From: Roseovarius carneus
GTDB lineage: Bacteria > Pseudomonadota > Alphaproteobacteria > Rhodobacterales > Rhodobacteraceae
Reading direction: 5' to 3'
Length of the DNA stretch: 64,000 nt
Assembly: GCF_020141465.1 (NCBI RefSeq)
Contig: NZ_JAHSPD010000001.1
Location: 1,346,374 to 1,410,373 of the forward strand
A model generated the notes under the pieces. That model was given only the letters and a program-made list of their open reading frames with translations. It ran no database searches and was not told the origin of the DNA. Below, piece by piece: positions 1-64,000 of this stretch; within the stretch, counting starts at the first letter, position 1, and the number at the start of each line of letters is the position of its first letter. The position numbers were made by a program, and so were the translations under genes.

Positions 1-635
1 ACATCCAGAATGTCGCGGTTTTTGTAGAGGTCAAAGGCAAAGGCCCCGGCCATGGTCGGGATCGATAAGAAGAAGGAAAATTCCGCCGCGGCCCGCTTGC
101 TCACCCCCATCAACAGCGCGCCCACAATGGTGGAGCCCGAGCGCGAGGTGCCGGGTATCATCGCCAGACACTGAAAAAGCCCGATCCGCACCGCCACACC
201 CACCGGAAGGCGCATCGCATCGCTGTGACGCGGTTCGGGCGCGAAACGGTCCACAAAAATCAGGACGATCCCCCCGAGGATCAGCATCAGGGCAATCAAC
301 TTTGGCGTCTCGAAAAGCACCGTTTTGATGAACCCGTGCGCCATCACGCCAATCAGCGCGGAGGGCAAAAACGCCAGCAGAACCGCAATGAGGAACCGCC
401 GCGCAGCGGGATCATGTGGGGCCTGTCGGATCACCGTGCTGAGCCGGGCGAAATACACCAGGATAATTGCGAGAACCGCCCCAAGCTGGATCACCACCTC
501 GAATGTGTTGCCCTTGCTGTCAAACCCCAGAAAATGCCCGCCAAGGATGAGGTGCCCAGTCGATGATACCGGAATAAACTCGGTCAGCCCCTCCACAAGC
601 CCCAGAAAGGCCGCGACCAGTGTGGTGTCTGACAT
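1..635 (-). CDS. uppP: Undecaprenyl-diphosphatase UppP (BacA), 3'-truncated by window edge
   Basis: This integral membrane enzyme dephosphorylates undecaprenyl diphosphate, recycling the lipid carrier used for peptidoglycan and other envelope polymers. Reading the minus strand from 635 gives a protein beginning [20 protein letters not shown]. Both family signatures are present: [10 protein letters not shown] at residues 19-28, and PGTSRSG near residue 160. About 211 codons are visible and the reading frame runs off the left edge, so the last part (the family is usually about 265 residues) is missing. Several hydrophobic segments alternate with short loops. The gene starts 15 bp downstream of the NDUFA9-like stop, so the two are probably co-transcribed. 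The family call is firm. Confidence 0.93.
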
Positions 636-650
636 CCCCGCGACCCCGGA

Positions 651-1631
651 TCAGTCGCGCAGATCGTTTGCGGATTCCTTGATCGCCGAATACTGTCCTG
701 AGGGCCGGAAGCGCCAGAGATAGTCGGGCAGAACCGCGCCCATGGCTTGTGGCGCGATTTCCAGATCGGCAAATCCGCGCGCGCCCTCAGGCACCACATT
801 ATCGGATTTGAGCGAGCGCACCTGATCTCGCGTGATCTGTGCCGGGATGATCCCAAAGCTGAGGGTCTGTGCAAGCTCCATCATGATGGCCAGAGGTGTG
901 GCGACAAAATAAGGAATGTTTACCACAAGCCTGCGCCGACGGATCACTTTCAGCATCCGCCGCATCAGGCCCGCAAACGTATCCACATCTGGCCCACCAA
1001 GCTCATAGATGCCCGGCTTGGCGGTGCCTTCCGCGCCCATCACGGCGGCTTTGGCTAGATCGTCCACATAAACCGGCTGAAACTTCGTATCCGCGCCCAC
1101 AACGGGCAAAACTGGCCCGAGCCGCGTCATCCCGGCGAAGCGGTTGAAAAACTGATCCTCAGCGCCGAACACCACGGATGGGCGCAGGATCACTGCGGTC
1201 GGGAAATGCTTGAAAATCGCGGCCTCGCCCCGACCCTTGGATTGCGCATAAAGGCTGGCCCCGTCCGCATCCGCGCCAATGGCCGACAGATGCACCATAC
1301 GTGCAACCCCCTCATCGGCGGCAATGCGTGCGATGCGCGCGGCACCCTCGTCCTGCACGGCGGTGAAATTGTTCTTGCCCTTGCGGTCAAACGTCCCGAC
1401 GCAGTTGATGACCACATCGGCCCCCTGCATGACGGCGCGCACACTGGCATCATCGCGGATATTGCACAGCACAGGCTCCACTTGCCCGACCGAGCCATAG
1501 GGCTTCACGAACATCGCCTCATTGGGCCGGCGGACCGCGACCCGGATCCTCCAGCCAGCCTGGGCCAGGCGTCGGGCGATATACCGGCCCACAAAGCCTG
1601 ATCCGCCGTATATGGTGACGAGTTTCGACAT
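651..1631 (-). CDS. Complex I NDUFA9-subunit-like NAD(P)-binding protein
   Basis: This is an atypical short-chain dehydrogenase/reductase of 326 residues, of the group annotated in alphaproteobacteria as complex I NDUFA9 subunit family. The Rossmann signature GGSGFVG lies at residues 9-15, just after the start [10 protein letters not shown]. Further open frame upstream of 1631 is not conserved-looking and was excluded. In mitochondria and Paracoccus-type complex I the homologue is an accessory subunit carrying a bound NADPH. Whether this copy is part of complex I is inference, because no nuo genes are in the window. It is followed 15 bp later by uppP on the same strand. Confidence 0.85.
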
Positions 1632-1792
1632 GATCTGGCCCTCCGCAGTGCTGGCGCATGTTTGCGCCCCCTGATTAGCGCCAAGCCCCCTCTGCCGCAA
1701 GGCGCAAGGGGAGGTGGCTTGGGCGGCAAATTGGCGTTGACACTGATGGGTGCGGGGGCTAAACGCTGCGCTCACGACAAGTCCCTAAATGG

Positions 1793-1878
1793 GCCCAGGT
1801 GGCGGAATGGTAGACGCGCTAGCTTCAGGTGCTAGTACTCGCAAGGGTGTGGAGGTTCGAGTCCTCTCCTGGGCACCA
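1793..1878 (+). tRNA. tRNA-Leu (anticodon CAG)
   Basis: The sequence folds as a class II tRNA. The acceptor arms are GCCCAGG (1793-1799) and CCTGGGC (1868-1874), followed by discriminator A and an encoded CCA (1876-1878). The anticodon stem CTAGC/GCTAG encloses loop TTCAGGT, giving anticodon CAG, which reads CUG, the main Leu codon in high-GC genomes. A long variable arm and a GGTTCGAGTCC T-loop are visible. It lies on the plus strand between minus-strand genes and is transcribed alone. Confidence 0.97.
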
Positions 1879-1960
1879 AATATCTTCAAGGCATAAGCTG
1901 ATAAGGCTCTGACTTTCAGGTATTTTTCGATCTTTTCAGAACTAGAATTGGCGCAGGGAA

Positions 1961-1977
1961 AACGGTTTTTAACCGTT
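1961..1977. repeat. Small perfect inverted repeat downstream of tRNA-Leu
   Basis: AACGGTT-TTT-AACCGTT is a perfect 7-bp inverted repeat with a 3-nt loop, about 80 nt after the tRNA. It has no U-tract, so it is not a standard terminator. It could be a transcript-end or processing structure, or chance. Confidence 0.35.
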
Positions 1978-2084
1978 GTGACCACAGCGCAACCCTTCCA
2001 GTTGGTGCGGCCATCAACGCCGACTTGCGATGCCGCGCAGTTCGCAGGTTCGGTCGACCAATGCCGATACACTGGTCTCTTGGT

Positions 2085-2501
2085 CTATTCCCACCATCGG
2101 TCGATTGCTGCGATATCATCGTCAGACCAGCCGAAGTGATGCGCGAATTCATGGACCGTCACATTGGCGACGACATCGTTCAAAGGCACGCCATCCCTCT
2201 CGCACCATTCCGACAGGATCGGGCGACGGTAAAGCCAGACCACATCCGCAAAAGGCGCCGGATCGGACAGTGATTTTTCCGTCATGGGCAGGCCGTCATA
2301 GAGGCCTGTAAGCTCCAGAGGGTCCGTTATGCCGAACTCTTGCAGCACCTCGGCCTCGGGCCAATCTTCAACGCGCAGCACCACAGGCGCAGCAAGGGTT
2401 TTGAACGGCTCGGGAAAGTCCGCGATCGTGGCGCGGGCCATGGCCTCGATCGCGTCCAGCGAGGTGTCGGTGCTTTCATCAGGGGTGTCGGGCGGCGTCA
2501 T
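2085..2501 (-). CDS. Zincin-like metallopeptidase family protein
   Basis: This 138-residue protein belongs to the small predicted metallopeptidase family (Zincin_1 type, Pfam PF06262 by recollection). The HExxH motif HEFAHHFGWSDDD is at residues 117-129, with H117, E118 and H121 as predicted zinc ligands and catalytic Glu. It is followed by an acidic stretch that fits the family. No signal peptide or membrane segment is seen, so it is probably cytoplasmic. The substrate is unknown for the family. It is separated by 63 bp from the upstream metallo-beta-lactamase-fold gene on the same strand. Confidence 0.85.
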   Translation of the reverse strand: MTPPDTPDESTDTSLDAIEAMARATIADFPEPFKTLAAPVVLRVEDWPEAEVLQEFGITDPLELTGLYDGLPMTEKSLSDPAPFADVVWLYRRPILSEWCERDGVPLNDVVANVTVHEFAHHFGWSDDDIAAIDRWWE

Positions 2502-2564
2502 GGGCCAGATATGGCGCGCCGCCGCCCGGAAGGGAAGACCCGGAGGGCCTTTGCACAGGCCGGA

Positions 2565-3482
2565 TCAGAGGCTGAGCTGATAGCTCTCGGGGACATAGGC
2601 GAACCCATCACCTGCCGTTTCCACATAGCCAAAAGCCGGGAAGGGCATGTGGTAGCCCACGAAAGGCAGCTTGTCGGCGGCCAGCATATCGAGCAGGCGA
2701 CGGCGGGTCTGGGCCGCGGCTGCCTTGTCCATGTCGAACGACACCTCCCATTCAGGATGGGCCAGCGAGAAGACATAATGATTGGCAAAATCCGCGCCCA
2801 AGATCAGGCTGTGCCCCTCGCTTTCGATCCGGTAGGTCATGTGGCCCGGCGTGTGGCCAAACGCGTTCATCGCGGTAATGCCGGGGGCGGGGGTGTCCTC
2901 AGGGGCGATCATCGTGGTCTGCTCGGCCAAGGGGCGCATATTGGCATCGAACCCCTCATTTTCGGCAGCGGCCCATGCATCAAACTCGACAGAGCCCGTG
3001 ACGTAGCGGGCATTGGCAAAAGTTGCGCTGCCCGCGTTCATCAGCCCACCGATATGGTCGCCATGCATGTGGGTGATCACCACAACGTCGATCTGATCGG
3101 GGGTGTAGCCAGCGGCGGCAAGGGCGGCTGTGGTCCCTTCAGCGGAGAGGCCCGTGTCAAAGAGCACAAGCTCGGCCCCGGTGTTGACCACGGTGGGGGT
3201 GAAGAAGAAATGCGCCTCATCCGAGGGGATCAGGGCCGCGTCTGCGGCGGCCTCAAACGTGGGCGCATCGACGTTGAGGCCGAAGATATTGTGCGGCTCA
3301 GCCACTGTGCGGCTTCCTGCGAGGAGGGTTGTCACCTCAAATGCGCCCAGCGTGATACGGCGGAAGGGCGGCTGTGCGGCACCCAGCATGGGGGCTGCGG
3401 TATGCGCGGCCCCGGCCAGCGGTATCGCGGCGGCGGTGGCAAGCAGGTGGCGGCGACTGATCATTGGGGATTTCATCGGCAT
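2565..3482 (-). CDS. Exported MBL-fold metallo-hydrolase
   Basis: This is a metallo-beta-lactamase-fold hydrolase of 305 residues. The zinc motif HMHGDH is at residues 138-143, a second metal-binding stretch HTPGH follows in the second half, and a GADFANH segment supplies the bridging Asp. The N-terminus carries a twin-arginine-like signal (SRRHL at 9-13, then a hydrophobic alanine-rich h-region ending near residue 30), so the enzyme is predicted to be periplasmic via Tat. The overall layout resembles the methyl-parathion-hydrolase and lactonase-like branch. The substrate cannot be deduced from sequence. It is divergent from gltX, which starts 148 bp away. Confidence 0.85.
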   Translation of the reverse strand: MPMKSPMISRRHLLATAAAIPLAGAAHTAAPMLGAAQPPFRRITLGAFEVTTLLAGSRTVAEPHNIFGLNVDAPTFEAAADAALIPSDEAHFFFTPTVVNTGAELVLFDTGLSAEGTTAALAAAGYTPDQIDVVVITHMHGDHIGGLMNAGSATFANARYVTGSVEFDAWAAAENEGFDANMRPLAEQTTMIAPEDTPAPGITAMNAFGHTPGHMTYRIESEGHSLILGADFANHYVFSLAHPEWEVSFDMDKAAAAQTRRRLLDMLAADKLPFVGYHMPFPAFGYVETAGDGFAYVPESYQLSL

Positions 3483-3630
3483 ATCCTTTGCTGGGTCGGC
3501 TTATACTATAGCACGCGCACGCGCTGCTGCGAGGCCCTCACGCGGATGTGAGCGCGGCGGCGTTTCTGGACAAATGCCCGGCGCTATGAGATGCACCGCG
3601 CCAGTCATTGCGCCAGTCAGGGAGCCTTTC

Positions 3631-4953
3631 ATGACCACCACCCGTTTTGCCCCATCGCCCACCGGATACATCCATGTTGGTAACCTGCGCACCGCGCTGA
3701 TGAACTATCTGATCGCGCGTAAGTCGGGCGGCACGTTCATCCTGCGGATCGACGATACGGACCCCGAGCGGAGCAAGGAGGCCTATGTCGATGCGCTCAA
3801 GGAAGATCTGGAGTGGCTCGGCCTGACATGGGACCGGGTGGAGCGGCAATCGCAGCGGCTGGACCAGTACCATGAGGCCGCAGATAAGCTGCGCGAGATG
3901 GGGCGGTTTTACGAGGCGTTCGAGACGCCGACTGAGCTGGACCTCAAGCGCAAGAAACAGCTCAATATGGGCCGCCCGCCAGTGTATGACCGCGCGGCCT
4001 TGGCCCTGACGGAGGCCGAGCGGGACGCGTTTCGTGCCGAACGGGGCGCGGGCGTGTGGCGCTTCAAGCTGAACCAGAACCGGATTGAATGGAACGACGG
4101 CGTGTTGGGCGACATCTCGATTGATGCGGCGTCCGTGTCGGACCCGGTGCTGATCCGGGGCGACGGGCAGGTGCTCTATACGCTGGCCTCGGTCGTGGAT
4201 GATACGGAAATGGGCGTGACCCATGTGGTGCGTGGATCGGACCATGTGACCAACACTGCCACCCAAATTCAGATCATCGAGGCGCTGGGCGGCACTGTGC
4301 CCTCCTTCGCGCATCATTCGCTTCTGACCGGCCCGCAGGGCGAGTCGCTTTCCAAACGGCTGGGCACGCTCAGCCTGCGGGACCTGCGCGCGCAGGGCGT
4401 GGAACCTATGGCGCTTCTCAGCCTCATGGCGCGGCTGGGGTCGGCAGACCCAGTGGAGCTGCGTACCGATATGGCGGAGCTTATCGACGGGTTCGATATT
4501 GGGCGCTTCGGATCGGCGCCCACGAAATTCGACGTGGCGGATCTCTTCCCCCTCACGGGCCGTTTGATCGCGGCGCGGGACTACGCGTGCGTCGCAGGTC
4601 AGATCGCCGCCTTGGGTGTGCCCGAGGCAGATGCCGAGCAGTTTTGGGCCGTGATGCGCGAGAACATCACCGTGATGAGCGACCTTGAGGCGTGGTGGAC
4701 CCTCTGCCGTGATGGGGCAGAGCCCGTGATCGACGATGAGGACCAGGAGTTCGTCACTGAAGCGATGGCGCTTTTGCCCGCGCGCCCATGGGATGCGACC
4801 ACGTGGGGCACTTGGACGGCGGCGGTGAAGGAGCAGACGGGCCGCAATGGCCGGGGTCTCTTCATGCCGCTCCGAAAGGCGCTCACGGGTCAGGCGCATG
4901 GGCCTGATATGGGGCAGCTTCTGCCGCTCTTGCAGACTGTCCGGGCCAAGTAA
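3631..4953 (+). CDS. gltX: Glutamate--tRNA ligase
   Basis: This class I aminoacyl-tRNA synthetase charges tRNA-Glu and, in many alphaproteobacteria, also tRNA-Gln for later amidation. It has 440 residues. The HIGH-type region is RFAPSPTGYIHVGN at residues 5-18 and the KMSKS-type loop is SLSKR at 239-243. The ATG at 3631 begins the conserved N-terminus; the longer frame upstream overlaps the divergent MBL gene and is a shadow. Alphaproteobacteria often carry two gltX paralogues, and which one this is cannot be decided here. The MATE gene begins two bases after its stop. Confidence 0.95.
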   Translation: MTTTRFAPSPTGYIHVGNLRTALMNYLIARKSGGTFILRIDDTDPERSKEAYVDALKEDLEWLGLTWDRVERQSQRLDQYHEAADKLREMGRFYEAFETPTELDLKRKKQLNMGRPPVYDRAALALTEAERDAFRAERGAGVWRFKLNQNRIEWNDGVLGDISIDAASVSDPVLIRGDGQVLYTLASVVDDTEMGVTHVVRGSDHVTNTATQIQIIEALGGTVPSFAHHSLLTGPQGESLSKRLGTLSLRDLRAQGVEPMALLSLMARLGSADPVELRTDMAELIDGFDIGRFGSAPTKFDVADLFPLTGRLIAARDYACVAGQIAALGVPEADAEQFWAVMRENITVMSDLEAWWTLCRDGAEPVIDDEDQEFVTEAMALLPARPWDATTWGTWTAAVKEQTGRNGRGLFMPLRKALTGQAHGPDMGQLLPLLQTVRAK

Positions 4954-4955
4954 TC

Positions 4956-6428
4956 ATGGCGGCGCCCACACAGGGCGAAACGCCGGATGGCGCCGCTGGG
5001 AGATCACCTGACGGACCGCAGGGCGCAGCACAGCGCGGCAGGCCCGCGAAGTTCCTGAGCGGTAATCTTTTCGGCCATGTCAGTGTGATGTCCCTTACCG
5101 CCTCGGTGGGCCTCATGGGGATATTCTTTGTCGATTTCCTCGATATGGTTTTCATCGCGATGCTGGGCAAGGCCGAGCTGGCCGCCGCCGTGGGCTACGC
5201 CGCCGCGATCCTTTTCTTCACCACCTCCTTCGGCATCGGCATGGCGATCTCGGCAGGTGCTTTGGTGTCGCGCGCCCTCGGCGCAGGCGATGAAGAGGTG
5301 GCGCGGGAACGCGCGACCAATGCGCTTATCTACGGTGTGCTTTCCGGCGCGGTGTTCGCCGCGCTCGTCTGGAGCCAGCTTGAATGGCTCGTGGCCCTCA
5401 TGGGGGCCACAGGCGAGACGGCTGTCTTGGCGGTGCATTACCTCGCGATCATCGTGCCGTTCTTGCCGTTTTTGATCGTCGGCATGGTTGGCGGTGCGAT
5501 CTTGCGCGCCCATGGCGATGCGCGCCGTGCGATGTACGCCACACTCTACGGGGGCGGCGTCAATGCGGTGCTCGACCCGATACTCATTTTCGGGCTGGGT
5601 CTTGATCTCACCGGTGCGGCGCTCGCGTCAGTGGCGGCGCGGGTGGTCATGGCGGCCACGTCGCTCTTGCCCATTCTCAAGCATTATGGCGGCTTTAAGC
5701 GCCCCACATGGCGCAGCCTTGCGCGGGATTTCCCGCCGGTTCTGGCTATCGCCGGCCCCGCGATCCTCACGCAGCTCGCCACGCCCGTGGGGCAGGCTTA
5801 CGTCACCCGCGCCATGGCCGAATTTGGTGAGCTTGCCGTGGCGGGGATGGCCATTGTCGGGCGTCTGACGCCGCTGGCTTTCGGGGTGATTTTTGCGCTC
5901 TCGGGGGCGGTGGGGCCGATCATTGGCCAGAACCACGGTGCGGGCAATGCCGAGCGGGTGCGCGGGGCGTTTCGCGCAGGGTTGATTTTCACGGCCCTTG
6001 TGGTGGTCGCGGTCTCCGCGCTCCTTTTTGGGCTGCGCAGACCGATTGCCGATCTCTTTGGTGCCTATGGCATCACGCGCGAGCTGGTTTATCTGTTCTG
6101 TGGCCCGCTCGCGCTTTTGTTTTTCTTCAACGGGATGCTTTTCGTGTCCAATGCGGCGTTCAACAATCTGGGCCGCCCGCTTTATTCCACCGGGGTGAAC
6201 TGGGCGCGCCATACGCTGGGCACGATCCCTTTGGTTATGATCGGCGCGGCGCTTTTTGGCGCGCCGGGGGTGCTGATTGGTCAGGCGCTTGGCGGTATGA
6301 TCTTCGGCCTCTTGGCTCTCGTTCTGGCGGGCAGGGTGATGGCGCAGACGAATGCGGGCGGCCCTCAGCCCGAGGCACCGTTCCAGCTTCAGGCGCGGCT
6401 ACTCAGCTTGCTGCATCTGCGCCGATAA
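4956..6428 (+). CDS. MATE family efflux transporter
   Basis: This 490-residue multidrug and toxin extrusion (NorM/DinF-like) transporter has about twelve hydrophobic segments in two pseudo-repeats, preceded by a hydrophilic N-terminal stretch of about 35 residues. The segment GNLFGHVSVMSLTASVGLMG and the later repeat around GPAILTQLATPVG fit the family. It would export drugs or metabolites in exchange for Na+ or H+. It follows gltX with a 2-nt gap and is probably read from the same transcript. Its last 30 bases overlap the 3' end of the convergent ChaC-like gene. Confidence 0.9.
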   Translation: MAAPTQGETPDGAAGRSPDGPQGAAQRGRPAKFLSGNLFGHVSVMSLTASVGLMGIFFVDFLDMVFIAMLGKAELAAAVGYAAAILFFTTSFGIGMAISAGALVSRALGAGDEEVARERATNALIYGVLSGAVFAALVWSQLEWLVALMGATGETAVLAVHYLAIIVPFLPFLIVGMVGGAILRAHGDARRAMYATLYGGGVNAVLDPILIFGLGLDLTGAALASVAARVVMAATSLLPILKHYGGFKRPTWRSLARDFPPVLAIAGPAILTQLATPVGQAYVTRAMAEFGELAVAGMAIVGRLTPLAFGVIFALSGAVGPIIGQNHGAGNAERVRGAFRAGLIFTALVVVAVSALLFGLRRPIADLFGAYGITRELVYLFCGPLALLFFFNGMLFVSNAAFNNLGRPLYSTGVNWARHTLGTIPLVMIGAALFGAPGVLIGQALGGMIFGLLALVLAGRVMAQTNAGGPQPEAPFQLQARLLSLLHLRR

Positions 6429-6977
6429 GCGCGCAAGCTGCGCATCGACAAAGGCCCGCTCATGCCTGCTTAGCGCACAATGGCGCGGATAAAGTGGTGC
6501 CGCGCGATCATCGAGAATGGGCGTGTCCCAGCCATCGGTCGTCTCGAAAAACGCCTGCGCGCCCGCCTCGCCAAACTCGGCAAGATACCCCTGCACAACC
6601 GCATCAAGATAGCTGAGCCGCACGGCATGTGACGGCGCAGGTGGGCGATGGGCGGCCTCTGGCACTGCATAGACCGCGATGCGGGGCGCTCCGGGCAGGC
6701 CATGCGTGATCATCGCGGCGGCGTCCACCCGCTCATACCCCGCCTCGCGCAGATCAAGCGCGGGCCACGCCTCCGCCGCCACCGGCGCGAGCAGCCCGTC
6801 GATTGCATGGCCCGGTGCGCGCACCGCCGTGAGAAACGGCGCCGGGCGCAGATCGGTGAGCCGCCAGGCCCGCCGCCACCCGGTCAGCCTTGCGGGCCGT
6901 GCATCTGGATAATCATGCGTCGCCCGGTTCACGAGGCTGCCATAGCCAAAGACCCATCCATGCTCCGCGCTGTCCAT
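6399..6977 (-). CDS. ChaC/gamma-glutamylcyclotransferase family protein
   Basis: This 192-residue protein starts MDSAEHGWVFGYGSLVNRAT. The GYGSL motif at residues 11-15 binds the gamma-glutamyl group in this fold, and a central acidic residue in a GWDTPILDD context follows later. Family members release 5-oxoproline from gamma-glutamyl peptides such as glutathione; the exact substrate is not clear here. The start at 6977 gives the conserved N-terminus, while the longer frame runs through the Rrf2 gene and was rejected. The 3' end overlaps the MATE gene by 30 bp. The promoter region is shared with the divergent Rrf2 gene. Confidence 0.83.
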   Translation of the reverse strand: MDSAEHGWVFGYGSLVNRATHDYPDARPARLTGWRRAWRLTDLRPAPFLTAVRAPGHAIDGLLAPVAAEAWPALDLREAGYERVDAAAMITHGLPGAPRIAVYAVPEAAHRPPAPSHAVRLSYLDAVVQGYLAEFGEAGAQAFFETTDGWDTPILDDRAAPLYPRHCALSRHERAFVDAQLARLSAQMQQAE

Positions 6978-6986
6978 TGATCCCCC

Positions 6987-7000
6987 TTGATCTGCATCAA
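6987..7000. promoter_or_regulatory. FNR/FnrL-type binding site
   Basis: TTGATCTGCATCAA is an exact match to the TTGAT-N4-ATCAA box of FNR/Dnr-family regulators. It lies 10 bp upstream of the ChaC-like start and 65 bp upstream of the Rrf2 start, in the only space between these divergent genes. The match is direct; the regulator is inferred. Confidence 0.7.
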
Positions 7001-7021
7001 TCCGCTGAGGCCTTTTTGCAG

Positions 7022-7039
7022 GCATGATCGATATCATGC
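7022..7039. promoter_or_regulatory. Interrupted palindrome, candidate Rrf2 operator
   Basis: GCATGAT-CGAT-ATCATGC has perfect 7-bp arms around a 4-nt centre and ends 25 bp before the Rrf2 start codon. Its size and position fit an autoregulatory operator. The identity of the binding protein is inference. Confidence 0.5.
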
Positions 7040-7064
7040 AACTGCCCGGAAAGGCCGCGCGCTC

Positions 7065-7517
7065 ATGAGGATCACCAAACGCAGCAATATCGCCATGCGC
7101 GTGCTGATGTTTTGCGCGGTCCATAAAGGGCGGCGTGTGACCAAGGGAGAGGTGGCTGCGCGCTGCAACACGTCTGAGAGCCATCTCGCGCAGATCATCA
7201 ATCAGCTGTCGCAGCTGGGCTACCTTGCGACACAGCGCGGGCGCGGCGGGGGTCTGGCGCTTGGGCGCGCGGCCGAGGATATCCTGATCGGCGATGTGTT
7301 TCGCGACCTTGAAGGGGCCGCGCCGCTCACCGAATGTTTTGCCGATGTGGACAATACATGCCCCCTGATCAGCGCGTGCCGATTGCGGCTGGCCATTTCG
7401 GATGCGGCGGAGGCGTTCTTTGCGCATCTCGACGGGATCACGCTCGATGCGCTGGTCTGCGGAAATGACGCGCTGTTCGAGATGCTCGGCGCGCCCTGCT
7501 GTCCCGAGGCGGCCTGA
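7065..7517 (+). CDS. Rrf2 family transcriptional regulator, NsrR-like
   Basis: This is a 150-residue winged-helix regulator. An N-terminal helix-turn-helix (about residues 25-60, TSESHLAQIINQLSQLGYL) is followed by the dimerisation helix and three cysteines, C91, C99 and C105, within TECF...NTCPLISAC. That cysteine spacing is close to, but longer than, that of NsrR, whose [Fe-S] cluster senses nitric oxide; RirA-type or IscR-type sensing is less likely. The ATG at 7065 gives the conserved MRITKRSN start. An FNR-type box and a palindrome lie directly upstream, suggesting oxygen or nitrogen-oxide control plus autoregulation. No NO-detoxification gene is adjacent in the window. Confidence 0.85.
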   Translation: MRITKRSNIAMRVLMFCAVHKGRRVTKGEVAARCNTSESHLAQIINQLSQLGYLATQRGRGGGLALGRAAEDILIGDVFRDLEGAAPLTECFADVDNTCPLISACRLRLAISDAAEAFFAHLDGITLDALVCGNDALFEMLGAPCCPEAA

Positions 7518-7519
7518 GC

Positions 7520-10036
7520 CTATTCGCGCGCGCGCAAGACCCGCGCCGGGCGCGCCCTGAGCGGCCCCCATGCAAAGGCGAGCGCCGCCAGAAGTGTGAC
7601 CGCCACGCCGCCTATGACAATTGCCAGCGCCGACGGCCAGATCACGCGGTAGGATGTGTCCATCACGAAATGGCTGACCGCCCAGCCGCCCAATATACCC
7701 GCACCAATCGCCACGATCCCCGCCGCCGCGCCCAAAAGCCCCGCGCGCAGGGCAAGGCTCAGCAAAATGCGCCCCCGGCTGGCCCCTAGGGTCTTTAATA
7801 CTGCCGCCTCATAAACTCGAGCACCCTGATCCGCCGCCGCCGCCCCGATCAGCACAAGGAACCCGGTGAGCAATGTCGCCGCCGCCCCCCATGACGTGGC
7901 CGAGGCGAGACTGCCCAACAGATCCGAGACCCGGCTGATCGCATCCCGCACGGAGATCGCCGTGACGTTTGGCATGGCGTTCGATATCTCCCGAAGGAGC
8001 CGCCCCTCTGCCTCGGGGGCGGCATAGACGGTGGAGATGAAGCTATGCGGCGCGCCCTCCAGCGCGGAGGGGTTCATCGACATGATGAAGCCGATCCCGG
8101 CGGTGGAGAAATCCACCACCCTGAGCGATGTGAGGGTCGCGGTGATGTCGCGACCAAGGATGTTGACAGTGATCGCGTCCCCAAGGTTCAGCCCCATTTC
8201 TGAGGCCTCTTCTGCGGCGAAGCTGACCTGTGGAGGGCCTGCGTAATCCTCGGGCCACCATGCGCCCGCCGTGATTTCGGCCCCCTCCGGCGGGGCGTCG
8301 GAATAGGTCACACCGCGGTCGCCTTCCAGCACCCAATGGGTGCCTGCGACCTCCGCTGCGGGGCGGCCATTGATCTGGGTGATGATGCCGCGCAGCATGG
8401 GGGCGGCTTGGACTTCGGTGACGCCCATGTCGGCCTCCATCCGGGCGCGAAACTCGGGCATCTGGTCGCGCTGAAGATCGACAAAGAAGAACGCGGGCGC
8501 GCGGGTCGGGAGATCCCGCTCGATCGCGCCGCGCAGGTTGCCGTCGATCTGCCCCACAGCGGCCAGTACGCTGAGGCCAAGGCCCAGTGACAGAACCACA
8601 GGACCCGCCGTCGTGCCCGGCCCGCCGATGGCCCCAAGCGCCCAAGCGACGGCGGGGCGACCGCGCGCAGCAGGGCGCAGAGCGCGGGCCAGCGCCTTGA
8701 TCGCGCGCGCGGCGAGACCCAGAAGAATGAGCGCGCCAAGGATGCCCCCGGCGGTCCAGAGTGTGAGCATAAGATTACCGGAAAAGACCGCAGCGGCGGT
8801 GACGAGCAACGCCAGAAGAAGTGCTATGACAGCGAGGAACGGCAGCGGCGGCCATGTCCGCTCAGACGCGCCGCCATCGCGGAAGAGGCGCGCGGCGCGG
8901 ATATCCTGCACCTTGGCCAGCGGGATGAGCGTGAAGAGAAGGGCGGCCAGCGTGCCGTAGATCGCGGCCTCCAGCATCGGGCCGGGATAAAAAGCGAAGC
9001 GCGCGGGCACAGGCAGCCGCGCCTCCAAAAGGGGGGCCAGCAGCACGGGAATGCCCGCGCCCAGCACCGTGCCGACGACAAGGCCAAGGGCGCAGAGCGC
9101 GCCGATCTGGATAAAATACGTGGCCAAAATCGTGCCGCGCCCAGCCCCCAAAGTGCGCAGGATTGCGATGGTCTCGGTCTTGCGGGCGAGATAGGCGCGC
9201 ACAGCCGCCGAAATGCCAACGCCCCCCACGGCTAGCCCGCTCAGCCCCACAAGCACGAGAAACGCGCCCAGCCGGTTGACGAATTCCGCCACGCCGGGCG
9301 CGCCGTTCCGCGCATCGGTCCAGCGCAGTCCGGACGCCTCGCTCGCGGCCTCAGCCTCCGCTTGAAGTGCCTCAAGATCAGTGCCCGGCGGCAGGGTCAG
9401 GCGGTAACGGGTGGAGAAGAGCGTGCCGGGTTGCAGCAGACCCGAAGTGGCCAGCGCTTCGGTTCTCAGAAGCGTCCGGGGCCCAAGGCCGATGCCGCCG
9501 GTGGCATTGTCCGGCTCCCGCACGAGCGCGGCCATGAGGATGAACTCCTGTGTACCCAGCGCGAACCTGTCGCCCGGCACCATATCCAGCCGCGCAATCA
9601 GCACGGGGTCCATGACGGCACCGGGGAGGCCTTCCGCACCATCCAGCGCCGCGCCCAAGGCCATATCCGGCTCAAGCCGCGCCGCGCCAATCAGCGGATA
9701 GAGATTATCTACCGCCTTCACTTGGGTGAGCCCCCGCTCATCGCCCGCCACGGCAAGGGAGCGGAAATCGACCACCTCGGACACCGCCAGCGCTGTCTCG
9801 GCCATCCACGCACGCTCGCCCTCGGAGGCAAAGCGGTAGGTCAGCTCAATCTCCGCATCGCCACCCAAGAGGGCCGCGCCCTCAGCGGTCAGCCCGGCGG
9901 TGATGCTCTCGCGGATCGTGCCCACGGCGGCAATCGCGGCCACCCCGAGGATGATGCAACCCAGAAGGATGCGGAACCCCGCCAGCCCGCCGCGCAGCTC
10001 CCGCCGGGCAAGCCGCGCCGCGATGCGCAGGGTCAC
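7520..10036 (-). CDS. ABC transporter permease, FtsX-like (YbbP type)
   Basis: This 838-residue protein has the two-fold FtsX/MacB layout. An N-terminal membrane helix is followed by a large periplasmic domain and three helices, then a second set of helices, a second periplasmic domain and three C-terminal helices. It matches YbbP-type permeases of the mechanotransmission ABC group rather than substrate-translocating transporters. The start is GTG at 10036, overlapping the TGA of the ATPase gene in a GTGA junction, a sign of translational coupling. With the ATPase and divergent tesA it reproduces the tesA/ybbA/ybbP neighbourhood known in gammaproteobacteria. The function of the complex is not settled. 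Confidence 0.9.
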   Translation of the reverse strand: MTLRIAARLARRELRGGLAGFRILLGCIILGVAAIAAVGTIRESITAGLTAEGAALLGGDAEIELTYRFASEGERAWMAETALAVSEVVDFRSLAVAGDERGLTQVKAVDNLYPLIGAARLEPDMALGAALDGAEGLPGAVMDPVLIARLDMVPGDRFALGTQEFILMAALVREPDNATGGIGLGPRTLLRTEALATSGLLQPGTLFSTRYRLTLPPGTDLEALQAEAEAASEASGLRWTDARNGAPGVAEFVNRLGAFLVLVGLSGLAVGGVGISAAVRAYLARKTETIAILRTLGAGRGTILATYFIQIGALCALGLVVGTVLGAGIPVLLAPLLEARLPVPARFAFYPGPMLEAAIYGTLAALLFTLIPLAKVQDIRAARLFRDGGASERTWPPLPFLAVIALLLALLVTAAAVFSGNLMLTLWTAGGILGALILLGLAARAIKALARALRPAARGRPAVAWALGAIGGPGTTAGPVVLSLGLGLSVLAAVGQIDGNLRGAIERDLPTRAPAFFFVDLQRDQMPEFRARMEADMGVTEVQAAPMLRGIITQINGRPAAEVAGTHWVLEGDRGVTYSDAPPEGAEITAGAWWPEDYAGPPQVSFAAEEASEMGLNLGDAITVNILGRDITATLTSLRVVDFSTAGIGFIMSMNPSALEGAPHSFISTVYAAPEAEGRLLREISNAMPNVTAISVRDAISRVSDLLGSLASATSWGAAATLLTGFLVLIGAAAADQGARVYEAAVLKTLGASRGRILLSLALRAGLLGAAAGIVAIGAGILGGWAVSHFVMDTSYRVIWPSALAIVIGGVAVTLLAALAFAWGPLRARPARVLRARE

Positions 10037-10716
10037 GCGGCCTCCGATGCTGCAATCTGCCCATCGCGCAGTGCGATCACCCGGTCACAACGGCGCGCGA
10101 GGTCCATGTCATGCGTGACCAGAACCAGCGTCGCGCCATGCCGTTCGCGCAGTCCGAAAAGAAGCTCCACGATGCTGGCCCCAGTAGCGGTGTCGAGATT
10201 GCCAGTGGGTTCATCCGCAAGGATCAATTTGGGGCGCGGGGCGGCGGCCCGGGCCAGTGCGACACGCTGTTGTTCCCCGCCCGAAAGCTGAGCGGGGTAG
10301 TGCCCGGCGCGCGCAGAAAGGCCTACCGCGTCCAATTCAGCCAGCGCGCGCGCCTCTGCGTCGGGCGCGCCCGCAAGCTCCAGAGGGGTTGCGACATTCT
10401 CCAGCGCGGTCATTGTGGGGATCAGGTGAAATGACTGAAACACCACGCCCATATTATCGCGCCGGAGCCGGGCCAGCGCATCCTCGTTCATCGCACCGAG
10501 ATCCTGTCCAAGCGCCATCACAACGCCGCCCGTCGCCTTCTCCAGCCCGCCCATCAGCATCAAGAGCGAGGATTTTCCCGAGCCGGACGGCCCCACGAGG
10601 CCCACCGTTTCACCCGGATGGACATCCAGCGTGATCCCGCGCAAAATCTCGACCAGACCTGCACCGGCCCTAAGTGAAAGCTGTGCATTTTGCAGGGAAA
10701 TGAGGGGAGAGGTCAT
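10033..10716 (-). CDS. ABC transporter ATP-binding protein (YbbA/LolD type)
   Basis: This 227-residue ATPase has all core motifs: Walker A GPSGSGKSS (42-50), signature LSGGEQQ (144-150) and Walker B LILADEP followed by TGNLD (164 onward). The FQSFHLIPTMTALENV Q-loop region is typical of the LolD/MacB/YbbA subgroup. It powers the permease encoded immediately downstream, with which it overlaps by four bases. The ATG at 10716 is preferred because it begins the conserved strand. This ATG overlaps the ATG of the divergent tesA by two bases, so each transcript leader must lie inside the other gene. Confidence 0.93.
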   Translation of the reverse strand: MTSPLISLQNAQLSLRAGAGLVEILRGITLDVHPGETVGLVGPSGSGKSSLLMLMGGLEKATGGVVMALGQDLGAMNEDALARLRRDNMGVVFQSFHLIPTMTALENVATPLELAGAPDAEARALAELDAVGLSARAGHYPAQLSGGEQQRVALARAAAPRPKLILADEPTGNLDTATGASIVELLFGLRERHGATLVLVTHDMDLARRCDRVIALRDGQIAASEAA

Positions 10717-11398
10717 GGGACGCCTATGTTTGCGGGACACCCTTGGATATATCGGTGCGGGCTGGCGCGGCAAGGCGGCGGCGGGGTTTCTTTTCCTGGC
10801 CTCGCCCGCATGGGCCGAGCCGGTCACGGTTCTGGCGCTGGGCGATAGCCTGACGCAGGGCTATGGCCTGATCGAAGCAGAAGGGTTTGTGCCGCAACTC
10901 TCCGCATGGTTGGAGGCAGCGGGGATCCCTGCGGTTGTGATCAATGGCGGCGTGTCGGGCCAGACCACGGCAGGCGGGGCGGCGCAGGTCGCGTGGAGCC
11001 TCACGCCGGAAGTGGACGCGATGATCGTGGCGCTGGGCGGAAATGACCTTCTGCGCGGGATCGCGCCGGAGGTGGCGCGCACAAACTTGAAACGAATCAT
11101 GCAAGAAGCCCGCGCGCAAGACGTGGAGGTGCTGCTGGTGGGGCTGCCTGCGCCAAGCAATTATGGGGCTGCGTATAAGGCGGAATTCGATGCGATTTAC
11201 CCCGATCTGGCGGCGGAATATGGCACGGCTCTGGCCCCTGATTTCTTCATAGGGCTGGCGGGTGAGGAGGACGTGCGCGCACGGTTTTTTCAGCCCGATG
11301 GCATCCACCCGAACGCGGCCGGGGTGACACGGATCGTCGAGGCGTTGGGCCCGGAGGTTGCTGCCCTGATCGCGGCGGCGCAGATGGATGCGCAATAA
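10715..11398 (+). CDS. tesA: Arylesterase / TesA-like SGNH lysophospholipase
   Basis: This is an SGNH/GDSL hydrolase of 227 residues. Block I is GDSLTQGYG with nucleophile S45, block III is GGNDLLRG, and block V is DGIHPNAAG with the Asp-His pair. An N-terminal hydrophobic stretch ending ASPAWA (about residue 34) indicates export to the periplasm. Family members cleave acyl-CoA, arylesters or lysophospholipids. The start codon assigned shares two bases with the divergent ATPase start, and a TTG a few codons later could be an alternative. The gene ends at a bidirectional terminator. Confidence 0.9.
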   Translation: MGRLCLRDTLGYIGAGWRGKAAAGFLFLASPAWAEPVTVLALGDSLTQGYGLIEAEGFVPQLSAWLEAAGIPAVVINGGVSGQTTAGGAAQVAWSLTPEVDAMIVALGGNDLLRGIAPEVARTNLKRIMQEARAQDVEVLLVGLPAPSNYGAAYKAEFDAIYPDLAAEYGTALAPDFFIGLAGEEDVRARFFQPDGIHPNAAGVTRIVEALGPEVAALIAAAQMDAQ

Positions 11399-11425
11399 AA
11401 AAGGGCCCCAGAAGGAGCCCTTTTT
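11398..11425. terminator. Bidirectional rho-independent terminator between tesA and csp
   Basis: Arms AAAAAGGGC (11398-11406) and GCCCTTTTT (11417-11425) form a stem whose A-rich and T-rich flanks give U-tracts on both strands. It serves convergent tesA and the cold-shock gene and overlaps the tesA stop codon. Confidence 0.85.
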
Positions 11426-11444
11426 CGAATTAGATAACAGTCGC

Positions 11445-11651
11445 TTAGACGAGAACGATGTTCGCGGCGGACTGGCGGGCATCACGGCCCTCTTCGATGT
11501 CGAAGGTGACTTTCTGGTCATCTGCGAGGCCGGTCAGGCCGGCACGCTCGACTGCAGAAATGTGCACGAACACATCTTTTCCACCACCATCGGGGGCGAT
11601 GAAGCCGTAACCTTTGGTGGAATTAAACCATTTCACTGTGCCATTGGCCAT
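11445..11651 (-). CDS. Cold-shock domain protein (CspA family)
   Basis: This 68-residue single cold-shock domain begins MANGTVKWFNSTKGYGFI. It contains RNP1 (KGYGFI) and RNP2 (DVFVHIS), the aromatic nucleic-acid-binding face of the OB-fold. It acts as an RNA chaperone that melts secondary structure in mRNA. A strong ribosome-binding site (TAGGAGA) precedes the ATG. Whether it is truly cold-induced cannot be told from sequence, though an open upstream interval of 360 bp leaves room for the long leader typical of such genes. Confidence 0.95.
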   Translation of the reverse strand: MANGTVKWFNSTKGYGFIAPDGGGKDVFVHISAVERAGLTGLADDQKVTFDIEEGRDARQSAANIVLV

Positions 11652-12012
11652 GTGAGTGTCTCCTAATAGTTGCTACCCGCGAAGTGCGGCAGCCTGGCTT
11701 ATCGTCGCAAGATCGAGTGACTGAGCCGTTAGGAGCAGGTGGTCGATAGAGGTCGGGTCGCAAAAGTCGTATGCACCCTAAGACGCCAAAAAGCAAGGGT
11801 TGTCTTTGACCGCGCGGTGTATGGGCAGGAATTTGCGCGGCGGGTTTTGGGGGTGATTTTTGGTGGGCGCGGTTGGTCTCGGGCTGGCCCGGCCAGCGAT
11901 GCGGCCCGACCTAGGATAACGCTCAGCTCCGAGCCATGCTGCGCCGGAACATTGAGCTTGCCCCTCCGCTGGTGGTCGGCGCTATTGGCTTGACTCATCC
12001 ACCAACAGTCCC
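11652..12012. other. Intergenic region between csp and parE
   Basis: No convincing gene is present. It should hold the csp promoter and leader on the minus strand. A small GC-rich inverted repeat, GCTGGC-CCG-GCCAGC, lies at 11883-11897 without a U-tract. The short open frames here lack family features or a ribosome-binding site. Confidence 0.6.
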
Positions 12013-13971
12013 TCAAACATCCAGTTCCTCCACAAACCGCGCGTTTTCCTGAATATACTGAAACCGCAGCTCGGGTTTCTTGCCCATGAGGCGCTCGACC
12101 AGATCGCCGGTCTCGCCCGGCTCATCCTCGTCAATCGTGACGCGGATCAGTTTGCGGGACGCGGGGTTCATGGTGGTGTCCTTGAGGTCCTTGGCGTCCA
12201 TCTCACCGAGGCCTTTGAAGCGGGAGACGTCGATCTTGCCCTTCCCGCCAAGGCCTTTTTCCATCCACATGTCACGTTCGGCCTCATCAAGACAGTAGAC
12301 GCGTTTGGCCCCTTGGCTAAGCCGGTAGAGCGGCGGGCAGGCGAGGTAGAGATGGCCTGTGTCGATCATGGGTCGCATTTGGCTGAAGAAAAACGTCATC
12401 AGGAGCGCCGCGATATGCGCGCCGTCCACATCCGCATCGGTCATGATGATGATCTTGTCATAGCGCAGATCGTCGATGTTAAAGCGGCTGCCGAGGCCCA
12501 CGCCGAGCGCTTGGGTCAGGTCTGAGATCTCGGCGTTGGACCCCAGTTTGGAAGAGGCCGCCCCCAGCACGTTTAGGATTTTGCCGCGCAAGGGCAAGAG
12601 CGCTTGGGTTTTGCGGTCGCGCGCCATTTTGGCCGATCCGCCCGCTGAGTCGCCTTCGACGATGAAAAGCTCCGTGCCCTCGCGAGTCGCGGAGGAGCAA
12701 TCGACCAGCTTGCCGGGCAGGCGCAGCTTTTTGGTGGCTGTTTTGCGTTGGGTTTCTTTCTCCTGACGGCGGCGCAGACGCTCCTCGGCGCGCAGCACCA
12801 GAAAATCGAGGATCGCGCCCGCTGATTTCGTGTCGGCGGCCAGCCAGTTGTCGAAGTGATCACGCACAGCACCCTCTACGAGGCGCGCGGCCTCGGTGGT
12901 GGCGAGGCGGTCTTTTGTCTGACCGACAAACTCCGGCTCCGAGATAAAGCACGACACCAGCGCGCAGCCGCCCGCCATCAAATCCTCGCGTGTGATCTGC
13001 GCAGCCTTTCGGTTGTTCGACAGCTCGCCGTAAGCCTTGATCCCCTTGAGGATTGCGGCCCAGAAACCCGCCACATGGGTGCCGCCCTCGGGTGTGGGCA
13101 CGGTGTTACAATAGCTCTGGATGAACCCGTCGCGCGCGGGGGTCCAATTGATGGCCCATTCGACCTTGCCGGGGGCTTGGAAACGCTCGTTGAAATCGAC
13201 GGTCCCGGCGAAGGGGGCATCGGCGTAGGTGGAGGCCGACCCGAGCGTTTCGCGCAGGTAATCGGCGAGGCCGCCGGGGAAGTGGAATGTGGCCTCTTGC
13301 GGAGTTTCGCCGTCATTGATGGCCGATTTCCAACGGATCTCAACACCGGAAAAGAGATAGGCCTTGGAGCGGATAGATTTGAAAAGCCTCGCAGGCTTGA
13401 ACCGGTGCGCGCCAAAAATCTGCTCATCGGCATGAAAGGTTACCGTGGTGCCGCGCCGGTTGGGGGCGGCGCCGATTTTTTGCACAGGACCCTGCGGGAT
13501 ACCGCGCGAAAACGACTGTTCCCACAGCTCCTTGTCGCGGGCGACCTGAACGACCATGGAATCGCTCAGCGCGTTGACCACCGACGCGCCCACCCCGTGC
13601 AGGCCGCCCGATGTCTGGTATGCTTTGCCCGAGAATTTGCCGCCCGCGTGCAGGGTGCAGAGGATCACCTCAAGCGCGGATTTGTCGGGAAATTTGGGGT
13701 GCGGATCGACGGGGATGCCGCGCCCGTTGTCGCGGATCGTCATGGAGTAATCGGCGTGCAGCTCCACCTCGATCCGGTTGGCATAGCCTGCCACAGCCTC
13801 GTCCATGGAGTTGTCCAGAACCTCGGCCACGAGGTGATGCAACGCGCGCTCATCCGTGCCGCCAATATACATGCCGGGGCGTTTGCGCACAGGCTCCAGC
13901 CCCTCCAGCACTTCGATGGAGGAGGCGTCATAATCGCTCGGGCTTGATCCGCCGCTCAGAAGGTCATTCAT
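12013..13971 (-). CDS. parE: DNA topoisomerase IV subunit B
   Basis: This is the ATPase subunit of topoisomerase IV, 652 residues, which decatenates daughter chromosomes together with ParC. The GHKL ATPase domain shows the N-box region EVLDNSMDEA, DNGRGIPVD and GGLHGVGASVVNALS. The TOPRIM domain follows with EGDSAGGSA and DADVDGAHI, then the conserved C-terminal RFKGLGEMD. The length and absence of the GyrB insertion support ParE over GyrB. The gene stands alone between csp and glk on the minus strand, and no parC is in the window. Confidence 0.95.
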   Translation of the reverse strand: MNDLLSGGSSPSDYDASSIEVLEGLEPVRKRPGMYIGGTDERALHHLVAEVLDNSMDEAVAGYANRIEVELHADYSMTIRDNGRGIPVDPHPKFPDKSALEVILCTLHAGGKFSGKAYQTSGGLHGVGASVVNALSDSMVVQVARDKELWEQSFSRGIPQGPVQKIGAAPNRRGTTVTFHADEQIFGAHRFKPARLFKSIRSKAYLFSGVEIRWKSAINDGETPQEATFHFPGGLADYLRETLGSASTYADAPFAGTVDFNERFQAPGKVEWAINWTPARDGFIQSYCNTVPTPEGGTHVAGFWAAILKGIKAYGELSNNRKAAQITREDLMAGGCALVSCFISEPEFVGQTKDRLATTEAARLVEGAVRDHFDNWLAADTKSAGAILDFLVLRAEERLRRRQEKETQRKTATKKLRLPGKLVDCSSATREGTELFIVEGDSAGGSAKMARDRKTQALLPLRGKILNVLGAASSKLGSNAEISDLTQALGVGLGSRFNIDDLRYDKIIIMTDADVDGAHIAALLMTFFFSQMRPMIDTGHLYLACPPLYRLSQGAKRVYCLDEAERDMWMEKGLGGKGKIDVSRFKGLGEMDAKDLKDTTMNPASRKLIRVTIDEDEPGETGDLVERLMGKKPELRFQYIQENARFVEELDV

Positions 13972-14046
13972 ACCGCTGCTCTTTGCTTTTGATTGAGGCC
14001 GAGTATGGCAGGGCGCGGGCGCGGGGAAAAGGAGGAACGCGCGACG

Positions 14047-14952
14047 CTAGGCGCTGATTTGCCTTAAAAGGCGGGCGCAGCCGATGAGGGCAGCGGTATC
14101 ATCGTGCAAGACACGTAGCGGAACGCGCGTCGCAATGGCGCGGTAGGGGCCTTTGGCCCACATCCGCTCAGTGAATTCGGGGCGCATGAGATGCGGGGCC
14201 AGCGCACGCGCCAGACCGCCGATAAGGGTGATGCCCTCGGTCGGCAGATGGGTGAGCGCCAGATCACCTATCACATGGCCAAGCACATGGAGCGCGATCC
14301 GGGTTGTGTGCCGCTCAGGGTCTTGCAGCAAGCTTGGCAGATCATCGCCCTCTCCCAACCACGCGGCGATCTGGGTGAGAGCGGGGCCGCTCAGCACGGC
14401 CTCAATCGGCAGATGCGGCGCAGACCGTGCCAGATGCTCGATCACCCCGTCGGGCAGGTCTGGCATATGGGGTAGGCGGGAATGGCCCGTCTCGGATGGT
14501 GGCACGAAAAGCCACGCGCCCGTGCGGTAGACCACCGCGATATTGCAGCCAGTGCCAAGCCCGAGCACAAGACGTGTACCGCGCACAGGCATGCCCGGCA
14601 AAATCTCGGTGATGCTCTCAGGGGCCAGATCGTCCAGCGCATAGCCCTGTGCTTGGAGGTCGTTGATCAGATGAACCGTCTGCGCGCCAGTTATGCGGGC
14701 AAGCCGCGCACCATCCACATGCCAGTCGATATTCGTGAGCTGCGCCGTCCCTGATTGCACTGGCCCCGCCACCCCGGCGGCGATGGCCGAGACAGGGCGC
14801 CCCATCAGATAGGTCTCAATCAGCGCCTCTGAACTGGTATGATCGGCATTGCGCAAGGTCTCTACGCTGGCTGCATCCAAAGCGCCAAAATGGCTGAGGC
14901 CGAGGCGGGTGTTTGTCCCGCCGATATCCATGAGAAGGCTGGGCGTGGTCAT
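14047..14952 (-). CDS. glk: Glucokinase
   Basis: This 301-residue ROK/hexokinase-fold glucokinase phosphorylates glucose with ATP to feed the Entner-Doudoroff or related pathways. The phosphate-binding motif MDIGGTNTRLGL sits near the N-terminus, and GLGTGCNIAVV and the Glk-type EITGHSRLPH-like segment (ETGHSRLPHMPD) follow. The start at 14952 is chosen because AAAGGAG lies 7 nt upstream and the protein then begins MTTPSLLMDIGG. It is divergent from a DMT transporter, with 97 bp between the starts. Confidence 0.9.
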   Translation of the reverse strand: MTTPSLLMDIGGTNTRLGLSHFGALDAASVETLRNADHTSSEALIETYLMGRPVSAIAAGVAGPVQSGTAQLTNIDWHVDGARLARITGAQTVHLINDLQAQGYALDDLAPESITEILPGMPVRGTRLVLGLGTGCNIAVVYRTGAWLFVPPSETGHSRLPHMPDLPDGVIEHLARSAPHLPIEAVLSGPALTQIAAWLGEGDDLPSLLQDPERHTTRIALHVLGHVIGDLALTHLPTEGITLIGGLARALAPHLMRPEFTERMWAKGPYRAIATRVPLRVLHDDTAALIGCARLLRQISA

Positions 14953-15049
14953 GGGCGGCTCCTTTCGGGGCATTTATGCACGGGCTTGCATGTGCGCGCC
15001 AGCCTGGCGGCACTTTACAAACGCTGCCCCGCGCGCCAGAGATTGGGGC

Positions 15050-15943
15050 ATGAGCGAGCATATGAAGGGCATATTGATCACGGCGCTGGGCGTTATGCTC
15101 ATCGTGCCGGATTCGCTTTTCGTGCGGGTGATCGACGCAGGGCCGGCGACGATCACCTTCTGGCGCAGCTTCATGGCGGGGGGGCTGATCCTCCTCGGCT
15201 TGCTGATTTTTCAGGGTGTCTCGGGGTTTCGCGCGGTGTTGCGCACGGGGCGACCGGGGCTGATCTATACGTTGTTGATCGGCTTGACCGCGCCGGGCTT
15301 TGTGATGGCGATCACGCTGACCTCGGTGGCGAATGTCGTGTTTATCTTCGCCTCAATCCCGATTTTCGCCAGCATTTTCAGCCGGATATTTCTGGGCGAG
15401 CCAATAAGCCGGCGGCTGGTCGTGACCATGGCCGCTGTGATGGTGGGCCTTGCCATCATCGCCTATGGCAGTCACGCATCGGCCATTTCATCCTGGCAGG
15501 GTGATCTCATCGCCCTCATCGTGTCGATCAATTTCGCAGGCGCGCTGACGGCGGTGCGCATGGTCAAGGCGACCTCAATGATTCCGGCCATTCCGGTGGC
15601 GTATCTGGGCGCGGCTTTCGTGATGTTCTTCTTCGCAGAACCGCTCAGCGTGATGCCCGGCCAATGGCACCTCGTGATCCCGCATGGCACGCTCATTGCC
15701 GTCTCCACATGCCTTCTGACACTGGGCCCGCGCTATATCAGCTCGGCGGAAGTGTCGCTTTTGATCTTGCTGGAATCGGTGCTGGCACCGCTTCTGGTCT
15801 GGGCCGTGATCGGCGAGAATCCGGGCGCATGGGCTTTTGTCGGCGGAGCCGTGGTGATCACGGCGCTCTTTGCATCGAACCTCATGGCGCTCCGGGCAGG
15901 CGCTAGAAGTCGATCTCGACCCCCGGCAGGCGCAGCGCCTTGA
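15050..15943 (+). CDS. DMT (EamA) family transporter
   Basis: This 297-residue membrane protein has ten predicted helices in two EamA repeats of about 130 residues each. The N-terminal repeat begins MSEHMKGILITALGVMLIVPDSLF, and the second ends with the typical SLLILLESVLAPLLVW segment. It is likely an exporter of metabolites or amino acids; the substrate is unknown. The C-terminal tail (ARSRSRPPAG) is hydrophilic and is encoded in the 41 bp that overlap the 3' end of convergent mipZ. Confidence 0.88.
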   Translation: MSEHMKGILITALGVMLIVPDSLFVRVIDAGPATITFWRSFMAGGLILLGLLIFQGVSGFRAVLRTGRPGLIYTLLIGLTAPGFVMAITLTSVANVVFIFASIPIFASIFSRIFLGEPISRRLVVTMAAVMVGLAIIAYGSHASAISSWQGDLIALIVSINFAGALTAVRMVKATSMIPAIPVAYLGAAFVMFFFAEPLSVMPGQWHLVIPHGTLIAVSTCLLTLGPRYISSAEVSLLILLESVLAPLLVWAVIGENPGAWAFVGGAVVITALFASNLMALRAGARSRSRPPAGAAP

Positions 15944-16712
15944 TCAGGTCGCGCAATTCCTGACGCGCGGCAACGTTCGAGATGTTGAGCTGTTTCACAC
16001 CCACATCCTTGAGGTCCAGCAATGTCAGCCCGCGCGGGAACAGCTCGCGGAAGATCACCCGCTCGTTAAAGCCCGGCCCGGTGCGAAACCCAATCCGCTT
16101 GGCGAGGTTATCCAGCGCCTCTCCCATCTTCTTCTTGTTCACCATGTTCTGCGCGCCAAGACGGTTGCGCAAAACGATCCAGTCGATGGGTTTGAGACCG
16201 GCCTGCGCACGCAGCTGCCGTGCGTTCCAGACCATTTCGGAATAGACGGACGGCTTGAGGATCTTCTGCCCATCCGCGTCGATATGGGCCAGAAGGTCAA
16301 AATCAATGAAGCTGTCATTGAGGGGCGTCACCAACGTGTCGGCAAGGCTATGGGCCACTTGACTGAGCCGCGTATGGGAGCCGGGGCAATCAATCACGAT
16401 GAAATCGCTATCGGGTTCCAGCGCCGCAACAGCCTCGCTCAGGCGGCGGTCATAGACGTTTTCGCCGGGGCTGAGGCTGGCGTGATCCACCTCGGGGAGG
16501 TCATGATAATGCGGGCTGGGCAGGGTGAGACCGGACTTCGCCACGAAGGATTTACGGTTCTCGGCGTAGCGCCCGAAGGTTTTCTGGCGCAGATCCAGAT
16601 CCAGCGCGCTGACCGTGTGACCCATGCGCGCAAGCGCCGTGGCCACATGCATCGACACGGTCGATTTGCCCGCACCGCCTTTTTCGTTCCCCACGACAAT
16701 AATATGCGCCAT
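15903..16712 (-). CDS. mipZ: Division-plane positioning ATPase MipZ
   Basis: This ParA/MinD-superfamily ATPase has 269 residues. The deviant Walker A is KGGAGKST close to the N-terminus (MAHIIVVGNEKGGAGKST), and the Walker B-like FIVIDCPGSHT follows. The size and the DSFIDFDLLAHID region match alphaproteobacterial MipZ, which forms a gradient from the pole-bound ParB complex and keeps FtsZ assembly at midcell. The start at 16712 is the conserved one. Its 3' end overlaps the DMT gene by 41 bp in convergent orientation. Confidence 0.92.
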   Translation of the reverse strand: MAHIIVVGNEKGGAGKSTVSMHVATALARMGHTVSALDLDLRQKTFGRYAENRKSFVAKSGLTLPSPHYHDLPEVDHASLSPGENVYDRRLSEAVAALEPDSDFIVIDCPGSHTRLSQVAHSLADTLVTPLNDSFIDFDLLAHIDADGQKILKPSVYSEMVWNARQLRAQAGLKPIDWIVLRNRLGAQNMVNKKKMGEALDNLAKRIGFRTGPGFNERVIFRELFPRGLTLLDLKDVGVKQLNISNVAARQELRDLIKALRLPGVEIDF

Positions 16713-16842
16713 GCGCCGTTCCCTTGCCTTTGCGCTACGTGCCGAGCGCTGCGCGGGTAGACTATACTGCACTGCGGCAAGAGGAAAGACGCGTGATTTG
16801 AGTGGGGGAGGAGCGCGGCAGTATGCACAAGGGGTTAATCCG

Positions 16843-17442
16843 TCAGGTGTTCGAAATTTGAGCCTTCACCAAGCCTGCAATATAGTTGCTCATTTCGGAA
16901 AGATCTAAATCTCCGCCCGCCCAAGCGTCGTCAGCCGCGCGTAACGCATGGTAATATGGTTCGCGGTTTGCCCGTATTCTGTCGGGTACAATGTTATCCC
17001 CAGGCAGCAGTCGACCAAGTTTGGTGCACAAAACATAATAGCAAATTGCTCGTGAAGTTCGACCATTGCCTTCAATGAACGGATGTATCCAGTTCAGTCG
17101 CCACAAGCTGTAGGCGGCAAGAGTGTAGGCATCAGCGTAATCCCAGTTTTCGTAAAGAAATGAGAAGAACCTATCTACCAGTTCTGGGACCTCCACGCAG
17201 GTTGGCGGGCGATGGCCTGAATTGCCGATGTATATAGGCTCTTGTCGATAGCGGCCTGCCAACTGCGAAATTCCAGAGACCGCCGAGTGATTAAGTGCAT
17301 ATAAAGTGTACTTATCTGCCGCGTGTGGACCGAGGCGGAGGCCTAGTTGGATGAGATTCACCAGTAAATCATACTGTCGTGAGAGGTTTCTCTCCTGAAG
17401 GGAGTTATATAAGTCCGGATCTTGACTTTCGATTATAAGCAT
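16843..17442 (-). CDS. Fic domain protein (predicted AMP-transferase)
   Basis: This 199-residue protein is almost entirely a Fic domain. The catalytic loop HPFIEGNGRTSR (H120 to R131) is complete, with catalytic His, the acidic metal ligand and the phosphate-binding GNGR. The flap region, GRYRQEPIYIGNSGHRPP at about 63-80, precedes it. Such enzymes usually transfer AMP from ATP to Ser/Thr/Tyr hydroxyls; some are toxins. No inhibitory S/TxxxE(G/N) helix is obvious within it, so it may rely on the 67-residue partner encoded upstream. The ATG directly follows the T-tract of a terminator, leaving no unstructured Shine-Dalgarno site. Base composition is AT-richer than its surroundings, suggesting acquisition. 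Confidence 0.9.
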   Translation of the reverse strand: MLIIESQDPDLYNSLQERNLSRQYDLLVNLIQLGLRLGPHAADKYTLYALNHSAVSGISQLAGRYRQEPIYIGNSGHRPPTCVEVPELVDRFFSFLYENWDYADAYTLAAYSLWRLNWIHPFIEGNGRTSRAICYYVLCTKLGRLLPGDNIVPDRIRANREPYYHALRAADDAWAGGDLDLSEMSNYIAGLVKAQISNT

Positions 17443-17470
17443 AAAAAAACGCTCGCCTTACAGCGAGCGC
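17443..17470 (-). terminator. Rho-independent terminator between the small gene and fic
   Basis: On the minus strand GCGCTCGC-TGTAAG-GCGAGCG is followed by seven T residues. The stem is 7 perfect GC-rich pairs plus a G-U pair. The last T (17443) touches the fic ATG (17442-17440), and the small gene's stop lies 6 nt before the stem. Confidence 0.88.
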
Positions 17471-17476
17471 TCCAAG

Positions 17477-17680
17477 TTATATAAGAATTTGTGTGGCAGC
17501 GCGTTGAGCGCTTTGCCTTGTAACCGTTGAGTTCTCAGACGAATTCCCGAAAATGAAACTTGCCCTTTGCTTGGCCAGCTGATCTTCCGAAAGTTCCACA
17601 TCTGGAAGACTATCAAGAAGGCTTTGCAATTCGGGATCGTTCACTGGTTCGCCCAACAAGGATTTCCTTGGGATGGACAT
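17477..17680 (-). CDS. Small putative Fic partner/antitoxin
   Basis: This 67-residue protein lies upstream of fic in the same direction. It has a leucine-rich acidic helix (about residues 15-38) and a stretch ASFIFGNSSEN at 40-50. VbhA-type Fic antitoxins carry an S/TxxxE(G/N) motif whose Glu blocks the ATP site. Here the nearest matches are S41-xxx-G45-N46, with Gly in place of Glu, and E49-N50 with Gly four residues before. It is therefore an antitoxin candidate by context and pattern, not by an exact motif. AGAGGA precedes the ATG at good spacing. The gene shares the AT-rich composition of fic. Confidence 0.65.
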   Translation of the reverse strand: MSIPRKSLLGEPVNDPELQSLLDSLPDVELSEDQLAKQRASFIFGNSSENSTVTRQSAQRAATQILI

Positions 17681-17780
17681 GATTTCAATCCTCTCTCATG
17701 TGAGGCTCAGAGATAGACTTCTAACACTTGCAACTCAACAGTATTCAGTCAACTGAAAGAAATCGTGAATCTGATTTGCG

Positions 17781-18923
17781 TCACCCCTTCATCGAATCCC
17801 AGAAGGTCTTCACCGACGAAAAGAAGCTTTTGCTTTCTGGGTTGTTATCCTCGGAGAGCGCTTCAAACTCGCGCAGAAGCTCCTTTTGCTTCGATGTCAG
17901 GTTCACTGGGGTTTCCACCGCCAATTCGATGAACATATCGCCCGCGCCGCCGCCGCGCAGGGCTGGCATGCCCTTGCTGCGCAGACGCATCTGGCGGCCT
18001 GATTGGCTGCCTGCGGGAATTTTCACCCGGCTGCGGCCCCCGTCGATCGTGGGCACTTCGATGTCACCGCCCAATGCTGCCGCCGTCACCGAGACCGGGA
18101 CGGTGCAGAAAAGATTGATCTCCTCACGCTCAAAGAGGGCGTGTTTGCTCACCTCAATGAAGATGTAGAGATCACCGGGAGGCCCGCCGCGCATGCCCGC
18201 CTCGCCCTCGCCCGAGAGGCGGATACGGGTGCCCGTCTCCACGCCTGCGGGGATGTTGACGCTCAGCGCGCGGTCCTTTTGGACGCGGCCTTGGCCACCG
18301 CAGGATTTACACGGGTTCTGAATGATCTGGCCAAGGCCACCGCATGTGGGGCAGGTCCGCTCGACCGTGAAGAACCCTTGCTGCGCGCGCACCTTGCCCA
18401 TGCCCGAACAGGTGGGGCAGGTCGACGGCTCCGCACCGCCCTCGGCGCCTGAGCCCTCGCAAGAGGTGCAGACCACGGATGTCGGCACGTTGATCGTCTT
18501 TTGCAGGCCGGTGAAGGCTTCTTCCAGCGTGACGCGCATGTTGTAGCGCAGGTCCGATCCGCGCGCCGCGCGTCCGCGTCCGCCGCCACCGCGCGCGCCC
18601 ATGAAATCGCCAAAAAGGTCATCGAACACATCCGAGAACGCGCTTGCAAAGTCGCCTTGGCCTTGGCCGCCCCCTTGGCGCGGTCCGCCCATACCGCCTT
18701 CAAAAGCGGCGTGGCCAAAGCGGTCATAGGCCGCCTTTTTATCGGCGTCCTTCAGGACCTCATACGCTTCGCCGGCTTCCTTGAACTGGGTCTCGGCGTT
18801 GGGATTGTCTTTGTTGCTGTCGGGGTGCAGCGCCTTTGCCTTCTGGCGATAGGCTTTCTTTATCTCGTCAGCCGAGGCGCCACGGGCAATGCCCAGCACC
18901 TCGTAATAATCACGTTTGGCCAT
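17781..18923 (-). CDS. dnaJ: Chaperone protein DnaJ
   Basis: This is a full-length Hsp40 of 380 residues. It has an N-terminal J-domain with HPD at 33-35, a Gly-rich linker, four zinc-finger repeats ([32 protein letters not shown]) and the C-terminal substrate-binding domains. It stimulates the ATPase of DnaK and delivers unfolded clients. It follows dnaK by 75 bp on the same strand, with a possible processing stem-loop in the gap. Confidence 0.97.
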
Positions 18924-18950
18924 GCGAGAGCTCCTTTGATTGAACCGGAA

Positions 18951-18975
18951 GGGGCCGAGCGCTGGGCCCGGCCCC
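18951..18975 (-). other. Stem-loop in the dnaK-dnaJ intercistronic gap
   Basis: GGGGCC (18951-18956) pairs with GGCCCC (18970-18975) between the two chaperone genes. There is no U-tract, so processing or differential stability is more likely than termination. This is inference only. Confidence 0.4.
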
Positions 18976-18998
18976 CCCCTCAGGGTTCGTTGAGGCGC

Positions 18999-20912
18999 TT
19001 AGCCGCGCTTGCTGTCGTCGAGGTCTTCGAAGTCGGCATCGACGATATCATCGTCGCCCGGCCCTCCGGCCTCATCGGCGGCTTTCGGTGCGTCATCGGC
19101 TTCTTCTGCGCTGGCCTTATAGATCGCCTCGCCCAGCTTCATCGCGGCCTCGGTGACGTTCTGGATGCCGGATTTGATCTTGGACGTATTGTCCGTCTCC
19201 AGCTCATCCTTCAGCGCGACAATCGCCAGCTCAATCGCCTCAATGGTGGTCGGGTCCACCTTGTCGGCGTGCTCTTCCATCGACTTCTCGGTCGAGTTGA
19301 TCAGGCTTTCGGCCTGGTTTTTAGCCTCGACCAGCTCGCGGCGTTCCTTATCGGCCTCCGCATTCTCTTCGGCGTCGCGCACCATCTTCTCGATATCTTC
19401 GTCCGACAGACCGCCCGAGGCTTGGATGGTGATCTTTTGCTCTTTGTTCGTGCCCTTGTCCTTGGCCTGAACCGAGACGATGCCGTTGGCGTCGATGTCG
19501 AATGTCACTTCGATCTGCGGCATGCCGCGTGGCGCGGGCGGGATGCTTTCAAGATTGAACTGACCCAGCATCTTGTTATCTGCCGCCATTTCCCGCTCGC
19601 CCTGGAAGACGCGGATCGTGACCGCGTTCTGATTGTCCTCGGCGGTCGAGAAGACCTGAGATTTGTTCGTCGGGATGGTCGTGTTGCGATCGATCAGACG
19701 GGTGAAGACCCCGCCCAGCGTCTCAATCCCGAGCGACAGGGGGGTGACGTCCAGAAGGACCACATCCTTGACGTCACCTTGCAGGACGCCCGCCTGAATG
19801 GCGGCCCCCATGGCGACGACTTCGTCGGGGTTCACGCCCTTATGAGGCTCCTTGCCGAAGAACTTCGTCACTTCCTCGATCACGCGGGGCATACGGGTCA
19901 TACCGCCGACCAGAACAACCTCGTCAATCTCATTGGCCGACATGCCAGCATCTTTGAGCGCGGCCTGACAGGGCTTGATCGACGCTTTGATCAGGTCCGA
20001 CACGAGGCTTTCCAGCTTCGCACGGGTCAGTTTCATGACCATGTGCAGAGGCGATCCGTCCGACCCCATCGAGATGAAGGGCTGGTTGATCTCGGTCTGG
20101 CTGGACGAGCTGAGCTCGATCTTGGCCTTTTCCGCCGCTTCTTTCAGGCGTTGCAGCGCCATCTTGTCCTTGGTCAGGTCAACGCCATGCTCTTTCTTGA
20201 ACTCATCCGCGAGGTAGGTGACGATCCGCATGTCGAAGTCTTCACCGCCAAGGAACGTGTCGCCATTGGTGGATTTCACCTCAAAGAGGCCATCGTCAAT
20301 CTCAAGGATGGTCACGTCGAACGTGCCGCCGCCAAGGTCATAGACCGCAATCGTGTGCGTCTCTTGCTTGTCGAGACCGTAGGCCAGTGCGGCCGCTGTC
20401 GGCTCGTTGATGATGCGCAGAACCTCAAGGCCCGCGATCTTGCCTGCGTCCTTGGTCGCCTGACGCTGGGCATCGTTGAAATAGGCGGGGACGGTGATGA
20501 CGGCTTGCGTCACCTCTTCGCCGAGATAGCTCTCGGCGGTTTCTTTCATCTTACCCAAGATAAACGCGGAAATCTGGCTGGGCGAATATTTCTCGCCGCG
20601 CGCCTCTACCCATGCGTCGCCATTGCCGCCGTCGATGACGTTGAACGGCATGTTTTTCTTGTCTTTGGCCAGATCCGCATCATCCGCGCGGCGACCGATC
20701 AGGCGCTTGACGCCGAAGACGGTGTTTTCGGGGTTGGTCACGGCCTGCCGCTTGGCGGGCTGACCGACGAGGCGCTCATTCTCGGTGAAGGCCACGATGG
20801 AGGGCGTTGTGCGCGCGCCTTCCGAATTCTCAATCACGCGGGCAGCACCACCATCCATGATGGCGATGCAGCTGTTGGTGGTTCCGAGGTCGATACCAAT
20901 GACTTTGGACAT
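18999..20912 (-). CDS. dnaK: Molecular chaperone DnaK (Hsp70)
   Basis: This 637-residue Hsp70 begins [17 protein letters not shown]. The nucleotide-binding domain includes the phosphate loops GIDLGTTNS and [14 protein letters not shown], followed by the linker [14 protein letters not shown], the beta substrate-binding domain, the helical lid and an acidic tail ([14 protein letters not shown]). It binds exposed hydrophobic segments and works with DnaJ, encoded next, and GrpE, which is not in this window. An RpoH-type promoter is visible about 110 nt upstream of the start codon. Confidence 0.98.
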
Positions 20913-21020
20913 GTGTTTATCCCTTTCTCTTCAGGCGATGGTGCGAAGCCCTGACCCGTTACGGCATCAGGGCGCCGATGAATTTAACGCGTCGCGTCAT
21001 CGATGCGCCGCGCGTCGAGG

Positions 21021-21052
21021 CGTATATAGGCAGGGCAGCGGAGCGCTGCAAG
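21021..21052 (-). promoter_or_regulatory. RpoH (sigma-32) heat-shock promoter of dnaK
   Basis: On the minus strand CTTG (21052-21049) is followed after 18 nt by CCTATATACG (21030-21021). This fits the alphaproteobacterial heat-shock consensus CTTG-N17/18-CYTATNTNNG at every fixed position. Transcription would start near 21012, about 100 nt before the dnaK ATG. Confidence 0.75.
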
Positions 21053-21314
21053 CGCTGTGCCCACGGGGGCGCGGGAGTTTTTTGCGTTGGACGTTAGACC
21101 GGGCGCCGCTCGGGCGGCTCAATGCCGCAGCTTGGCAGGCTACGGATTGTGGCACGTGTTGATCCGTGCGCGGGATGCGCTTTGCTGCGACACGGGGGAT
21201 ATGCGCGATGCAGATCAGGCATTTATGCGAAACCCTTGCCAGCGATATGCCCCGGTGTGGCGTGGGCGAGGTGATTACGCTTTAGGGCCAGCGCCTGTGT
21301 CAGGGCGTGGATTT

Positions 21315-21336
21315 GGATATTTTTGCCAAGAAAAAG
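21315..21336 (+). repeat. Dispersed intergenic element, copy 1
   Basis: GGATATTTTTGCCAAGAAAA followed by AG matches the core seen five more times in this window. It lies between mscL and dnaK, oriented against both. This copy lacks the CCTCCGGCGGG block. Confidence 0.6.
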
Positions 21337-21356
21337 ACTGGAAGCCCGTGCCACGT

Positions 21357-21385
21357 AAAAGGCCCGCCGGATCAGGGCGGGCCTT
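21357..21385 (-). terminator. Rho-independent terminator of mscL
   Basis: AAGGCCCGCC (21359-21368) pairs with GGCGGGCCTT (21376-21385). On the minus strand the stem is followed by TTTT. It sits 24 bp after the mscL stop. Confidence 0.82.
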
Positions 21386-21408
21386 GGGTCGAGCTTTGCG
21401 ATCAGCGT

Positions 21409-21819
21409 TTACTTTTTAAGGCTGTCGCGGATTTCCATCAAGATATCCAGCTCAGACGGGCCGGGATCGGCGGCGGGGGCCTCTTCCTCTTTCTTCTTGG
21501 TCTTGTTGACGGCCTTGACCAGGATGAAGACAACCCATGCGATAATTAGGAAATTGATGATCGCCATGATGAAGCGACCATAGGCGAAGACGGCGGCGCC
21601 GGCTTCTTCTGCGGCGGCCATGGAGGGGTAGTCGGTGCCGCCCAGAACCACATGCAGGCCCGCGAAATCAATACCGCCCATGAAGAGGCTGATGAATGGG
21701 TTTATGAGGTCGGCCACAAGCGAACCGACGATCGCGGTAAATGCCGCGCCGATGATGATACCAACCGCCATGTCCATGACATTGCCCTTGGCGATAAAAT
21801 CTTTGAACTCTTTGATCAT
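21409..21819 (-). CDS. mscL: Large-conductance mechanosensitive channel MscL
   Basis: This 136-residue channel begins [20 protein letters not shown], the conserved N-terminal helix and first membrane segment whose Gly/Ala-rich face lines the gate. A periplasmic loop follows (about 45-75), then the second membrane helix ([21 protein letters not shown]) and a charged cytoplasmic helix with a KKKEEE cluster. The homopentamer opens under membrane tension to release osmolytes during hypo-osmotic shock. AAGGGA precedes the ATG at 21819, which is preferred to the ATG eight codons upstream. Confidence 0.95.
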
Positions 21820-21964
21820 TACTATCCCTTTTCGCGGTTTCATGGCTCCTAAAAGAGCCGCGCAGATGCGTTAGCACATTTTTGCACATGCAGAAGGGTG
21901 AAAACCGGGGAAAGGGAGGGTAGGGTTCCCCTGAGCCCTGATTTCATCACAAGGATACGCCTCT

Positions 21965-22663
21965 ATGAGTCTCGTTGATTTTCCAATCGCCTCCCGCTGG
22001 CCCGCATCTGATCCGTCAAAGCTTCAGCTTTATTCGTTTCCCACGCCTAACGGGGTGAAGGTGTCGATCATGTTAGAGGAGATTGGCCTGCCTTATGAGG
22101 CGCATACGGTCACGTTGTCGGATGCGGATGTGAAAAGTGCGGAGTTTCTGTCGCTCAACCCCAACAACAAGATTCCTGGGATCATTGATCCTGATGGGCC
22201 GGGGGGCAAGCCTCTGGGCCTGTGGGAGAGCGGTGCAATCCTGATTTATCTGGCCGAGAAATCCGGCAAGCTGCTGCCAAGCGATCCTGCCAGGCGGGCC
22301 GAGGTCCTGCAATGGGTGATGTTCCAGATGGGTGGCCTTGGGCCCATGCTTGGCCAAATGGGGTTTTTCGTGAAATTCGCAGGCAGCGAGATCGAGGACC
22401 CGCGCCCGCGCGCGCGGTATGTGACCGAGGCCAAGCGGCTTTTGGGCGTGATTGAGGGGCAGCTTGAGGGGCGCGACTGGATTACGGGTGACTATTCCAT
22501 CGCCGATATCGCGATTGCCCCATGGCTCAGGGCGATTGATTTCTACGGCGCGCGGGATCTGGTGGATTGGCAGGCGCACCCCAATTGCGTGGCCTATCTG
22601 GAGCTGTTTCTGGCGCGCCCGGCGGTGCAGGTCGGTCTGGTGACGCCGCCGCGTGAGGGGTAG
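21965..22663 (+). CDS. Glutathione S-transferase family protein (YfcG/Ure2-like)
   Basis: This is a 232-residue GST-fold protein. The N-terminal thioredoxin-like domain contains LYSFPTPNGVKVSIMLEE, NPNNKIPGI (with the cis-Pro) and WESGAILIYLAEK (glutathione-binding Glu-Ser). The all-helical C-terminal domain carries DYSIADIAIAPW. The TPNG region, lacking a classical catalytic Ser/Tyr at the first position, resembles the YfcG/YghU disulfide-reductase branch. It probably acts in thiol redox or detoxification. It is encoded alone on the plus strand, with a transporter remnant immediately downstream. Confidence 0.88.
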   Translation: MSLVDFPIASRWPASDPSKLQLYSFPTPNGVKVSIMLEEIGLPYEAHTVTLSDADVKSAEFLSLNPNNKIPGIIDPDGPGGKPLGLWESGAILIYLAEKSGKLLPSDPARRAEVLQWVMFQMGGLGPMLGQMGFFVKFAGSEIEDPRPRARYVTEAKRLLGVIEGQLEGRDWITGDYSIADIAIAPWLRAIDFYGARDLVDWQAHPNCVAYLELFLARPAVQVGLVTPPREG

Positions 22664-22678
22664 GGCGCTTACGTCTGA

Positions 22679-22903
22679 GCGGCGTCCAGTGCGTGGCGCA
22701 GCGCGGCACCAGCCGCGCAGCACGGTCAGGTGAGCCTCTTGAGCACGGCAGAGACGCCCTTTGCGATCCTCTTGGCGTGGATGCTGCTGGCAGAATGGCC
22801 CGGCGTGGTCACATGGGCTGGGGGCGCGCTTGTGATGGGCGGCGTGATCCTCGGTGGGTTTGGCCGCGAGGCTCAGCCGGGCAGCGTGCCGTCCAAAACG
22901 TAG
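22679..22903 (+). pseudogene. Remnant of a DMT (EamA) transporter, C-terminal part only
   Basis: In frame with 22730 the sequence encodes APAAQHGQVSLLSTAETPFA and then a second hydrophobic segment ending in a Gly-rich stretch. This is the last two helices of an EamA repeat. A TGA lies immediately upstream in the same frame, no ribosome-binding site or start fits, and the first three quarters of the gene are absent. The 3' end runs into the convergent ytoQ gene. It looks like a decayed transporter left after deletion. A GCGCGGC-ACCA-GCCGCGC hairpin lies at 22701-22718 within it. Confidence 0.65.
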
Positions 22904-23319
22904 CGCAGCATCTGCACGACCTCTTCGGGCGTGCGCGCCACGGCGAGGGCGGCGGCATTCACTTCCTTGAGGGCGTGATCATGTTCGGGCGGTTGCAGGA
23001 TAATCAGAGATTTGCCCATCGCCGACGCATAGCCCGCGTCAAACGCCGCGTTCCACTGTTTATACTTATCGCCAAAACGCACGACGACAACATCCGCCTC
23101 CTCGATCCCCTTGCGGGTGCGGATGGCGTTGAGCATGGCGCCTTTGCGGTCATGCCAGAACTTGTTCTCCTCGGGCCCGAGGATGGCGACACCGCAATCA
23201 TCCGAGGCCGCGTGATCGGTCACAGGGGCAGAAAACGCGATGGCCAGATCTTCGGCCCCGCGCGCAATTTCGTCGCGCCAGTCGGTGTGGATCTCACCGG
23301 ATAAATAGACGTTCAGCAT
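22873..23319 (-). CDS. YtoQ family protein
   Basis: This 148-residue protein begins MLNVYLSGEIHTDWRDEI, characteristic of the YtoQ family. It has a nucleoside-2-deoxyribosyltransferase-like Rossmann fold: LSGEIH, then DDCGVAILGPEENKFWHD, then EEADVVVVRFGDKYKQWNAAFDAGYA. The biochemical role is not established. It may form an operon with pheT: it begins 17 bp downstream of the pheT stop on the same strand. Confidence 0.87.
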   Translation of the reverse strand: MLNVYLSGEIHTDWRDEIARGAEDLAIAFSAPVTDHAASDDCGVAILGPEENKFWHDRKGAMLNAIRTRKGIEEADVVVVRFGDKYKQWNAAFDAGYASAMGKSLIILQPPEHDHALKEVNAAALAVARTPEEVVQMLRYVLDGTLPG

Positions 23320-23336
23320 GGGATTTCTCCTTTAGC

Positions 23337-25736
23337 TCAGCCGCGCAACGCGCCGCCGGTGGCTTTGGTGACTTTTTCAACGATTCGCGCGGAAACGGCC
23401 TCGATATCGGCCTCTTTCAACGTGGCATTGGTGGGTTGCAGGCGCACGGTCACGGCAATGGATTTCTTGCCCTCGCCAAGGCTGCCGCCGATGAATTCGT
23501 CAAAGACGCGCACATCCTCGATGAGGGTTTTATCCGCGCCCGTGGCGGCATTGACCAGCGTCAGCGCCTCGACATCCGCATCCACCACGAAGGCAAAGTC
23601 ACGCTCGACCGCTTGCAGATCGCGCAAGGTCAGCGCGCCGCGATTGGGGTTTGCGTTGCGCGGCAGGGGGATTTCCTCGGGCCAGAGGGTGAAGGCGACG
23701 GCGGGGCCTTTGACATCCATCGCGGCGAGGATTTTCGGGTGCACCTCGCCGAAGATGCCAAGCACCTTCTTGGGGCCAAGGCAGATCATGCCATGGCGAC
23801 CGGGGTGCCACCATGTGGGCCCATCGCGCAGGATTTGCACTTTAGCAGGCGCGCCAATGGCCGCGAGGATCGCCTCGGCATCGGCCTTGGCATCGAACAC
23901 ATCGACCGCGCGGGCGGCGCTATGCACATCCTTTGGCCCCGTGCGGCCAATCAACAGGCCCGCGACCTGCATATGCTGCTCGCCCGGCTCACCGCCATGA
24001 AAGGCGTGGCCGACCTCGAAAAGCGCCAGATCCATCTGCCCGCGCGCCTGATTGCGGGCGGCGGCCTGCAAAAGACCGGGCAGAAGGGCGGGGCGCATAT
24101 GGCTCATCTCGGAGCTGATCGGGTTGGCCAGCATCGTGGCGTCATCGCCGCCCCCAAAGAGCGTGGCAGAGGCCCGGTCAATGAAGCTGTAAGTGACACA
24201 TTCGTTATAGCCCAAAGCGGCCCCGGTGCGGCGGGCAATCTGCTCGCGCTTTTGCAAGGGCGACAGGATCGGGCGGGGCACGCCGGCTTGGGTGCGCGGC
24301 AGGGGGCGTCCCTTGAGCTTGGTCAGCGAGGCGATGCGCGCGACCTCCTCGACCAGATCGGCCTCGCCCAGCACGTCTGGCCGCCAGCTTGGCACATGGG
24401 CCATGTTGCCCTCGATGCGGAAACCCAGCGCGGTGAGCGTCTGGCGCTGTTCGGCCTCGGGGATGTCCATACCAACGAGCGATTGCACCCGCGCAGGCAC
24501 GAGGCGGTAAGCGCGGGAGACGTCCGGCACCTCGCCTGCCACCACCGCTTTGGAGGGGGTGCCGCCGCAGAGATCCATGATCATCTGCGTGGCGAGATCC
24601 AAGGCGTCCATGTTGAAGGCCGGATCAATCCCGCGCTCATTGCGGTAGCGCGCATCGGAGTTGATCTTGAGCGCGCGGCCCGTCGTGGCGATCTGCACAG
24701 TGTCCCAGACGGCGGCTTCGAGAAACACATCCAAGGTGCCCTCGGTGCAGCCTGTGGCGAGGCCGCCCATGATGCCGCCGACACTTTGCACGCCTGCATT
24801 ATCGGAGATGACGACCATGCCCGGCGCGAAAGTGTAGTCCTTGTCATCAAGCCCCGTCATAACCTCCCCACCGTCCGCGCGGTGCACGCGCAGATCGCCG
24901 GTGACTTTGCCTGCATCAAAGACATGCAGGGGGCGGTTGCGGTCATAGGTGAAGAAATTGGTGATATCCACGAGGGCCGAGATCGGACGCAGCCCAATGG
25001 CGCGCAAACGCTCTTGCAGCCATTTGGGGCTAGGTCCGTTCGTGACGCCCGTGATGAGGCGGCCTGCGAAGACGTGACAGCCGTCCGTGCGCGTGTCGTC
25101 GTCGATCGTGATGTTGATGGGGCTTGCCGCGTCCGCGTCGATATGCGCCTCGGGTGCGGGGCGCAGTGTGCCCAAGCCGCGCGCGGCCAGATCACGGGCA
25201 ATGCCGCGCACGCCCAAAGCATCGGGGCGATTGGGAGTGATCGCGATCTCGATCACCGGATCGACCTTGGCGGGATCGTTGGCCGCCAACCAATCTGTAT
25301 AGGTCTGGCCCACCTCGCCAGAGGGCAGCTCAATGATGCCGTCATGCTCGTCCGACAGCTCCATCTCGCGCTCGGAGCACATCATTCCATAGCTCTCAAC
25401 GCCGCGGATTTTGCCGACGCCGATGGTGGTGTCGATACCGGGCACATAAACGCCGGGCTTGGCCACGACCACGGTGATGCCTGCGCGCGCATTTGGCGCG
25501 CCGCAGATAATCTGGAGCGGGCCTTCATCGGTCTGCACTTGGCACACGCGCAGGCGGTCGGCGTCCGGGTGCTGCTCGGCGGAGGTGACCTTGCCGATGG
25601 TGAACGCGCCAAGCCGGGCTGCGGGGTCCGAGATATCTTCGACCTCCAGCCCCAGATCGGTCAGCGTCTCGGCGATCTCGGCCACGCTTGCCGTGGTGTC
25701 CAGATGCTCCTTGAGCCAGGAAATCGTGAATTTCAT
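23337..25736 (-). CDS. pheT: Phenylalanine--tRNA ligase beta subunit
   Basis: This 799-residue subunit of the alpha2-beta2 PheRS begins MKFTISWLKEHLDTTASV. Domains in order are the EMAP-like tRNA-binding fold (about 40-150), the B3/B4 editing domain that hydrolyses mischarged Tyr-tRNA, the B5 DNA-binding-like domain, a catalytic-like core and the C-terminal ferredoxin-fold anticodon-binding domain ending in TKATGGALRG. It lies downstream of pheS, but unusually a BLUF photoreceptor gene separates the two. Confidence 0.96.
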   Translation of the reverse strand: MKFTISWLKEHLDTTASVAEIAETLTDLGLEVEDISDPAARLGAFTIGKVTSAEQHPDADRLRVCQVQTDEGPLQIICGAPNARAGITVVVAKPGVYVPGIDTTIGVGKIRGVESYGMMCSEREMELSDEHDGIIELPSGEVGQTYTDWLAANDPAKVDPVIEIAITPNRPDALGVRGIARDLAARGLGTLRPAPEAHIDADAASPINITIDDDTRTDGCHVFAGRLITGVTNGPSPKWLQERLRAIGLRPISALVDITNFFTYDRNRPLHVFDAGKVTGDLRVHRADGGEVMTGLDDKDYTFAPGMVVISDNAGVQSVGGIMGGLATGCTEGTLDVFLEAAVWDTVQIATTGRALKINSDARYRNERGIDPAFNMDALDLATQMIMDLCGGTPSKAVVAGEVPDVSRAYRLVPARVQSLVGMDIPEAEQRQTLTALGFRIEGNMAHVPSWRPDVLGEADLVEEVARIASLTKLKGRPLPRTQAGVPRPILSPLQKREQIARRTGAALGYNECVTYSFIDRASATLFGGGDDATMLANPISSEMSHMRPALLPGLLQAAARNQARGQMDLALFEVGHAFHGGEPGEQHMQVAGLLIGRTGPKDVHSAARAVDVFDAKADAEAILAAIGAPAKVQILRDGPTWWHPGRHGMICLGPKKVLGIFGEVHPKILAAMDVKGPAVAFTLWPEEIPLPRNANPNRGALTLRDLQAVERDFAFVVDADVEALTLVNAATGADKTLIEDVRVFDEFIGGSLGEGKKSIAVTVRLQPTNATLKEADIEAVSARIVEKVTKATGGALRG

Positions 25737-25843
25737 CTCGTGTCATCCGCAAGTGATAAGGGGTTGGCCTTGCGTCTAGCGGATATGGCGCGCAGGGGGA
25801 AGGGTAGAGCGTCTTTGGACGGAGCCTTCGCGCTTGGCCCGGA

Positions 25844-26254
25844 TCAGGCCTCAGGCGCGATCTCGGTGCTGGCGAGGCGCTCGAAAATGCGCAGCACCTC
25901 GTCCTCGGTTGCGCATGCGACGGCGCCGGACTTCACCTCGTCCATGGACCAGATCCAGCTTTCCGCTGGATCGTCGCGCATGGCCCAGCCGGGGAAGAGG
26001 CGCGTGTCAACGCCCCGTCGCAAGAGTGTTGTAATCTCCAGATGGCGGTCATCGCGGCAGATACGCTGGTAACAAGCATCTACCATGGCCTCGGGGCCTT
26101 CGAGCATCTGAAGGAAAAGATCATGGCGCGCGATAAGCGCACCTGTGATGTTATCGCGTGCGTTCAGGCGGCGGGCATCGAGGAGGATGTTGGACAAGAT
26201 GGCGGCGTCAAAACCAAAGGGGCGCGAGGCATAGGCGATCTGAATAAGGGCCAT
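25844..26254 (-). CDS. BLUF-domain blue-light sensor
   Basis: This 136-residue protein is a single BLUF domain with a short C-terminal tail. The flavin-interacting residues are in place: Y8 in IAYASR, N31 in RRLNARDNITG, and Q49 in FLQMLEG. The conserved HLEITTLLRRGVDTRLFPGW segment follows. BLUF proteins bind FAD and switch the hydrogen-bond network around Tyr and Gln when illuminated with blue light. No output domain is fused, so the signal must pass to a partner. It lies between pheS and pheT in the same direction, with gaps of about 100 bp on each side. Confidence 0.9.
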   Translation of the reverse strand: MALIQIAYASRPFGFDAAILSNILLDARRLNARDNITGALIARHDLFLQMLEGPEAMVDACYQRICRDDRHLEITTLLRRGVDTRLFPGWAMRDDPAESWIWSMDEVKSGAVACATEDEVLRIFERLASTEIAPEA

Positions 26255-26359
26255 GGGGGTGCTCCTGTTCCACGCTGAATGCTATCGTGGATAGGCGCGC
26301 GAGTCGATGGGTCTGGGCGGCCAATGTGAGGTAAGCGTCCGGACGTTGACCCTTGGTCG

Positions 26360-27433
26360 CTAGCGGCTGAGCCCACCCCTGAGCGTCGGCACGTCCAGCG
26401 CGGAAAACCCGTAATGGCGCAGCCAGCGCAGGTCGGAATCGAAGAACGCCCGCAGGTCGGGGATGCCGTATTTAAGCATCGCGATCCGGTCGATTCCGAG
26501 GCCAAAGGCGAAGCCTTGCCACTCATTTGGGTCAATGTTCCCAGCCTGCAAAACCTTGGGATGGACCATGCCGGAGCCGAGCACTTCGAGCCAGTCATCG
26601 CCTTGGCCAACCTTGAGCGTACCGCCCTCCCATGAGCAGCGGATATCGACCTCGGCCGACGGCTCGGTGAACGGGAAATGCGAGGCGCGGAAGCGCAGCT
26701 CCACATCATCCACTTCGAAGAAGGCCTTCACAAACTCCTCCAGCACCCATTTGAGGTTAGCCATGGAGATATCCTTGTCGATGGCGAGCCCCTCAATCTG
26801 GTGGAACATGGGCGTGTGGGTCATGTCATAATCGGCGCGGTAGACACGGCCCGGCGCGATCACCCGTATGGGCGCGCCTTGGTCTTGCATCGCGCGGATT
26901 TGCACCGGCGAGGTGTGGGTGCGCAGCACATGCGGCGGGCGGTCGTCACCTTCGCTGCGGTGTGTGTAGAACGTGTCCATCTCGGCGCGCGCAGGGTGGT
27001 GGCCGGGGATGTTGAGTGCGTCGAAATTATACCAATCGGATTCGATCTGCGGCCCTTCGGCGACCTTGAAACCCATATCGGCGAAGATCGCTGTGACTTC
27101 CTCAGTCACTTGGGAAATCGGGTGGATCGTCCCTTGCCGCCGGGGGCGCGTGGGCAGCGTCACGTCAAGCCATTCGCGGCGGAGCCGTTCGTCCAGTGCC
27201 GCATCGCCAAGTGCTTCTTTCTTGGCCGCCAGCGCGCTCGCGATCTCGTCTTTCAGCGCGTTGAGCTTGGGTCCTGCGACTTGCCGTTCCTCAGGCGTCA
27301 TCCGGCCAAGCTCGCGCATTTGCAGGCTGATCTCGCCCTTCTTGCCGATGGCCTGTACGCGCAAATCCTCCAGCGCGGCCTCGCCGCCCGCATTGGCAAT
27401 CAGGTCAATATACTTGTCGCGCAGATCGTCCAT
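26360..27433 (-). CDS. pheS: Phenylalanine--tRNA ligase alpha subunit
   Basis: This is the 357-residue catalytic subunit of PheRS. An N-terminal coiled coil (about 1-85) contacts tRNA. The class II catalytic core follows, with motif 2 around [19 protein letters not shown] and motif 3 [22 protein letters not shown]. The gene starts the pheS-(BLUF)-pheT-ytoQ run on the minus strand. A PheST leader peptide was not found upstream. Confidence 0.96.
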
Positions 27434-27631
27434 GGCGTCAGCTCCCTTAGGCGGCTCGGCAGTGCCGATCTGCTAGCGGTCTGCCGGGATGATTGCAAGC
27501 GGCTTGGGATGCGAAAACCTTGCTTCAAATCTGCAGCAATATCCAGATTTTCGCCAGAATTCCGCCGCCTATGCGCCTCGCATGGTGCTGAAATTGTGGC
27601 CAGAGACGTATCGTCCAACAGGAGTTTTGCC

Positions 27632-27904
27632 ATGAAATTGACTGCCACCATCGCCGCTTGTGCCCTCGCGCTGGCGCTGACGTCCACATCCGCGCAGGCC
27701 CTTGTCAACGCGGTGCGCAGCGCGCCCACGCCGCCGCCCGCCACTGATCAGAGCCAATGGTTCACCACGCCCGATGGGTGTGCCTATTCACGCGCCAAGG
27801 CGCCGGGATATGCGCCACAATGGATATTGATCCTGAACCCGCATCACCTTGGCATGTGCCCTGCGCCACGTCACTGCGCGCCGTCATTGCGCGCGGGCAA
27901 CTGA
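27632..27904 (+). CDS. Small exported protein of unknown function
   Basis: This 90-residue protein begins with a clear signal peptide (MKLTATIAACALALALTSTS, then AQA at residues 21-23, cleavage after A23). The mature part has two cysteine-containing segments, DGCAYSRAKAPGYAPQW and GMCPAPRHC, which would suit one or two disulfides in the periplasm. AGGAG precedes the ATG. No family is recognised with confidence; similar short proteins with a DGCxYSRA motif seem common in this bacterial group. The final 34 bp overlap the 3' end of the convergent desaturase. Confidence 0.72.
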   Translation: MKLTATIAACALALALTSTSAQALVNAVRSAPTPPPATDQSQWFTTPDGCAYSRAKAPGYAPQWILILNPHHLGMCPAPRHCAPSLRAGN

Positions 27905-28794
27905 CCGGTCCCGAGGCCGCGCAGAAACTCCGCGTTGAAGGCTGTGTATCCCGGCGCTGTCACCTTGTGATGGCCCCGCATTGCCGCGTTCAGCGCGGGA
28001 AGCTTGTGAAAGGGCACCATCGGCAGGGCGTGATGCTCGGTGTGATAGGGCATGTTCCATGCGAGAAACTGCACGATGCGGTTGGTATAGGTCGTGCGGG
28101 TGTTGCGAAACATATCGGCCACGAAGGCGCAGCGCCCATGCTCGGCCAGAAGATAGAGCCTGAGGAATGGCTGCCCCAGAAGCACTGGCAGAAGCCATAT
28201 CCAAAACAGCAGCGGCGAGGCGAGAAGGCTGAGCGCCACGAGCGCGTAAATGGCCAGCATCGTCTGCGCCTCGCGCTGAAGGCGCGGCTTGGCCCGCTGT
28301 GGCGTGAAATCATCCTCTATCCGTCCGCGCGCAGTGCCCCATGTGATCCGCGCCATGGCGGCCCAAAGGGGCAGGCCCGAGACATGGCGAATATACTGCC
28401 AAGCCGTCTCCGGCTTGCCCCCTGCCGTCAATTCCGGGTCCTTGCCGGGAATGTTCGTGTGGCGGTGATGGGCCAGATGAAGATAGCGGAACCATTCAAA
28501 CGGTTGCAGGATCAAAACCCCGATGATGCGGCCCGCCCATTCGTTCAGCGCGCGCGAGGCAAAGGGCGTCTTGTGGGTGCATTCATGCTGTAGCGTGAAG
28601 AGAAAACAGATCACGATGCCTTGCGCCACGAGGGCCAACTGCCAAAGCGGCCAGCCTTGCGCGATCCAAACGGCAAACCCGGCGATTAGCGCCACATGCC
28701 CCGCCAGATGCCACAGCCCGGCCGCGTTCTCGGTCCGGCTTAGCTCTGCCAAGGCATCTTTGGGTAAGGCTGCGATGAAATCCTTATGGGTCAT
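27871..28794 (-). CDS. Membrane fatty acid desaturase family protein
   Basis: This 307-residue membrane di-iron protein has the three histidine boxes HECTHKT, HLAHHRHT and HTEHHA. Hydrophobic segments surround the first two boxes. It is predicted to oxidise or desaturate an acyl chain, carotenoid or related lipid using O2 and an electron donor; the substrate is uncertain. The ATG at 28794 (MTHKDFIAALP) is chosen over an upstream one. It is divergent from nothing nearby and may be transcribed with the lipoprotein gene upstream, which ends... in the same direction 60 bp away. Confidence 0.85.
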   Translation of the reverse strand: MTHKDFIAALPKDALAELSRTENAAGLWHLAGHVALIAGFAVWIAQGWPLWQLALVAQGIVICFLFTLQHECTHKTPFASRALNEWAGRIIGVLILQPFEWFRYLHLAHHRHTNIPGKDPELTAGGKPETAWQYIRHVSGLPLWAAMARITWGTARGRIEDDFTPQRAKPRLQREAQTMLAIYALVALSLLASPLLFWIWLLPVLLGQPFLRLYLLAEHGRCAFVADMFRNTRTTYTNRIVQFLAWNMPYHTEHHALPMVPFHKLPALNAAMRGHHKVTAPGYTAFNAEFLRGLGTGQLPARNDGAQ

Positions 28795-28854
28795 GATCTG
28801 ATTGCTCTGCGGGGCGCTGTGTCGGGGCAAGGCAGCCCCTCTTCAAGGTCCATC

Positions 28855-29361
28855 CTACTCAAGCGTCATGGTCTGAGCCATCAAACGTGTGATCAGCCTG
28901 TCGGCTAAAATTCTCATCAAACGGCTTTCGGCGTCTCTTCTTTCTGTCTCGGGAAAACTGCCGCCGCTTGTGTAGCTTGCGAACGCATCCACAGCGCTCA
29001 CGAACGCGACGGTATCTGTCTCCAGATTGACGAAATCAGCGACGACCCGGCCCACGACCTGAACCCGCGAGGCGTCGATCACGTCCAATCCCTGATAGCT
29101 GACGCTGAGCTGGTAATCGACCCTGTATTGTGGGTTTTGCGGCGGTGGAAGTCTCTCTTCAAAGGCTTTTAGGAAAAGAAACTCCGGCTGCGTGGTGGGA
29201 TCCCTCAAGCTTGCTTGGCTCAGCGCCCCCGGCGTTGCCGAATTCTCGCCGTAGACCGGCTCAAACCCGCAGGACGCGAGGCCCATGGCCACGACCGTCA
29301 TCAGCGCCAGCAAAGGTGATTTGCGCGATGCTGCTTGCGTTGCTTTTGACAAGAATCCCAT
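28855..29361 (-). CDS. LptE-like lipoprotein
   Basis: This is a 168-residue lipoprotein. The signal ends in lipobox LAS-C31, followed by CGFEPVYG, and the protein ends with a charged amphipathic helix RDAESRLMRILADRLITRL. That start and end pattern matches LptE, the outer-membrane lipoprotein that plugs the LptD barrel in LPS insertion. LptE is usually encoded between leuS and holA in alphaproteobacteria, so this copy beside two glycosyltransferase genes may be a paralogue or a relocated gene. It is on the minus strand downstream of those genes. Confidence 0.65.
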   Translation of the reverse strand: MGFLSKATQAASRKSPLLALMTVVAMGLASCGFEPVYGENSATPGALSQASLRDPTTQPEFLFLKAFEERLPPPQNPQYRVDYQLSVSYQGLDVIDASRVQVVGRVVADFVNLETDTVAFVSAVDAFASYTSGGSFPETERRDAESRLMRILADRLITRLMAQTMTLE

Positions 29362-29544
29362 TGAGGCGGCTCTTTCAGTCAGGTTTTTGTTTCTACACGG
29401 ACGAGCGGGGCGTCACTCGAATCTCCGAATTGATGCCACCGGCACGCGGCGGACCGATAATCTTGGCGGCTCCATAGCGCCCTGAACTTGGCGTTTTCTG
29501 ACGTCGAGGGGAAGGGAAATCTCGGCCACCGCCATGCCCTTGCG

Positions 29545-30402
29545 CTATCCGCGCCGGAGTGCGGCGAATATCCCTGCCATCCGTGCTGCATATTTATGCC
29601 TGCGCCGTGCGGACAAAAGCGTCAGTGGCGACAGCGCCCGCAACCCCGTGCGGAGAACGGCCACGGCCGCCGCGCGCCTGCGGCCATGTTTGCGCGTCGC
29701 ATAGATCTGCGAGAAGCCCCAATTCCAGTTCTTGATCCGCTCGCTCTTGGGTGACCAAGCAGAAGAAGCGCCGCCCACATGGCGCAATTCAGCCCCGTGG
29801 ATATACATCAATGGGCCTTGCGAGGCGGCCAGACGCACGCTGAGGTCATCATCCTCGAAGAAAAGAAAAATCTCGCTGTCGAACCCGCCCACCGCCTCGA
29901 AGGCCGCGCGCCGCACGAAAAACGCAGCCCCCGACAGAACCGGCAGAACGGTGTCTTGGCTCAATGCGCCCCTAGCCAACCACGCTGCGCGCGGCACAAG
30001 ATCGCTGCGCCGCTTGAGGACGGTCGTGCCATCATCATTGAGGATGCGCGGATTGAACGCCGACGCCTCCGGGTACTGATCTGCGGCCTGCACAAGCTTT
30101 TGCAAACTGTCGGGAAAGAGGATCGTATCGGGGTTGAGAAAAAGCAAAAATTCGGTCTCGGCCTGCGCGGCCCCCGTGTTGCACCCGACACCAAAGCCAA
30201 GGTTTTCGGCGCTCTCTAGCAGGCGCACAGTGCCCAAATCTGCCACCACATTGCGCAGCAACGCTTGGTCCCCAGAGGCATTGTCGAAGATCACAACAGG
30301 AGTTTGCGCCGGGATAGAGGCCAGCATATCTGCCACCACGCCCGCGCTGTTATAGGCCACTGTCACGATCGTGACGCGCGTGTTGGGATCACTCGGCATC
30401 AT
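29545..30402 (-). CDS. Glycosyltransferase family 2 protein
   Basis: This 285-residue GT-A enzyme of the rhamnosyltransferase-like type has VTIVTVAYNSAGVVADML at its N-terminus, then the nucleotide-sugar pocket with the DxD-like LNPDT segment. The acceptor region contains GAAFFVRRAAFEAVGGFD and the acidic FFEDDDLSVR. It probably adds a sugar to LPS or another surface glycan. The start is MMPSD at 30402; the second Met at 30399 is equally possible. It overlaps the 3' end of the GT25 gene by about 11-14 bp, so they are translationally coupled. Confidence 0.88.
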   Translation of the reverse strand: MMPSDPNTRVTIVTVAYNSAGVVADMLASIPAQTPVVIFDNASGDQALLRNVVADLGTVRLLESAENLGFGVGCNTGAAQAETEFLLFLNPDTILFPDSLQKLVQAADQYPEASAFNPRILNDDGTTVLKRRSDLVPRAAWLARGALSQDTVLPVLSGAAFFVRRAAFEAVGGFDSEIFLFFEDDDLSVRLAASQGPLMYIHGAELRHVGGASSAWSPKSERIKNWNWGFSQIYATRKHGRRRAAAVAVLRTGLRALSPLTLLSARRRHKYAARMAGIFAALRRG

Positions 30403-31126
30403 GGAGATATGCCTTGGAGAGCGCCTTGATCTTGCGGCGATAAAGCGGGCGCAGCACCTCGCGCCGCAGCCGCTCAACGGGGCCGCTTTTGCGGGTGATG
30501 AGGCTGCCGCCAAGCTCGTTTGAGATTTCGCGCACGCCGCAGGGCCAAATGGTCCGCACCGGCACTTGGTGGACCCATTGCATCTGCAAAAAACTGTCCA
30601 CTGGCCGGTCAAATGTCTCGGTCGCCGCCAGAAGCGCTTGGGCCGCGTTGCGGGTCACCAATTGCGCCACCATCCCGAGGGCCACACTGTCATATGATTT
30701 CAGATGGACCTCTCCGTTGGAGGCGATGTCGCGCAGAGCTGTCTCGCGCATCTTGATCGGAAAGCGGACAAGCTCGCCCTGCTGTGCGTGGGACAATGCG
30801 AGGTCCAAGGCCTTCGGAAAAATCTCCGGGTCGAGATGTAGATCGTCCTCAAGGATAAGTGCGGCCTCAAGCCCATCGTCGATGATTTTGCGCCAGCAGG
30901 CGCGGTGGCTGTGAAACGTGGCCACCTCGGAGGGCCTGAGATGAAACGGATAGCGTGGGCGCAGGCGGCGGGGCCTGTAGGCTTGGCTCTGCGCGCGGCT
31001 CATGTTTTGGCCGTCCACCGCTGCCACGATATGCGCTGGCAAAGGCACCATATCCATCATCTCACGCACCTGTGGCAGGCGCGCATGGGCGCGTTCAAGA
31101 TGAATGATCAGGCAGTCTGTCTGCAC
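30389..31126 (-). CDS. Glycosyltransferase family 25 (LPS biosynthesis) protein
   Basis: This 245-residue protein is of the GT25 type used to add hexoses to lipooligosaccharide. It opens with IIHLERAHARLPQVREMM, contains SEVATFHSHRACWRKIIDDG and has the catalytic-type acidic motif LILEDDLHLD. The C-terminus is basic. Together with the overlapping GT2 gene and the LptE-like gene it forms a small envelope-glycan cluster on the minus strand. Confidence 0.85.
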   Translation of the reverse strand: MQTDCLIIHLERAHARLPQVREMMDMVPLPAHIVAAVDGQNMSRAQSQAYRPRRLRPRYPFHLRPSEVATFHSHRACWRKIIDDGLEAALILEDDLHLDPEIFPKALDLALSHAQQGELVRFPIKMRETALRDIASNGEVHLKSYDSVALGMVAQLVTRNAAQALLAATETFDRPVDSFLQMQWVHQVPVRTIWPCGVREISNELGGSLITRKSGPVERLRREVLRPLYRRKIKALSKAYLHDAE

Positions 31127-31363
31127 GGCGTGATGCCTTCCCGGGATCGTGTATCTTGAGCGTCTGATGTGTTGCCACGCGAATTTATGGCAAGCGGGTC
31201 ACATGAGCAACTGTGGCGCCAGAGTTTTTTGGAGCGCGCAAATGGGGTGTCTTGAGTTTGGCTGAGTGAGTTCACCCCACCCCAGGGGACTTGATTGCCC
31301 AAAAGTCTCCGGCGCGGGCTGCGTAACTAAAAGCAGTTTTTGCGTGCCCTCTGCCCCACACGC

Positions 31364-31396
31364 AAAAACGCCGCCGGGGCAGAAGCACGGCGGCGT
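31364..31396 (-). terminator. Rho-independent terminator of rpmI-rplT
   Basis: ACGCCGCCG (31368-31376) pairs with CGGCGGCGT (31388-31396), followed on the minus strand by TTTT. It ends 26 bp after the rplT stop. The rest of 31127-31363 shows no gene. Confidence 0.88.
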
Positions 31397-31422
31397 CTTG
31401 ATGTCTGACAGCACGGAAGCGG

Positions 31423-31788
31423 TTAAGCTGCCAGCGCGCCTTTGGCTTGGTCCACGATCGCGGCAAATGCTGCGGGCTCGTGCACGGCCAGATCGGCCAG
31501 AACCTTGCGGTCCACTTCGACCCCGGCCAGTGTCAGGCCATTGATGAAGCGGCTGTATGTCAGCGCCTCGTCATGGCTGCGCACGGCGGCATTGATCCGT
31601 TGAATCCACAGGGCGCGGAAGTTGCGCTTGCGATTCTTGCGGTCGCGGGTCGCGTATTGGTTGGCCTTGTCGACGGCCTGAGCGGCCACCTTGAAGGTGT
31701 TCTTGCGGCGGCCATAATAGCCTTTGGCGGCCTTGATGACTTTCTTGTGACGGGCGTGGGTAACAACCCCACCTTTGACGCGTGCCAT
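31423..31788 (-). CDS. rplT: 50S ribosomal protein L20
   Basis: This 121-residue, very basic protein begins [30 protein letters not shown], the conserved extended N-terminus that threads into 23S rRNA. The globular C-terminal part contains the [10 protein letters not shown] segment. L20 is an early 50S assembly protein and represses its own operon in other bacteria. It lies 14 bp after rpmI. infC, the usual upstream partner, is not adjacent here. Confidence 0.98.
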
Positions 31789-31802
31789 ATCTCAGATCCC
31801 CC

Positions 31803-32003
31803 TTATCGTGCGTAAGGCATCATCGGTTTGATGATACCTTCGTCTGCTTTGCTCAGCGTGGTAGTGCCGCGCGCGTTACGGAGAAATTTGTTGCTGCGTT
31901 TGATCATTCCGTGTTGCTTGCCGGCTTGCGCCGCCACGACACGGCCTGACGCCGTCACTTTGAATCGCTTTTTACAGCTTGATTTGGTCTTCATCTTGGG
32001 CAT
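31803..32003 (-). CDS. rpmI: 50S ribosomal protein L35
   Basis: This 66-residue basic protein begins [20 protein letters not shown] and contains the conserved [19 protein letters not shown] segment. It is first gene of the rpmI-rplT pair. The 132 bp upstream, between it and the sbtA stop, should hold the promoter; no infC is present. Confidence 0.97.
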
Positions 32004-32135
32004 TTCCGGCTCCTATTCTGAGTTCGGTCGTATGCGCGCGACTCGGCATGCCACATTGGCCGGACGCGCGGGTGAAGCCGCCTTTTAGGCATCAATGCCG
32101 GGCCACGCAAGGGCAAAACCAGGCCCCTATGCGCC

Positions 32136-33188
32136 TCAAAACCCGATCATCGCGTCCGCCAGCGCCATGAAGAGAGGGATCGACAGGATCGCCACCGGCG
32201 TGCCCAACCCCGTGGAGGTGCCCACATAGGTCGAAGGGTTCGCCTCGGGCAGCGCGCCGCGCATGGTGGGTGGGCCAGAGATGTCCGAGCTGGACGCGGC
32301 CATCGTTGCCATCAAAACCACGCCACCTGCGGAAAATCCGGTGATGTGATGCGCGGCGAGGCCGAAGCCGAAGCCGATCATCCCGTGCACCAAAGGCCCC
32401 GCCAAGCCGTAGAGAATGTAGGCGCCCGCCACTTTGCGCATCTCCGCAAGGCGCGACCAGGCTTCCATCCCCATGACCAGCATCAGGATCGACAACAGAC
32501 CGCGGAAAAGCGGCTCATAGAAGCTGGCATAGACGCTTTCGGGGCGCGCGAAGATGCCGAGGGCAAGACCCAGCACAAGCGCTGATATCGCAGGGCTGCG
32601 GAACGTATCGACAAAGATGCCGCGTACTTCTGCGCCGCTCATACCGCCTTTAGGCGCTTCGCTTATGGCGGCTGCACCGCCAGTTGTGACCTCTGCCCCT
32701 GCGCGCCGGGCTTTGGCCATCCGTGCCAGTACAATGGCCGTGACAAGGGCTGCGATATCCATGAACGGGTAGAGCGCGCCGATGAAGCCCTCATACGCGA
32801 TGCCTTCGGAATCCAGAACCGCCATGCTGGCCGCCAACGTGGAGGCCGAGACCGCGCCAAAAAGCCCCGCTGTGGCCATCGCGTCCATATGCGAGACGCC
32901 GCGCAACCTTGCGATGGTCTGCGTGCCTAAAAGCACGATTGCGATCCCCGCCAACGCAGCAAAGAGCGCCGGCACCGCGAGCGAGATCAGATCCGCCTCA
33001 CGCACCGAGATGCCCGCGCTCATCCCCACTTTCAGCAGCAATAGCATCACTACGAATTTGTAGACCGGGTCCGGCACTTCCAGCTTGCTGCCCATCGCGG
33101 CGATCAGCATCCCACCCAGCAAAAACGCCAATGTAGGTTTTTGAAACTGCGATATGATGGTGGAAAAGATGTCGGCCAGAATATCCAT
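32136..33188 (-). CDS. Sodium-dependent bicarbonate permease (SbtA family)
   Basis: This 350-residue membrane protein begins MDILADIFSTIISQFQKPTL. It has ten hydrophobic segments in two inverted repeats, with the helix-breaking motifs FGAVSASTLAASMAVL and MAASSSDISGPPTMRGALPE that bind the ion and substrate in SbtA. It is predicted to import bicarbonate with Na+. No P-II-like SbtB gene is adjacent. AAGGAG precedes the ATG at 33188, which is why the longer upstream frame was dropped. A LysR regulator is divergently encoded 128 bp away, a standard arrangement for regulation by that protein. Confidence 0.88.
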   Translation of the reverse strand: MDILADIFSTIISQFQKPTLAFLLGGMLIAAMGSKLEVPDPVYKFVVMLLLLKVGMSAGISVREADLISLAVPALFAALAGIAIVLLGTQTIARLRGVSHMDAMATAGLFGAVSASTLAASMAVLDSEGIAYEGFIGALYPFMDIAALVTAIVLARMAKARRAGAEVTTGGAAAISEAPKGGMSGAEVRGIFVDTFRSPAISALVLGLALGIFARPESVYASFYEPLFRGLLSILMLVMGMEAWSRLAEMRKVAGAYILYGLAGPLVHGMIGFGFGLAAHHITGFSAGGVVLMATMAASSSDISGPPTMRGALPEANPSTYVGTSTGLGTPVAILSIPLFMALADAMIGF

Positions 33189-33249
33189 GTGACTCTCCTT
33201 GGGCGAAAGGCTTCGGAGGGATATGGCGGAGGGGGACGTGGATAATAAA

Positions 33250-33277
33250 TATAACTTTTCGCACAAAACGTTCTATA
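33250..33277. promoter_or_regulatory. Candidate LysR operator between sbtA and lysR
   Basis: TATAAC (33250-33255) and GTTCTATA (33270-33277) form an inverted repeat. An inner TTTT-N5-AAAA symmetry lies between the arms. The site is in the shared promoter region, 40 bp from the LysR start. It has the interrupted-dyad form that LysR regulators bind; the match is by pattern only. Confidence 0.5.
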
Positions 33278-33316
33278 AAAAAGATACCAAGCGCGCTAAC
33301 ATCCGGAGGGCCCTAG

Positions 33317-34180
33317 ATGCAGCAGTTGAACTATCACCACCTGCGCTATTTTCGCGAGGTCGCGCATGAGGGCAATCTCACCCGCGTGGCTGAGCGGCTG
33401 AACCTGTCGCAATCGGCCCTCTCGACACAGATCCGGGCGCTGGAGGCGCGGCTGGGACAGCCTCTGTTTGACCGGGTCGGGCGACAGCTGGTGCTGACGG
33501 AGGTGGGGCAGATCGCGCTGGATTATGCAGACCGGATTTTCACGGCGGGCGATGAGATGCTGGTGACTCTGCAAGGTGCGGGCAGCGAGGTGCCACCCCT
33601 CAAGGTGGGCGCGCTCTCCACCCTGTCGCGCAACTTTCAGCTGCGCTTTCTGGAGCCCTTGATGGCCCAACCCGAGGCAAGCTTCATCCTGCGCTCGGGC
33701 AATGCCGAGCCGCTTCTGGAGGCGCTGCGCTCGCTCACCCTCGATGTGGTGCTGACCACCGAGCCGCCAAGCAGTGCCGCACGCGGGGCCTTCACCGCGC
33801 ATCTCATTGCCGAGCAGACCGTGGGGCTGCACGGACCGCCCGCGCGGCTGGGATATGACAACCTGCGCGATCTTTTGGCCAATGAGCCGCTGATCGTGCC
33901 GACAGAAAGCCCCATCCGCACAGGGTTTGACAGCCTTGTGGCACGGCTCAAGGTCAGCCCCCGGATCGTGGCGGATGTGGATGATATGGCGATGGTGCGT
34001 CTTCTGGCGCGGGCGCAGGTGGGGGTTGCCGTGGCGCCGTCGGTTGTTCTGGCCGATGAGATCGCGGCGGGCACGGTGCAGACCGCGCCCTTTGATTTGG
34101 CGATCAAGGAGAGTTTTTACGCAGTCACTGTGCGGCGCAGCTTTCAGCATCCGGCGCTTGAGGGGCTTTTGCACCCCTGA
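33317..34180 (+). CDS. LysR family transcriptional regulator (NhaR-like)
   Basis: This is a 287-residue LysR regulator. The winged helix-turn-helix is at residues 5-64 (LNYHHLRYFREVAHEGNLTR, then LNLSQSALSTQIRALEARLG), followed by the linker helix and a two-lobe effector domain. The N-terminal sequence resembles NhaR-type regulators, which respond to sodium. Divergence from the sodium-dependent bicarbonate permease suggests it controls that gene. It ends 8 bp before the convergent small hypothetical gene. Confidence 0.9.
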   Translation: MQQLNYHHLRYFREVAHEGNLTRVAERLNLSQSALSTQIRALEARLGQPLFDRVGRQLVLTEVGQIALDYADRIFTAGDEMLVTLQGAGSEVPPLKVGALSTLSRNFQLRFLEPLMAQPEASFILRSGNAEPLLEALRSLTLDVVLTTEPPSSAARGAFTAHLIAEQTVGLHGPPARLGYDNLRDLLANEPLIVPTESPIRTGFDSLVARLKVSPRIVADVDDMAMVRLLARAQVGVAVAPSVVLADEIAAGTVQTAPFDLAIKESFYAVTVRRSFQHPALEGLLHP

Positions 34181-34188
34181 GGCCCGTC

Positions 34189-34410
34189 TCAGATAATCAT
34201 TGCCAAGACCCGCGCGAAGGCTGCGGGAATGTCCTGCAATTCATACCCGCCGGGTTTGGTTTGTATGGCGTAGACAATCAAAGCCCCGGAGGCGATCAGA
34301 GTGAAGGCGGCCACGCGCGGCGGGCGCTTATCGGACAGCGACGAAACGATGGACGGAACAGAGAATACGCCAATAACAAGGCCAGTCACGAGAAACAGGT
34401 CGGAGTTCAT
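34189..34410 (-). CDS. Small two-helix membrane protein of unknown function
   Basis: This 73-residue protein begins MNSDLFLVTGLVIGVFSVPS and has two hydrophobic helices separated by a basic turn (SDKRPPRVAAF), then an amphipathic C-terminus. It lies 31 bp after pyk on the same strand and is probably co-transcribed. I recognise similar short proteins next to pyk in this group but know of no function. The ATG at 34410 is preferred to one five codons upstream. Confidence 0.7.
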   Translation of the reverse strand: MNSDLFLVTGLVIGVFSVPSIVSSLSDKRPPRVAAFTLIASGALIVYAIQTKPGGYELQDIPAAFARVLAMII

Positions 34411-34441
34411 GCAGCGCCCTCTCAACTTATGTGAGGCGAGC

Positions 34442-35887
34442 TTAGCCCGGATCGGTGGCGTATATCAAACTTTCCTGACAGGGGGCCACGCGCAGGATGT
34501 TGGTCGTGCCCGGCACGTTGAAGGGCACACCGGCGGTCACCACAATCTGATCGAGGGTGGTCGCGTAACCTTGGGCGCGGGCGGCGCGGGCGGCATTGAT
34601 CACCGCCTCCTTGAACCGGTCAAGCTCGGACGTCATGACACAATTGATCCCCCAGCTGAGCGCGAGGCGGCGTGCGGTGCCACGCTCAGACGTCATCGCG
34701 ATGATCGGCACACGCGGACGCTCGCGCGATGTGAGAAGGGCTGTTGTCCCGCTTTGGGTGAAGCAACAGATCGCCTTGATATCCGTGGTCTCCGCAATCT
34801 CGCGCGCGGCGGCGACGATACCATCGGCCACGGTGGTGCGGCTTGCGGTGCGCGAGGCCTCGATGATCTGGGTATAGGTCGGGTCGCCCTCGACCTCACG
34901 GGCGACATTGTCCATCGTGGTCACGGCCTCGACAGGATAGCTTCCTGCGGCACTTTCCGCCGAGAGCATGATGGCGTCCGCCCCTTCATAGATGGCCGTG
35001 GCCACGTCCGAGACCTCGGCGCGGGTGGGCACGGGGCTTTCGATCATCGACTCGAGCATTTGGGTCGCCACGATCACAGGCTTTGCCGCCGCGCGGCAGG
35101 CCCGCACAAGACGTTTTTGGATGGGCGGCACGTTCTGCACAGGAAGCTCCACGCCCAGATCGCCCCGTGCGACCATAATCCCGTCCGAGGCCGCCAAAAT
35201 CCCATTAAAACGGGTGACGGCGGAAGGTTTCTCGATCTTGCTGAGAATTGCGGCCCGCCCTGCGGCAAGCGCGCGCGCCTCGGTCACATCCTCGGGGCGC
35301 TGTACAAAGCTGAGCGCGAGCCAGTCGACGCCAAGCCCGCAGACAAATTCCAGATCGCGCCGGTCTTTCTCCGAAAGCGCTGCCACAGGCAGTTCCACAT
35401 CCGGTACATTCACACCCTTGCGGTTGGAAATCACGCCGCCCACAACCACTTCGCAATTGGCATGGGTCTTGCTGCAATCGAGCACGCGAAGGCGAATTTT
35501 CCCGTCATTCACGAGAAGCGTGGCCCCCTCCCGCAGCGCCTTGAAAATCTCGGGATGGGGCAGATTCACACGGGTGCTGTCGCCCTCAGCCTCGTCCAGA
35601 TCGAGACGGAATTGCGCGCCGGGCGCCAGATCCTCTTCGCCATTGGCAAAGACACCAACGCGCAGCTTGGGTCCCTGGAGGTCCGCAAGGATGGCGATGG
35701 GGCTATCAAGATCGGTCTCGACCTGACGGATGATGCGGTGTTGTTCGGCAATCGCGCCATGCTCGCCATGGCTCATGTTGAGGCGAAAGACATCCGCACC
35801 GGCCTCGTGCAGCGCGCGGATCATGTCATAGGTGTTGGAGGCAGGGCCCAGTGTGGCCACGATTTTCACGTTGCGATGGCGTCTCAT
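34442..35887 (-). CDS. pyk: Pyruvate kinase
   Basis: This 481-residue glycolytic enzyme converts phosphoenolpyruvate and ADP to pyruvate and ATP. The barrel starts RNVKIVATLGPASNTYDMI. The B domain follows, then the catalytic segment ILSKIEKPSAV with its active-site Lys and the signature DGIMVARGDLGVELP. The C-terminal regulatory domain ends with TNILRV. The divergent N-formylglutamate amidohydrolase gene starts 140 bp away. Confidence 0.96.
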   Translation of the reverse strand: MRRHRNVKIVATLGPASNTYDMIRALHEAGADVFRLNMSHGEHGAIAEQHRIIRQVETDLDSPIAILADLQGPKLRVGVFANGEEDLAPGAQFRLDLDEAEGDSTRVNLPHPEIFKALREGATLLVNDGKIRLRVLDCSKTHANCEVVVGGVISNRKGVNVPDVELPVAALSEKDRRDLEFVCGLGVDWLALSFVQRPEDVTEARALAAGRAAILSKIEKPSAVTRFNGILAASDGIMVARGDLGVELPVQNVPPIQKRLVRACRAAAKPVIVATQMLESMIESPVPTRAEVSDVATAIYEGADAIMLSAESAAGSYPVEAVTTMDNVAREVEGDPTYTQIIEASRTASRTTVADGIVAAAREIAETTDIKAICCFTQSGTTALLTSRERPRVPIIAMTSERGTARRLALSWGINCVMTSELDRFKEAVINAARAARAQGYATTLDQIVVTAGVPFNVPGTTNILRVAPCQESLIYATDPG

Positions 35888-36027
35888 GTGTCGTCCTGTT
35901 CTATGCGGCTTGTCTTATCGGTCGGTCTGGGGCCCACTGCTACAGTTATCGCTAACAGCGCGCCAGTGCTTTGTTGCACAGCACCACGATGCGACTTAGA
36001 CCTTGGCCCGTGAAAGATGACGCCGCA

Positions 36028-36762
36028 ATGACATATGAGCCTTTTTTTCTCGAGGGGCAGAGCCGTGCCTCGCGGTGGTTGATCACCTGCGATCATGCCA
36101 GCAATCTTGTGCCGCCTTTCGTGAATGGCGGCTCAGTTGGCGTGGCCCCCGCCGATATGGAGCGTCACATCGCCTATGATATTGGGGCCGCAGGCGTGGC
36201 GCGGGCGCTGGGCGCGGCGCTTGATGCGCCAGTGATCGGCACGAATTTCAGCCGCCTCGTGATTGATCCCAACCGGGGCGAGGATGATCCCACGCTGGTG
36301 ATGAAGCTCTATGACGGCACCATCATTCCGGGCAACCGCCACGTGGACGCGGCTGAGGTGGAGGCGCGGCTCAACCGGATGCACCGACCCTATCACACGG
36401 CCCTGTCGCAAATCGCCGCGCGGCGGGACGATACGGTGATCGTGTCGATCCACAGCTTCACACGGCAATTGCGCGCGCGCCCGGCGCGGCCATGGCATCT
36501 GGCGCTTTTGTCGGCGGCGGACCGGCGGCTGGCCGAGCCCTTGCTGCGCAGCCTGCGCGCGGAGGCGGACCTTTGTGTGGGCGATAATGAGCCCTATACA
36601 GGCCACCTGCCCGGCGATGCGATTGCGCGTCACGCCATCGCTCATGAGCGGCCCAATATTCTGATCGAGCTGCGCAATGATCTGATCGCGGACGCAGACG
36701 CACAAGCCGCATGGGCCGCACGGCTCGCGCCCCATCTCACCGCCGCTTTGGACCATATCTGA
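36028..36762 (+). CDS. N-formylglutamate amidohydrolase family protein
   Basis: This 244-residue protein has the N-formylglutamate deformylase fold. ITCDHASNLVPP supplies the first metal ligands (Asp-His), AYDIGAAGVAR follows, and the SIHSFTRQ and ELRNDLI motifs complete the active site. Classical HutG acts in histidine degradation, but no hut genes are here. It starts a three-gene plus-strand run. It also lies a little over 1 kb from the D-glutamate operon, so activity on an N-acyl-glutamate is a possibility that sequence cannot settle. The start MTYEPFFLEG at 36028 is chosen; a GTG at 36010 is an alternative. Confidence 0.83.
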   Translation: MTYEPFFLEGQSRASRWLITCDHASNLVPPFVNGGSVGVAPADMERHIAYDIGAAGVARALGAALDAPVIGTNFSRLVIDPNRGEDDPTLVMKLYDGTIIPGNRHVDAAEVEARLNRMHRPYHTALSQIAARRDDTVIVSIHSFTRQLRARPARPWHLALLSAADRRLAEPLLRSLRAEADLCVGDNEPYTGHLPGDAIARHAIAHERPNILIELRNDLIADADAQAAWAARLAPHLTAALDHI

Positions 36763-36775
36763 GGAAATCCCGCCC

Positions 36776-37114
36776 ATGCCGCATGTCATCATTGAGCATT
36801 CTGCCGATTTGAGGCCCGATGCGGCCTTTCTGGACGGGCTTTTCCGCGCGCTGGCCGCACATCCCGCAATCACGAAACCCGAGACGCTTAAGCTGCGCTG
36901 CACCGCATGTGATCTTCATATGTTGGGCACCAAGGGCCAGAGTTTTGCCCATGCCACGCTTTTGCTCTTGCCGGGGCGGGACGCCGCCACCAAATCAGAC
37001 CTGTGCCGGGTAATCCTCGACCAGATGCAGATCGCCCTGCCCGAAGAGGCCAGCCTGTCGGTGAACCTCGCCGATCTGGACCCGGCTTACGTAAAACGCG
37101 TGCCGCCCCAATAA
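36776..37114 (+). CDS. 5-carboxymethyl-2-hydroxymuconate Delta-isomerase family protein
   Basis: This 112-residue protein starts MPHVIIEHSADL. After Met removal, Pro1 would be the catalytic base as in the tautomerase/CHMI superfamily. The segment LKLRCTACDLHMLG and the central FAHATLLLLPGRD strand fit CHMI. In homoprotocatechuate degradation this enzyme isomerises a muconate, but none of the other hpc genes is nearby, so the physiological role may differ. It follows the amidohydrolase gene by 13 bp. Confidence 0.82.
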   Translation: MPHVIIEHSADLRPDAAFLDGLFRALAAHPAITKPETLKLRCTACDLHMLGTKGQSFAHATLLLLPGRDAATKSDLCRVILDQMQIALPEEASLSVNLADLDPAYVKRVPPQ

Positions 37115-37133
37115 TGCCAAAGGAGACTGCGAT

Positions 37134-37457
37134 ATGACCGACAAGATCGACGCCCAGACGCAACTTGAGCTTGAGGCCGCCGCCTTCCGCACCTTGCGCG
37201 AGCACCTGATGGAAAAGCGCACCGATGTGCAGAATATCGACATGATGAACCTCACCGGGTTCTGCCGCAATTGTCTGAGCCGCTGGTATCAGGAAGCCGC
37301 AAATGCGCGCGGCATCGAGATGGACAAGATGGAAGCGCGCGAGATTTTCTACGGCATGACGATGAATGAGTGGAAGGCCAACTATCAGACCGAGGCGGGC
37401 GCGGACAAGCAGGCGGCCTTCACCAAAGCCTTCGACGAGAACGTGACCAAAGGCTAG
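37134..37457 (+). CDS. DUF1244 family protein
   Basis: This 107-residue helical protein has the family hallmark TGFCRNCLSRWYQEAA (about residues 41-56) with a CxxC pair that could bind a metal. No enzymatic function is known for DUF1244. It is the last gene of the three-gene plus-strand run and ends 12 bp before the convergent D-amino-acid aminotransferase gene. Confidence 0.9.
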   Translation: MTDKIDAQTQLELEAAAFRTLREHLMEKRTDVQNIDMMNLTGFCRNCLSRWYQEAANARGIEMDKMEAREIFYGMTMNEWKANYQTEAGADKQAAFTKAFDENVTKG

Positions 37458-37469
37458 GGTTTGGCGGGG

Positions 37470-38330
37470 TCAGACCGCTGCCTTCCGACTCTCATCAATG
37501 TAGATTTCGCGCAAACGGCTGGCCACGGGGCCAGGCGCACCAGATCCTACGGCCACGCCGTCAATCTCCACCACGGGCATCACAAAGGCGGAAGCAGAGG
37601 TGATGAACGCCTCATCGGCGGCCAAGGCCTCCGCAAGGGTAAACGCCCGTTCCTCCACCTCCATTTGCGCCTCGCGGGCAAAGCGCAGAACGGCAGCGCG
37701 GGTGATGCCATGCAGGATTTCATTGCCCAGATGGCGGGTGATGATCCGGCCGTTCTTGATGATATAGGCGTTGTTGGACGTGCCCTCGGTCACATGCCCG
37801 TCCTCGATCATCCATGCATCGTCGCAGCCCGCCGTCTTGGCCATCATCTTGCCCATCGACGGATAAAGCAGCTGCACCGTCTTGATATCGCGCCGCCCCC
37901 AACGCTGATCAGGGATGGAGATGACCTTGATCCCCTTTTGCGCGGCTGGGCTGGTCGCGAGACCGGGCTTGGATTGTGTAAACAGCATCAATGTGGCTGG
38001 TGTGCCCGCCGCCGGATAGGCGAAATCACGATCTCCATCGCTGCCACGCGTGATCTGAAGATAGATCAGACCGTCCTCGATGTCGTTTGCCCGCACCAGC
38101 TCGCGGTGGATCTCCAGCAGATCGTCAAACCCGGCGGGCTTGTCCATCTCAAGCTCGCTCAGCGACCGTTCCAATCGTTTTGCGTGGCCTGCGAAATCAA
38201 GCAGCTTGCCGCCCAGAACCGTGGTCACCTCATAGACCCCGTCAGCCATGAGAAAGCCGCGGTCAAAGATCGAAATCTTCGCCTCATTCTCGGGCAGGTA
38301 ATCGCCGTTCAAATAAACAATACGCGTCAT
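37470..38330 (-). CDS. dat: D-amino-acid aminotransferase
   Basis: This fold-type IV PLP enzyme has 286 residues. MTRIVYLNGDYLPENEAKIS and FDRGFLMADGVYE form the N-terminal domain. The PLP-Lys region is DIKTVQLLYPSM, and the EGTSNNAYII signature follows, with GITRAAV near the C-terminal part. It interconverts D-amino acids and 2-oxo acids (D-Ala, D-Glu). It is the third gene of the dgcN-dgcA-dat run. Tandem ATG codons at 38333 and 38330 both have AAGGA at usable spacing. Confidence 0.88.
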   Translation of the reverse strand: MTRIVYLNGDYLPENEAKISIFDRGFLMADGVYEVTTVLGGKLLDFAGHAKRLERSLSELEMDKPAGFDDLLEIHRELVRANDIEDGLIYLQITRGSDGDRDFAYPAAGTPATLMLFTQSKPGLATSPAAQKGIKVISIPDQRWGRRDIKTVQLLYPSMGKMMAKTAGCDDAWMIEDGHVTEGTSNNAYIIKNGRIITRHLGNEILHGITRAAVLRFAREAQMEVEERAFTLAEALAADEAFITSASAFVMPVVEIDGVAVGSGAPGPVASRLREIYIDESRKAAV

Positions 38331-38364
38331 CATAGGTTTCCTTATCTCTCGGGCCAAGCGGCCC

Positions 38365-39330
38365 CTATCCCCAAAGCGCAGGCTGCGGTGGATGCACGCC
38401 CGCCCCGTCAAACATCAATGGTGTCGCCCGATCCTCGGCCAGCAAAAGCGGCCCGTCCAGATCCGTCACCAACGCGCCTTGCGCTACCAATGTTGCAGGC
38501 GCCATCGCCAGAGATGAGCCGACCATGCAGCCCACCATGACCTTGTAACCCTGGGCACGCGCCGCATCCCTCAGGGCCAACGCTTCGGTCAGGCCTCCGG
38601 TCTTGTCCAGCTTGATATTCACCACATCATACTTGCCTTTGAGCGCGGCAAGGCTCTTGCGATCATGGCAGCTTTCATCGGCACAAACGGGTACGGGCCG
38701 CGCCATCCCCAGTAGTGCCTCATCCTCGCCTGCGGGCAAGGGCTGCTCCACCAAGGTCACCCCAAGACGCACAAGATGCGGGGCAAGATCCGCATAAACT
38801 TCCGCCGACCACCCCTCATTGGCATCCACGATGATCTGCGCGCGCGGCGCGCCCGCCCGCACGGCCTCCAGCCGAGCCATATCATCTGGCGTGCCAAGCT
38901 TGATCTTCAAAAGCGGGCGGTGTGCATGTTTCGCGGCTTGCGCGCGCATCTCGTCCGGCTCGGCAAGAGACAGCGTATAGGCCGTGATCTCCGGTCCGGG
39001 CTTGGACAAGCCCGCAAGCTCCCAAACCCGCTTGCCCGTGCGCTTGGCCTCCAGATCCCACAGCGCACAATCCACCGCATTGCGGGCGGCTCCCGCAGGC
39101 AGCAGATCATAAAGCGCCGCACGGCTCAGCGTGCCCGGCAGCCCCGCGATCTCATCGGTGACCGACTGCAACGTCTCGCCATAGCGCGCATAAGGCACAC
39201 ATTCGCCCCAGCCCTCATGGCCTGCGTCGCGGATCCGCACCGTCAATACCTGCGCTTCGGTCCGCGAGCCGCGCGAAATCGTAAAGACCTGCGCCAGCTT
39301 GAAGACATCGCGCGTAACGGTCACCTTCAT
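38365..39330 (-). CDS. dgcA: N-acetyl-D-glutamate racemase DgcA / enolase-superfamily epimerase
   Basis: This 321-residue enolase-superfamily protein is of the muconate-lactonising subgroup. It has the KxK base at 142-144 (KIKLG), metal ligands D169, E195 and D218, and the opposite-face Lys in NIKLDK (240-243). By itself it would be called an L-Ala-D/L-Glu epimerase. Adjacent to the DUF1611 gene it matches the DgcN-DgcA pair described in marine Proteobacteria, where DgcA racemises N-acetyl-D-glutamate to the L form. dat follows after 34 bp. A copy of the dispersed intergenic element lies just upstream. Confidence 0.82.
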   Translation of the reverse strand: MKVTVTRDVFKLAQVFTISRGSRTEAQVLTVRIRDAGHEGWGECVPYARYGETLQSVTDEIAGLPGTLSRAALYDLLPAGAARNAVDCALWDLEAKRTGKRVWELAGLSKPGPEITAYTLSLAEPDEMRAQAAKHAHRPLLKIKLGTPDDMARLEAVRAGAPRAQIIVDANEGWSAEVYADLAPHLVRLGVTLVEQPLPAGEDEALLGMARPVPVCADESCHDRKSLAALKGKYDVVNIKLDKTGGLTEALALRDAARAQGYKVMVGCMVGSSLAMAPATLVAQGALVTDLDGPLLLAEDRATPLMFDGAGVHPPQPALWG

Positions 39331-39349
39331 GAGCCTGCTCCCTCATCAT

Positions 39350-39378
39350 CTTCTTGCCAAAAATATCCCCGCCGGAGG
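39350..39378 (-). repeat. Dispersed intergenic element, copy 2
   Basis: On the minus strand CCTCCGGCGGGGATATTTTT continues GGCAAGAAG. It lies between the dgcN stop and the dgcA start in the same orientation as the genes. It is the most complete copy. Confidence 0.7.
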
Positions 39379-39410
39379 CTCCTATACCAGCCTCAAGCGC
39401 CGCCGCTCGA

Positions 39411-40412
39411 TTACATCGCGGCCAACGCATCAATCAATTTGTCCGACCCGAACCGGTAAGGATCGGTCGTGGGCAGCCCCAGACGCGCCTCCACCTCGGC
39501 CAGATACGTGCGCGCGTCTGTCTCGCTCATATGTTGGGTGTTGATCGACACGCCCACCACCTTGCAGGCCGGGTTGGCGACTTGGGCCAAGGGAAGGGCG
39601 GTGTCGCGCAGCCGCTCCAGCGAGGGCAGCGTGTAGCCGGGCAATCCGCGCATGTGGTTGCGCGTCGGCTCGTGGCACAGGATCAGCGCGTCAGGTTGCC
39701 CGCCATGGATCAGCGCCATGGTCACGCCTGAGTAGCTCACATGAAAAAGACTGCCTTGCCCTTCGATCATGTCCCAATGATCCGCATCATTATCTGGTGT
39801 CAGATACTCAACCGATCCGGCCATGAAATCGGCGATTACCGCATCTAAGGGCACGCCATGCCCGGTGATCAGGATGCCGGTCTGCCCGGTGGCGCGGAAC
39901 GTGGCCTTCATCCCGCGCTTGGTCATGTCACGTTCCATCTGCATGGCCGTATACATCTTGCCGACCGAGCAATCCGTACCCACGGCGAGGCAGCGTTTGC
40001 CGCTGCGCTTCACGCCGTTGGCGATTGGGTAGCCATCGGTGGGCACGCGCACATCGTGCAGCGTCCCGCCATAGGTCTGGGCGGCGGCGACAAGATCGCC
40101 CTCATCGCGCAAAAGGTTGTGCAGGCCAGAGGCGAGATCAAACTCCATCTCCAGCGCCTTGATCAGCACCTCTTTCCACGCTGCGCTGATTATCCCGCCA
40201 CGATTCGCAACGCCGATCACAAGGGTTTTCACCCCGGCGGCCTTGGCCTCTTCCAGCGTCATTTCCGTGAGGCCCAGATCGGCCCCGCAGCCGGGCAGGC
40301 TCAGCTGTCCCAGCGCATTTTCAGGCCGCCAGTCGCGGATGCCAATGGCCACTTTGGCAGCCAGCATGTCGGGCGCGTCGCCCAGAAAAAGCAGATATGG
40401 TGTCTCGATCAT
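39411..40412 (-). CDS. dgcN: D-glutamate N-acetyltransferase DgcN (DUF1611 family)
   Basis: This 333-residue DUF1611 protein has a Rossmann-like N-terminal domain (about 1-130) and a P-loop domain with GTDCSVGKM (145-153). The family was shown in marine bacteria and haloarchaea to acetylate D-glutamate at the start of a D-Glu catabolic route, with DgcA acting next. Both genes are here in the same order and direction, 80 bp apart. This explains use of D-Glu released from peptidoglycan. The start is MIETPYLLFLGD at 40412. Confidence 0.85.
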   Translation of the reverse strand: MIETPYLLFLGDAPDMLAAKVAIGIRDWRPENALGQLSLPGCGADLGLTEMTLEEAKAAGVKTLVIGVANRGGIISAAWKEVLIKALEMEFDLASGLHNLLRDEGDLVAAAQTYGGTLHDVRVPTDGYPIANGVKRSGKRCLAVGTDCSVGKMYTAMQMERDMTKRGMKATFRATGQTGILITGHGVPLDAVIADFMAGSVEYLTPDNDADHWDMIEGQGSLFHVSYSGVTMALIHGGQPDALILCHEPTRNHMRGLPGYTLPSLERLRDTALPLAQVANPACKVVGVSINTQHMSETDARTYLAEVEARLGLPTTDPYRFGSDKLIDALAAM

Positions 40413-40546
40413 GGCCTATGTCCCCGGTGTGTCCTTCGTGATGATCTTGCGTTCATTGTGCCAAAGCGTACAGAATCAATGCTCAGTGGCCCAAGATCAC
40501 AAAGCGCAGTTTGGACCGGACTACGCATAATATCATGTTGAATCCG

Positions 40547-40969
40547 CTATCCAAGCGGAAAAATGCGCAAGATTTCTTTTCTTGTGGTGCATATTTCCGC
40601 AGAAAATTCTTCTGAGAAAACGGGCCAAGGTGAATGCGCTTCTGTCTCACGCTTGGCATCGCTGACCTTGACCGTTTTTGCGTCAACCCACTTGGCCCAG
40701 TGTCCAGAAAGATCAGTTGCGCCACGGCTGCGCTTTCGGCTGCGCCCGCCTGTCTCTGTGCAGAACCCTCGATGATGTTGAAACTGAGCAAAATGCTGCG
40801 TGTGCGGCAACGTCAGCGCAGGGATCAGATCGATCAAGGCCAGATCACCGCCGAGATAGTGTTTGAGCCAAGCGTCGGGAAAGCCTGCGGTGACGAGTCC
40901 GCCTAAGGCGCCGGGTTTGAGGGCGTTGTCGTTGTGGTAGCCGACCTTCTCAATGCGGTTCCCCGCAGA
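40547..40969 (-). pseudogene. Possible remnant of a protein-coding gene
   Basis: The minus strand is open for 140 codons between in-frame stops. The first third reads like a real protein (VGYHNDNALKPGALGGLVTA, then GFPDAWLKHYLGGDL), while the last third is low-complexity and charged. There is no good ATG with a ribosome-binding site at the start. I do not recognise the family. It is best read as the tail of a disrupted gene; chance is possible. Confidence 0.3.
40555..40600. repeat. 46-nt long hairpin
   Basis: GCGGAAAAATGC (40555-40566) pairs with GCATATTTCCGC (40589-40600) at 11 of 12 positions. An inner CAAGA/TCTTG stem continues the fold around a T-rich loop. It could be a small mobile-repeat relic or an RNA structure. 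It has no U-tract and no neighbouring copy in the window. Confidence 0.5.
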
Positions 40970-41001
40970 TCACGGGGATATACTGCACATGCACAATAAC
41001 C

Positions 41002-41019
41002 TTGCGCGCAGGGGCGCAA
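41002..41019. promoter_or_regulatory. Inverted repeat upstream of mcl1
   Basis: TTGCG-N8-CGCAA lies about 60 bp before the mcl1 start codon. It may be an operator for a regulator of the ethylmalonyl-CoA pathway. No regulator gene is adjacent and the assignment is speculative. Confidence 0.3.
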
Positions 41020-41077
41020 TTTAATAGCTCCACGTGCGAACTACCTGTAATTTTCTGACCCCGAAAGGCTACAAAAC

Positions 41078-42040
41078 ATGAGCTTCCGCCTCCAGCCATC
41101 CGCTCCCGCCCGCCCCAACCGCTGTCAGCTCTTTGGGCCTGGATCGAACGCCAAACTGTTCGAGAAGATGGCGACAAGCGCGGCGGATGTGATCAACATT
41201 GATCTGGAAGATTCGGTGGCACCCACGGACAAGGACCTGGCCCGCGCCCAGACGATTGAGGCGATCAACACGGTCGATTGGGGCAACAAATATCTCAGCG
41301 TGCGGATCAATGGCTTGGACAGTGGCTGGTGGTACCGCGACGTGGTGGATCTTCTGGAGAAGGGCGGCGACCGGCTTGATCAGATCATGATCCCCAAAGT
41401 GGGCTGTGCGGCGGATATCTATGCGGTGGACGCGTTGGTGACGGCAATTGAGCGCGCGATGGGACGCACCAAGCCGATCAGCTTTGAAGTGATCATCGAG
41501 AGCGCCGCAGGTATCTCCCATGTGGACCAGATCGCGGCGGCCAGCCCGCGCTTGCAGGCGATGAGCCTCGGGGCGGCGGATTTTGCGGCCTCCATGGGGA
41601 TGGCGACTACGGGGATCGGCGGCACTCAGGAAAATTATTATATGATCCGCGAGGGCGAGAAGCACTGGTCGGACCCGTGGCATTGGGCCCAGACAGCGAT
41701 TGTCGCGGCCTGCCGGACAAATGGTTTGTTGCCCGTTGATGGCCCGTTCGGGGATTTCTCCGATGACGAGGGGTTCCGCGCGCAGGCACGACGTTCGGCC
41801 ACGTTGGGCATGGCGGGAAAATGGGCCATCCACCCCAAGCAGATCGCGCTGTGCAATGAAGTGTTCACACCCTCCGAGGCGGCTGTGTCCGAGGCGCGCG
41901 AGATCCTTGCCGCGATGGAAACGGCCAAGGCCAATGGCGAGGGAGCGACCGTCTATAAGGGGCGCCTTGTGGATATTGCCAGCATCAAGCAGGCAGAGGT
42001 GATCGTGACGCAATACGAGATGATCGCAGGCGGCACGTGA
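41078..42040 (+). CDS. mcl1: L-malyl-CoA/beta-methylmalyl-CoA lyase
   Basis: This 320-residue CitE-like aldolase cleaves (2R,3S)-beta-methylmalyl-CoA to glyoxylate and propionyl-CoA, and L-malyl-CoA to glyoxylate and acetyl-CoA, in the ethylmalonyl-CoA pathway of acetate assimilation. Conserved features are RCQLFGPGSN, the metal-binding INIDLEDSVAP, and FEVIIESAAGISHVDQI. The length and the GMATTGIGGTQENYY segment fit the Rhodobacter Mcl1 type rather than citrate lyase beta. A short GC-rich hairpin (around 42065-42078) follows its stop. Confidence 0.93.
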   Translation: MSFRLQPSAPARPNRCQLFGPGSNAKLFEKMATSAADVINIDLEDSVAPTDKDLARAQTIEAINTVDWGNKYLSVRINGLDSGWWYRDVVDLLEKGGDRLDQIMIPKVGCAADIYAVDALVTAIERAMGRTKPISFEVIIESAAGISHVDQIAAASPRLQAMSLGAADFAASMGMATTGIGGTQENYYMIREGEKHWSDPWHWAQTAIVAACRTNGLLPVDGPFGDFSDDEGFRAQARRSATLGMAGKWAIHPKQIALCNEVFTPSEAAVSEAREILAAMETAKANGEGATVYKGRLVDIASIKQAEVIVTQYEMIAGGT

Positions 42041-42098
42041 CCCTGCGGGCTTGACCAAGCGGAGCGCCTTCGGCGCGCTGGATTTGTTTAGGGGCTGA

Positions 42099-42144
42099 GG
42101 GGGCGCTGCCCCCGATGTTGAAAATTTAAGCAATTTTCAACATC
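42099..42144. repeat. Twin hairpins downstream of mcl1
   Basis: GGGGGC-GCT-GCCCCC (42099-42113) is followed at once by GATGTTGAAAAT-N7-ATTTTCAACATC (42114-42144), a perfect 12-bp stem. Copy 3 of the dispersed element follows two bases later. The pair may end the mcl1 transcript, though neither has a clean U-tract. Confidence 0.65.
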
Positions 42145-42145
42145 C

Positions 42146-42172
42146 CCCCGGGATATCTTCGGCAAGAAGAAG
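42146..42172 (+). repeat. Dispersed intergenic element, copy 3
   Basis: CCCCGGGATATCTTCGGCAA continues GAAGAAG. It is between mcl1 and the sodium channel gene, in the same orientation as both. The core has two substitutions relative to copy 2. Confidence 0.6.
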
Positions 42173-42254
42173 GACGGGTCAGGTTTGGCCGGGGCCTGCT
42201 TGTATGTGGGCAAGTGGCACCGCATATTGCGGGTGATGGGAGCATGGGGGTGGC

Positions 42255-43067
42255 ATGACGGGGCTTCGGGCGCGGATCGACGAATTTCTGGAGCGCCCGC
42301 GGGTGCGGCAGGTGATCATCGGCGTGATCATCTTCAACGCCATTATTCTGGGCATGGAGACATCCAAAGGGCTGATGGCCTCGCATGGGGCGCTGATCCT
42401 TGCGATTGACCGGGCGTGTCTTGCGTTTTTCGTGGCTGAGATTGCGCTCAAGCTTTTTGCGCGGGGGGGGAGGTTTTTCCGCGATGGCTGGAGTGTTTTC
42501 GATCTGATCATTGTGGGTATTTCGCTCGCGCCTGTGGGCGAGGGTTTCTCGGCGCTGCGGGCGTTGCGGATTTTGCGCGTGTTGCGAATAATCTCCGTGG
42601 CGCCCAGCCTGCGGCGGGTGGTCGAGGGGTTTGTGACGGCCCTTCCGGGGATGGGCTCGGTCTTTATCTTGATGGCGATTATTTTCTACATCGGTGCTGT
42701 GATTGCGACCAAGCTCTTTGCCGCGGATTTTCCGCAATGGTTCGGCACATTGGGGCAATCTGGTTACACGCTTTTCCAGATTATGACGCTTGAGAGTTGG
42801 TCTATGGGGATCGTGCGGCCGGTGATGGAGACCTACCCTTGGGCGTGGGCGTTCTTTGTGCCGTTTATCATGGTCACGACTTTTGCCGTAGTGAACCTTT
42901 TGGTGGGTCTGATCGTGAACTCCATGCAAGATGCGCATCAGGCAGAGGCGATCGCTTCCACGGACGCCTACCGCGACGATGTGATTGCGCGGCTGGGGGA
43001 GATGGAAGAGAAGCTGGCGCTTTTGTGTGACCGGCAGGGTGTTGGCGACGCGGGCAAACGCGACTAA
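42255..43067 (+). CDS. Voltage-gated sodium channel, NaChBac/NavSp type
   Basis: This 270-residue protein is a single six-helix ion-channel subunit that would assemble as a tetramer. The S4 voltage sensor LRALRILRVLRII carries arginines every third residue (102, 105, 108, 111). The pore helix and selectivity filter TLESWS at 178-183 are those of prokaryotic Na+ channels. After S6 (to about residue 224) comes a polar neck and a C-terminal helix (around 242-258) suited to the four-helix coiled coil. In marine bacteria such channels relate to Na+ homeostasis and motility behaviour. It lies downstream of mcl1, with hairpins between them. Confidence 0.92.
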   Translation: MTGLRARIDEFLERPRVRQVIIGVIIFNAIILGMETSKGLMASHGALILAIDRACLAFFVAEIALKLFARGGRFFRDGWSVFDLIIVGISLAPVGEGFSALRALRILRVLRIISVAPSLRRVVEGFVTALPGMGSVFILMAIIFYIGAVIATKLFAADFPQWFGTLGQSGYTLFQIMTLESWSMGIVRPVMETYPWAWAFFVPFIMVTTFAVVNLLVGLIVNSMQDAHQAEAIASTDAYRDDVIARLGEMEEKLALLCDRQGVGDAGKRD

Positions 43068-43176
43068 AGCGTTTTGAATTATACTTGCGGCACGAAGATA
43101 ATTTGAAACGCAGGCGGACCCTATATGTTGCGAGCGTTTCGAGAAAAGCTGTGCCTCTGGTTTGTCTCGAAATACG

Positions 43177-44085
43177 TTAGCGGATCAGGAATTCGTTGAG
43201 TGCGGATGTGACCGCATCGGTGTTGGCGAAGGGCAGGTTGTGGCCTGCGTCGGGCACGACGCGGTGCTGGGCTGAGGGGTTCCACTCTGTGAGCTTGTCT
43301 TGGCCGCTGAGCGGGATGATTGGATCCTGCGCGCCCCACAGGGCCAAAAGCGGCAGGCCATGGGCGGCGATTGCGCAGTGGCGATCCTCAAACTGCTCAT
43401 CAAGGATACCGCGCAGCGATGACAGGACTGCGCCGCGAAAGCCGCGTCTGCGGAGCTGCGCCAGTTGCAGATCTGTGATGTTTTGCACGGTGCTGGGCTG
43501 GTCGCGTTCCGCTTCGAGTGCGCGGCGCAAGGAGCGGCCATAAACGGCGTGCATCGCCCAGCTGCCCAAGAGCCCGGTTTGGGCCATCAGCCGCCCCGCA
43601 GGGCCCAGATCATGGCCGAGGCCGGCCGGAGCGATGAGGACCATCTGGCGTATTTTTCTCATATTTTCAGCGGCATAAGCCGGTGCGATCATGCCGCCCA
43701 TGGAGTATCCCAGAAGGGTGATGTCGTGCGTGATGCCTTCGTGGTCCAAAAGATCGCCAAGCTGCCGTGTGAAAAAAGCACTGTCTTGCAGGCCGCGCGG
43801 GGCGCTGGAATATCCCCGCCCATAGAGGTCATAGACCAGCACGCGAAAGCCCATCTCTCCAAGCGCACGAGCCACCGGACCCCAGACGAAGCTGGGCGTG
43901 GAGAGGCCATGGACGCAGACCGCCACGGGGCCTTTGGAGGCCCCTAGCCATTGATAATGCGTCTGCCCTTGGGAGAGGGTGGCGAACTTGCCGGGGGCGT
44001 CTTTGAGGCGCGGGCCGGGCCGCAGGGTTTCGCGTGCAAACGGGGCCAGCGCCGCCGCAGCGACGAAGGCCAGCGGCCAGATCAC
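43177..44085 (-). CDS. Alpha/beta hydrolase
   Basis: This is an alpha/beta-hydrolase of about 302 residues. VAVCVHGLSTPSFVW gives the oxyanion region, GYSMGG the nucleophile elbow, GAQDPIIP the acid and DAGHNLPF the His. The N-terminus is one hydrophobic segment, probably a membrane anchor or signal. Two GTG starts are possible. The one at 44085 overlaps the OCD stop as GTGA with AGG upstream and is preferred; 44097 is the alternative. The substrate is unknown. It is the last gene of the seven-gene minus-strand operon. Confidence 0.83.
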   Translation of the reverse strand: MIWPLAFVAAAALAPFARETLRPGPRLKDAPGKFATLSQGQTHYQWLGASKGPVAVCVHGLSTPSFVWGPVARALGEMGFRVLVYDLYGRGYSSAPRGLQDSAFFTRQLGDLLDHEGITHDITLLGYSMGGMIAPAYAAENMRKIRQMVLIAPAGLGHDLGPAGRLMAQTGLLGSWAMHAVYGRSLRRALEAERDQPSTVQNITDLQLAQLRRRGFRGAVLSSLRGILDEQFEDRHCAIAAHGLPLLALWGAQDPIIPLSGQDKLTEWNPSAQHRVVPDAGHNLPFANTDAVTSALNEFLIR

Positions 44086-44993
44086 GCCGCCTGCCACGCG
44101 TCGAGGATGTAGCGCGAGGTCATCAGATCCAGATGCGCGCCCCCGCCGTTTTTGAAAAGCGTGATCTCGTCATCGCTTTGCCGGATGAAATCGCCCTCGT
44201 AATAATCCGCAAGGATATGGTCGCGCGCAATCGCGCCTGTCTCAAGCGGGATCTTGATCTCGCCGATATGGCCCAGCGTGGTGTCGAAGCTATCAACGAA
44301 AACGCGGGCGCGCATGAGGGCGGTGTCGTCCACCTCGCGCATATCGGGGCGGTATGCGCCGATGAGGTCCACATGCTGGCCGGGGCGCAGCCAGTCACCA
44401 TGGATTAGCGGCTCGGTGCTCATCGTGGCCGAGGTGATGATGTCGGCGGCGCGCACGGCGGTCTCTAGATCGTCGGCCACCATCATGCCGGGGCAGGCTT
44501 CGGCCATTGCGTCCGCATTTGCCTGGGTGCGGTTCCAGAGGGTGAACTCGGCACCCGGAAACCCTGCACGATAGGCTTGCCAGAGATTGCGGCCCACCGT
44601 GCCTGCGCCCACGATCAGGATCTTGCGGCTATCGCGACGCGCAAGGCGGCGGGCGGCAAAGAGGCTGTCACCGGCTGTTTTCCACTTGGTCACGAGGTGA
44701 AAGTCGATGATCGCGGCGAGCGTGCCGCGCGCATCGTCGAAAAGGCTCACCGCGCCGTTGATCATAGGCGCGCCTTGTGCCGGGTTGCCGGGAAAGACGG
44801 TCGCGCATTTCACGGCCAGCCCAACGCCGTCGATCCAGGCCGAGCGGTTCAGCAGCGTGTCATCGCCGCGATAGAGAAACGTATCGGCGATCTCGGCCTT
44901 GGGCAGGGCGTGGCCACGCTCAAAGGCCTCGCAAAGCGCCAACCAGTCGAGCTTGGCCTCTCCTTCGGCAAAGGGGATCATGGTGACGGTCAT
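44082..44993 (-). CDS. Ornithine cyclodeaminase/mu-crystallin family protein
   Basis: This 303-residue protein has an N-terminal substrate platform (GVGLAVKCATVFPGN and a TKWKTAG motif) and a Rossmann domain with ILIVGAGTVGRN. Family members are NAD(P)-dependent ornithine cyclodeaminases, alanine dehydrogenases or imine reductases. The exact substrate cannot be assigned. Its ATG overlaps the HAD stop (ATGA), and its stop overlaps the hydrolase start (GTGA), so the three are tightly coupled. Confidence 0.87.
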   Translation of the reverse strand: MTVTMIPFAEGEAKLDWLALCEAFERGHALPKAEIADTFLYRGDDTLLNRSAWIDGVGLAVKCATVFPGNPAQGAPMINGAVSLFDDARGTLAAIIDFHLVTKWKTAGDSLFAARRLARRDSRKILIVGAGTVGRNLWQAYRAGFPGAEFTLWNRTQANADAMAEACPGMMVADDLETAVRAADIITSATMSTEPLIHGDWLRPGQHVDLIGAYRPDMREVDDTALMRARVFVDSFDTTLGHIGEIKIPLETGAIARDHILADYYEGDFIRQSDDEITLFKNGGGAHLDLMTSRYILDAWQAA

Positions 44994-45607
44994 TGCGCAT
45001 CCTTCTCGGGCAAAAGGCCGCGCGCGACGAGCGTTTGCGCAAAGCCTTCGGGGGTTTCAAAGAGGTGCGTCTGCCATCCGCGCGCGGCGGCTGCGGCGAT
45101 ATTCTCCCCCCGGTCATCGGTGAAGAGAAGTGCCCCGGGCGGCAGGGCGCAATCGGCCTCGACGGCTGCATAGATGGCGGGGTCGGGCTTTCGCATACCC
45201 ATGGCACCGGAGATATAGCTGCGATCAAAGAGGCCCAGGGACGGGAACTGCGCCACGCTGAGTGGGAAGTTGTCGGCGCCGAAATTGGACAGGGCAAAGA
45301 CGGGGATATGCCGCGCCTTTAGGGCCTTCAGGAGGCGCACGGATCGGGGGATTTCGGGCTGCGCCATGTCGGTCCAATGGTCACGGAAATGCAGGATTTC
45401 AGCCGAAAATTCGGGGTGCACCTGCGCGGTGCGTGCAACCTCCCCGGCGAAGTCAGCGCCTGCGTCGATCCGGTCCATCATCGCGTGCAGGTCCACGTCG
45501 GCGAACAGCGCGCGCCTGCGGGCCTCGCCCACCACGCCATCGAAATAGCACTCGGGCTGCCATTCGATCAGCACGTTGCCAATGTCGAAGATCACGGCTT
45601 GGATCAT
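44990..45607 (-). CDS. HAD family hydrolase (subfamily IA)
   Basis: This 205-residue HAD phosphatase has motif I FDIGNVLIEW (note Gly at the usual second-Asp spacing, DxG), motif II ALSNFG, and motif III/IV around KPDPAIY and FTDDRGENI. The first motif reads D-I-G-N rather than DxDGT, which is typical of the YihX-like IA group and retains the nucleophile Asp. It is likely a small-molecule phosphatase. It begins 3 bp after the DMT gene stop. Confidence 0.87.
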   Translation of the reverse strand: MIQAVIFDIGNVLIEWQPECYFDGVVGEARRRALFADVDLHAMMDRIDAGADFAGEVARTAQVHPEFSAEILHFRDHWTDMAQPEIPRSVRLLKALKARHIPVFALSNFGADNFPLSVAQFPSLGLFDRSYISGAMGMRKPDPAIYAAVEADCALPPGALLFTDDRGENIAAAAARGWQTHLFETPEGFAQTLVARGLLPEKDAQ

Positions 45608-45610
45608 ACG

Positions 45611-46573
45611 CTACCTCGGCGGTTGGGGCGATTTAGGCGTCTTGTCCTGCGCCGTCTCGCGCCACACCAGATAAAGCCCCGAGACGAGGATGAGCGCGAT
45701 CCCGAACCACGCATTGGCCGTGGGCCATGTGCCAAACACCGTGACGCCCCACATGATCGCGAGCGGCATGGCGACATATTCGGATGGGGCGGCAAAGGCG
45801 GCCTCGGCCAGACGGTAGGCCTGCGAGATCAGCATCCCGCCCATCACACCCGTGACCCCCAGCATGATGATGATGGGGATGTCGCCGGGTGTCACCGGCG
45901 CCCATGCCCGCAGCAGAAATGACAGCGACGGGTGCGCGCCGGTCTCGAAATTGCCATGGCCGAAGGCAAGGCCGAACGCGGCGGAGGCGACAAGGAACGT
46001 GAAGAGGATGTAGAATGTCATGGTCGCGGCACTTTCGGTGCCACGGATCTTGCGGGTCAACATGTGCATTGAGCCGTAGAGAAGTGCTGCGAACGCGGGC
46101 AGCAGCGAGGCGATCTGAAACGCCGAGGTGCCGGGCTGCACGATGATGATAACGCCGACGAACCCGATGGCGATGGCCGCCCAGCGGCGCGGGCCGACCA
46201 CTTCACCCAGCACAAAGACTGACAAGACAGCGATCAGCAGAGGCGAGACAAAGAAGATCGCGATGGCATCCGCGATGGGCAGGGCGGCAAGGCCCAGAAA
46301 AAGGCTCATATTGGCGAAGACCACAAAGCCGCCGCGCAGCAGATGCGCCTTGATCCGTGTCGTGCGGATCAGCCCCAAACCGCCTGCGAAAGGCATGATG
46401 GCGCAGGCGAAAAAGGCGAGGCCCACAAGGGTGCGCAGGAACACGATCTGATGCAGCGCGTAGGTGTCGCTGAGAAATTTGATGCCCATGTCATTGAACG
46501 AGAAACACACGATTGCGCAGAGCGCGCAGGCCGCCCCGATCAGGTTGTTGCGTCTTATCTCGACAGTGGACAT
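45611..46573 (-). CDS. DMT (EamA) family transporter
   Basis: This 320-residue protein has ten hydrophobic helices in two EamA repeats. Repeat one spans about residues 10-145 and ends at the Gly-rich AIAIGFVGVIIIVQPG. The second begins at LLPAFAALLYGSMHM. It is probably an exporter; the substrate is not known. It sits inside the fghA-sthA operon, 16 bp downstream of the yaiI stop. Confidence 0.88.
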   Translation of the reverse strand: MSTVEIRRNNLIGAACALCAIVCFSFNDMGIKFLSDTYALHQIVFLRTLVGLAFFACAIMPFAGGLGLIRTTRIKAHLLRGGFVVFANMSLFLGLAALPIADAIAIFFVSPLLIAVLSVFVLGEVVGPRRWAAIAIGFVGVIIIVQPGTSAFQIASLLPAFAALLYGSMHMLTRKIRGTESAATMTFYILFTFLVASAAFGLAFGHGNFETGAHPSLSFLLRAWAPVTPGDIPIIIMLGVTGVMGGMLISQAYRLAEAAFAAPSEYVAMPLAIMWGVTVFGTWPTANAWFGIALILVSGLYLVWRETAQDKTPKSPQPPR

Positions 46574-46589
46574 TTACCCTCCCGGCGTC

Positions 46590-47036
46590 TCAGCGGGCGG
46601 CGATGCGCAGTGCCCGTTCCAGAGCATCCAGAAAGCGCGAGCGGTCGGCCTTTGTAAACCCCTTGCCGCCGCCCATGCGGAACGGATCGGCGGCGCGCAG
46701 ATCGGTCATCAGATCGCGGGTCGCCAGCACATTGCCGATATTGGCCGCCGTCAGCGCCTCGCCATTATGTTTGAGCACCTGCGCGCCCGCTGCGACGCAT
46801 TTCGCGGCCAGCGGGATATCCCCCGTGATCACAACATCGCCCGCGCCCGCGCGTTCGGCGATCCACATATCGGCGATGTCCGGCCCGTCGGGCACGATCA
46901 CCGTCTCCACGAGCGGGTTTTGCGAGGGGCGCAAACCGCCGTTGGAGACCACATAGATCTGCACCTTGTGGCGGGTGCCGACCTTCTCCACCTCGGCCTT
47001 CACAGGGCAGGCATCGGCATCGACATAGATGCTCAC
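46590..47036 (-). CDS. YaiI/YqxD family protein (DUF188)
   Basis: This 148-residue protein begins [17 protein letters not shown]. The DADACPVK motif and the later [11 protein letters not shown] and [10 protein letters not shown] segments place it in the YaiI/YqxD family, a PIN-like fold with clustered acidic residues. A nuclease role is suspected for the family but not shown. It overlaps sthA by four bases (ATGA). Confidence 0.9.
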
Positions 47037-48463
47037 TCGGCGGCCTCGTGTGGGCGTTTGACCTTGTATTCCTCGGGGATTGGCATCCGGTTGAACGCAT
47101 CAAGCCCCGCGATCTTGTAGGCCTCGGCGAGGGTGGGATAGTTGAACGTGTTCTGCACGAAGTAATCCACCGTGCCTTTGAGGTTCAGCACCGCTTGGGC
47201 GATATGGATCAGCTCGGTTGCGCCTTCGCCCACGATCTGCACCCCCAGAACCCGGCGGGTTTTGAGTGAGAAGAGCATCTTGAGCATGCCATGCTCCAGC
47301 CCCATGATATGGCCCCGGCTGGTCTCACGAAAGCGGGCGATACCGACCTCGTAAGGGATGCCGCGCTCCTGCATTTCCTCTTCGGACATGCCGCAGGTGC
47401 TGATCTCGGGGACGGAATAGATGCCATAGGGAAACCACGGGCTCTCGGGCAATGTCGGCACATTGAGCGCATGGCACGCAGCGATACGCCCTTGCTGAAC
47501 GGAGGTAGAGGCAAGGCTCGGGTGCCCAATCACGTCGCCTGCGGCATAGATATGCGGCTGCGTTGTCTGATAGGTCTTGCGGTTTACCTCGATGCGCCCG
47601 CGATGATCCGGCTCAAGCCCGGCCTTGTTCAGCGCAAGCTTGTCGGTGGCCCCCATCCGCCCGGCGGCAAAGAGCAACATTTCGCTACGCACGTGGCGGC
47701 CATTGCCAAGCGTCACTTCCACATGCCCGCCCGCATCCTCAATCCCCTCGATGGTCGAGCCGAGGCGCAAATCCACACCGTTCTCGCGGATCTGGTGGGT
47801 GAAGTCCTGAATGAGGGTCTTGTCGATGAAATCCAGAAAGCTGTCGCGCGGCTCGATCAGGGTGACGCGCACATCGAGGGCCGAGAACATGGTGGCGTAT
47901 TCCACCCCGATCACGCCCGCACCGATAACCGTCAGACTGCGCGGGATGGTGGCGAGGTCAAGAAACTCATCGCTGTCCACGATGGTGCGACCATTGAAAG
48001 GCACGGTATCGGGGCGGTGCGTGCGCGTGCCGGTGGAGATAAGGAACTTGTCAGCGGTGAGGCGGGTCACATCATCCGCCGCCGTGGCGACCTCGATCTC
48101 ATGGGCGCTGACAAAGCGCGCGAGCCCATAAAGCGTGTCCACATGGTTGCGGTTGAAATGATGCTCCAGCACGTCGACCTCGTAATCGAGCGTCTTGTGC
48201 AGCCGGGCTTTCAGATCGCCCGCGTCGATATCATCCTTCACCCGGTAGGAGCGCCCGTAAAAGCTCCGCTCGCGCCAGCCAGAGAGGTTCAGAACCGTCT
48301 CGCGCAGGGTCTTGGAGGGGATCGTCCCGGTATGCACCGAGACGCCGCCCAGACGGTCCTTGCGGTCGATGACCAGCACGCGGCGGCCCAGCTTTCCGGC
48401 TTGAATGGCAGCAGAGCGGCCCGAGGGGCCAGAGCCAATGATGATCAGGTCATAATGGCTCAT
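47033..48463 (-). CDS. sthA: Soluble pyridine nucleotide transhydrogenase (Si-specific)
   Basis: This 476-residue flavoprotein has an FAD motif [12 protein letters not shown] at the N-terminus and a second NAD(P) motif [12 protein letters not shown]. At the place where disulfide reductases have CxxxxC it reads [14 protein letters not shown], without the cysteine pair, which is the diagnostic SthA feature. It balances NADPH and NADH. It follows fghA by 4 bp, so NADH from formaldehyde oxidation or general redox balance may link them. Confidence 0.92.
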
Positions 48464-48467
48464 GGCG

Positions 48468-49301
48468 TCAAACCGCGTAGAGCGCTTCTGCGTGGAAGGC
48501 GATGTGATCTTCTATGAAGCTTTGGACGAAGAAATAACTGTGATCATAGCCGGGCTGCATGCGGATGCTGCCTTGCTGGCGGCGTTTGGCTGCGGTCATG
48601 GCGAGGGTTTCGGGACGCAAAAGCTCTAGGAACTGATCGCTCGTGCCTGTGTCGACCAGCATCGGCCCGTCAAAGCCCTCAGCCTCCATCATCAGGCTCG
48701 CGTCATGTTTGGCCCATTTGGATGCGTCCGCACCAAGATAGGCCGTGAGCTGTTTGCGGCCCCAATCGGACGCCGCCGGGTTGCAGATCGGCGAGAAGGC
48801 CGAGACAGAGGCGAACCGCCCCGGCAGGCCCATCGCAAGCGTCAGCGCGCCATGCCCACCCATTGAGTGGCCGGTGATGCCTTGGCGCTCCATATCGACG
48901 GCGAAATTGGCCGCAATGAGCGCGGGAAGCTCCTCTGAGACATAGCTCCACATGTTGAAATGTGGGGCCCATGGGTCTTGGGTCGCGTCCACATAGAACC
49001 CGGCCCCCTGGCCCAGATCGAAGGCGTCGTCATTGGCCACACCTTCGCCGCGCGGGGAGGTGTCGGGAAAGACCAGTGCGATACCCTGCTCTGCGGCCCA
49101 ACCTTGGGCACCCGCCTTGGTCATGGCGTTCTCATGGGTGCAGGTCAGGCCCGAGAGATACCAAAGTACCGGAACCGGGCCGAGCTTGGCCTCCTCGGGC
49201 AGGAAGAGGCCGAAAGTCATGTCCGTCTGGCACGCCTCGGAGCGGTGGGAATAGACGCCCTGCACGCCGCCGAAGCAGGCATTCTCGGATTGGGTTTGCA
49301 T
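48468..49301 (-). CDS. fghA: S-formylglutathione hydrolase
   Basis: This 277-residue esterase-D-family enzyme hydrolyses S-formylglutathione to formate and glutathione, the second step of glutathione-dependent formaldehyde oxidation. Nucleophile S146 sits in GHSMGGHG; the acid is in DTGTSDQFL and the His in GYDHSYFF. The SGLTCTHENAMTKAG and SPRGEGVANDD segments are typical. No adhC/flhA dehydrogenase gene is adjacent. It leads a seven-gene operon (fghA-sthA-yaiI-DMT-HAD-OCD-hydrolase) with junctions of -12 to +16 bp. Confidence 0.94.
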   Translation of the reverse strand: MQTQSENACFGGVQGVYSHRSEACQTDMTFGLFLPEEAKLGPVPVLWYLSGLTCTHENAMTKAGAQGWAAEQGIALVFPDTSPRGEGVANDDAFDLGQGAGFYVDATQDPWAPHFNMWSYVSEELPALIAANFAVDMERQGITGHSMGGHGALTLAMGLPGRFASVSAFSPICNPAASDWGRKQLTAYLGADASKWAKHDASLMMEAEGFDGPMLVDTGTSDQFLELLRPETLAMTAAKRRQQGSIRMQPGYDHSYFFVQSFIEDHIAFHAEALYAV

Positions 49302-49363
49302 GGTGTGACTCCGCCGTTGGATAGTTTGACACCCTCGGTGTAGCAGCGCGGGGCGAAGGGGGA

Positions 49364-49381
49364 AACAGATGAATATCTGTT
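49364..49381. promoter_or_regulatory. Perfect interrupted palindrome, candidate TetR operator
   Basis: AACAGAT-GAAT-ATCTGTT has perfect 7-bp arms around 4 nt. It lies in the 202-bp divergent region between fghA and the TetR gene, 62 bp upstream of the fghA start. A smaller ACACC-CTC-GGTGT dyad sits at 49329-49341. The size suits a TetR dimer. Confidence 0.6.
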
Positions 49382-49503
49382 GAAGTCGTCGCGGGTGCGC
49401 GCACGTCTTATGGTTTGTGACGTGGTGCGATTTAGCACATCGGCGGGTTGCCGGGCAGCGGTGCGGGGGAGTAAGCTAAGGTGGCCCAAACGGGAGGCAG
49501 CCG

Positions 49504-50127
49504 ATGACCGCACAGGCGGCTCAGATCAAGAAGGGCCGGAAATTCGACCAGGTGCTGGAGGGCGCGCGGGTGGTTTTCATGCGCGACGGATTTGAAGGTG
49601 CCAGCGTTGACGACATCGCGCGCGCGGCGGGCGTCTCCAAGGCGACGCTCTATAGCTACGTGCCCGACAAGCGGCTCTTGTTTTCCGAAGTGGCGCGTAT
49701 CGAGTGCAACAGGCAAGCCAGTGCGGCGATTGAGGTGATTGACCCGGACGCCCCTGTGGACGAGGCGCTGCGCATGATCGCGGACCGGGTGGTGCGGTTT
49801 TTCCTGTCGGATTTTGGTACGCAGATGTTTCGGATTTGTGTGGCCGAGGCCTACCGCTTTCCCGAACTGGGCCAGCGGTTTTATGACAGCGGCCCCGCCT
49901 TGTTGCGCGCCCGGATGGGGGTGGTGCTGGAGGGTTACATCGAGCGCGGTGTGCTGGAGATTGATGATCTGCACATGGCTGCGAGCCATTTTGGGGAGCT
50001 GTGCAAATCAGATCTCTTTGTGCGCAAGCTCTGTGGGGTAGCGACCGATTTCTCCGAGCAGGAGATAGCAAAGGTCGTGGCCTCGGTCGTGCGGATGTTC
50101 CTGGCGCGCTATGCGGTGCGGACCTGA
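49504..50127 (+). CDS. TetR/AcrR family transcriptional regulator
   Basis: This 207-residue regulator has an N-terminal helix-turn-helix at about 15-60 (VDDIARAAGVSKATLYSYVP) and a helical ligand-binding domain. The C-terminal region (FRICVAEAYRFPELGQRFYD) resembles the AefR-like group. It is divergent from the fghA operon and may repress it or itself through the palindrome between them. A ribosome-binding site (GGGAGG) precedes the ATG. Confidence 0.9.
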   Translation: MTAQAAQIKKGRKFDQVLEGARVVFMRDGFEGASVDDIARAAGVSKATLYSYVPDKRLLFSEVARIECNRQASAAIEVIDPDAPVDEALRMIADRVVRFFLSDFGTQMFRICVAEAYRFPELGQRFYDSGPALLRARMGVVLEGYIERGVLEIDDLHMAASHFGELCKSDLFVRKLCGVATDFSEQEIAKVVASVVRMFLARYAVRT

Positions 50128-50207
50128 CCTTGCGCACAGCGCAGGCATTGGGTCGGGTGCTGCGCGGCCTGCGTGAGCGCCATCATTTCTGACGCGCGCA
50201 ACGCGGC

Positions 50208-51392
50208 CTAAACGCCCGCGTCAATCATCGCCTTGGCGAGGATCGGCACGGTTTCTGCGTTGAGCCCCGCGATATTGATACGGCTATCCCCGACCATATA
50301 GATCGCGCTCCGGGCGCGCATCGTCTCCACCTGCTCGGGCGTGGCGCCAAGGCGCGAGAACATGCCGCGATGCTGGGCAATGAAGGCAAACCTGTCCGAG
50401 CCCGAGAGGCGCTGCAGCTCTGCCGCCAGACCCTCGCGCAGCGCCAACATCCCCGTCCGGACCTCTTCCAGCTCGGCCTGCCAATCCGCGCGCAGGGCCG
50501 GGTCGGTGAGCACCCGCGTCACCAGCCGCGCGCCATGATCCGGCGGAAACGAGAAATTCTGCCGGTTGAGATGGGCAAGCGTGGCCTGTGCGAGCGGTGT
50601 CTTGCCGCTGTCTTGCGTGGTGGCGATCAGGAGGCCCGTCCGCTCGCGGTAGATGCCGAAATTCTTGGAGCAGCTGGCCGCGATCAGCGCCTCGGGGCTT
50701 TGTGCGACGACCCTGCGGGTCGCGGCGGCATCCGCGTGCAGCCCGTCGCCGAACCCCTGATAGGCCAGATCGACCATCGGCAGGGCGCGTTTTTCGGTGA
50801 TCACGGTGAGGACCGCCTGCCATTCAGCGGTGTTGAGGTTCGCGCCGGTCGGATTGTGACAGCAGCCATGCAGCAAGACCACGTCGCCGGGGCGCAGCTC
50901 CGCAAGGCGGTCGAGCATGCCTTGCGCGTCTACACCGCCGGTCGCGCTGTCGAAATAGCGGTAGGGGATGGCCGTCATGCCGAGATGGTCAAGGATGCTG
51001 AGATGATTGGGCCATGTGGGATCCGAGACGAAAACACGCGCCTCCGGGTTTGCCATCTGAACAAGCTCGAACGCCTGCCTGACAGCGCCCGTGCCGCCGG
51101 GAGTGGCGGCAGCAGCGATATGGCTGCGCGGCAGGGTATCGGCGAGAATGAGCTCGATCATCGCATCCGCAAAGCCCGGATCGCCCGCAAGCGCGGTATA
51201 GACCTTGGTGCCCTCCTCCTCCCACCAGAGCTTTTCGGCGGCTTTGACCGCGCGCATAATGGGCGTGCGGCCTGTCGCATCTTTATAGACGCCCACACCA
51301 AGGTCGATTTTGACCGGCCGCGGGTCCTCGCGGAATTTCTGCATCAGCTCGAGGATTTTATCGCCCGGTTGGGCGGTCAGCTTACCAAGCAT
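50208..51392 (-). CDS. Aromatic/aspartate aminotransferase (class I)
   Basis: This 394-residue fold-type I PLP enzyme begins MLGKLTAQPGDKILELMQKF, the start used by the TyrB/AspC branch. GVGVYKDATGRTPIM, the HGCCHNPTG loop and the PLP-Lys segment SCSKNFGIYRER are present, and the C-terminal RINIAGLN carries the substrate-carboxylate Arg. It transfers amino groups between aromatic amino acids or aspartate and 2-oxoglutarate. The start at 51392 overlaps the sseA stop by one base (TGATG), so translation is coupled. Confidence 0.92.
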   Translation of the reverse strand: MLGKLTAQPGDKILELMQKFREDPRPVKIDLGVGVYKDATGRTPIMRAVKAAEKLWWEEEGTKVYTALAGDPGFADAMIELILADTLPRSHIAAAATPGGTGAVRQAFELVQMANPEARVFVSDPTWPNHLSILDHLGMTAIPYRYFDSATGGVDAQGMLDRLAELRPGDVVLLHGCCHNPTGANLNTAEWQAVLTVITEKRALPMVDLAYQGFGDGLHADAAATRRVVAQSPEALIAASCSKNFGIYRERTGLLIATTQDSGKTPLAQATLAHLNRQNFSFPPDHGARLVTRVLTDPALRADWQAELEEVRTGMLALREGLAAELQRLSGSDRFAFIAQHRGMFSRLGATPEQVETMRARSAIYMVGDSRINIAGLNAETVPILAKAMIDAGV

Positions 51393-52249
51393 CAGGCGTC
51401 TCCAATGGACACGGGCACAGTTGGAAAGGCCCCCCATTCGGTCCACGAGCCGTCATAGAGCGCATGATCCGTCACGCCGATCCGCTCCAGCGCGAGGTTG
51501 ATGATCGCGGCGCTGATGCCGGAGCCACAGGTGGTGATCACCGGCTTGCTCAGGTCCGCCCCGGCGGCCTCCAGCACGGAGCGCAGATCGTCCGGGCCCT
51601 TCATCGTGCCACGTTCGGTCAGAAGCTCGGTATAGGGCACGCTCTGCGATCCGGGGATGTGGCCCGCGCGCAGGCCCTCGCGCGGCTCAGGCGCCTCGCC
51701 CCGAAACCGGGCCGTGGCGCGGGCATCGAGGATCGTGGCGCTGCCGAGCTTGGAGGCGGTCGCGACTTGGGTCACATCGCGCACACGGTGGTTCTGGCGG
51801 CGCACGGTCATGTGGCGGTCGCGGATCATCGGCGGCATGTCCTCAACGGGGCGGCCCTCGGCCTGCCATTTGGGCAGACCGCCATCCAGCACCGCGATAT
51901 TGTCTTGGCCCATCAGTTTGAAGAGCCACCAAACGCGCGGCGCGGAGAAGATGCCGTGGCTGTCATAGACCACCACCTGATGCCCGTCGCCCACGCCCAT
52001 GGCGCGCATCCGGGACATGAATTTTTCCGTGGGTGGGACCATATGGGGCAAGTCCGAACGTGCGTCGCTCAAATCGTCGATATCGAAAAAGCGCGCGCCG
52101 GGGATATGGGTCTCGGCATATTCCGCGCGTGGATCGCGGTCGGTGCCCGGCAGGAACCAGCTTGCATCCAGCAGACGCAAATCGGGGTCCTTGAGATGGG
52201 CGGCAAGCCAATCTGTGGAGACTAGAATTCTGGGATCGTCCTGCGCCAT
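51392..52249 (-). CDS. sseA: 3-mercaptopyruvate sulfurtransferase
   Basis: This 285-residue protein has two rhodanese domains. The active-site loop CGSGISA near residue 237 in the C-terminal domain matches 3-mercaptopyruvate sulfurtransferases rather than thiosulfate enzymes (CRxGx[RT]). The N-terminal domain has the conserved LLDASWFLPGTDRDP and YDSHGIFSAPRVWW. It transfers sulfur from mercaptopyruvate, which an aminotransferase can make from cysteine. The overlapping aminotransferase gene downstream therefore makes biochemical sense. Confidence 0.92.
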   Translation of the reverse strand: MAQDDPRILVSTDWLAAHLKDPDLRLLDASWFLPGTDRDPRAEYAETHIPGARFFDIDDLSDARSDLPHMVPPTEKFMSRMRAMGVGDGHQVVVYDSHGIFSAPRVWWLFKLMGQDNIAVLDGGLPKWQAEGRPVEDMPPMIRDRHMTVRRQNHRVRDVTQVATASKLGSATILDARATARFRGEAPEPREGLRAGHIPGSQSVPYTELLTERGTMKGPDDLRSVLEAAGADLSKPVITTCGSGISAAIINLALERIGVTDHALYDGSWTEWGAFPTVPVSIGDA

Positions 52250-52335
52250 GATGCCCTCCGGACCGGGAAAAAAAGTAGCGGAAAAAACGCTATCTGGTTA
52301 CCGCGCAGGGGCGCGCGTGGCAAGCCCGCGTGGCC

Positions 52336-52590
52336 CTATTTGGACCCCATGCCGCGCGCGAACCCGGCCACAAGCAATAGACCAGCCCCGCCCGCAGCCC
52401 CGATGCCAATGGCCCAGAGCACCGTCCCCGGCCCCTCGGCCGCACGCCCCAGAAGCGGCAGAACCTGCACCGCAAGCCCCCCGCCCAGCATCCCCAGAAG
52501 CGTCTTGGCCCAAAGCGCAAATCGCGCGCGGCGCCGCCCTGCCAGAACGCCACCCACGCCGCCTGCGATCAGGGCAATAAGCAGATCCAT
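52336..52590 (-). CDS. Small membrane protein of unknown function
   Basis: This 84-residue protein has three hydrophobic glycine-rich segments (GGVGGVLAGRR, then TLLGMLGGGLAVQVLPLL and WAIGIGAAGGAGLLLVAGF). It resembles short transglycosylase-associated/GlsB-like membrane proteins but the motif is not firm. It starts 9 bp after the smpB stop on the same strand, so it may be co-transcribed. Confidence 0.62.
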   Translation of the reverse strand: MDLLIALIAGGVGGVLAGRRRARFALWAKTLLGMLGGGLAVQVLPLLGRAAEGPGTVLWAIGIGAAGGAGLLLVAGFARGMGSK

Positions 52591-52599
52591 CCCGCGCCC

Positions 52600-53076
52600 T
52601 CAGCCGTGATCTTTCAGAAGCCGCTGCTTCTGACGGGCCCAGTCGCGCTTGGCCTCGGTCGCGCGTTTGTCGACGTTCTTTTTGCCTTTGGCGATGCCGA
52701 TCTTCATCTTGGCGATGCCGCGATGGTTGAAATAAAGAACCAGCGGCACAAGGGTCATCCCCTTGCGCTGCGTATCACTCCACAGGCGGGCAAGCTCGCG
52801 GCGCGACACCAACAGCTTGCGGCGGCGTTTTTCCTCGTGACCGAAGGTCTTGGCCTGTTTGTAGGGGGCGATATAGCTGTTCACGAGCCACAATTCGCCA
52901 TCCTCGACCGAGGCATAGCTCTCGGCTATATTCGCGCCGCCCTCGCGCATGGATTTGACCTCGGACCCCTCAAGGATGATACCGCATTCGAGATCTTCCT
53001 CGATCGCGTAATCATACCGCGCGCGCCGATGCTCGGCGATGACCTTGTAGTTTCCGTCTTCTTTTACCTTTGCCAT
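52600..53076 (-). CDS. smpB: SsrA-binding protein SmpB
   Basis: This 158-residue protein binds tmRNA and places it in the A site of stalled ribosomes for trans-translation. The OB-fold contains [37 protein letters not shown] and [14 protein letters not shown]. The basic C-terminal tail (KGKKNVDKR...[12 protein letters not shown]) becomes helical in the mRNA channel. The ATG at 53076 ([10 protein letters not shown]) is preferred over one three codons earlier. The tmRNA gene is not seen in the window. Confidence 0.96.
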
Positions 53077-53139
53077 GGGGCGCATCTAAGCATGCGGGGC
53101 CGCACTGTCCACCCGGCGCAGGGCCAAGACACTCTCAGC

Positions 53140-53172
53140 CTTCTTTTTAGCAAAAATACTCCCGCCGGAGGC
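53140..53172 (-). repeat. Dispersed intergenic element, copy 4
   Basis: On the minus strand GCCTCCGGCGGGAGTATTTT continues TGCTAAAAAGAAG. It is between rpmE and smpB, after the rpmE terminator and in the same orientation as the genes. Confidence 0.65.
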
Positions 53173-53202
53173 GTCCGCGCTCGGCTCCGCGCGGGCGGTC
53201 AC

Positions 53203-53240
53203 AAAAAAACGCCGCCCGGCGGGATGCGAGGCGGCGTTTT
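53203..53240 (-). terminator. Rho-independent terminator of the rplS-rpmE operon
   Basis: AAAACGCCGCC (53206-53216) pairs with GGCGGCGTTTT (53230-53240). On the minus strand the stem is followed by TTTTTTT. It lies 22 bp after the rpmE stop and ends the ffh-to-rpmE block. Confidence 0.9.
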
Positions 53241-53262
53241 AACACTTGGCAGAAAGACTGGC

Positions 53263-53484
53263 TTAGAAGCCGAGGCCTTCGTATTTCTTTTTGAACTTCG
53301 ACACACGGCCGCCGGCATCCATAAGACGCGTGCCGCCACCCGTCCATGCAGGGTGCACGGTGGGGTCGATATCCAAAGAGAGCGTGTCGCCCTCTTTGCC
53401 ATAGGTCGAGCGCATTTTCAGGATCGTTCCGTCGGTCATTTTGACGTCGATCATGTGATAGTCGGGATGGATGTCTTTTTTCAT
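53263..53484 (-). CDS. rpmE: 50S ribosomal protein L31
   Basis: This 73-residue protein begins [20 protein letters not shown]. It lacks the four zinc-binding cysteines of the C+ type L31 and so is a zinc-free form, as usual in alphaproteobacteria. The HPAWTGG segment and the basic C-terminus ([11 protein letters not shown]) fit. It begins 11 bp after the rplS stop and ends at a strong terminator. Confidence 0.95.
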
Positions 53485-53495
53485 GGCTGAGATCC

Positions 53496-53879
53496 TTACG
53501 CTTTTGCGCCCGACTTGGGCTTGTAGTTGGATACTTCTGCGATCCGGGCCGATTTGCCGCGACGCGCGCGCAGATAGTAAAGCTTGGCGCGACGGACACG
53601 ACCACGGCGGACCACGGTGATGCTGTCGATGTTGGTCGAATAAAGCGGGAAGACCCGCTCCACGCCTTCACCGAACGAAATTTTGCGGACCGTGAACGAT
53701 CCCGCGATGCCGGTGCCGTTCTTGCGGCTGATGCACACGCCTTCAAAGTTCTGGACCCGGGTGCGGGTGCCTTCGGTCACTTTGAAGCCGACGCGGATGG
53801 TATCCCCGGCCTTGAAATCGGGAAGGTCTTTCCCGAGGGCGGCAATTTGCTCCGCCTCGATCTGAGCGATAATGTTCAT
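53496..53879 (-). CDS. rplS: 50S ribosomal protein L19
   Basis: This 127-residue protein begins [20 protein letters not shown] and contains [20 protein letters not shown] and the basic [20 protein letters not shown]19 sits at the 30S-50S interface. AGGAG is 7 nt before the ATG at 53879; the ATG two codons earlier is too close to that site. The 246 bp between it and trmD holds no gene. Confidence 0.96.
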
Positions 53880-54125
53880 CGCCATTCTCCTAATGTTGCT
53901 TGCGGTTATCGTCCGCAAAGTGTTTTGGCGCCTCAGAGCTCTCGGTCTTCGTTCGGGTCCCTTGGGCGCAGTTGCGTCCAAAGCCCGCCAGAGATCAGGT
54001 CGTCTTTATGTCGGTCTTCCAAAATGCCTGCCCATGATGGCCGTGACGCGTCTCCGGTCGAAGTGGACGGAATCGCCATTGGCCGGGCCTGCCCGGAATG
54101 CTGGGCGTAAAACAGGTCTGCGTGT

Positions 54126-54959
54126 TTATTTCAAGCGTTTTGTGCCGGGCTTTGCGGGGCTTCTGGCCTCATGCGCAGCCCAAAGGTCGGGACGGCGCTC
54201 TTGCGTCAGTGCCTCGCCTTGCGTGCGCCGCCATTTGGCAATCTCGCCGTGATGGCCAGACATCAGGACGGGCGGGATTTCGCGGCCCTGCCAGAGAGCG
54301 GGTTTGGTGTATTGTGGATGCTCCAGCAGGCCGTTGGTGTGGCTTTCGTCGGCCGCACTCGCCTCATTGCCCAAGATGCCGGGGCGCAGCCGCAGGGCCG
54401 CGTCTATCATGGCTTGCGCTGCAATCTCGCCACCGGTCAGTACGTAGTCCCCAAGGCTCACTTCACGCGCTCCGTAATGGTCGATCACGCGCTGATCAAG
54501 CCCCTCAAAACGCCCACAGATCAATGTCAGGCCCGGAGTTTGCGACAGCTCCTCGGCCATGGCCTGGTCAAACCGTTCGCCGCGTGGGCTGAGGTAAATG
54601 AGCGGCACGCCGGGGGCCGCGGTTTTGCGCGCGCTCTCGATGGCAGCGGCCATGACATCTGCGCGCAACACCATGCCCGCGCCGCCGCCGGCGGGTGTGT
54701 CATCGACATTGCGGTGACGGCCCTCGCCAAAGCGGCGCAGGTCAATCGCATCGAGCGACCACAGCCCGTCCTGAAGGGCGCGCCCGGTCAGGCTTTCGCC
54801 CAGGATGCCGGGGAATGCCTCGGGCAAGAGGGTGATCACCTGCACCGCCCACGCATCCTTGAGGCGCGGCGTCGGGGTGATCAACTCCTGCGGCTGCGCG
54901 TTTGCGCGGATGGACTTGCGGCCATAGGATTTCGTCAAAGGTTTGGGGGCGTCGCTCAT
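54126..54959 (-). CDS. trmD: tRNA (guanine-N1)-methyltransferase
   Basis: This SPOUT methyltransferase has 277 residues and makes m1G37, which protects the reading frame. It has an N-terminal extension of about 35 residues (SYGRKSIRANAQPQELITPT) before the conserved WAVQVITLLPEAFPGIL. The knot includes YLSPRGERFDQ, the LICGRFEGLDQRV loop and SLGDYVLTGGE, and HPQYTKP follows. Such an extension is common in Rhodobacterales. It belongs to the rpsP-rimM-trmD-rplS block. Confidence 0.95.
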   Translation of the reverse strand: MSDAPKPLTKSYGRKSIRANAQPQELITPTPRLKDAWAVQVITLLPEAFPGILGESLTGRALQDGLWSLDAIDLRRFGEGRHRNVDDTPAGGGAGMVLRADVMAAAIESARKTAAPGVPLIYLSPRGERFDQAMAEELSQTPGLTLICGRFEGLDQRVIDHYGAREVSLGDYVLTGGEIAAQAMIDAALRLRPGILGNEASAADESHTNGLLEHPQYTKPALWQGREIPPVLMSGHHGEIAKWRRTQGEALTQERRPDLWAAHEARSPAKPGTKRLK

Positions 54960-55146
54960 GCCGGGTCGATACAATGTGCGCGGCGGGCTGGCAAGGATGG
55001 CGCGCCCGGGCAGGGATGCCCGTGACGGAAAAGTCCGGCCTTGGTCTTTGCCAATAACGGATAGTGCCATGTGCCGGGTACGCCCGCATCGCCGCGGATT
55101 CGCCCAGTGTGGCACAAAGCCCGGAGAAGTCCCGCTCGCTCGCGAC

Positions 55147-55662
55147 TCAGCTTTCGGGCAAAAGCCCCTCTGGCGGGTCCGCGACAATGCGGCGTGACGC
55201 CAGATCGACGGTGGGCACAGCGCGCTTGGTGAAGGGCAAAAGCACCGTGTCCGCCCCGCCGGGCAGGGTCAGTTCCAAAAGGTCAGACGCGCCGTGGTTG
55301 AGCACAGATTTCACCCGGCCCAGAGGCACGCCGCCCGTGTCGAACACATCCAGCCCCACGAGGTCGGCATGGTAATATTCATCATCCGGCAGGCTGGGCA
55401 GCTTGGTGCGCGCCACAAAAAGCTGCACGCCGCGCAGGGCGTCGGCCTCCTCGCGGGTGCGCACGCCCGAGAGCTTCGCGGTCAGGCCGTTCTTGGCCTG
55501 CCCGGTGATGGTGGCGCTGAACGCGCGGCTGCCATCTTCAAGGCCAAGAGGGCCATAGCCCGCGATATCTTCGGGCCGCGCCGTGAAGCTCTTGAGCCGC
55601 ACCTCGCCATGCACACCAAAAGCGCCCGCAATGGCACCCACACAGATCATATCATCGCTCAT
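55147..55662 (-). CDS. rimM: Ribosome maturation factor RimM
   Basis: This 171-residue protein binds S19 and assists 16S maturation of the 30S head. The N-terminal RimM domain begins [20 protein letters not shown], and the PRC-barrel domain starts near [16 protein letters not shown] with [10 protein letters not shown] toward the end. Its ATG overlaps the stop of the 47-codon gene upstream (ATGA). trmD follows after 187 bp. Confidence 0.95.
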
Positions 55663-55802
55663 TGTGCGCCTCCCTGACAGATGCCGCTCGAGACGCTGCC
55701 GCCAATGGCGGTGCAGCGCTCGGAATGTTTGTATTTCTCATAGGCAAGCCCGGCCACAAAGACTGCACCAAGCAGCATGAGCGTGCGGATGGGGCGAAAC
55801 AT
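55659..55802 (-). CDS. 47-residue single-span membrane protein between bluB and rimM
   Basis: This tiny protein begins [20 protein letters not shown], a signal-anchor helix. The outward tail [20 protein letters not shown] then holds two cysteines. It overlaps rimM by the four bases ATGA and starts 1 bp after the bluB stop, which argues strongly that it is translated. The function is unknown; I recognise no family. Confidence 0.68.
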
Positions 55803-55803
55803 C

Positions 55804-56433
55804 TCAGCGCTCCTCCACGGTGAGGCTCTGGGTCCGGTCTTCCCAGCCTGCAATCTCAAGCTCAGGCGTGAGGCCCGTTGTCTCGGGCCAGCCGACACAG
55901 AGATAGGCCACAAGATCCCAGCCTTCAGGCACATCCAGATCGGCCGTCAGCCGCACCGGATCAAGGATCGACACCCAGCCCACGCCCAAGCCCTGCGCGC
56001 GCGCCGCGAGCCAGAAATGTGTGATCGCGCCCACCACCGAATAGCGGCGCATCTCGGGCATGGTGGCAGCACCAAGGCCGCTGCCTTTCGCGGTATCTTC
56101 GTCACAGAAGACGGCGAGTTGCACGGGGGCTTCGCGCATACCAGAAAGCTTCAAGCCGCTGTATATCTTTGATTTATCGCCGTGATAGCCGCTGAGCGCC
56201 TCGGCATTCGCGGCCTCGTAATTGGCCAGAGCCTTGGCGCGCGCCTCTTGCGATTTCACACGGATCACGCGCCACGGCTCGCTAAGCCCCACAGATGGAG
56301 ACAGCATAAACGTATCGAGGCACTGCGCCAGCAATGCCTCGTCCACGTGGTCCGTGCGGAAGCGGCGCACATCGCGCCGCCACCGCATCAGATCAGCCAG
56401 GTCAGTTTGGAAATCCGGCGAGAATTGCGCCAT
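55804..56433 (-). CDS. bluB: 5,6-dimethylbenzimidazole synthase BluB
   Basis: This 209-residue nitroreductase-fold flavoenzyme uses reduced FMN and O2 to make the lower ligand of cobalamin. It matches BluB rather than general nitroreductases through RRDVRRFRTDHV, LSPSVGLSEPWRVIRV, SGLKLSGMREAPVQLAVF and TMPEMRRYSVVGAITHFWLA. No cob operon is adjacent. Mcl1-linked propionyl-CoA metabolism would need cobalamin for methylmalonyl-CoA mutase, a reasonable link at genome level. It lies between rpsP and the 47-codon gene. Confidence 0.9.
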   Translation of the reverse strand: MAQFSPDFQTDLADLMRWRRDVRRFRTDHVDEALLAQCLDTFMLSPSVGLSEPWRVIRVKSQEARAKALANYEAANAEALSGYHGDKSKIYSGLKLSGMREAPVQLAVFCDEDTAKGSGLGAATMPEMRRYSVVGAITHFWLAARAQGLGVGWVSILDPVRLTADLDVPEGWDLVAYLCVGWPETTGLTPELEIAGWEDRTQSLTVEER

Positions 56434-56449
56434 TTCCCCTAAGCCCTGC

Positions 56450-56887
56450 TTAGCTCTCTGCCGCCGCGTCCTCGGACGGCGCTTCTTCTACGGGGGCCTC
56501 TTCGACAGGGGCCTCCTCGGCGGCGGGTGCGGCGGCTGCTTCTGCCGCTGCGGCTGCCTTGGCAGCTTTCTCTTCAACACGGTCCTGCGCCTTCTTGCCG
56601 GGTGTCCCTTTGTTGGGGTTGTTGCGATCTTTCTTCGCAATCACGCCAGCGGCTTCCAGCATACGCGACACACGGTCGGTAGGCTGTGCGCCTTCGTTCA
56701 GCCAGTACTGGATGCGCTCCATGTTCATTTTCACGCGCTCTTCGCTGTCTTTGGGCAGCAGGGGGTTATACGTGCCCAGCTTTTCGATGAAGCGGCCATC
56801 GCGCGGCATGCGGCTGTCGGAAGCGACGATCCGGTAGAAGGGGCGTTTTTTGCTGCCGCCGCGGGCGAGACGAATTTTCATGGCCAT
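56450..56887 (-). CDS. rpsP: 30S ribosomal protein S16 with long acidic tail
   Basis: This 145-residue protein has the S16 domain in the first 85 residues ([20 protein letters not shown]...[19 protein letters not shown]). A C-terminal low-complexity tail follows: a Lys/Ala-rich helix, then repeated EEAPVEE units. The usual length is about 80, so the tail nearly doubles it; such tails occur in this group. AGGAG stands 9 nt before the first ATG. A hairpin lies just upstream of the ribosome-binding site. Confidence 0.95.
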
Positions 56888-56916
56888 GTGAGGTATCTCC
56901 TATTGAATGGCTAACT

Positions 56917-56939
56917 GTAGGGGCGGAAATCCGCCCTAC
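56917..56939 (-). promoter_or_regulatory. Stem-loop over the chorismate mutase stop, before rpsP
   Basis: GTAGGGGCGGA pairs with TCCGCCCTAC with one bulged G. The hairpin includes the TAG of the upstream gene and ends about 30 bp before the rpsP start. There is no U-tract. It may be a processing site or a feedback element for S16. Confidence 0.5.
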
Positions 56940-57232
56940 GATTGGTGGCTTTTGTGATGCTGAATGACTTCAGCGATGATGAAGTTCAGGAATTTCTTGG
57001 CGAATTCCGGGTCGAGGTCGGCCTCAAGGGCCAGGTCTTCGAGCCGTGCGATCTGCCGCGCTTCGCGGTCAGGATCAGACGGGGGAAGGTCGTGTTCGGC
57101 TTTCAGCTTGCCCACCGCTTGGGTGTGCTTGAACCGCTCGCCCAGAGTGTAGACGAGGATGGCATCGAGCCGGTCGATACTGTCGCGGTGGCCTTTGAGA
57201 AGGCCCTCTGCGCGGGTGCTGTCATCGGACAT
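56936..57232 (-). CDS. Chorismate mutase (AroQ type)
   Basis: This 98-residue all-helical protein has the AroQ pattern: RDSIDRLDAILVYTLGERFKHTQAVGKLK in helix 1, PPSDPDREARQIARL before helix 2, and FLNFIIAEVIQHH in helix 3. It converts chorismate to prephenate for Phe/Tyr synthesis. The ATG at 57232 (MSDDSTRAEG) is preferred over one further upstream. Position between the GNAT genes and rpsP is common in Rhodobacterales. Confidence 0.9.
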   Translation of the reverse strand: MSDDSTRAEGLLKGHRDSIDRLDAILVYTLGERFKHTQAVGKLKAEHDLPPSDPDREARQIARLEDLALEADLDPEFAKKFLNFIIAEVIQHHKSHQS

Positions 57233-57282
57233 GGGATGTCTCCATATATGTCTCCGAGGCGGCATTGAACGGGGATGCAAGC

Positions 57283-57888
57283 TTAGTCAACGGGCATTCC
57301 CTTCGGACGCAGGGCGGGATCGCAGTAATGGTTGATCTCAAGCTCGATCCCGTCGGAAAGCTGCCCTGAGCGCAGGCGGTCCGGCGCGGGGTGGCGGTAG
57401 ACCGCGTCATTGCCGTCGATTGTTTGGGCCGCATGGTCCTTCACAGCGCCCAAACGCTCGGCCAGTCGGATACTGTCGAGGTTCTTGGGGTCGATGTAGC
57501 TCACCGCCCCGTCCCAGCCCATGTGGTCGTAAAGGTGCCGGCGGGCGGCATGGGTAGCCTCCAGCGCATAGCCCTTGCCCGCTTCACCGGGCCAGATGAT
57601 CCACGCGATCTCGCGCTCGGGCCAGCCCGCGGGGGACCAGCCGCCGGCCATGCCAAGCGTGCGGTCACTCTCGCGGTCATGGATCATCCACATTCCGAAG
57701 CCCCTGATGGACCAGTGGCCAATCTCGGCGGCGTAAAGCATCCACGCCTCATACTTGTTGAGCGGCCCGCCCATGAAGCGCGAGCGATAGGAACTGAACG
57801 TGGCTTTGAAATCGGGGTAATCCTCGGTCTCGGGCGCGCGCAGGATGAGGCGGCGTGTCTCGATCACTGGAATGTTTTGCGTGGGCAT
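57283..57888 (-). CDS. GNAT N-acetyltransferase (RimJ/RimL-like), tandem copy 1
   Basis: This 201-residue GNAT contains IGHWSIRGFGMWMIHD, GWPEREIAWIIWPGEAGKGYA (the acetyl-CoA loop with GKGYA) and SIRLAERLGA. These segments are shared with the two adjacent genes. It probably acetylates an amino group on a protein or small molecule. Its ATG follows the stop of copy 2 with no gap. Confidence 0.88.
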   Translation of the reverse strand: MPTQNIPVIETRRLILRAPETEDYPDFKATFSSYRSRFMGGPLNKYEAWMLYAAEIGHWSIRGFGMWMIHDRESDRTLGMAGGWSPAGWPEREIAWIIWPGEAGKGYALEATHAARRHLYDHMGWDGAVSYIDPKNLDSIRLAERLGAVKDHAAQTIDGNDAVYRHPAPDRLRSGQLSDGIELEINHYCDPALRPKGMPVD

Positions 57889-58428
57889 CTAGAGCGCCTC
57901 CGGGCTTGGATGGCGATAGACGAGCGTGCCGTCCCAATCGGGAAGCTGCGGCAAGGGGGCAGCTTTGTCGAGCGTGCAGCCGAGCCGCTTGGCCAGCGCG
58001 ATGGAGGGTGCGTTGTCGGGGTCGATATAGCTGACGGCGGTGGTCCAACCTAGTGTCCCGTAGGCGTGTGCGCGGGCAGCAATTGCGGCCTCCTCAGCAT
58101 AGCCGTTACCTTCATGAGCGGCGTCCCAAATCCCCCAGCCCAGCTCATGTTCGGGCCAGCCGTAGGGGAAGAAGGGGCCAACATCGCCGATGGCTGTGTC
58201 GGTGCCTTTGAGGCAGAATGAGAAGAGGCCAAAGCCATGTACGGCCCAATGGCCGATGAGCGAGCATGCATGCTCCCACGCGGCATCAGGTGCATAAGGC
58301 CCGCCCATGTATTTGGACCGCTCGGATGTCAGGAAGGGCTGAGATGTGGCCACGTCTTGAGCCGCAAAAGCCCGCAGGGTGAGGCGATCTGTTTCGATCA
58401 CGGGGGTGTTCGGCAGATGGAGGCTCAT
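57889..58428 (-). CDS. GNAT N-acetyltransferase, tandem copy 2
   Basis: This 179-residue paralogue has IGHWAVHGFGLFSF, YGWPEHELGWGIWDAAHEGN and SIALAKRLGCTLDKAAP, then ends VYRHPSPEAL. It overlaps copy 3 by ATGA and abuts copy 1, so all three are translated together. The acetyl-CoA loop here reads EGNGYAEE. The substrate is not known. Confidence 0.88.
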   Translation of the reverse strand: MSLHLPNTPVIETDRLTLRAFAAQDVATSQPFLTSERSKYMGGPYAPDAAWEHACSLIGHWAVHGFGLFSFCLKGTDTAIGDVGPFFPYGWPEHELGWGIWDAAHEGNGYAEEAAIAARAHAYGTLGWTTAVSYIDPDNAPSIALAKRLGCTLDKAAPLPQLPDWDGTLVYRHPSPEAL

Positions 58429-58994
58429 GTGGTGGCCTCCGGGCTGCCATCTATATCGGCGGTGAGGCCCAGATCGGCGGGTGAGGGGTGACGGTAGAGG
58501 TCATCCTCACCCATCTGCACGTTCACATATGTGCGCTCATAGGTGCAGCCCAACCGCTTGGCCAGCGCCACGGAGCGCGTGTTGCCCGGCACGATATTGG
58601 AGGTGAGCGTGCTCAGCCCAAGCTCGGTATAGGCCCATACCCGCGCGCGGGTGGCGGCCTCATGGGCGATGCCGCGGCCCTCATAGCCTGCATAGACGAC
58701 CCAGCCCAGCTCCGGCTCGGGCCAGCCTTCCGGGTTCCAGACGCCGGTGAGGCCGCAAGGCTGGTTCGTGGCGGTGTCCACGATGGTGAAATAGCCATAT
58801 CCGCGCAGCGCCCAGTGGCCGATATTGAGCGCGAACCAGCGCCAGGCCTGCGGGCGATCATCCTCGGCCCCAAAGCCGCCTGCACGCTCGTGATCCAGAA
58901 GGAACGCACAAAGCGGCTCGAAATCAGCCGCTTGCGGCCCGCGTAGGGTGAGGTTTTCGCTGTGCAGCGTTGGGAATTTCAGCTCAAGCGTCAT
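58425..58994 (-). CDS. GNAT N-acetyltransferase, tandem copy 3
   Basis: This 189-residue paralogue has IGHWALRGYGYFTI, EGWPEPELGWVVYAGYEGRG and SVALAKRLGCTYERTY, and ends with YRHPSPADL close to copy 2. It is first of the three in transcription order and lies 130 bp after ffh. Copies 2 and 3 look closer to each other than either is to copy 1, which suggests two duplication steps. Confidence 0.88.
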   Translation of the reverse strand: MTLELKFPTLHSENLTLRGPQAADFEPLCAFLLDHERAGGFGAEDDRPQAWRWFALNIGHWALRGYGYFTIVDTATNQPCGLTGVWNPEGWPEPELGWVVYAGYEGRGIAHEAATRARVWAYTELGLSTLTSNIVPGNTRSVALAKRLGCTYERTYVNVQMGEDDLYRHPSPADLGLTADIDGSPEATT

Positions 58995-59092
58995 GGCGTG
59001 ACCTCAAGGACGCGCTGCCGCGCGGCTTTACACAAGGCTTGTCGGTCGCGTCGCGTCATCGTGTGCGTCCGGGCCTGTGGTGCCGTGGTATT

Positions 59093-59115
59093 GGATATTT
59101 GGGACCAAGAAAAAG
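59093..59115 (+). repeat. Dispersed intergenic element, copy 5
   Basis: GGATATTTGGGACCAAGAAA continues AAG. It lies between ffh and the GNAT genes, oriented against both. The core is recognisable but diverged in the middle. Confidence 0.5.
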
Positions 59116-59124
59116 TCATGAGTG

Positions 59125-60651
59125 TTATTTCTTTTTCCCGAAGCCGGAGAGGCCGGGGGGCAGGCCGCCACCCATGCCGCCGAGGCCGGGCAATCCGCCC
59201 ATGCCGCCCATGCCGCCGGGCATCTTACCCATCTGTTTGGCCGCCTGTTCAAGCGCCTTGGTATCCATGCCTGCGGCCATCTCCTCGGGCGAGGGGCCGT
59301 CTTTGCCGAACATGCCTTTCATGGCCTGTTTCAGCATGCCGCCTTTGCCCATCTTGCCCATTTTCTTCATCATGTCGCCCATCTGACGGTGCATTTTGAG
59401 GAGTTTGTTGAGCTCGGACACGTCTTGGCCGGAGCCGCGCGCGATGCGCTTTTTGCGGCTGGCCTGAAGGAGTTTGGGGTTGGCGCGTTCTTTTTTCGTC
59501 ATCGACTGGATCAGGGCGATCTGTCGGGTGATGATTTTGTCGTCGATCCCGGCTGCGTCCATCTGTTTCGACATCTTCGCGGCGCCCGGCATCATGCCCA
59601 TGACGCCTTCCATGCCGCCCATTTTCTGCATCTGCTCAAGCTGCATCTTAAGGTCGTTCATGTTGAACTGACCCTTGGTGAAGCGGCGCATCATGCGTTC
59701 GGCCTGTTCGGCCTCAATCGTGTCTTGGGCTTTTTCGACGAGCGACACGATATCACCCATGCCAAGGATACGGCCCGCGATCCGTTCTGGCTCGAAAGTC
59801 TCGATGGCGTCCATCTTTTCGCCCAAGCCCACAAAGCGGATTGGTTTGCCGGTGACGGCGCGCATCGATAGGGCTGCACCGCCGCGTCCGTCGCCGTCCA
59901 TCCGGGTGAGGACCACGCCGGTGACGCCGATCTTGTCGTCGAATTCTGTGGCCACGTTCACGGCGTCTTGACCCGTGAGGCCATCGACCACCAGAAGCGT
60001 TTCGCGCGGGTTTGCCACGTCGCGCACGGCGGCGGCCTGCGCGATCAGTTCTGCGTCGATATGCAGGCGGCCCGCAGTGTCGAGCATGTAGACGTCATAG
60101 CCGCCGAGGCCCGCTTGGGTTTTGGCGCGTCTGGCGATGGCAACGGGGTCTTCGCCCTTGACGATGGGCAGTGTGTCGACGCCGATCTGGAGCCCAAGGA
60201 TGGCCAACTGCTCCATCGCGGCGGGGCGGTTCACGTCGAGTGAGGCCATGAGGACGCGTTTGCCCTCACGCTCTTTGAGGCGTTTGGCGAGTTTTGCGGT
60301 CGTGGTAGTTTTGCCAGAGCCTTGCAGGCCGACCATAAGGATTGGTGCAGGCGGGTTGTCGATCTTGAGCGCGCCGGGGTCTTCGTCGCCGCGCAGTACA
60401 TCCACGAGCGCATCGTTGACGATCTTGATGACTTGCTGGCCGGGTGTCACGGATTTCGTGACCGCTTGGCCCGTGGCCGCGTCCTGCACCCGTTTGACGA
60501 AATCGCGCGCAACTGGCAGCGACACATCCGCCTCAAGCAGGGCCACGCGCACTTCGCGCAGCGCGGTTTTCACATCATCCTCGGAGAGCGCGCCTTGCTT
60601 GGTCAGCCGGTCAAAGACACCGGAGAGGCGCTCAGAGAGATTTTCAAACAT
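59125..60651 (-). CDS. ffh: Signal recognition particle protein Ffh
   Basis: This 508-residue SRP54 homologue has N and G domains with GLQGSGKTTT, the DTAGRLHID motif and TRMDGDGRGGAALSM. The methionine-rich M domain that holds signal sequences and 4.5S RNA follows, ending in a Gly/Met-rich tail. It delivers nascent inner-membrane proteins to FtsY. It heads the ribosomal/tRNA-modification block on the minus strand. Confidence 0.97.
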   Translation of the reverse strand: MFENLSERLSGVFDRLTKQGALSEDDVKTALREVRVALLEADVSLPVARDFVKRVQDAATGQAVTKSVTPGQQVIKIVNDALVDVLRGDEDPGALKIDNPPAPILMVGLQGSGKTTTTAKLAKRLKEREGKRVLMASLDVNRPAAMEQLAILGLQIGVDTLPIVKGEDPVAIARRAKTQAGLGGYDVYMLDTAGRLHIDAELIAQAAAVRDVANPRETLLVVDGLTGQDAVNVATEFDDKIGVTGVVLTRMDGDGRGGAALSMRAVTGKPIRFVGLGEKMDAIETFEPERIAGRILGMGDIVSLVEKAQDTIEAEQAERMMRRFTKGQFNMNDLKMQLEQMQKMGGMEGVMGMMPGAAKMSKQMDAAGIDDKIITRQIALIQSMTKKERANPKLLQASRKKRIARGSGQDVSELNKLLKMHRQMGDMMKKMGKMGKGGMLKQAMKGMFGKDGPSPEEMAAGMDTKALEQAAKQMGKMPGGMGGMGGLPGLGGMGGGLPPGLSGFGKKK

Positions 60652-60956
60652 CGGGCGCGGGCCCCTTTCGGTTTGCGCCCTGGCCCAAGAGGTGGGGCAC
60701 GGCGCGGCGGGTTCTCAAATGCTCCATAACAAGGCTTGCCCCCGTGGGCGCAACGCGCTGACGAGGGGCGATCCCGGCATGGGGCCAAGGGACCGGAAAG
60801 CATTGGTTTCCGGGATATGTGCTGCGCGTTTAGGCGCTCCGCGCAGGTGAGTCAAGCCGAGGGTGCGGTGGAGCGGTATTGCAAAATTGAACACTTTTAG
60901 GGACAATCACTCCCGGCGTGCGCAAATGCGCAGACATCTGCAATGGGAGATCTGGC
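60652..60956. other. Intergenic region between ffh and lysR
   Basis: These 305 bp hold the divergent promoters of ffh and the LysR gene. No gene, repeat or strong hairpin is evident. A ribosome-binding site for the LysR TTG start (GGGAG) is at the right-hand end. Confidence 0.6.
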
Positions 60957-61841
60957 TTGGACAATTGGGATGAAATCCGCACCGCATATAATGTGGCGCG
61001 TGTTGGCACTGTGAGCGGGGCCGCTAAGGTGCTCGGCGTGCACCACGCCACCGTGATCCGCCATATAGATGCGCTGGAGGAGCGGCTGGGTGTGAGGCTT
61101 TTTCAGCGCCATGCGCGCGGCTACACACCCACAGAGGCTGGCGATGATCTCTTGCGCGTGGCGCAAGCCACCGATGATCAGTTCGCGCAGCTCGCCGGGC
61201 GCATCAAAGGGCAGGGTGATGCGGTCTCGGGCGAGTTGGTCGTGACCTCACTGGGCGTGCTCAGCCATCTTTTGGTCCCCGTGCTGGCGGCGTTTCAGCG
61301 TGCATACCCTGAGATCATCGTGCGCTATCTCACGGGTGACAGGCTCTTCCGGCTGGAATACGGCGAGGCGCATGTGGCGATCCGCGCAGGCTCGGTCCCC
61401 GATCAGCCTGACAATGTGGTGCAGCCGTTTTTCACCCAGCAAACCTCCCTTTTCGCCTCGGAGGCCTATGTCGCGGCCCATGGCAAGCCCGACACAGTGG
61501 CCGAGATGAGCACGCACCGCTTCGTGAGCTTCGATGACCCCAAAAGCCGCGCGCCCTTTGCTAAATGGCTGCGCGAGGCGGTGCCAGCCTCCGCGATAAC
61601 CTTTCGCAGCGATGATGTTCATGCGCTGCGCTGCGCTATCTCGGGAGGGGCCGGGATCGGCTTCATGTCGCGTATTCGCGCGCAGGAGATGGGCGGGCTG
61701 GTTGAGGTGCATCCGCCACTGCCCGAATGGAACACACCGCTCTGGCTGGTCACACATATGGACCTGCACCGTACTACCAAGGTTCAGACCTTTCTGGCCT
61801 TCCTCAAGGATCATGCCGCTGCGTGGGAGCAGCCTTGCTGA
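60957..61841 (+). CDS. LysR family transcriptional regulator with TTG start
   Basis: This is a 294-residue LysR protein. The predicted start is the TTG at 60957, giving (M)DNWDEIRTAYNVARVGTVSG. GGGAG lies about 8 nt before it, whereas the upstream ATG in frame has no ribosome-binding site and adds an unlikely extension. The HTH is TVSGAAKVLGVHHATVIRHI (about 17-36). The effector domain has two lobes; its ligand is unknown. It is divergent from ffh and convergent with the ArsR gene. Confidence 0.88.
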   Translation: MDNWDEIRTAYNVARVGTVSGAAKVLGVHHATVIRHIDALEERLGVRLFQRHARGYTPTEAGDDLLRVAQATDDQFAQLAGRIKGQGDAVSGELVVTSLGVLSHLLVPVLAAFQRAYPEIIVRYLTGDRLFRLEYGEAHVAIRAGSVPDQPDNVVQPFFTQQTSLFASEAYVAAHGKPDTVAEMSTHRFVSFDDPKSRAPFAKWLREAVPASAITFRSDDVHALRCAISGGAGIGFMSRIRAQEMGGLVEVHPPLPEWNTPLWLVTHMDLHRTTKVQTFLAFLKDHAAAWEQPC

Positions 61842-61861
61842 ATGCTGCTCGGCTACCCGCG

Positions 61862-62206
61862 TCAGCGGTCTTCGATATCCACGTCTGCGCTAAGCTCGGC
61901 GGCCAAGAACCGCTCGAAATCATCGAGGTTCACAGGCTCAAACTGCCCAAACCCCTGCATCCAGACCGACGCCGCCTTCATCGCGCCCGGCTCCAGCTTG
62001 CACCATTTGACCCGTCCGCGCCGTTCCTGACTGATCAGGCCCGCGCGGCTCAGAATGCCCAGGTGCTTGGAAATTGCGGCAAGGCTCATCCCGAACGGCT
62101 CGGCCACATCCGTTACGGCCATATCGTCCTCGAGCAGCATCGCGAGGATCGCGCGCCGTGTCGGATCGCCGAGGGCTGCAAAGACAAGATCAAGCGATTG
62201 GGTCAT
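61862..62206 (-). CDS. ArsR family transcriptional regulator
   Basis: This 114-residue winged-helix protein has the ArsR-type HTH DVAEPFGMSLAAISKHLGIL (about 33-52) and the GDPTRRAILAMLL opening. No cysteine metal-binding motif (CxCxxC) is present in the recognition helix, so it is not a classical arsenic or metal sensor. It ends 20 bp after the convergent LysR stop. Its target is unknown. Confidence 0.88.
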   Translation of the reverse strand: MTQSLDLVFAALGDPTRRAILAMLLEDDMAVTDVAEPFGMSLAAISKHLGILSRAGLISQERRGRVKWCKLEPGAMKAASVWMQGFGQFEPVNLDDFERFLAAELSADVDIEDR

Positions 62207-62309
62207 AAGCCCGCCTAACCAAGCCCCAGAGAAAGATCAACCAAATGGTTGAATAACGTGTGGCGGCAAAATTGAGTCGCATCGCGCAGGTTCACCTCTG
62301 ACGTGTTGC

Positions 62310-62331
62310 CTTCTTCTTAGAAAAAATACTC
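62310..62331 (-). repeat. Dispersed intergenic element, copy 6
   Basis: On the minus strand GAGTATTTTTTCTAAGAAGA continues AG. It lies in the divergent gap between arsR and atpI. It lacks the GC block. Confidence 0.55.
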
Positions 62332-62437
62332 ACAAAAACAGCGCTCTAACCAAAGTGCCGCACCGTCTGAGGCGCGCTTGACTCAATGCTCGTCGCGCAA
62401 TAGCACTACGCCTACGTCCAACGGGGGAGAAGCGCGC

Positions 62438-62815
62438 GTGGATGACCGGGATCATAGCGAGCGCCTTGCGCAGCTGGAGGACCGAATTAAGGCGCTCAAA
62501 GCTCCGCAAGAGCAAAAACCCCACACGGAGGAGCATTATTCTCAGGCGCAGCATGCTTGGCGGATGGTGATCGAACTTGTCGCCGGTCTCTTGATCGGTT
62601 TTGGCATCGGATACGGGCTCGACAGTGTCTTTGGCACGCTCCCGATTTTTCTGGTGCTCTTTACATTGCTGGGGCTCGCCGCGGGCATCAAAACGATGAT
62701 GCGCAGCGCTGAGGAGCTTCAGAGGAACCAGATGGCTCAGGGGGATGAAACCCGCCGAGCTGAACAAGACGCGGCCAAGACGGACGCAGACGAGAGGGCG
62801 AAACATGGCGACTGA
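62438..62815 (+). CDS. atpI: F0F1 ATP synthase protein I
   Basis: This 125-residue protein has a charged N-terminal coiled segment ([17 protein letters not shown]), two membrane helices (about 50-95) and a hydrophilic C-terminal tail. AtpI aids assembly of the c-ring and may bind Mg2+. The GTG at 62438 has GGGGGAG at 8 nt and is chosen over the ATG at 62378, which has no ribosome-binding site. It overlaps atpB by 11 bp. Confidence 0.88.
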
Positions 62816-63590
62816 GACACAAGGCGCGGAAAAGGCTCTGGAGCTGAAATTCTACCCGCTGGATCAGTTCATGGTCGAGCCGCTCTTTGGCGATGGCCCC
62901 GTTGGCCTTTTCACCGTGACAAACGTGACCCTCTGGATGGCTCTGGCGATCCTCGCCACGATTGGCCTTTTGGTGTTGGGCACGTCCAGGCGCGCCACGA
63001 TCCCCTCGCGGGTTCAGTCTTTGGCAGAGCTTTCCTACGGGTTTATCCGCAAGATGGTTGAGGACGTGGCGGGCAAAGATGCGCTGCCGTACTTCCCTTA
63101 TATTTTCACGCTCTTTATGTTCATCCTCTTCTCGAACTTCCTTGGGCTCATCCCCGGGGCGTTCACCACCACGAGCCATATCGCCGTGACAGCCGTTCTG
63201 GCCATGCTGGTCTTCCTCACCGTCACCGTCATGGGCTTCGTGAACAACGGTGCGACCTTCCTCAGCCTTTTCTGGGTGTCGTCCGCGCCTCTGGCGCTCC
63301 GCCCTATTCTGGCGGTGATTGAGGTGATTTCCTATTTCGTGCGCCCCGTCAGCCACTCTGTCCGCCTCGCAGGCTCCATGATGGCGGGCCACGCGGTGGT
63401 GAAGGTGTTTGCGTCCTTCGCACCCATGATCCTGATCTCGACCGGTATCGGCATCCTCGTGACGCCGATGTCGATCCTTGCCATCACGGCAGTCTATGCG
63501 CTGGAGGTGCTCGTATCCTTCATTCAGGCGTATGTCTTTACAATCCTGACCTGCGTCTATCTCAAGGACGCGCTGAGCCCACACCACTAG
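62805..63590 (+). CDS. atpB: F0F1 ATP synthase subunit a
   Basis: This is the 261-residue stator subunit that carries protons to and from the c-ring. It has five to six hydrophobic segments; the critical Arg is R187 in the motif [20 protein letters not shown]. The start at 62805 ([12 protein letters not shown]) lies inside the atpI gene. The region around 100-120 ([18 protein letters not shown]) is the signature. Confidence 0.96.
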
Positions 63591-63595
63591 GCGCT

Positions 63596-63638
63596 CGCCG
63601 GGAAACCCAGAACAATCCCGGCGGGCCATCCTGCCGGG
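63596..63638 (+). promoter_or_regulatory. Mutually exclusive hairpins between atpB and atpE
   Basis: CGCCGGGA (63596-63603) can pair with TCCCGGCG (63616-63623), while CCCGGC (63617-63622) can instead pair with GCCGGG (63633-63638). Only one of the two stems can form. The position, before the highly expressed c-subunit gene, suggests control of stability or translation. Confidence 0.5.
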
Positions 63639-63684
63639 CAGACGATCAAACGAAACACCAAATTCCAACGTAAGGAGAAATCAA

Positions 63685-63921
63685 ATGGAAGGTGATATCA
63701 CACAAATGGGCCAGTTCATCGGCGCTGGTCTCGCATGTGTCGGCATGGGTGGCGCGGCCATCGGTGTGGGGAATGTTGTGGGCAACTATCTGTCCGGCGC
63801 CCTGCGCAACCCGTCTGCGGCTGCTGGTCAGACCGCGACAATGTTCATCGGTATCGCATTCGCGGAAGCTTTGGGGATCTTCTCGTTCCTCGTGGCCCTT
63901 CTGCTGATGTTCGCCGTCTAA
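63685..63921 (+). CDS. atpE: F0F1 ATP synthase subunit c
   Basis: This 78-residue hairpin protein has two membrane helices joined by the polar loop RNP (41-43). The proton-carrying residue is E61 in AFAEALGIF. The first helix contains GxGxGxG-like packing ([15 protein letters not shown]). The key sodium-binding residues are not evident, so proton coupling is likely. AAGGAG precedes the ATG. Confidence 0.97.
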
Positions 63922-63948
63922 GACCAAGCGACCGTTATCCTTACGGCC

Positions 63949-63975
63949 GGGTGGGCGCGCATGTCGTGCCCACCC
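63949..63975 (+). other. Stem-loop downstream of atpE
   Basis: GGGTGGGC (63949-63956) pairs with GCCCACCC (63968-63975) with an 11-nt loop and no U-tract. It may stabilise the atpE part of the transcript, since c subunits are needed in excess over other F0 parts. The next gene of the operon begins outside the window. Confidence 0.5.
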
Positions 63976-64000
63976 CGCGCATACCGATAGCATCCCCGTA

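Follow-up and report, generated by a model that had tools for sequence, protein, structure and literature searches.

A terminator-like hairpin abutting the start codon of a fic gene in Roseovarius carneus and its possible second role as a ribosome-site spacer

The window, a 64,000-nt stretch of the Roseovarius carneus genome, carries on its minus strand a fic gene encoding 199 aa (16843..17442), preceded by a small partner gene of 67 aa (17477..17680), an open reading frame with the motif SFIFGN and a candidate Fic antitoxin. The whole junction between the two is contiguous on that strand. The partner's stop codon, TAA (17479-17477), is followed by CTT and then by GGAG (17470..17473), a Shine-Dalgarno sequence at the 5' foot of a hairpin (17450..17469) that would form the stem of a terminator and, as proposed below, a spacer. 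The 7-bp GC core of this hairpin consists of the arms CGCTCGC (17469-17463) and GCGAGCG (17456-17450), closed by the 6-nt loop TGTAAG (17462-17457). A T7 tract (17443..17449) comes next and abuts the ATG of fic (17442-17440). These coordinates confirm the layout given in an earlier note on this DNA (stop at 17477, 7-bp GC stem, 6-nt loop, T7 and abutting ATG), as well as its remark that the sole GGAG lies beyond the stem, since just T7 stands between stem and ATG in the window. An exact 11-nt direct repeat, AGTTATATAAG (plus strand), occurs at 17403-17413 and 17475-17485, its sole two copies in the window; one copy lies over the partner's stop codon and the other inside fic codons.

The Fic protein matched PF02661 in Pfam (E 5.2e-16), and its translation contains the complete class I active-site motif HxFx(D/E)GNGRxxR as HPFIEGNGRTSR. 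Since a TAA lies in the fic frame within the hairpin loop, five codons separating it from the ATG, and since ATG, GTG, or TTG occupies the aligned start place in 80/81 homologues (at least 50% identity; script tolerance 12 nt), the start codon is well supported and a wrong start was rejected. Fic protein conservation begins at the aligned start, and the homologue alignment offered no better start downstream. A conserved downstream start codon, which the earlier note had named as a finding that would refute its reading, was thus not encountered.

A small upstream open reading frame with S[FW]x[FY]GN was present in 84/84 non-redundant fic loci, the motif itself having been used to find the frame. 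This co-occurrence supports an association of the partner with Fic, and the regulatory reading developed below needs no more than that; the two may or may not form a toxin-antitoxin pair. The locus resembles the class I pairs VbhTA, EcFicTA, and Fic-1/AntF, as described in the available portions of two papers (PMC5033356, PMC13327609), in having a small gene directly upstream of fic and the complete Fic motif. It is unlike them in that the partner matches no antitoxin family and carries Gly in place of the inhibitory Glu. According to the same portions of those papers, [S/T]xxxE[G/N] is typical of known Fic antitoxins, whereas the partner has SxxxGN. With the position placed by motif rather than by structure, Gly was found there in 84/84 partners and Glu in 0/84. 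In AntF, the change E28G is reported to have abolished inhibition (available portion of PMC13327609). Since Gly replaces the inhibitory Glu, inhibition may work otherwise or the partner may have another role. Searched against Pfam (E up to 1) and against NCBIfam and PADLOC (E up to 10), the window partner matched nothing. With 13 partner sequences, Pfam and NCBIfam matches were to unrelated families, each from 1/13 members, and included no FicA family, while a search of the PDB returned two unrelated chains (E 0.14 and 0.31). The partner is a conserved protein-coding gene, unlike the repeat-RNA antitoxin of type III (toxIN) systems.

The earlier note called the hairpin a strong terminator, and this was borne out. 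A GC-rich hairpin is followed immediately by a T-run, and the 37-nt stretch that contains it has a computed fold of -18.4 kcal/mol (z -4.76; 0/200 shuffles as good). Its terminator score was 41.9. A terminator scan of 15500-19500 returned 8 terminator-like sites vs. 4.2 expected; the fic hairpin had by far the longest stem, 12 pairs including weak outer ones, and the other seven had 5-6 pairs. In the minimum-energy fold, GGAG is weakly paired with four U's of the tract. These features are also what would be expected of a plain partial terminator setting the partner:Fic ratio, as in toxIN (available portion of PMC5772629). On that account, which we regard as possible but doubtful, the purines at the foot would be no more than the terminator's A-tract side, and translation of fic would be weak, with no Shine-Dalgarno sequence involved. 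The pairing of the purine run with the U-tract in the window fold favors it, as does the mostly paired state of the run in other loci; evidence against it is presented below. A sigma-70-like promoter scan of 15500-19500 found none on the minus strand, both promoter-like sites being on the opposite strand. A promoter between hairpin and fic was accordingly rejected for that promoter type, and with it a promoter of the same type inside 17443-17480, another possible refuter in the earlier note. An Rfam search of 17300-17800 gave three matches, none toxin-antitoxin by name and all under gathering scores, and a known RNA family was rejected on these grounds.

We then considered the hairpin across fic loci. 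A genome scan kept 80 loci, to which virus, plasmid, and other genome-search loci were added, and 22 loci with a match starting after Fic residue 5 were dropped (hand count; L100 among them). Removal of 10 near-copies from the 94 loci with an alignable fic start left 84, and a hairpin plus T-run was sought in -80..+6 of fic. A terminator-like hairpin was present in 27/84 loci, vs. a mean of 3.48 and a maximum of 7 in 50 dinucleotide-shuffle rounds; in other windows of the same loci, hairpin plus T-run occurred in 165/5300 (3.1%). Fold z was < -2 in 25/27 hairpin loci vs. 7/168 stretches downstream of the fic start. Within a 464-kb sample of the bacterium's own genome, with genes called by a crude ORF picker rather than real annotation, 7/171 close co-directional gene pairs passed the same lenient hairpin scan, and in just two did the stem end within 20 nt of the start: fic and one pair with a poor T-run. 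Chance occurrence was rejected by the shuffles, the tiled windows, and the gene-pair gaps. Excluding L113 and L093, with a weak stem, left a set of 25 stronger hairpins, 22 of which had a positive terminator score (L010, L066, and L063 were negative but kept).

Hairpin arm sequences differ between clades, and two-sided compensatory changes were seen in all three clades compared (2/7, 1/9, and 1/10 pairs; clades hand-picked and hand-anchored), with one broken stem pair, in L026. On a tree of 77 Fic proteins, built after omission of 4 loci with short frames and of 3 rows with less than 50% identity, the hairpin needed 12 changes vs. 21.3 for shuffled labels; it is therefore clustered yet was gained or lost many times. 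The idea that homologues keep the terminator at this place consequently held in part: 27/84 have it and 57/84 do not, including the nearest relative, L003 (69% identity), whose gap is just 6 nt and whose TTG start has a linear site (AGGT by motif list) 8 nt ahead of it. Since just 6/32 hairpin-free loci with a gap of at least 25 nt had z < -2, hairpin and T-run mostly come together. In four loci (L115, L017, L071, and L117) the hairpin that precedes fic (z -2.4 to -4.8) lacks a T-run; these hairpins may be spacers that have lost the terminator function, or decayed forms.

In the window, 3-7 nt lie between the partner's stop codon and the stem. In the 25 fic loci with stronger hairpins, the distance from the stop to the core stem is -12 to 21 nt (median 11, all <27), and 4-21 nt in 24/25. 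The exception is L059, where the partner's stop codon falls inside the hairpin. Own-genome terminators behind ORFs, located with the crude gene picker, had a median distance of 28 nt, with 9/22 under 27. The partner-fic gap is 30-59 nt in 26/27 hairpin loci and 19 nt in L059; in so short a gap, the stem is bound to be close to the stop. Such closeness matters in light of Li et al. (available portion of PMC4824070), who in E. coli observed that a stop codon 5 bp before a terminator took its efficiency from about 90% to <10%, through following ribosomes. Efficiency was full beyond 27-30 nt from the stop codon and was 0.12 or 0.8, depending on sequence, at 17-18 nt. The fic locus is similar in having a terminator a few nt past a stop codon; the system of Li et al. 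was synthetic, combining RFP and GFP with tR2 and an insulated RBS downstream. In that work, ribosome repression did not reach terminators inside the first 100 bp of a coding region, an escape range for an E. coli RFP reporter against which the partner's 67 codons are to be set, and halved translation hardly changed the repression (PMC4824070). Because the stem in the window lies at a distance where the E. coli terminator became almost inactive, the earlier claim that most transcripts end before fic is uncertain. If ribosome repression holds at this locus, the terminator would report whether the partner is translated rather than how much. This step, drawn by analogy, is the one we trust least.

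The placement of the Shine-Dalgarno sequence bears on what else the hairpin might do. In the window, the pairing energy of CTTGGAG with the anti-Shine-Dalgarno is -5.2 kcal/mol. Of the 20 hairpins ending within 14 nt of the start, a site (dG <= -4 kcal/mol) lay 0-4 nt before the GC core in 17, with no good site in L004, L049, and L059; the null, from 250 positions further upstream in the same loci, was 19%. No favorable site at least 3 nt from the start was found in the stem-to-start interval of these 20 hairpins, where there was room for one; L026 has GAGG 1 nt from the ATG. Terminator-like hairpins elsewhere in the fetched sequences served as controls. At every quality cut, the foot site was rarer in controls than in fic hairpins: 31/160 vs. 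17/20, 8/51 vs. 15/18, 6/46 vs. 14/17 (terminator score of at least 10), and 4/31 vs. 11/14. An earlier motif count agreed (fic 17/20; controls 32/163, which included the L100 fic hairpin). These counts are not independent, since the loci are related; the site was present in 9/12 groups by our own grouping on the Fic tree. The difference at a terminator score of at least 10 argues against a plain terminator whose purines are simply the A-tract side. So do the five hairpins >14 nt from the start, which leave room for a site on their other side: there, the site follows the hairpin in all five, being strong (-6.4 to -10.0 kcal/mol) in L043, L069, and L079 and weak (-3.1 kcal/mol) in L009 and L063; in L069 a further site precedes the stem. 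However, no good site was found in 30/54 hairpin-free relatives, which suggests that fic may need no Shine-Dalgarno sequence and favors the plain terminator.

In the window, the linear spacing of 27 nt between GGAG and ATG becomes 7 nt once the GC core is looped out, so that a Shine-Dalgarno sequence, a hairpin, and an AUG at usable looped-out spacing are all present, as in a split ribosome-binding site. Looped-out spacing across loci was 7-16 nt (mean 9.9; n = 18, dG <= -2.5 kcal/mol), with 6/18 at 12-16 nt. Linear sites of hairpin-free relatives, found in 24/54, had a mean spacing of 8.1 nt, and the looped-out spacing is thus usual to slightly long. Fine tuning was unsupported: the stem-to-start and site-to-stem distances rise together (rho 0.50, permutation P 0.99), without the mutual compensation that would make exact spacing visibly tuned. 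Foot placement in 17/20 hairpins together with this spacing suggests that the hairpin is a spacer, and a hairpin that puts the Shine-Dalgarno sequence out of reach, as the earlier note implied, was not supported. Simple separation of the ribosome site from the start codon is probably the wrong picture.

Predicted folds of -60..+30 had the site mostly paired, with a mean unpaired fraction of 0.29 (0.31 in the window) and a median opening cost of 4.1 kcal/mol (4.5 kcal/mol in the window). Such pairing is what would be expected if the hairpin separated or hid the ribosome site, leaving read-through RNA barely translated and placing a double lock on Fic. Yet the computed gain from anti-Shine-Dalgarno pairing exceeded the opening cost in 12/18 loci, the window included, and was no greater than it in 6/18; moreover, a good foot site kept so much more often than in control terminators would be odd if it were unused. 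We therefore consider a double lock unlikely. Since the opening cost is lower than the gain in those 12 loci and the GC core was predicted to be still folded once the site was opened in 16/18, it is plausible that ribosomes do initiate across the hairpin, if weakly. Translational coupling, in which a ribosome ending on the partner would restart on fic, held by GGAG, with the hairpin just a terminator, would suit the short partner-fic gaps, and in 8/18 loci no more than 7 nt separate the end of the site from the stop. Nevertheless, in the 18 loci the site tracks the stem (0-4 nt) and not the stop codon (4-19 nt), which makes coupling very improbable in our estimation.

The reading toward which we lean, with modest conviction, is that of a translation-sensitive attenuator whose hairpin is also part of a split ribosome-binding site. 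In such a device, the GC stem and T7 would act as an intrinsic terminator, and just part of the transcripts would reach fic. With the stem 3-7 nt past the stop codon, a ribosome finishing the partner could block the terminator, which would tie fic transcription to partner translation, so that fic would be transcribed mainly while the partner is translated. In read-through RNA, the folded GC core would remove 20 nt of the 27-nt gap and bring GGAG to 7 nt from the AUG, and a ribosome could start on fic across the folded hairpin. Pairing of GGAG with the U's would lower initiation without abolishing it. The fuller proposal, that one hairpin is terminator, sensor of partner translation, and folding-dependent ribosome-site spacer at once, with Fic made mainly from partner-first RNAs, is tentative, and we would sooner expect some part of it to fail than all of it to stand. 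Where an operon encodes a harmful protein together with its partner, the partner has to stay ahead, and this 31-nt element (17473 to 17443) could do so at both RNA synthesis and translation.

Split ribosome-binding sites are known from T4 genes 38 and 25, where a hairpin shortens the distance between Shine-Dalgarno and AUG from 22 to 5 nt and from 27 to 11 nt, respectively (available portion of PMC3014915, which cites Nivinskas 1999 and Malys 2009). The fic junction is similar in that a hairpin would join a distant Shine-Dalgarno sequence to its AUG. It differs in that the portion of the paper in question nowhere calls the T4 hairpins terminators, and in that the T4 split sites were proven by mutation whereas the fic split site is proposed from sequence comparison. 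On the terminator side, the available portions of papers on toxIN (PMC5772629) and AbiF (PMC12373285) describe a terminator between inhibitor and toxin gene, with co-transcription and read-through giving the toxin RNA, as would apply here. In those systems the inhibitor is an RNA, and the AbiF toxin start has a named RBS, AGGTGA (PMC12373285); the fic partner is a small protein, a putative inhibitor, and the fic terminator, unlike theirs, abuts the start codon and adjoins a stop codon. The available portion of the E. coli Fic paper (PMC5033356) contains no mention of "terminator". At the level of titles and abstract openings, the open-access matches listed included no terminator in a Fic pair and no terminator doubling as a ribosome-site spacer. 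Each half of the proposed device therefore has precedents, in T4 genes 38 and 25 and in toxIN, AbiF, and ribosome-repressed terminators, while their combination in one hairpin is unreported among the matches listed. By the title of a 2025 NAR paper (gkaf125), the type II operon HicAB reportedly has an intrinsic terminator, and would to that extent be similar, its toxin and antitoxin being proteins; any claim to novelty among type II systems hinges on this paper. If the fuller proposal is true, such hairpins would make up a new class of compact operon switches that arose or vanished repeatedly within one Fic module family. Pipelines that take terminators as operon boundaries would then wrongly split such pairs, and similar devices could be sought through terminators that immediately precede a start codon. 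Some related bacteria do have the same layout with different hairpin sequences.

The fic module itself looks acquired. Downstream of it lies mipZ (Pfam) and upstream a gene that we take to be dnaJ, named by eye from its translation. Among 295 family genomes sampled, fic was found in 9, own genome included (E 1e-30), and fic, partner, and dnaJ were not found within about 1.5 kb of mipZ in 8/8 same-genus loci fetched; rarity in the family and absence beside mipZ both point to acquisition, while the lack of fic module or dnaJ at those mipZ loci indicates that the 15903-18923 neighborhood is itself rearranged. Phage records gave no match at E 1e-20. Three plasmid records matched at E 1e-30, and the one examined, L117, had no T-run hairpin. 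A homologue search in the orders of four other genomes had little yield, with one new start-bearing locus, L116. Among distant or start-less Fic relatives, the partner motif was present in 15/22 loci and, by eye, hairpin plus T-run just in L100. Short fic frames (22-108 aa) occur in L046, L050, L059, and L063, though the protein match extends further. In L100, a member of the close family (58% identity), the fic match does not start until residue 61, and the frame that opens with the ATG is 65 codons long; despite this short frame, L100 retains site, hairpin, T-run, and ATG.
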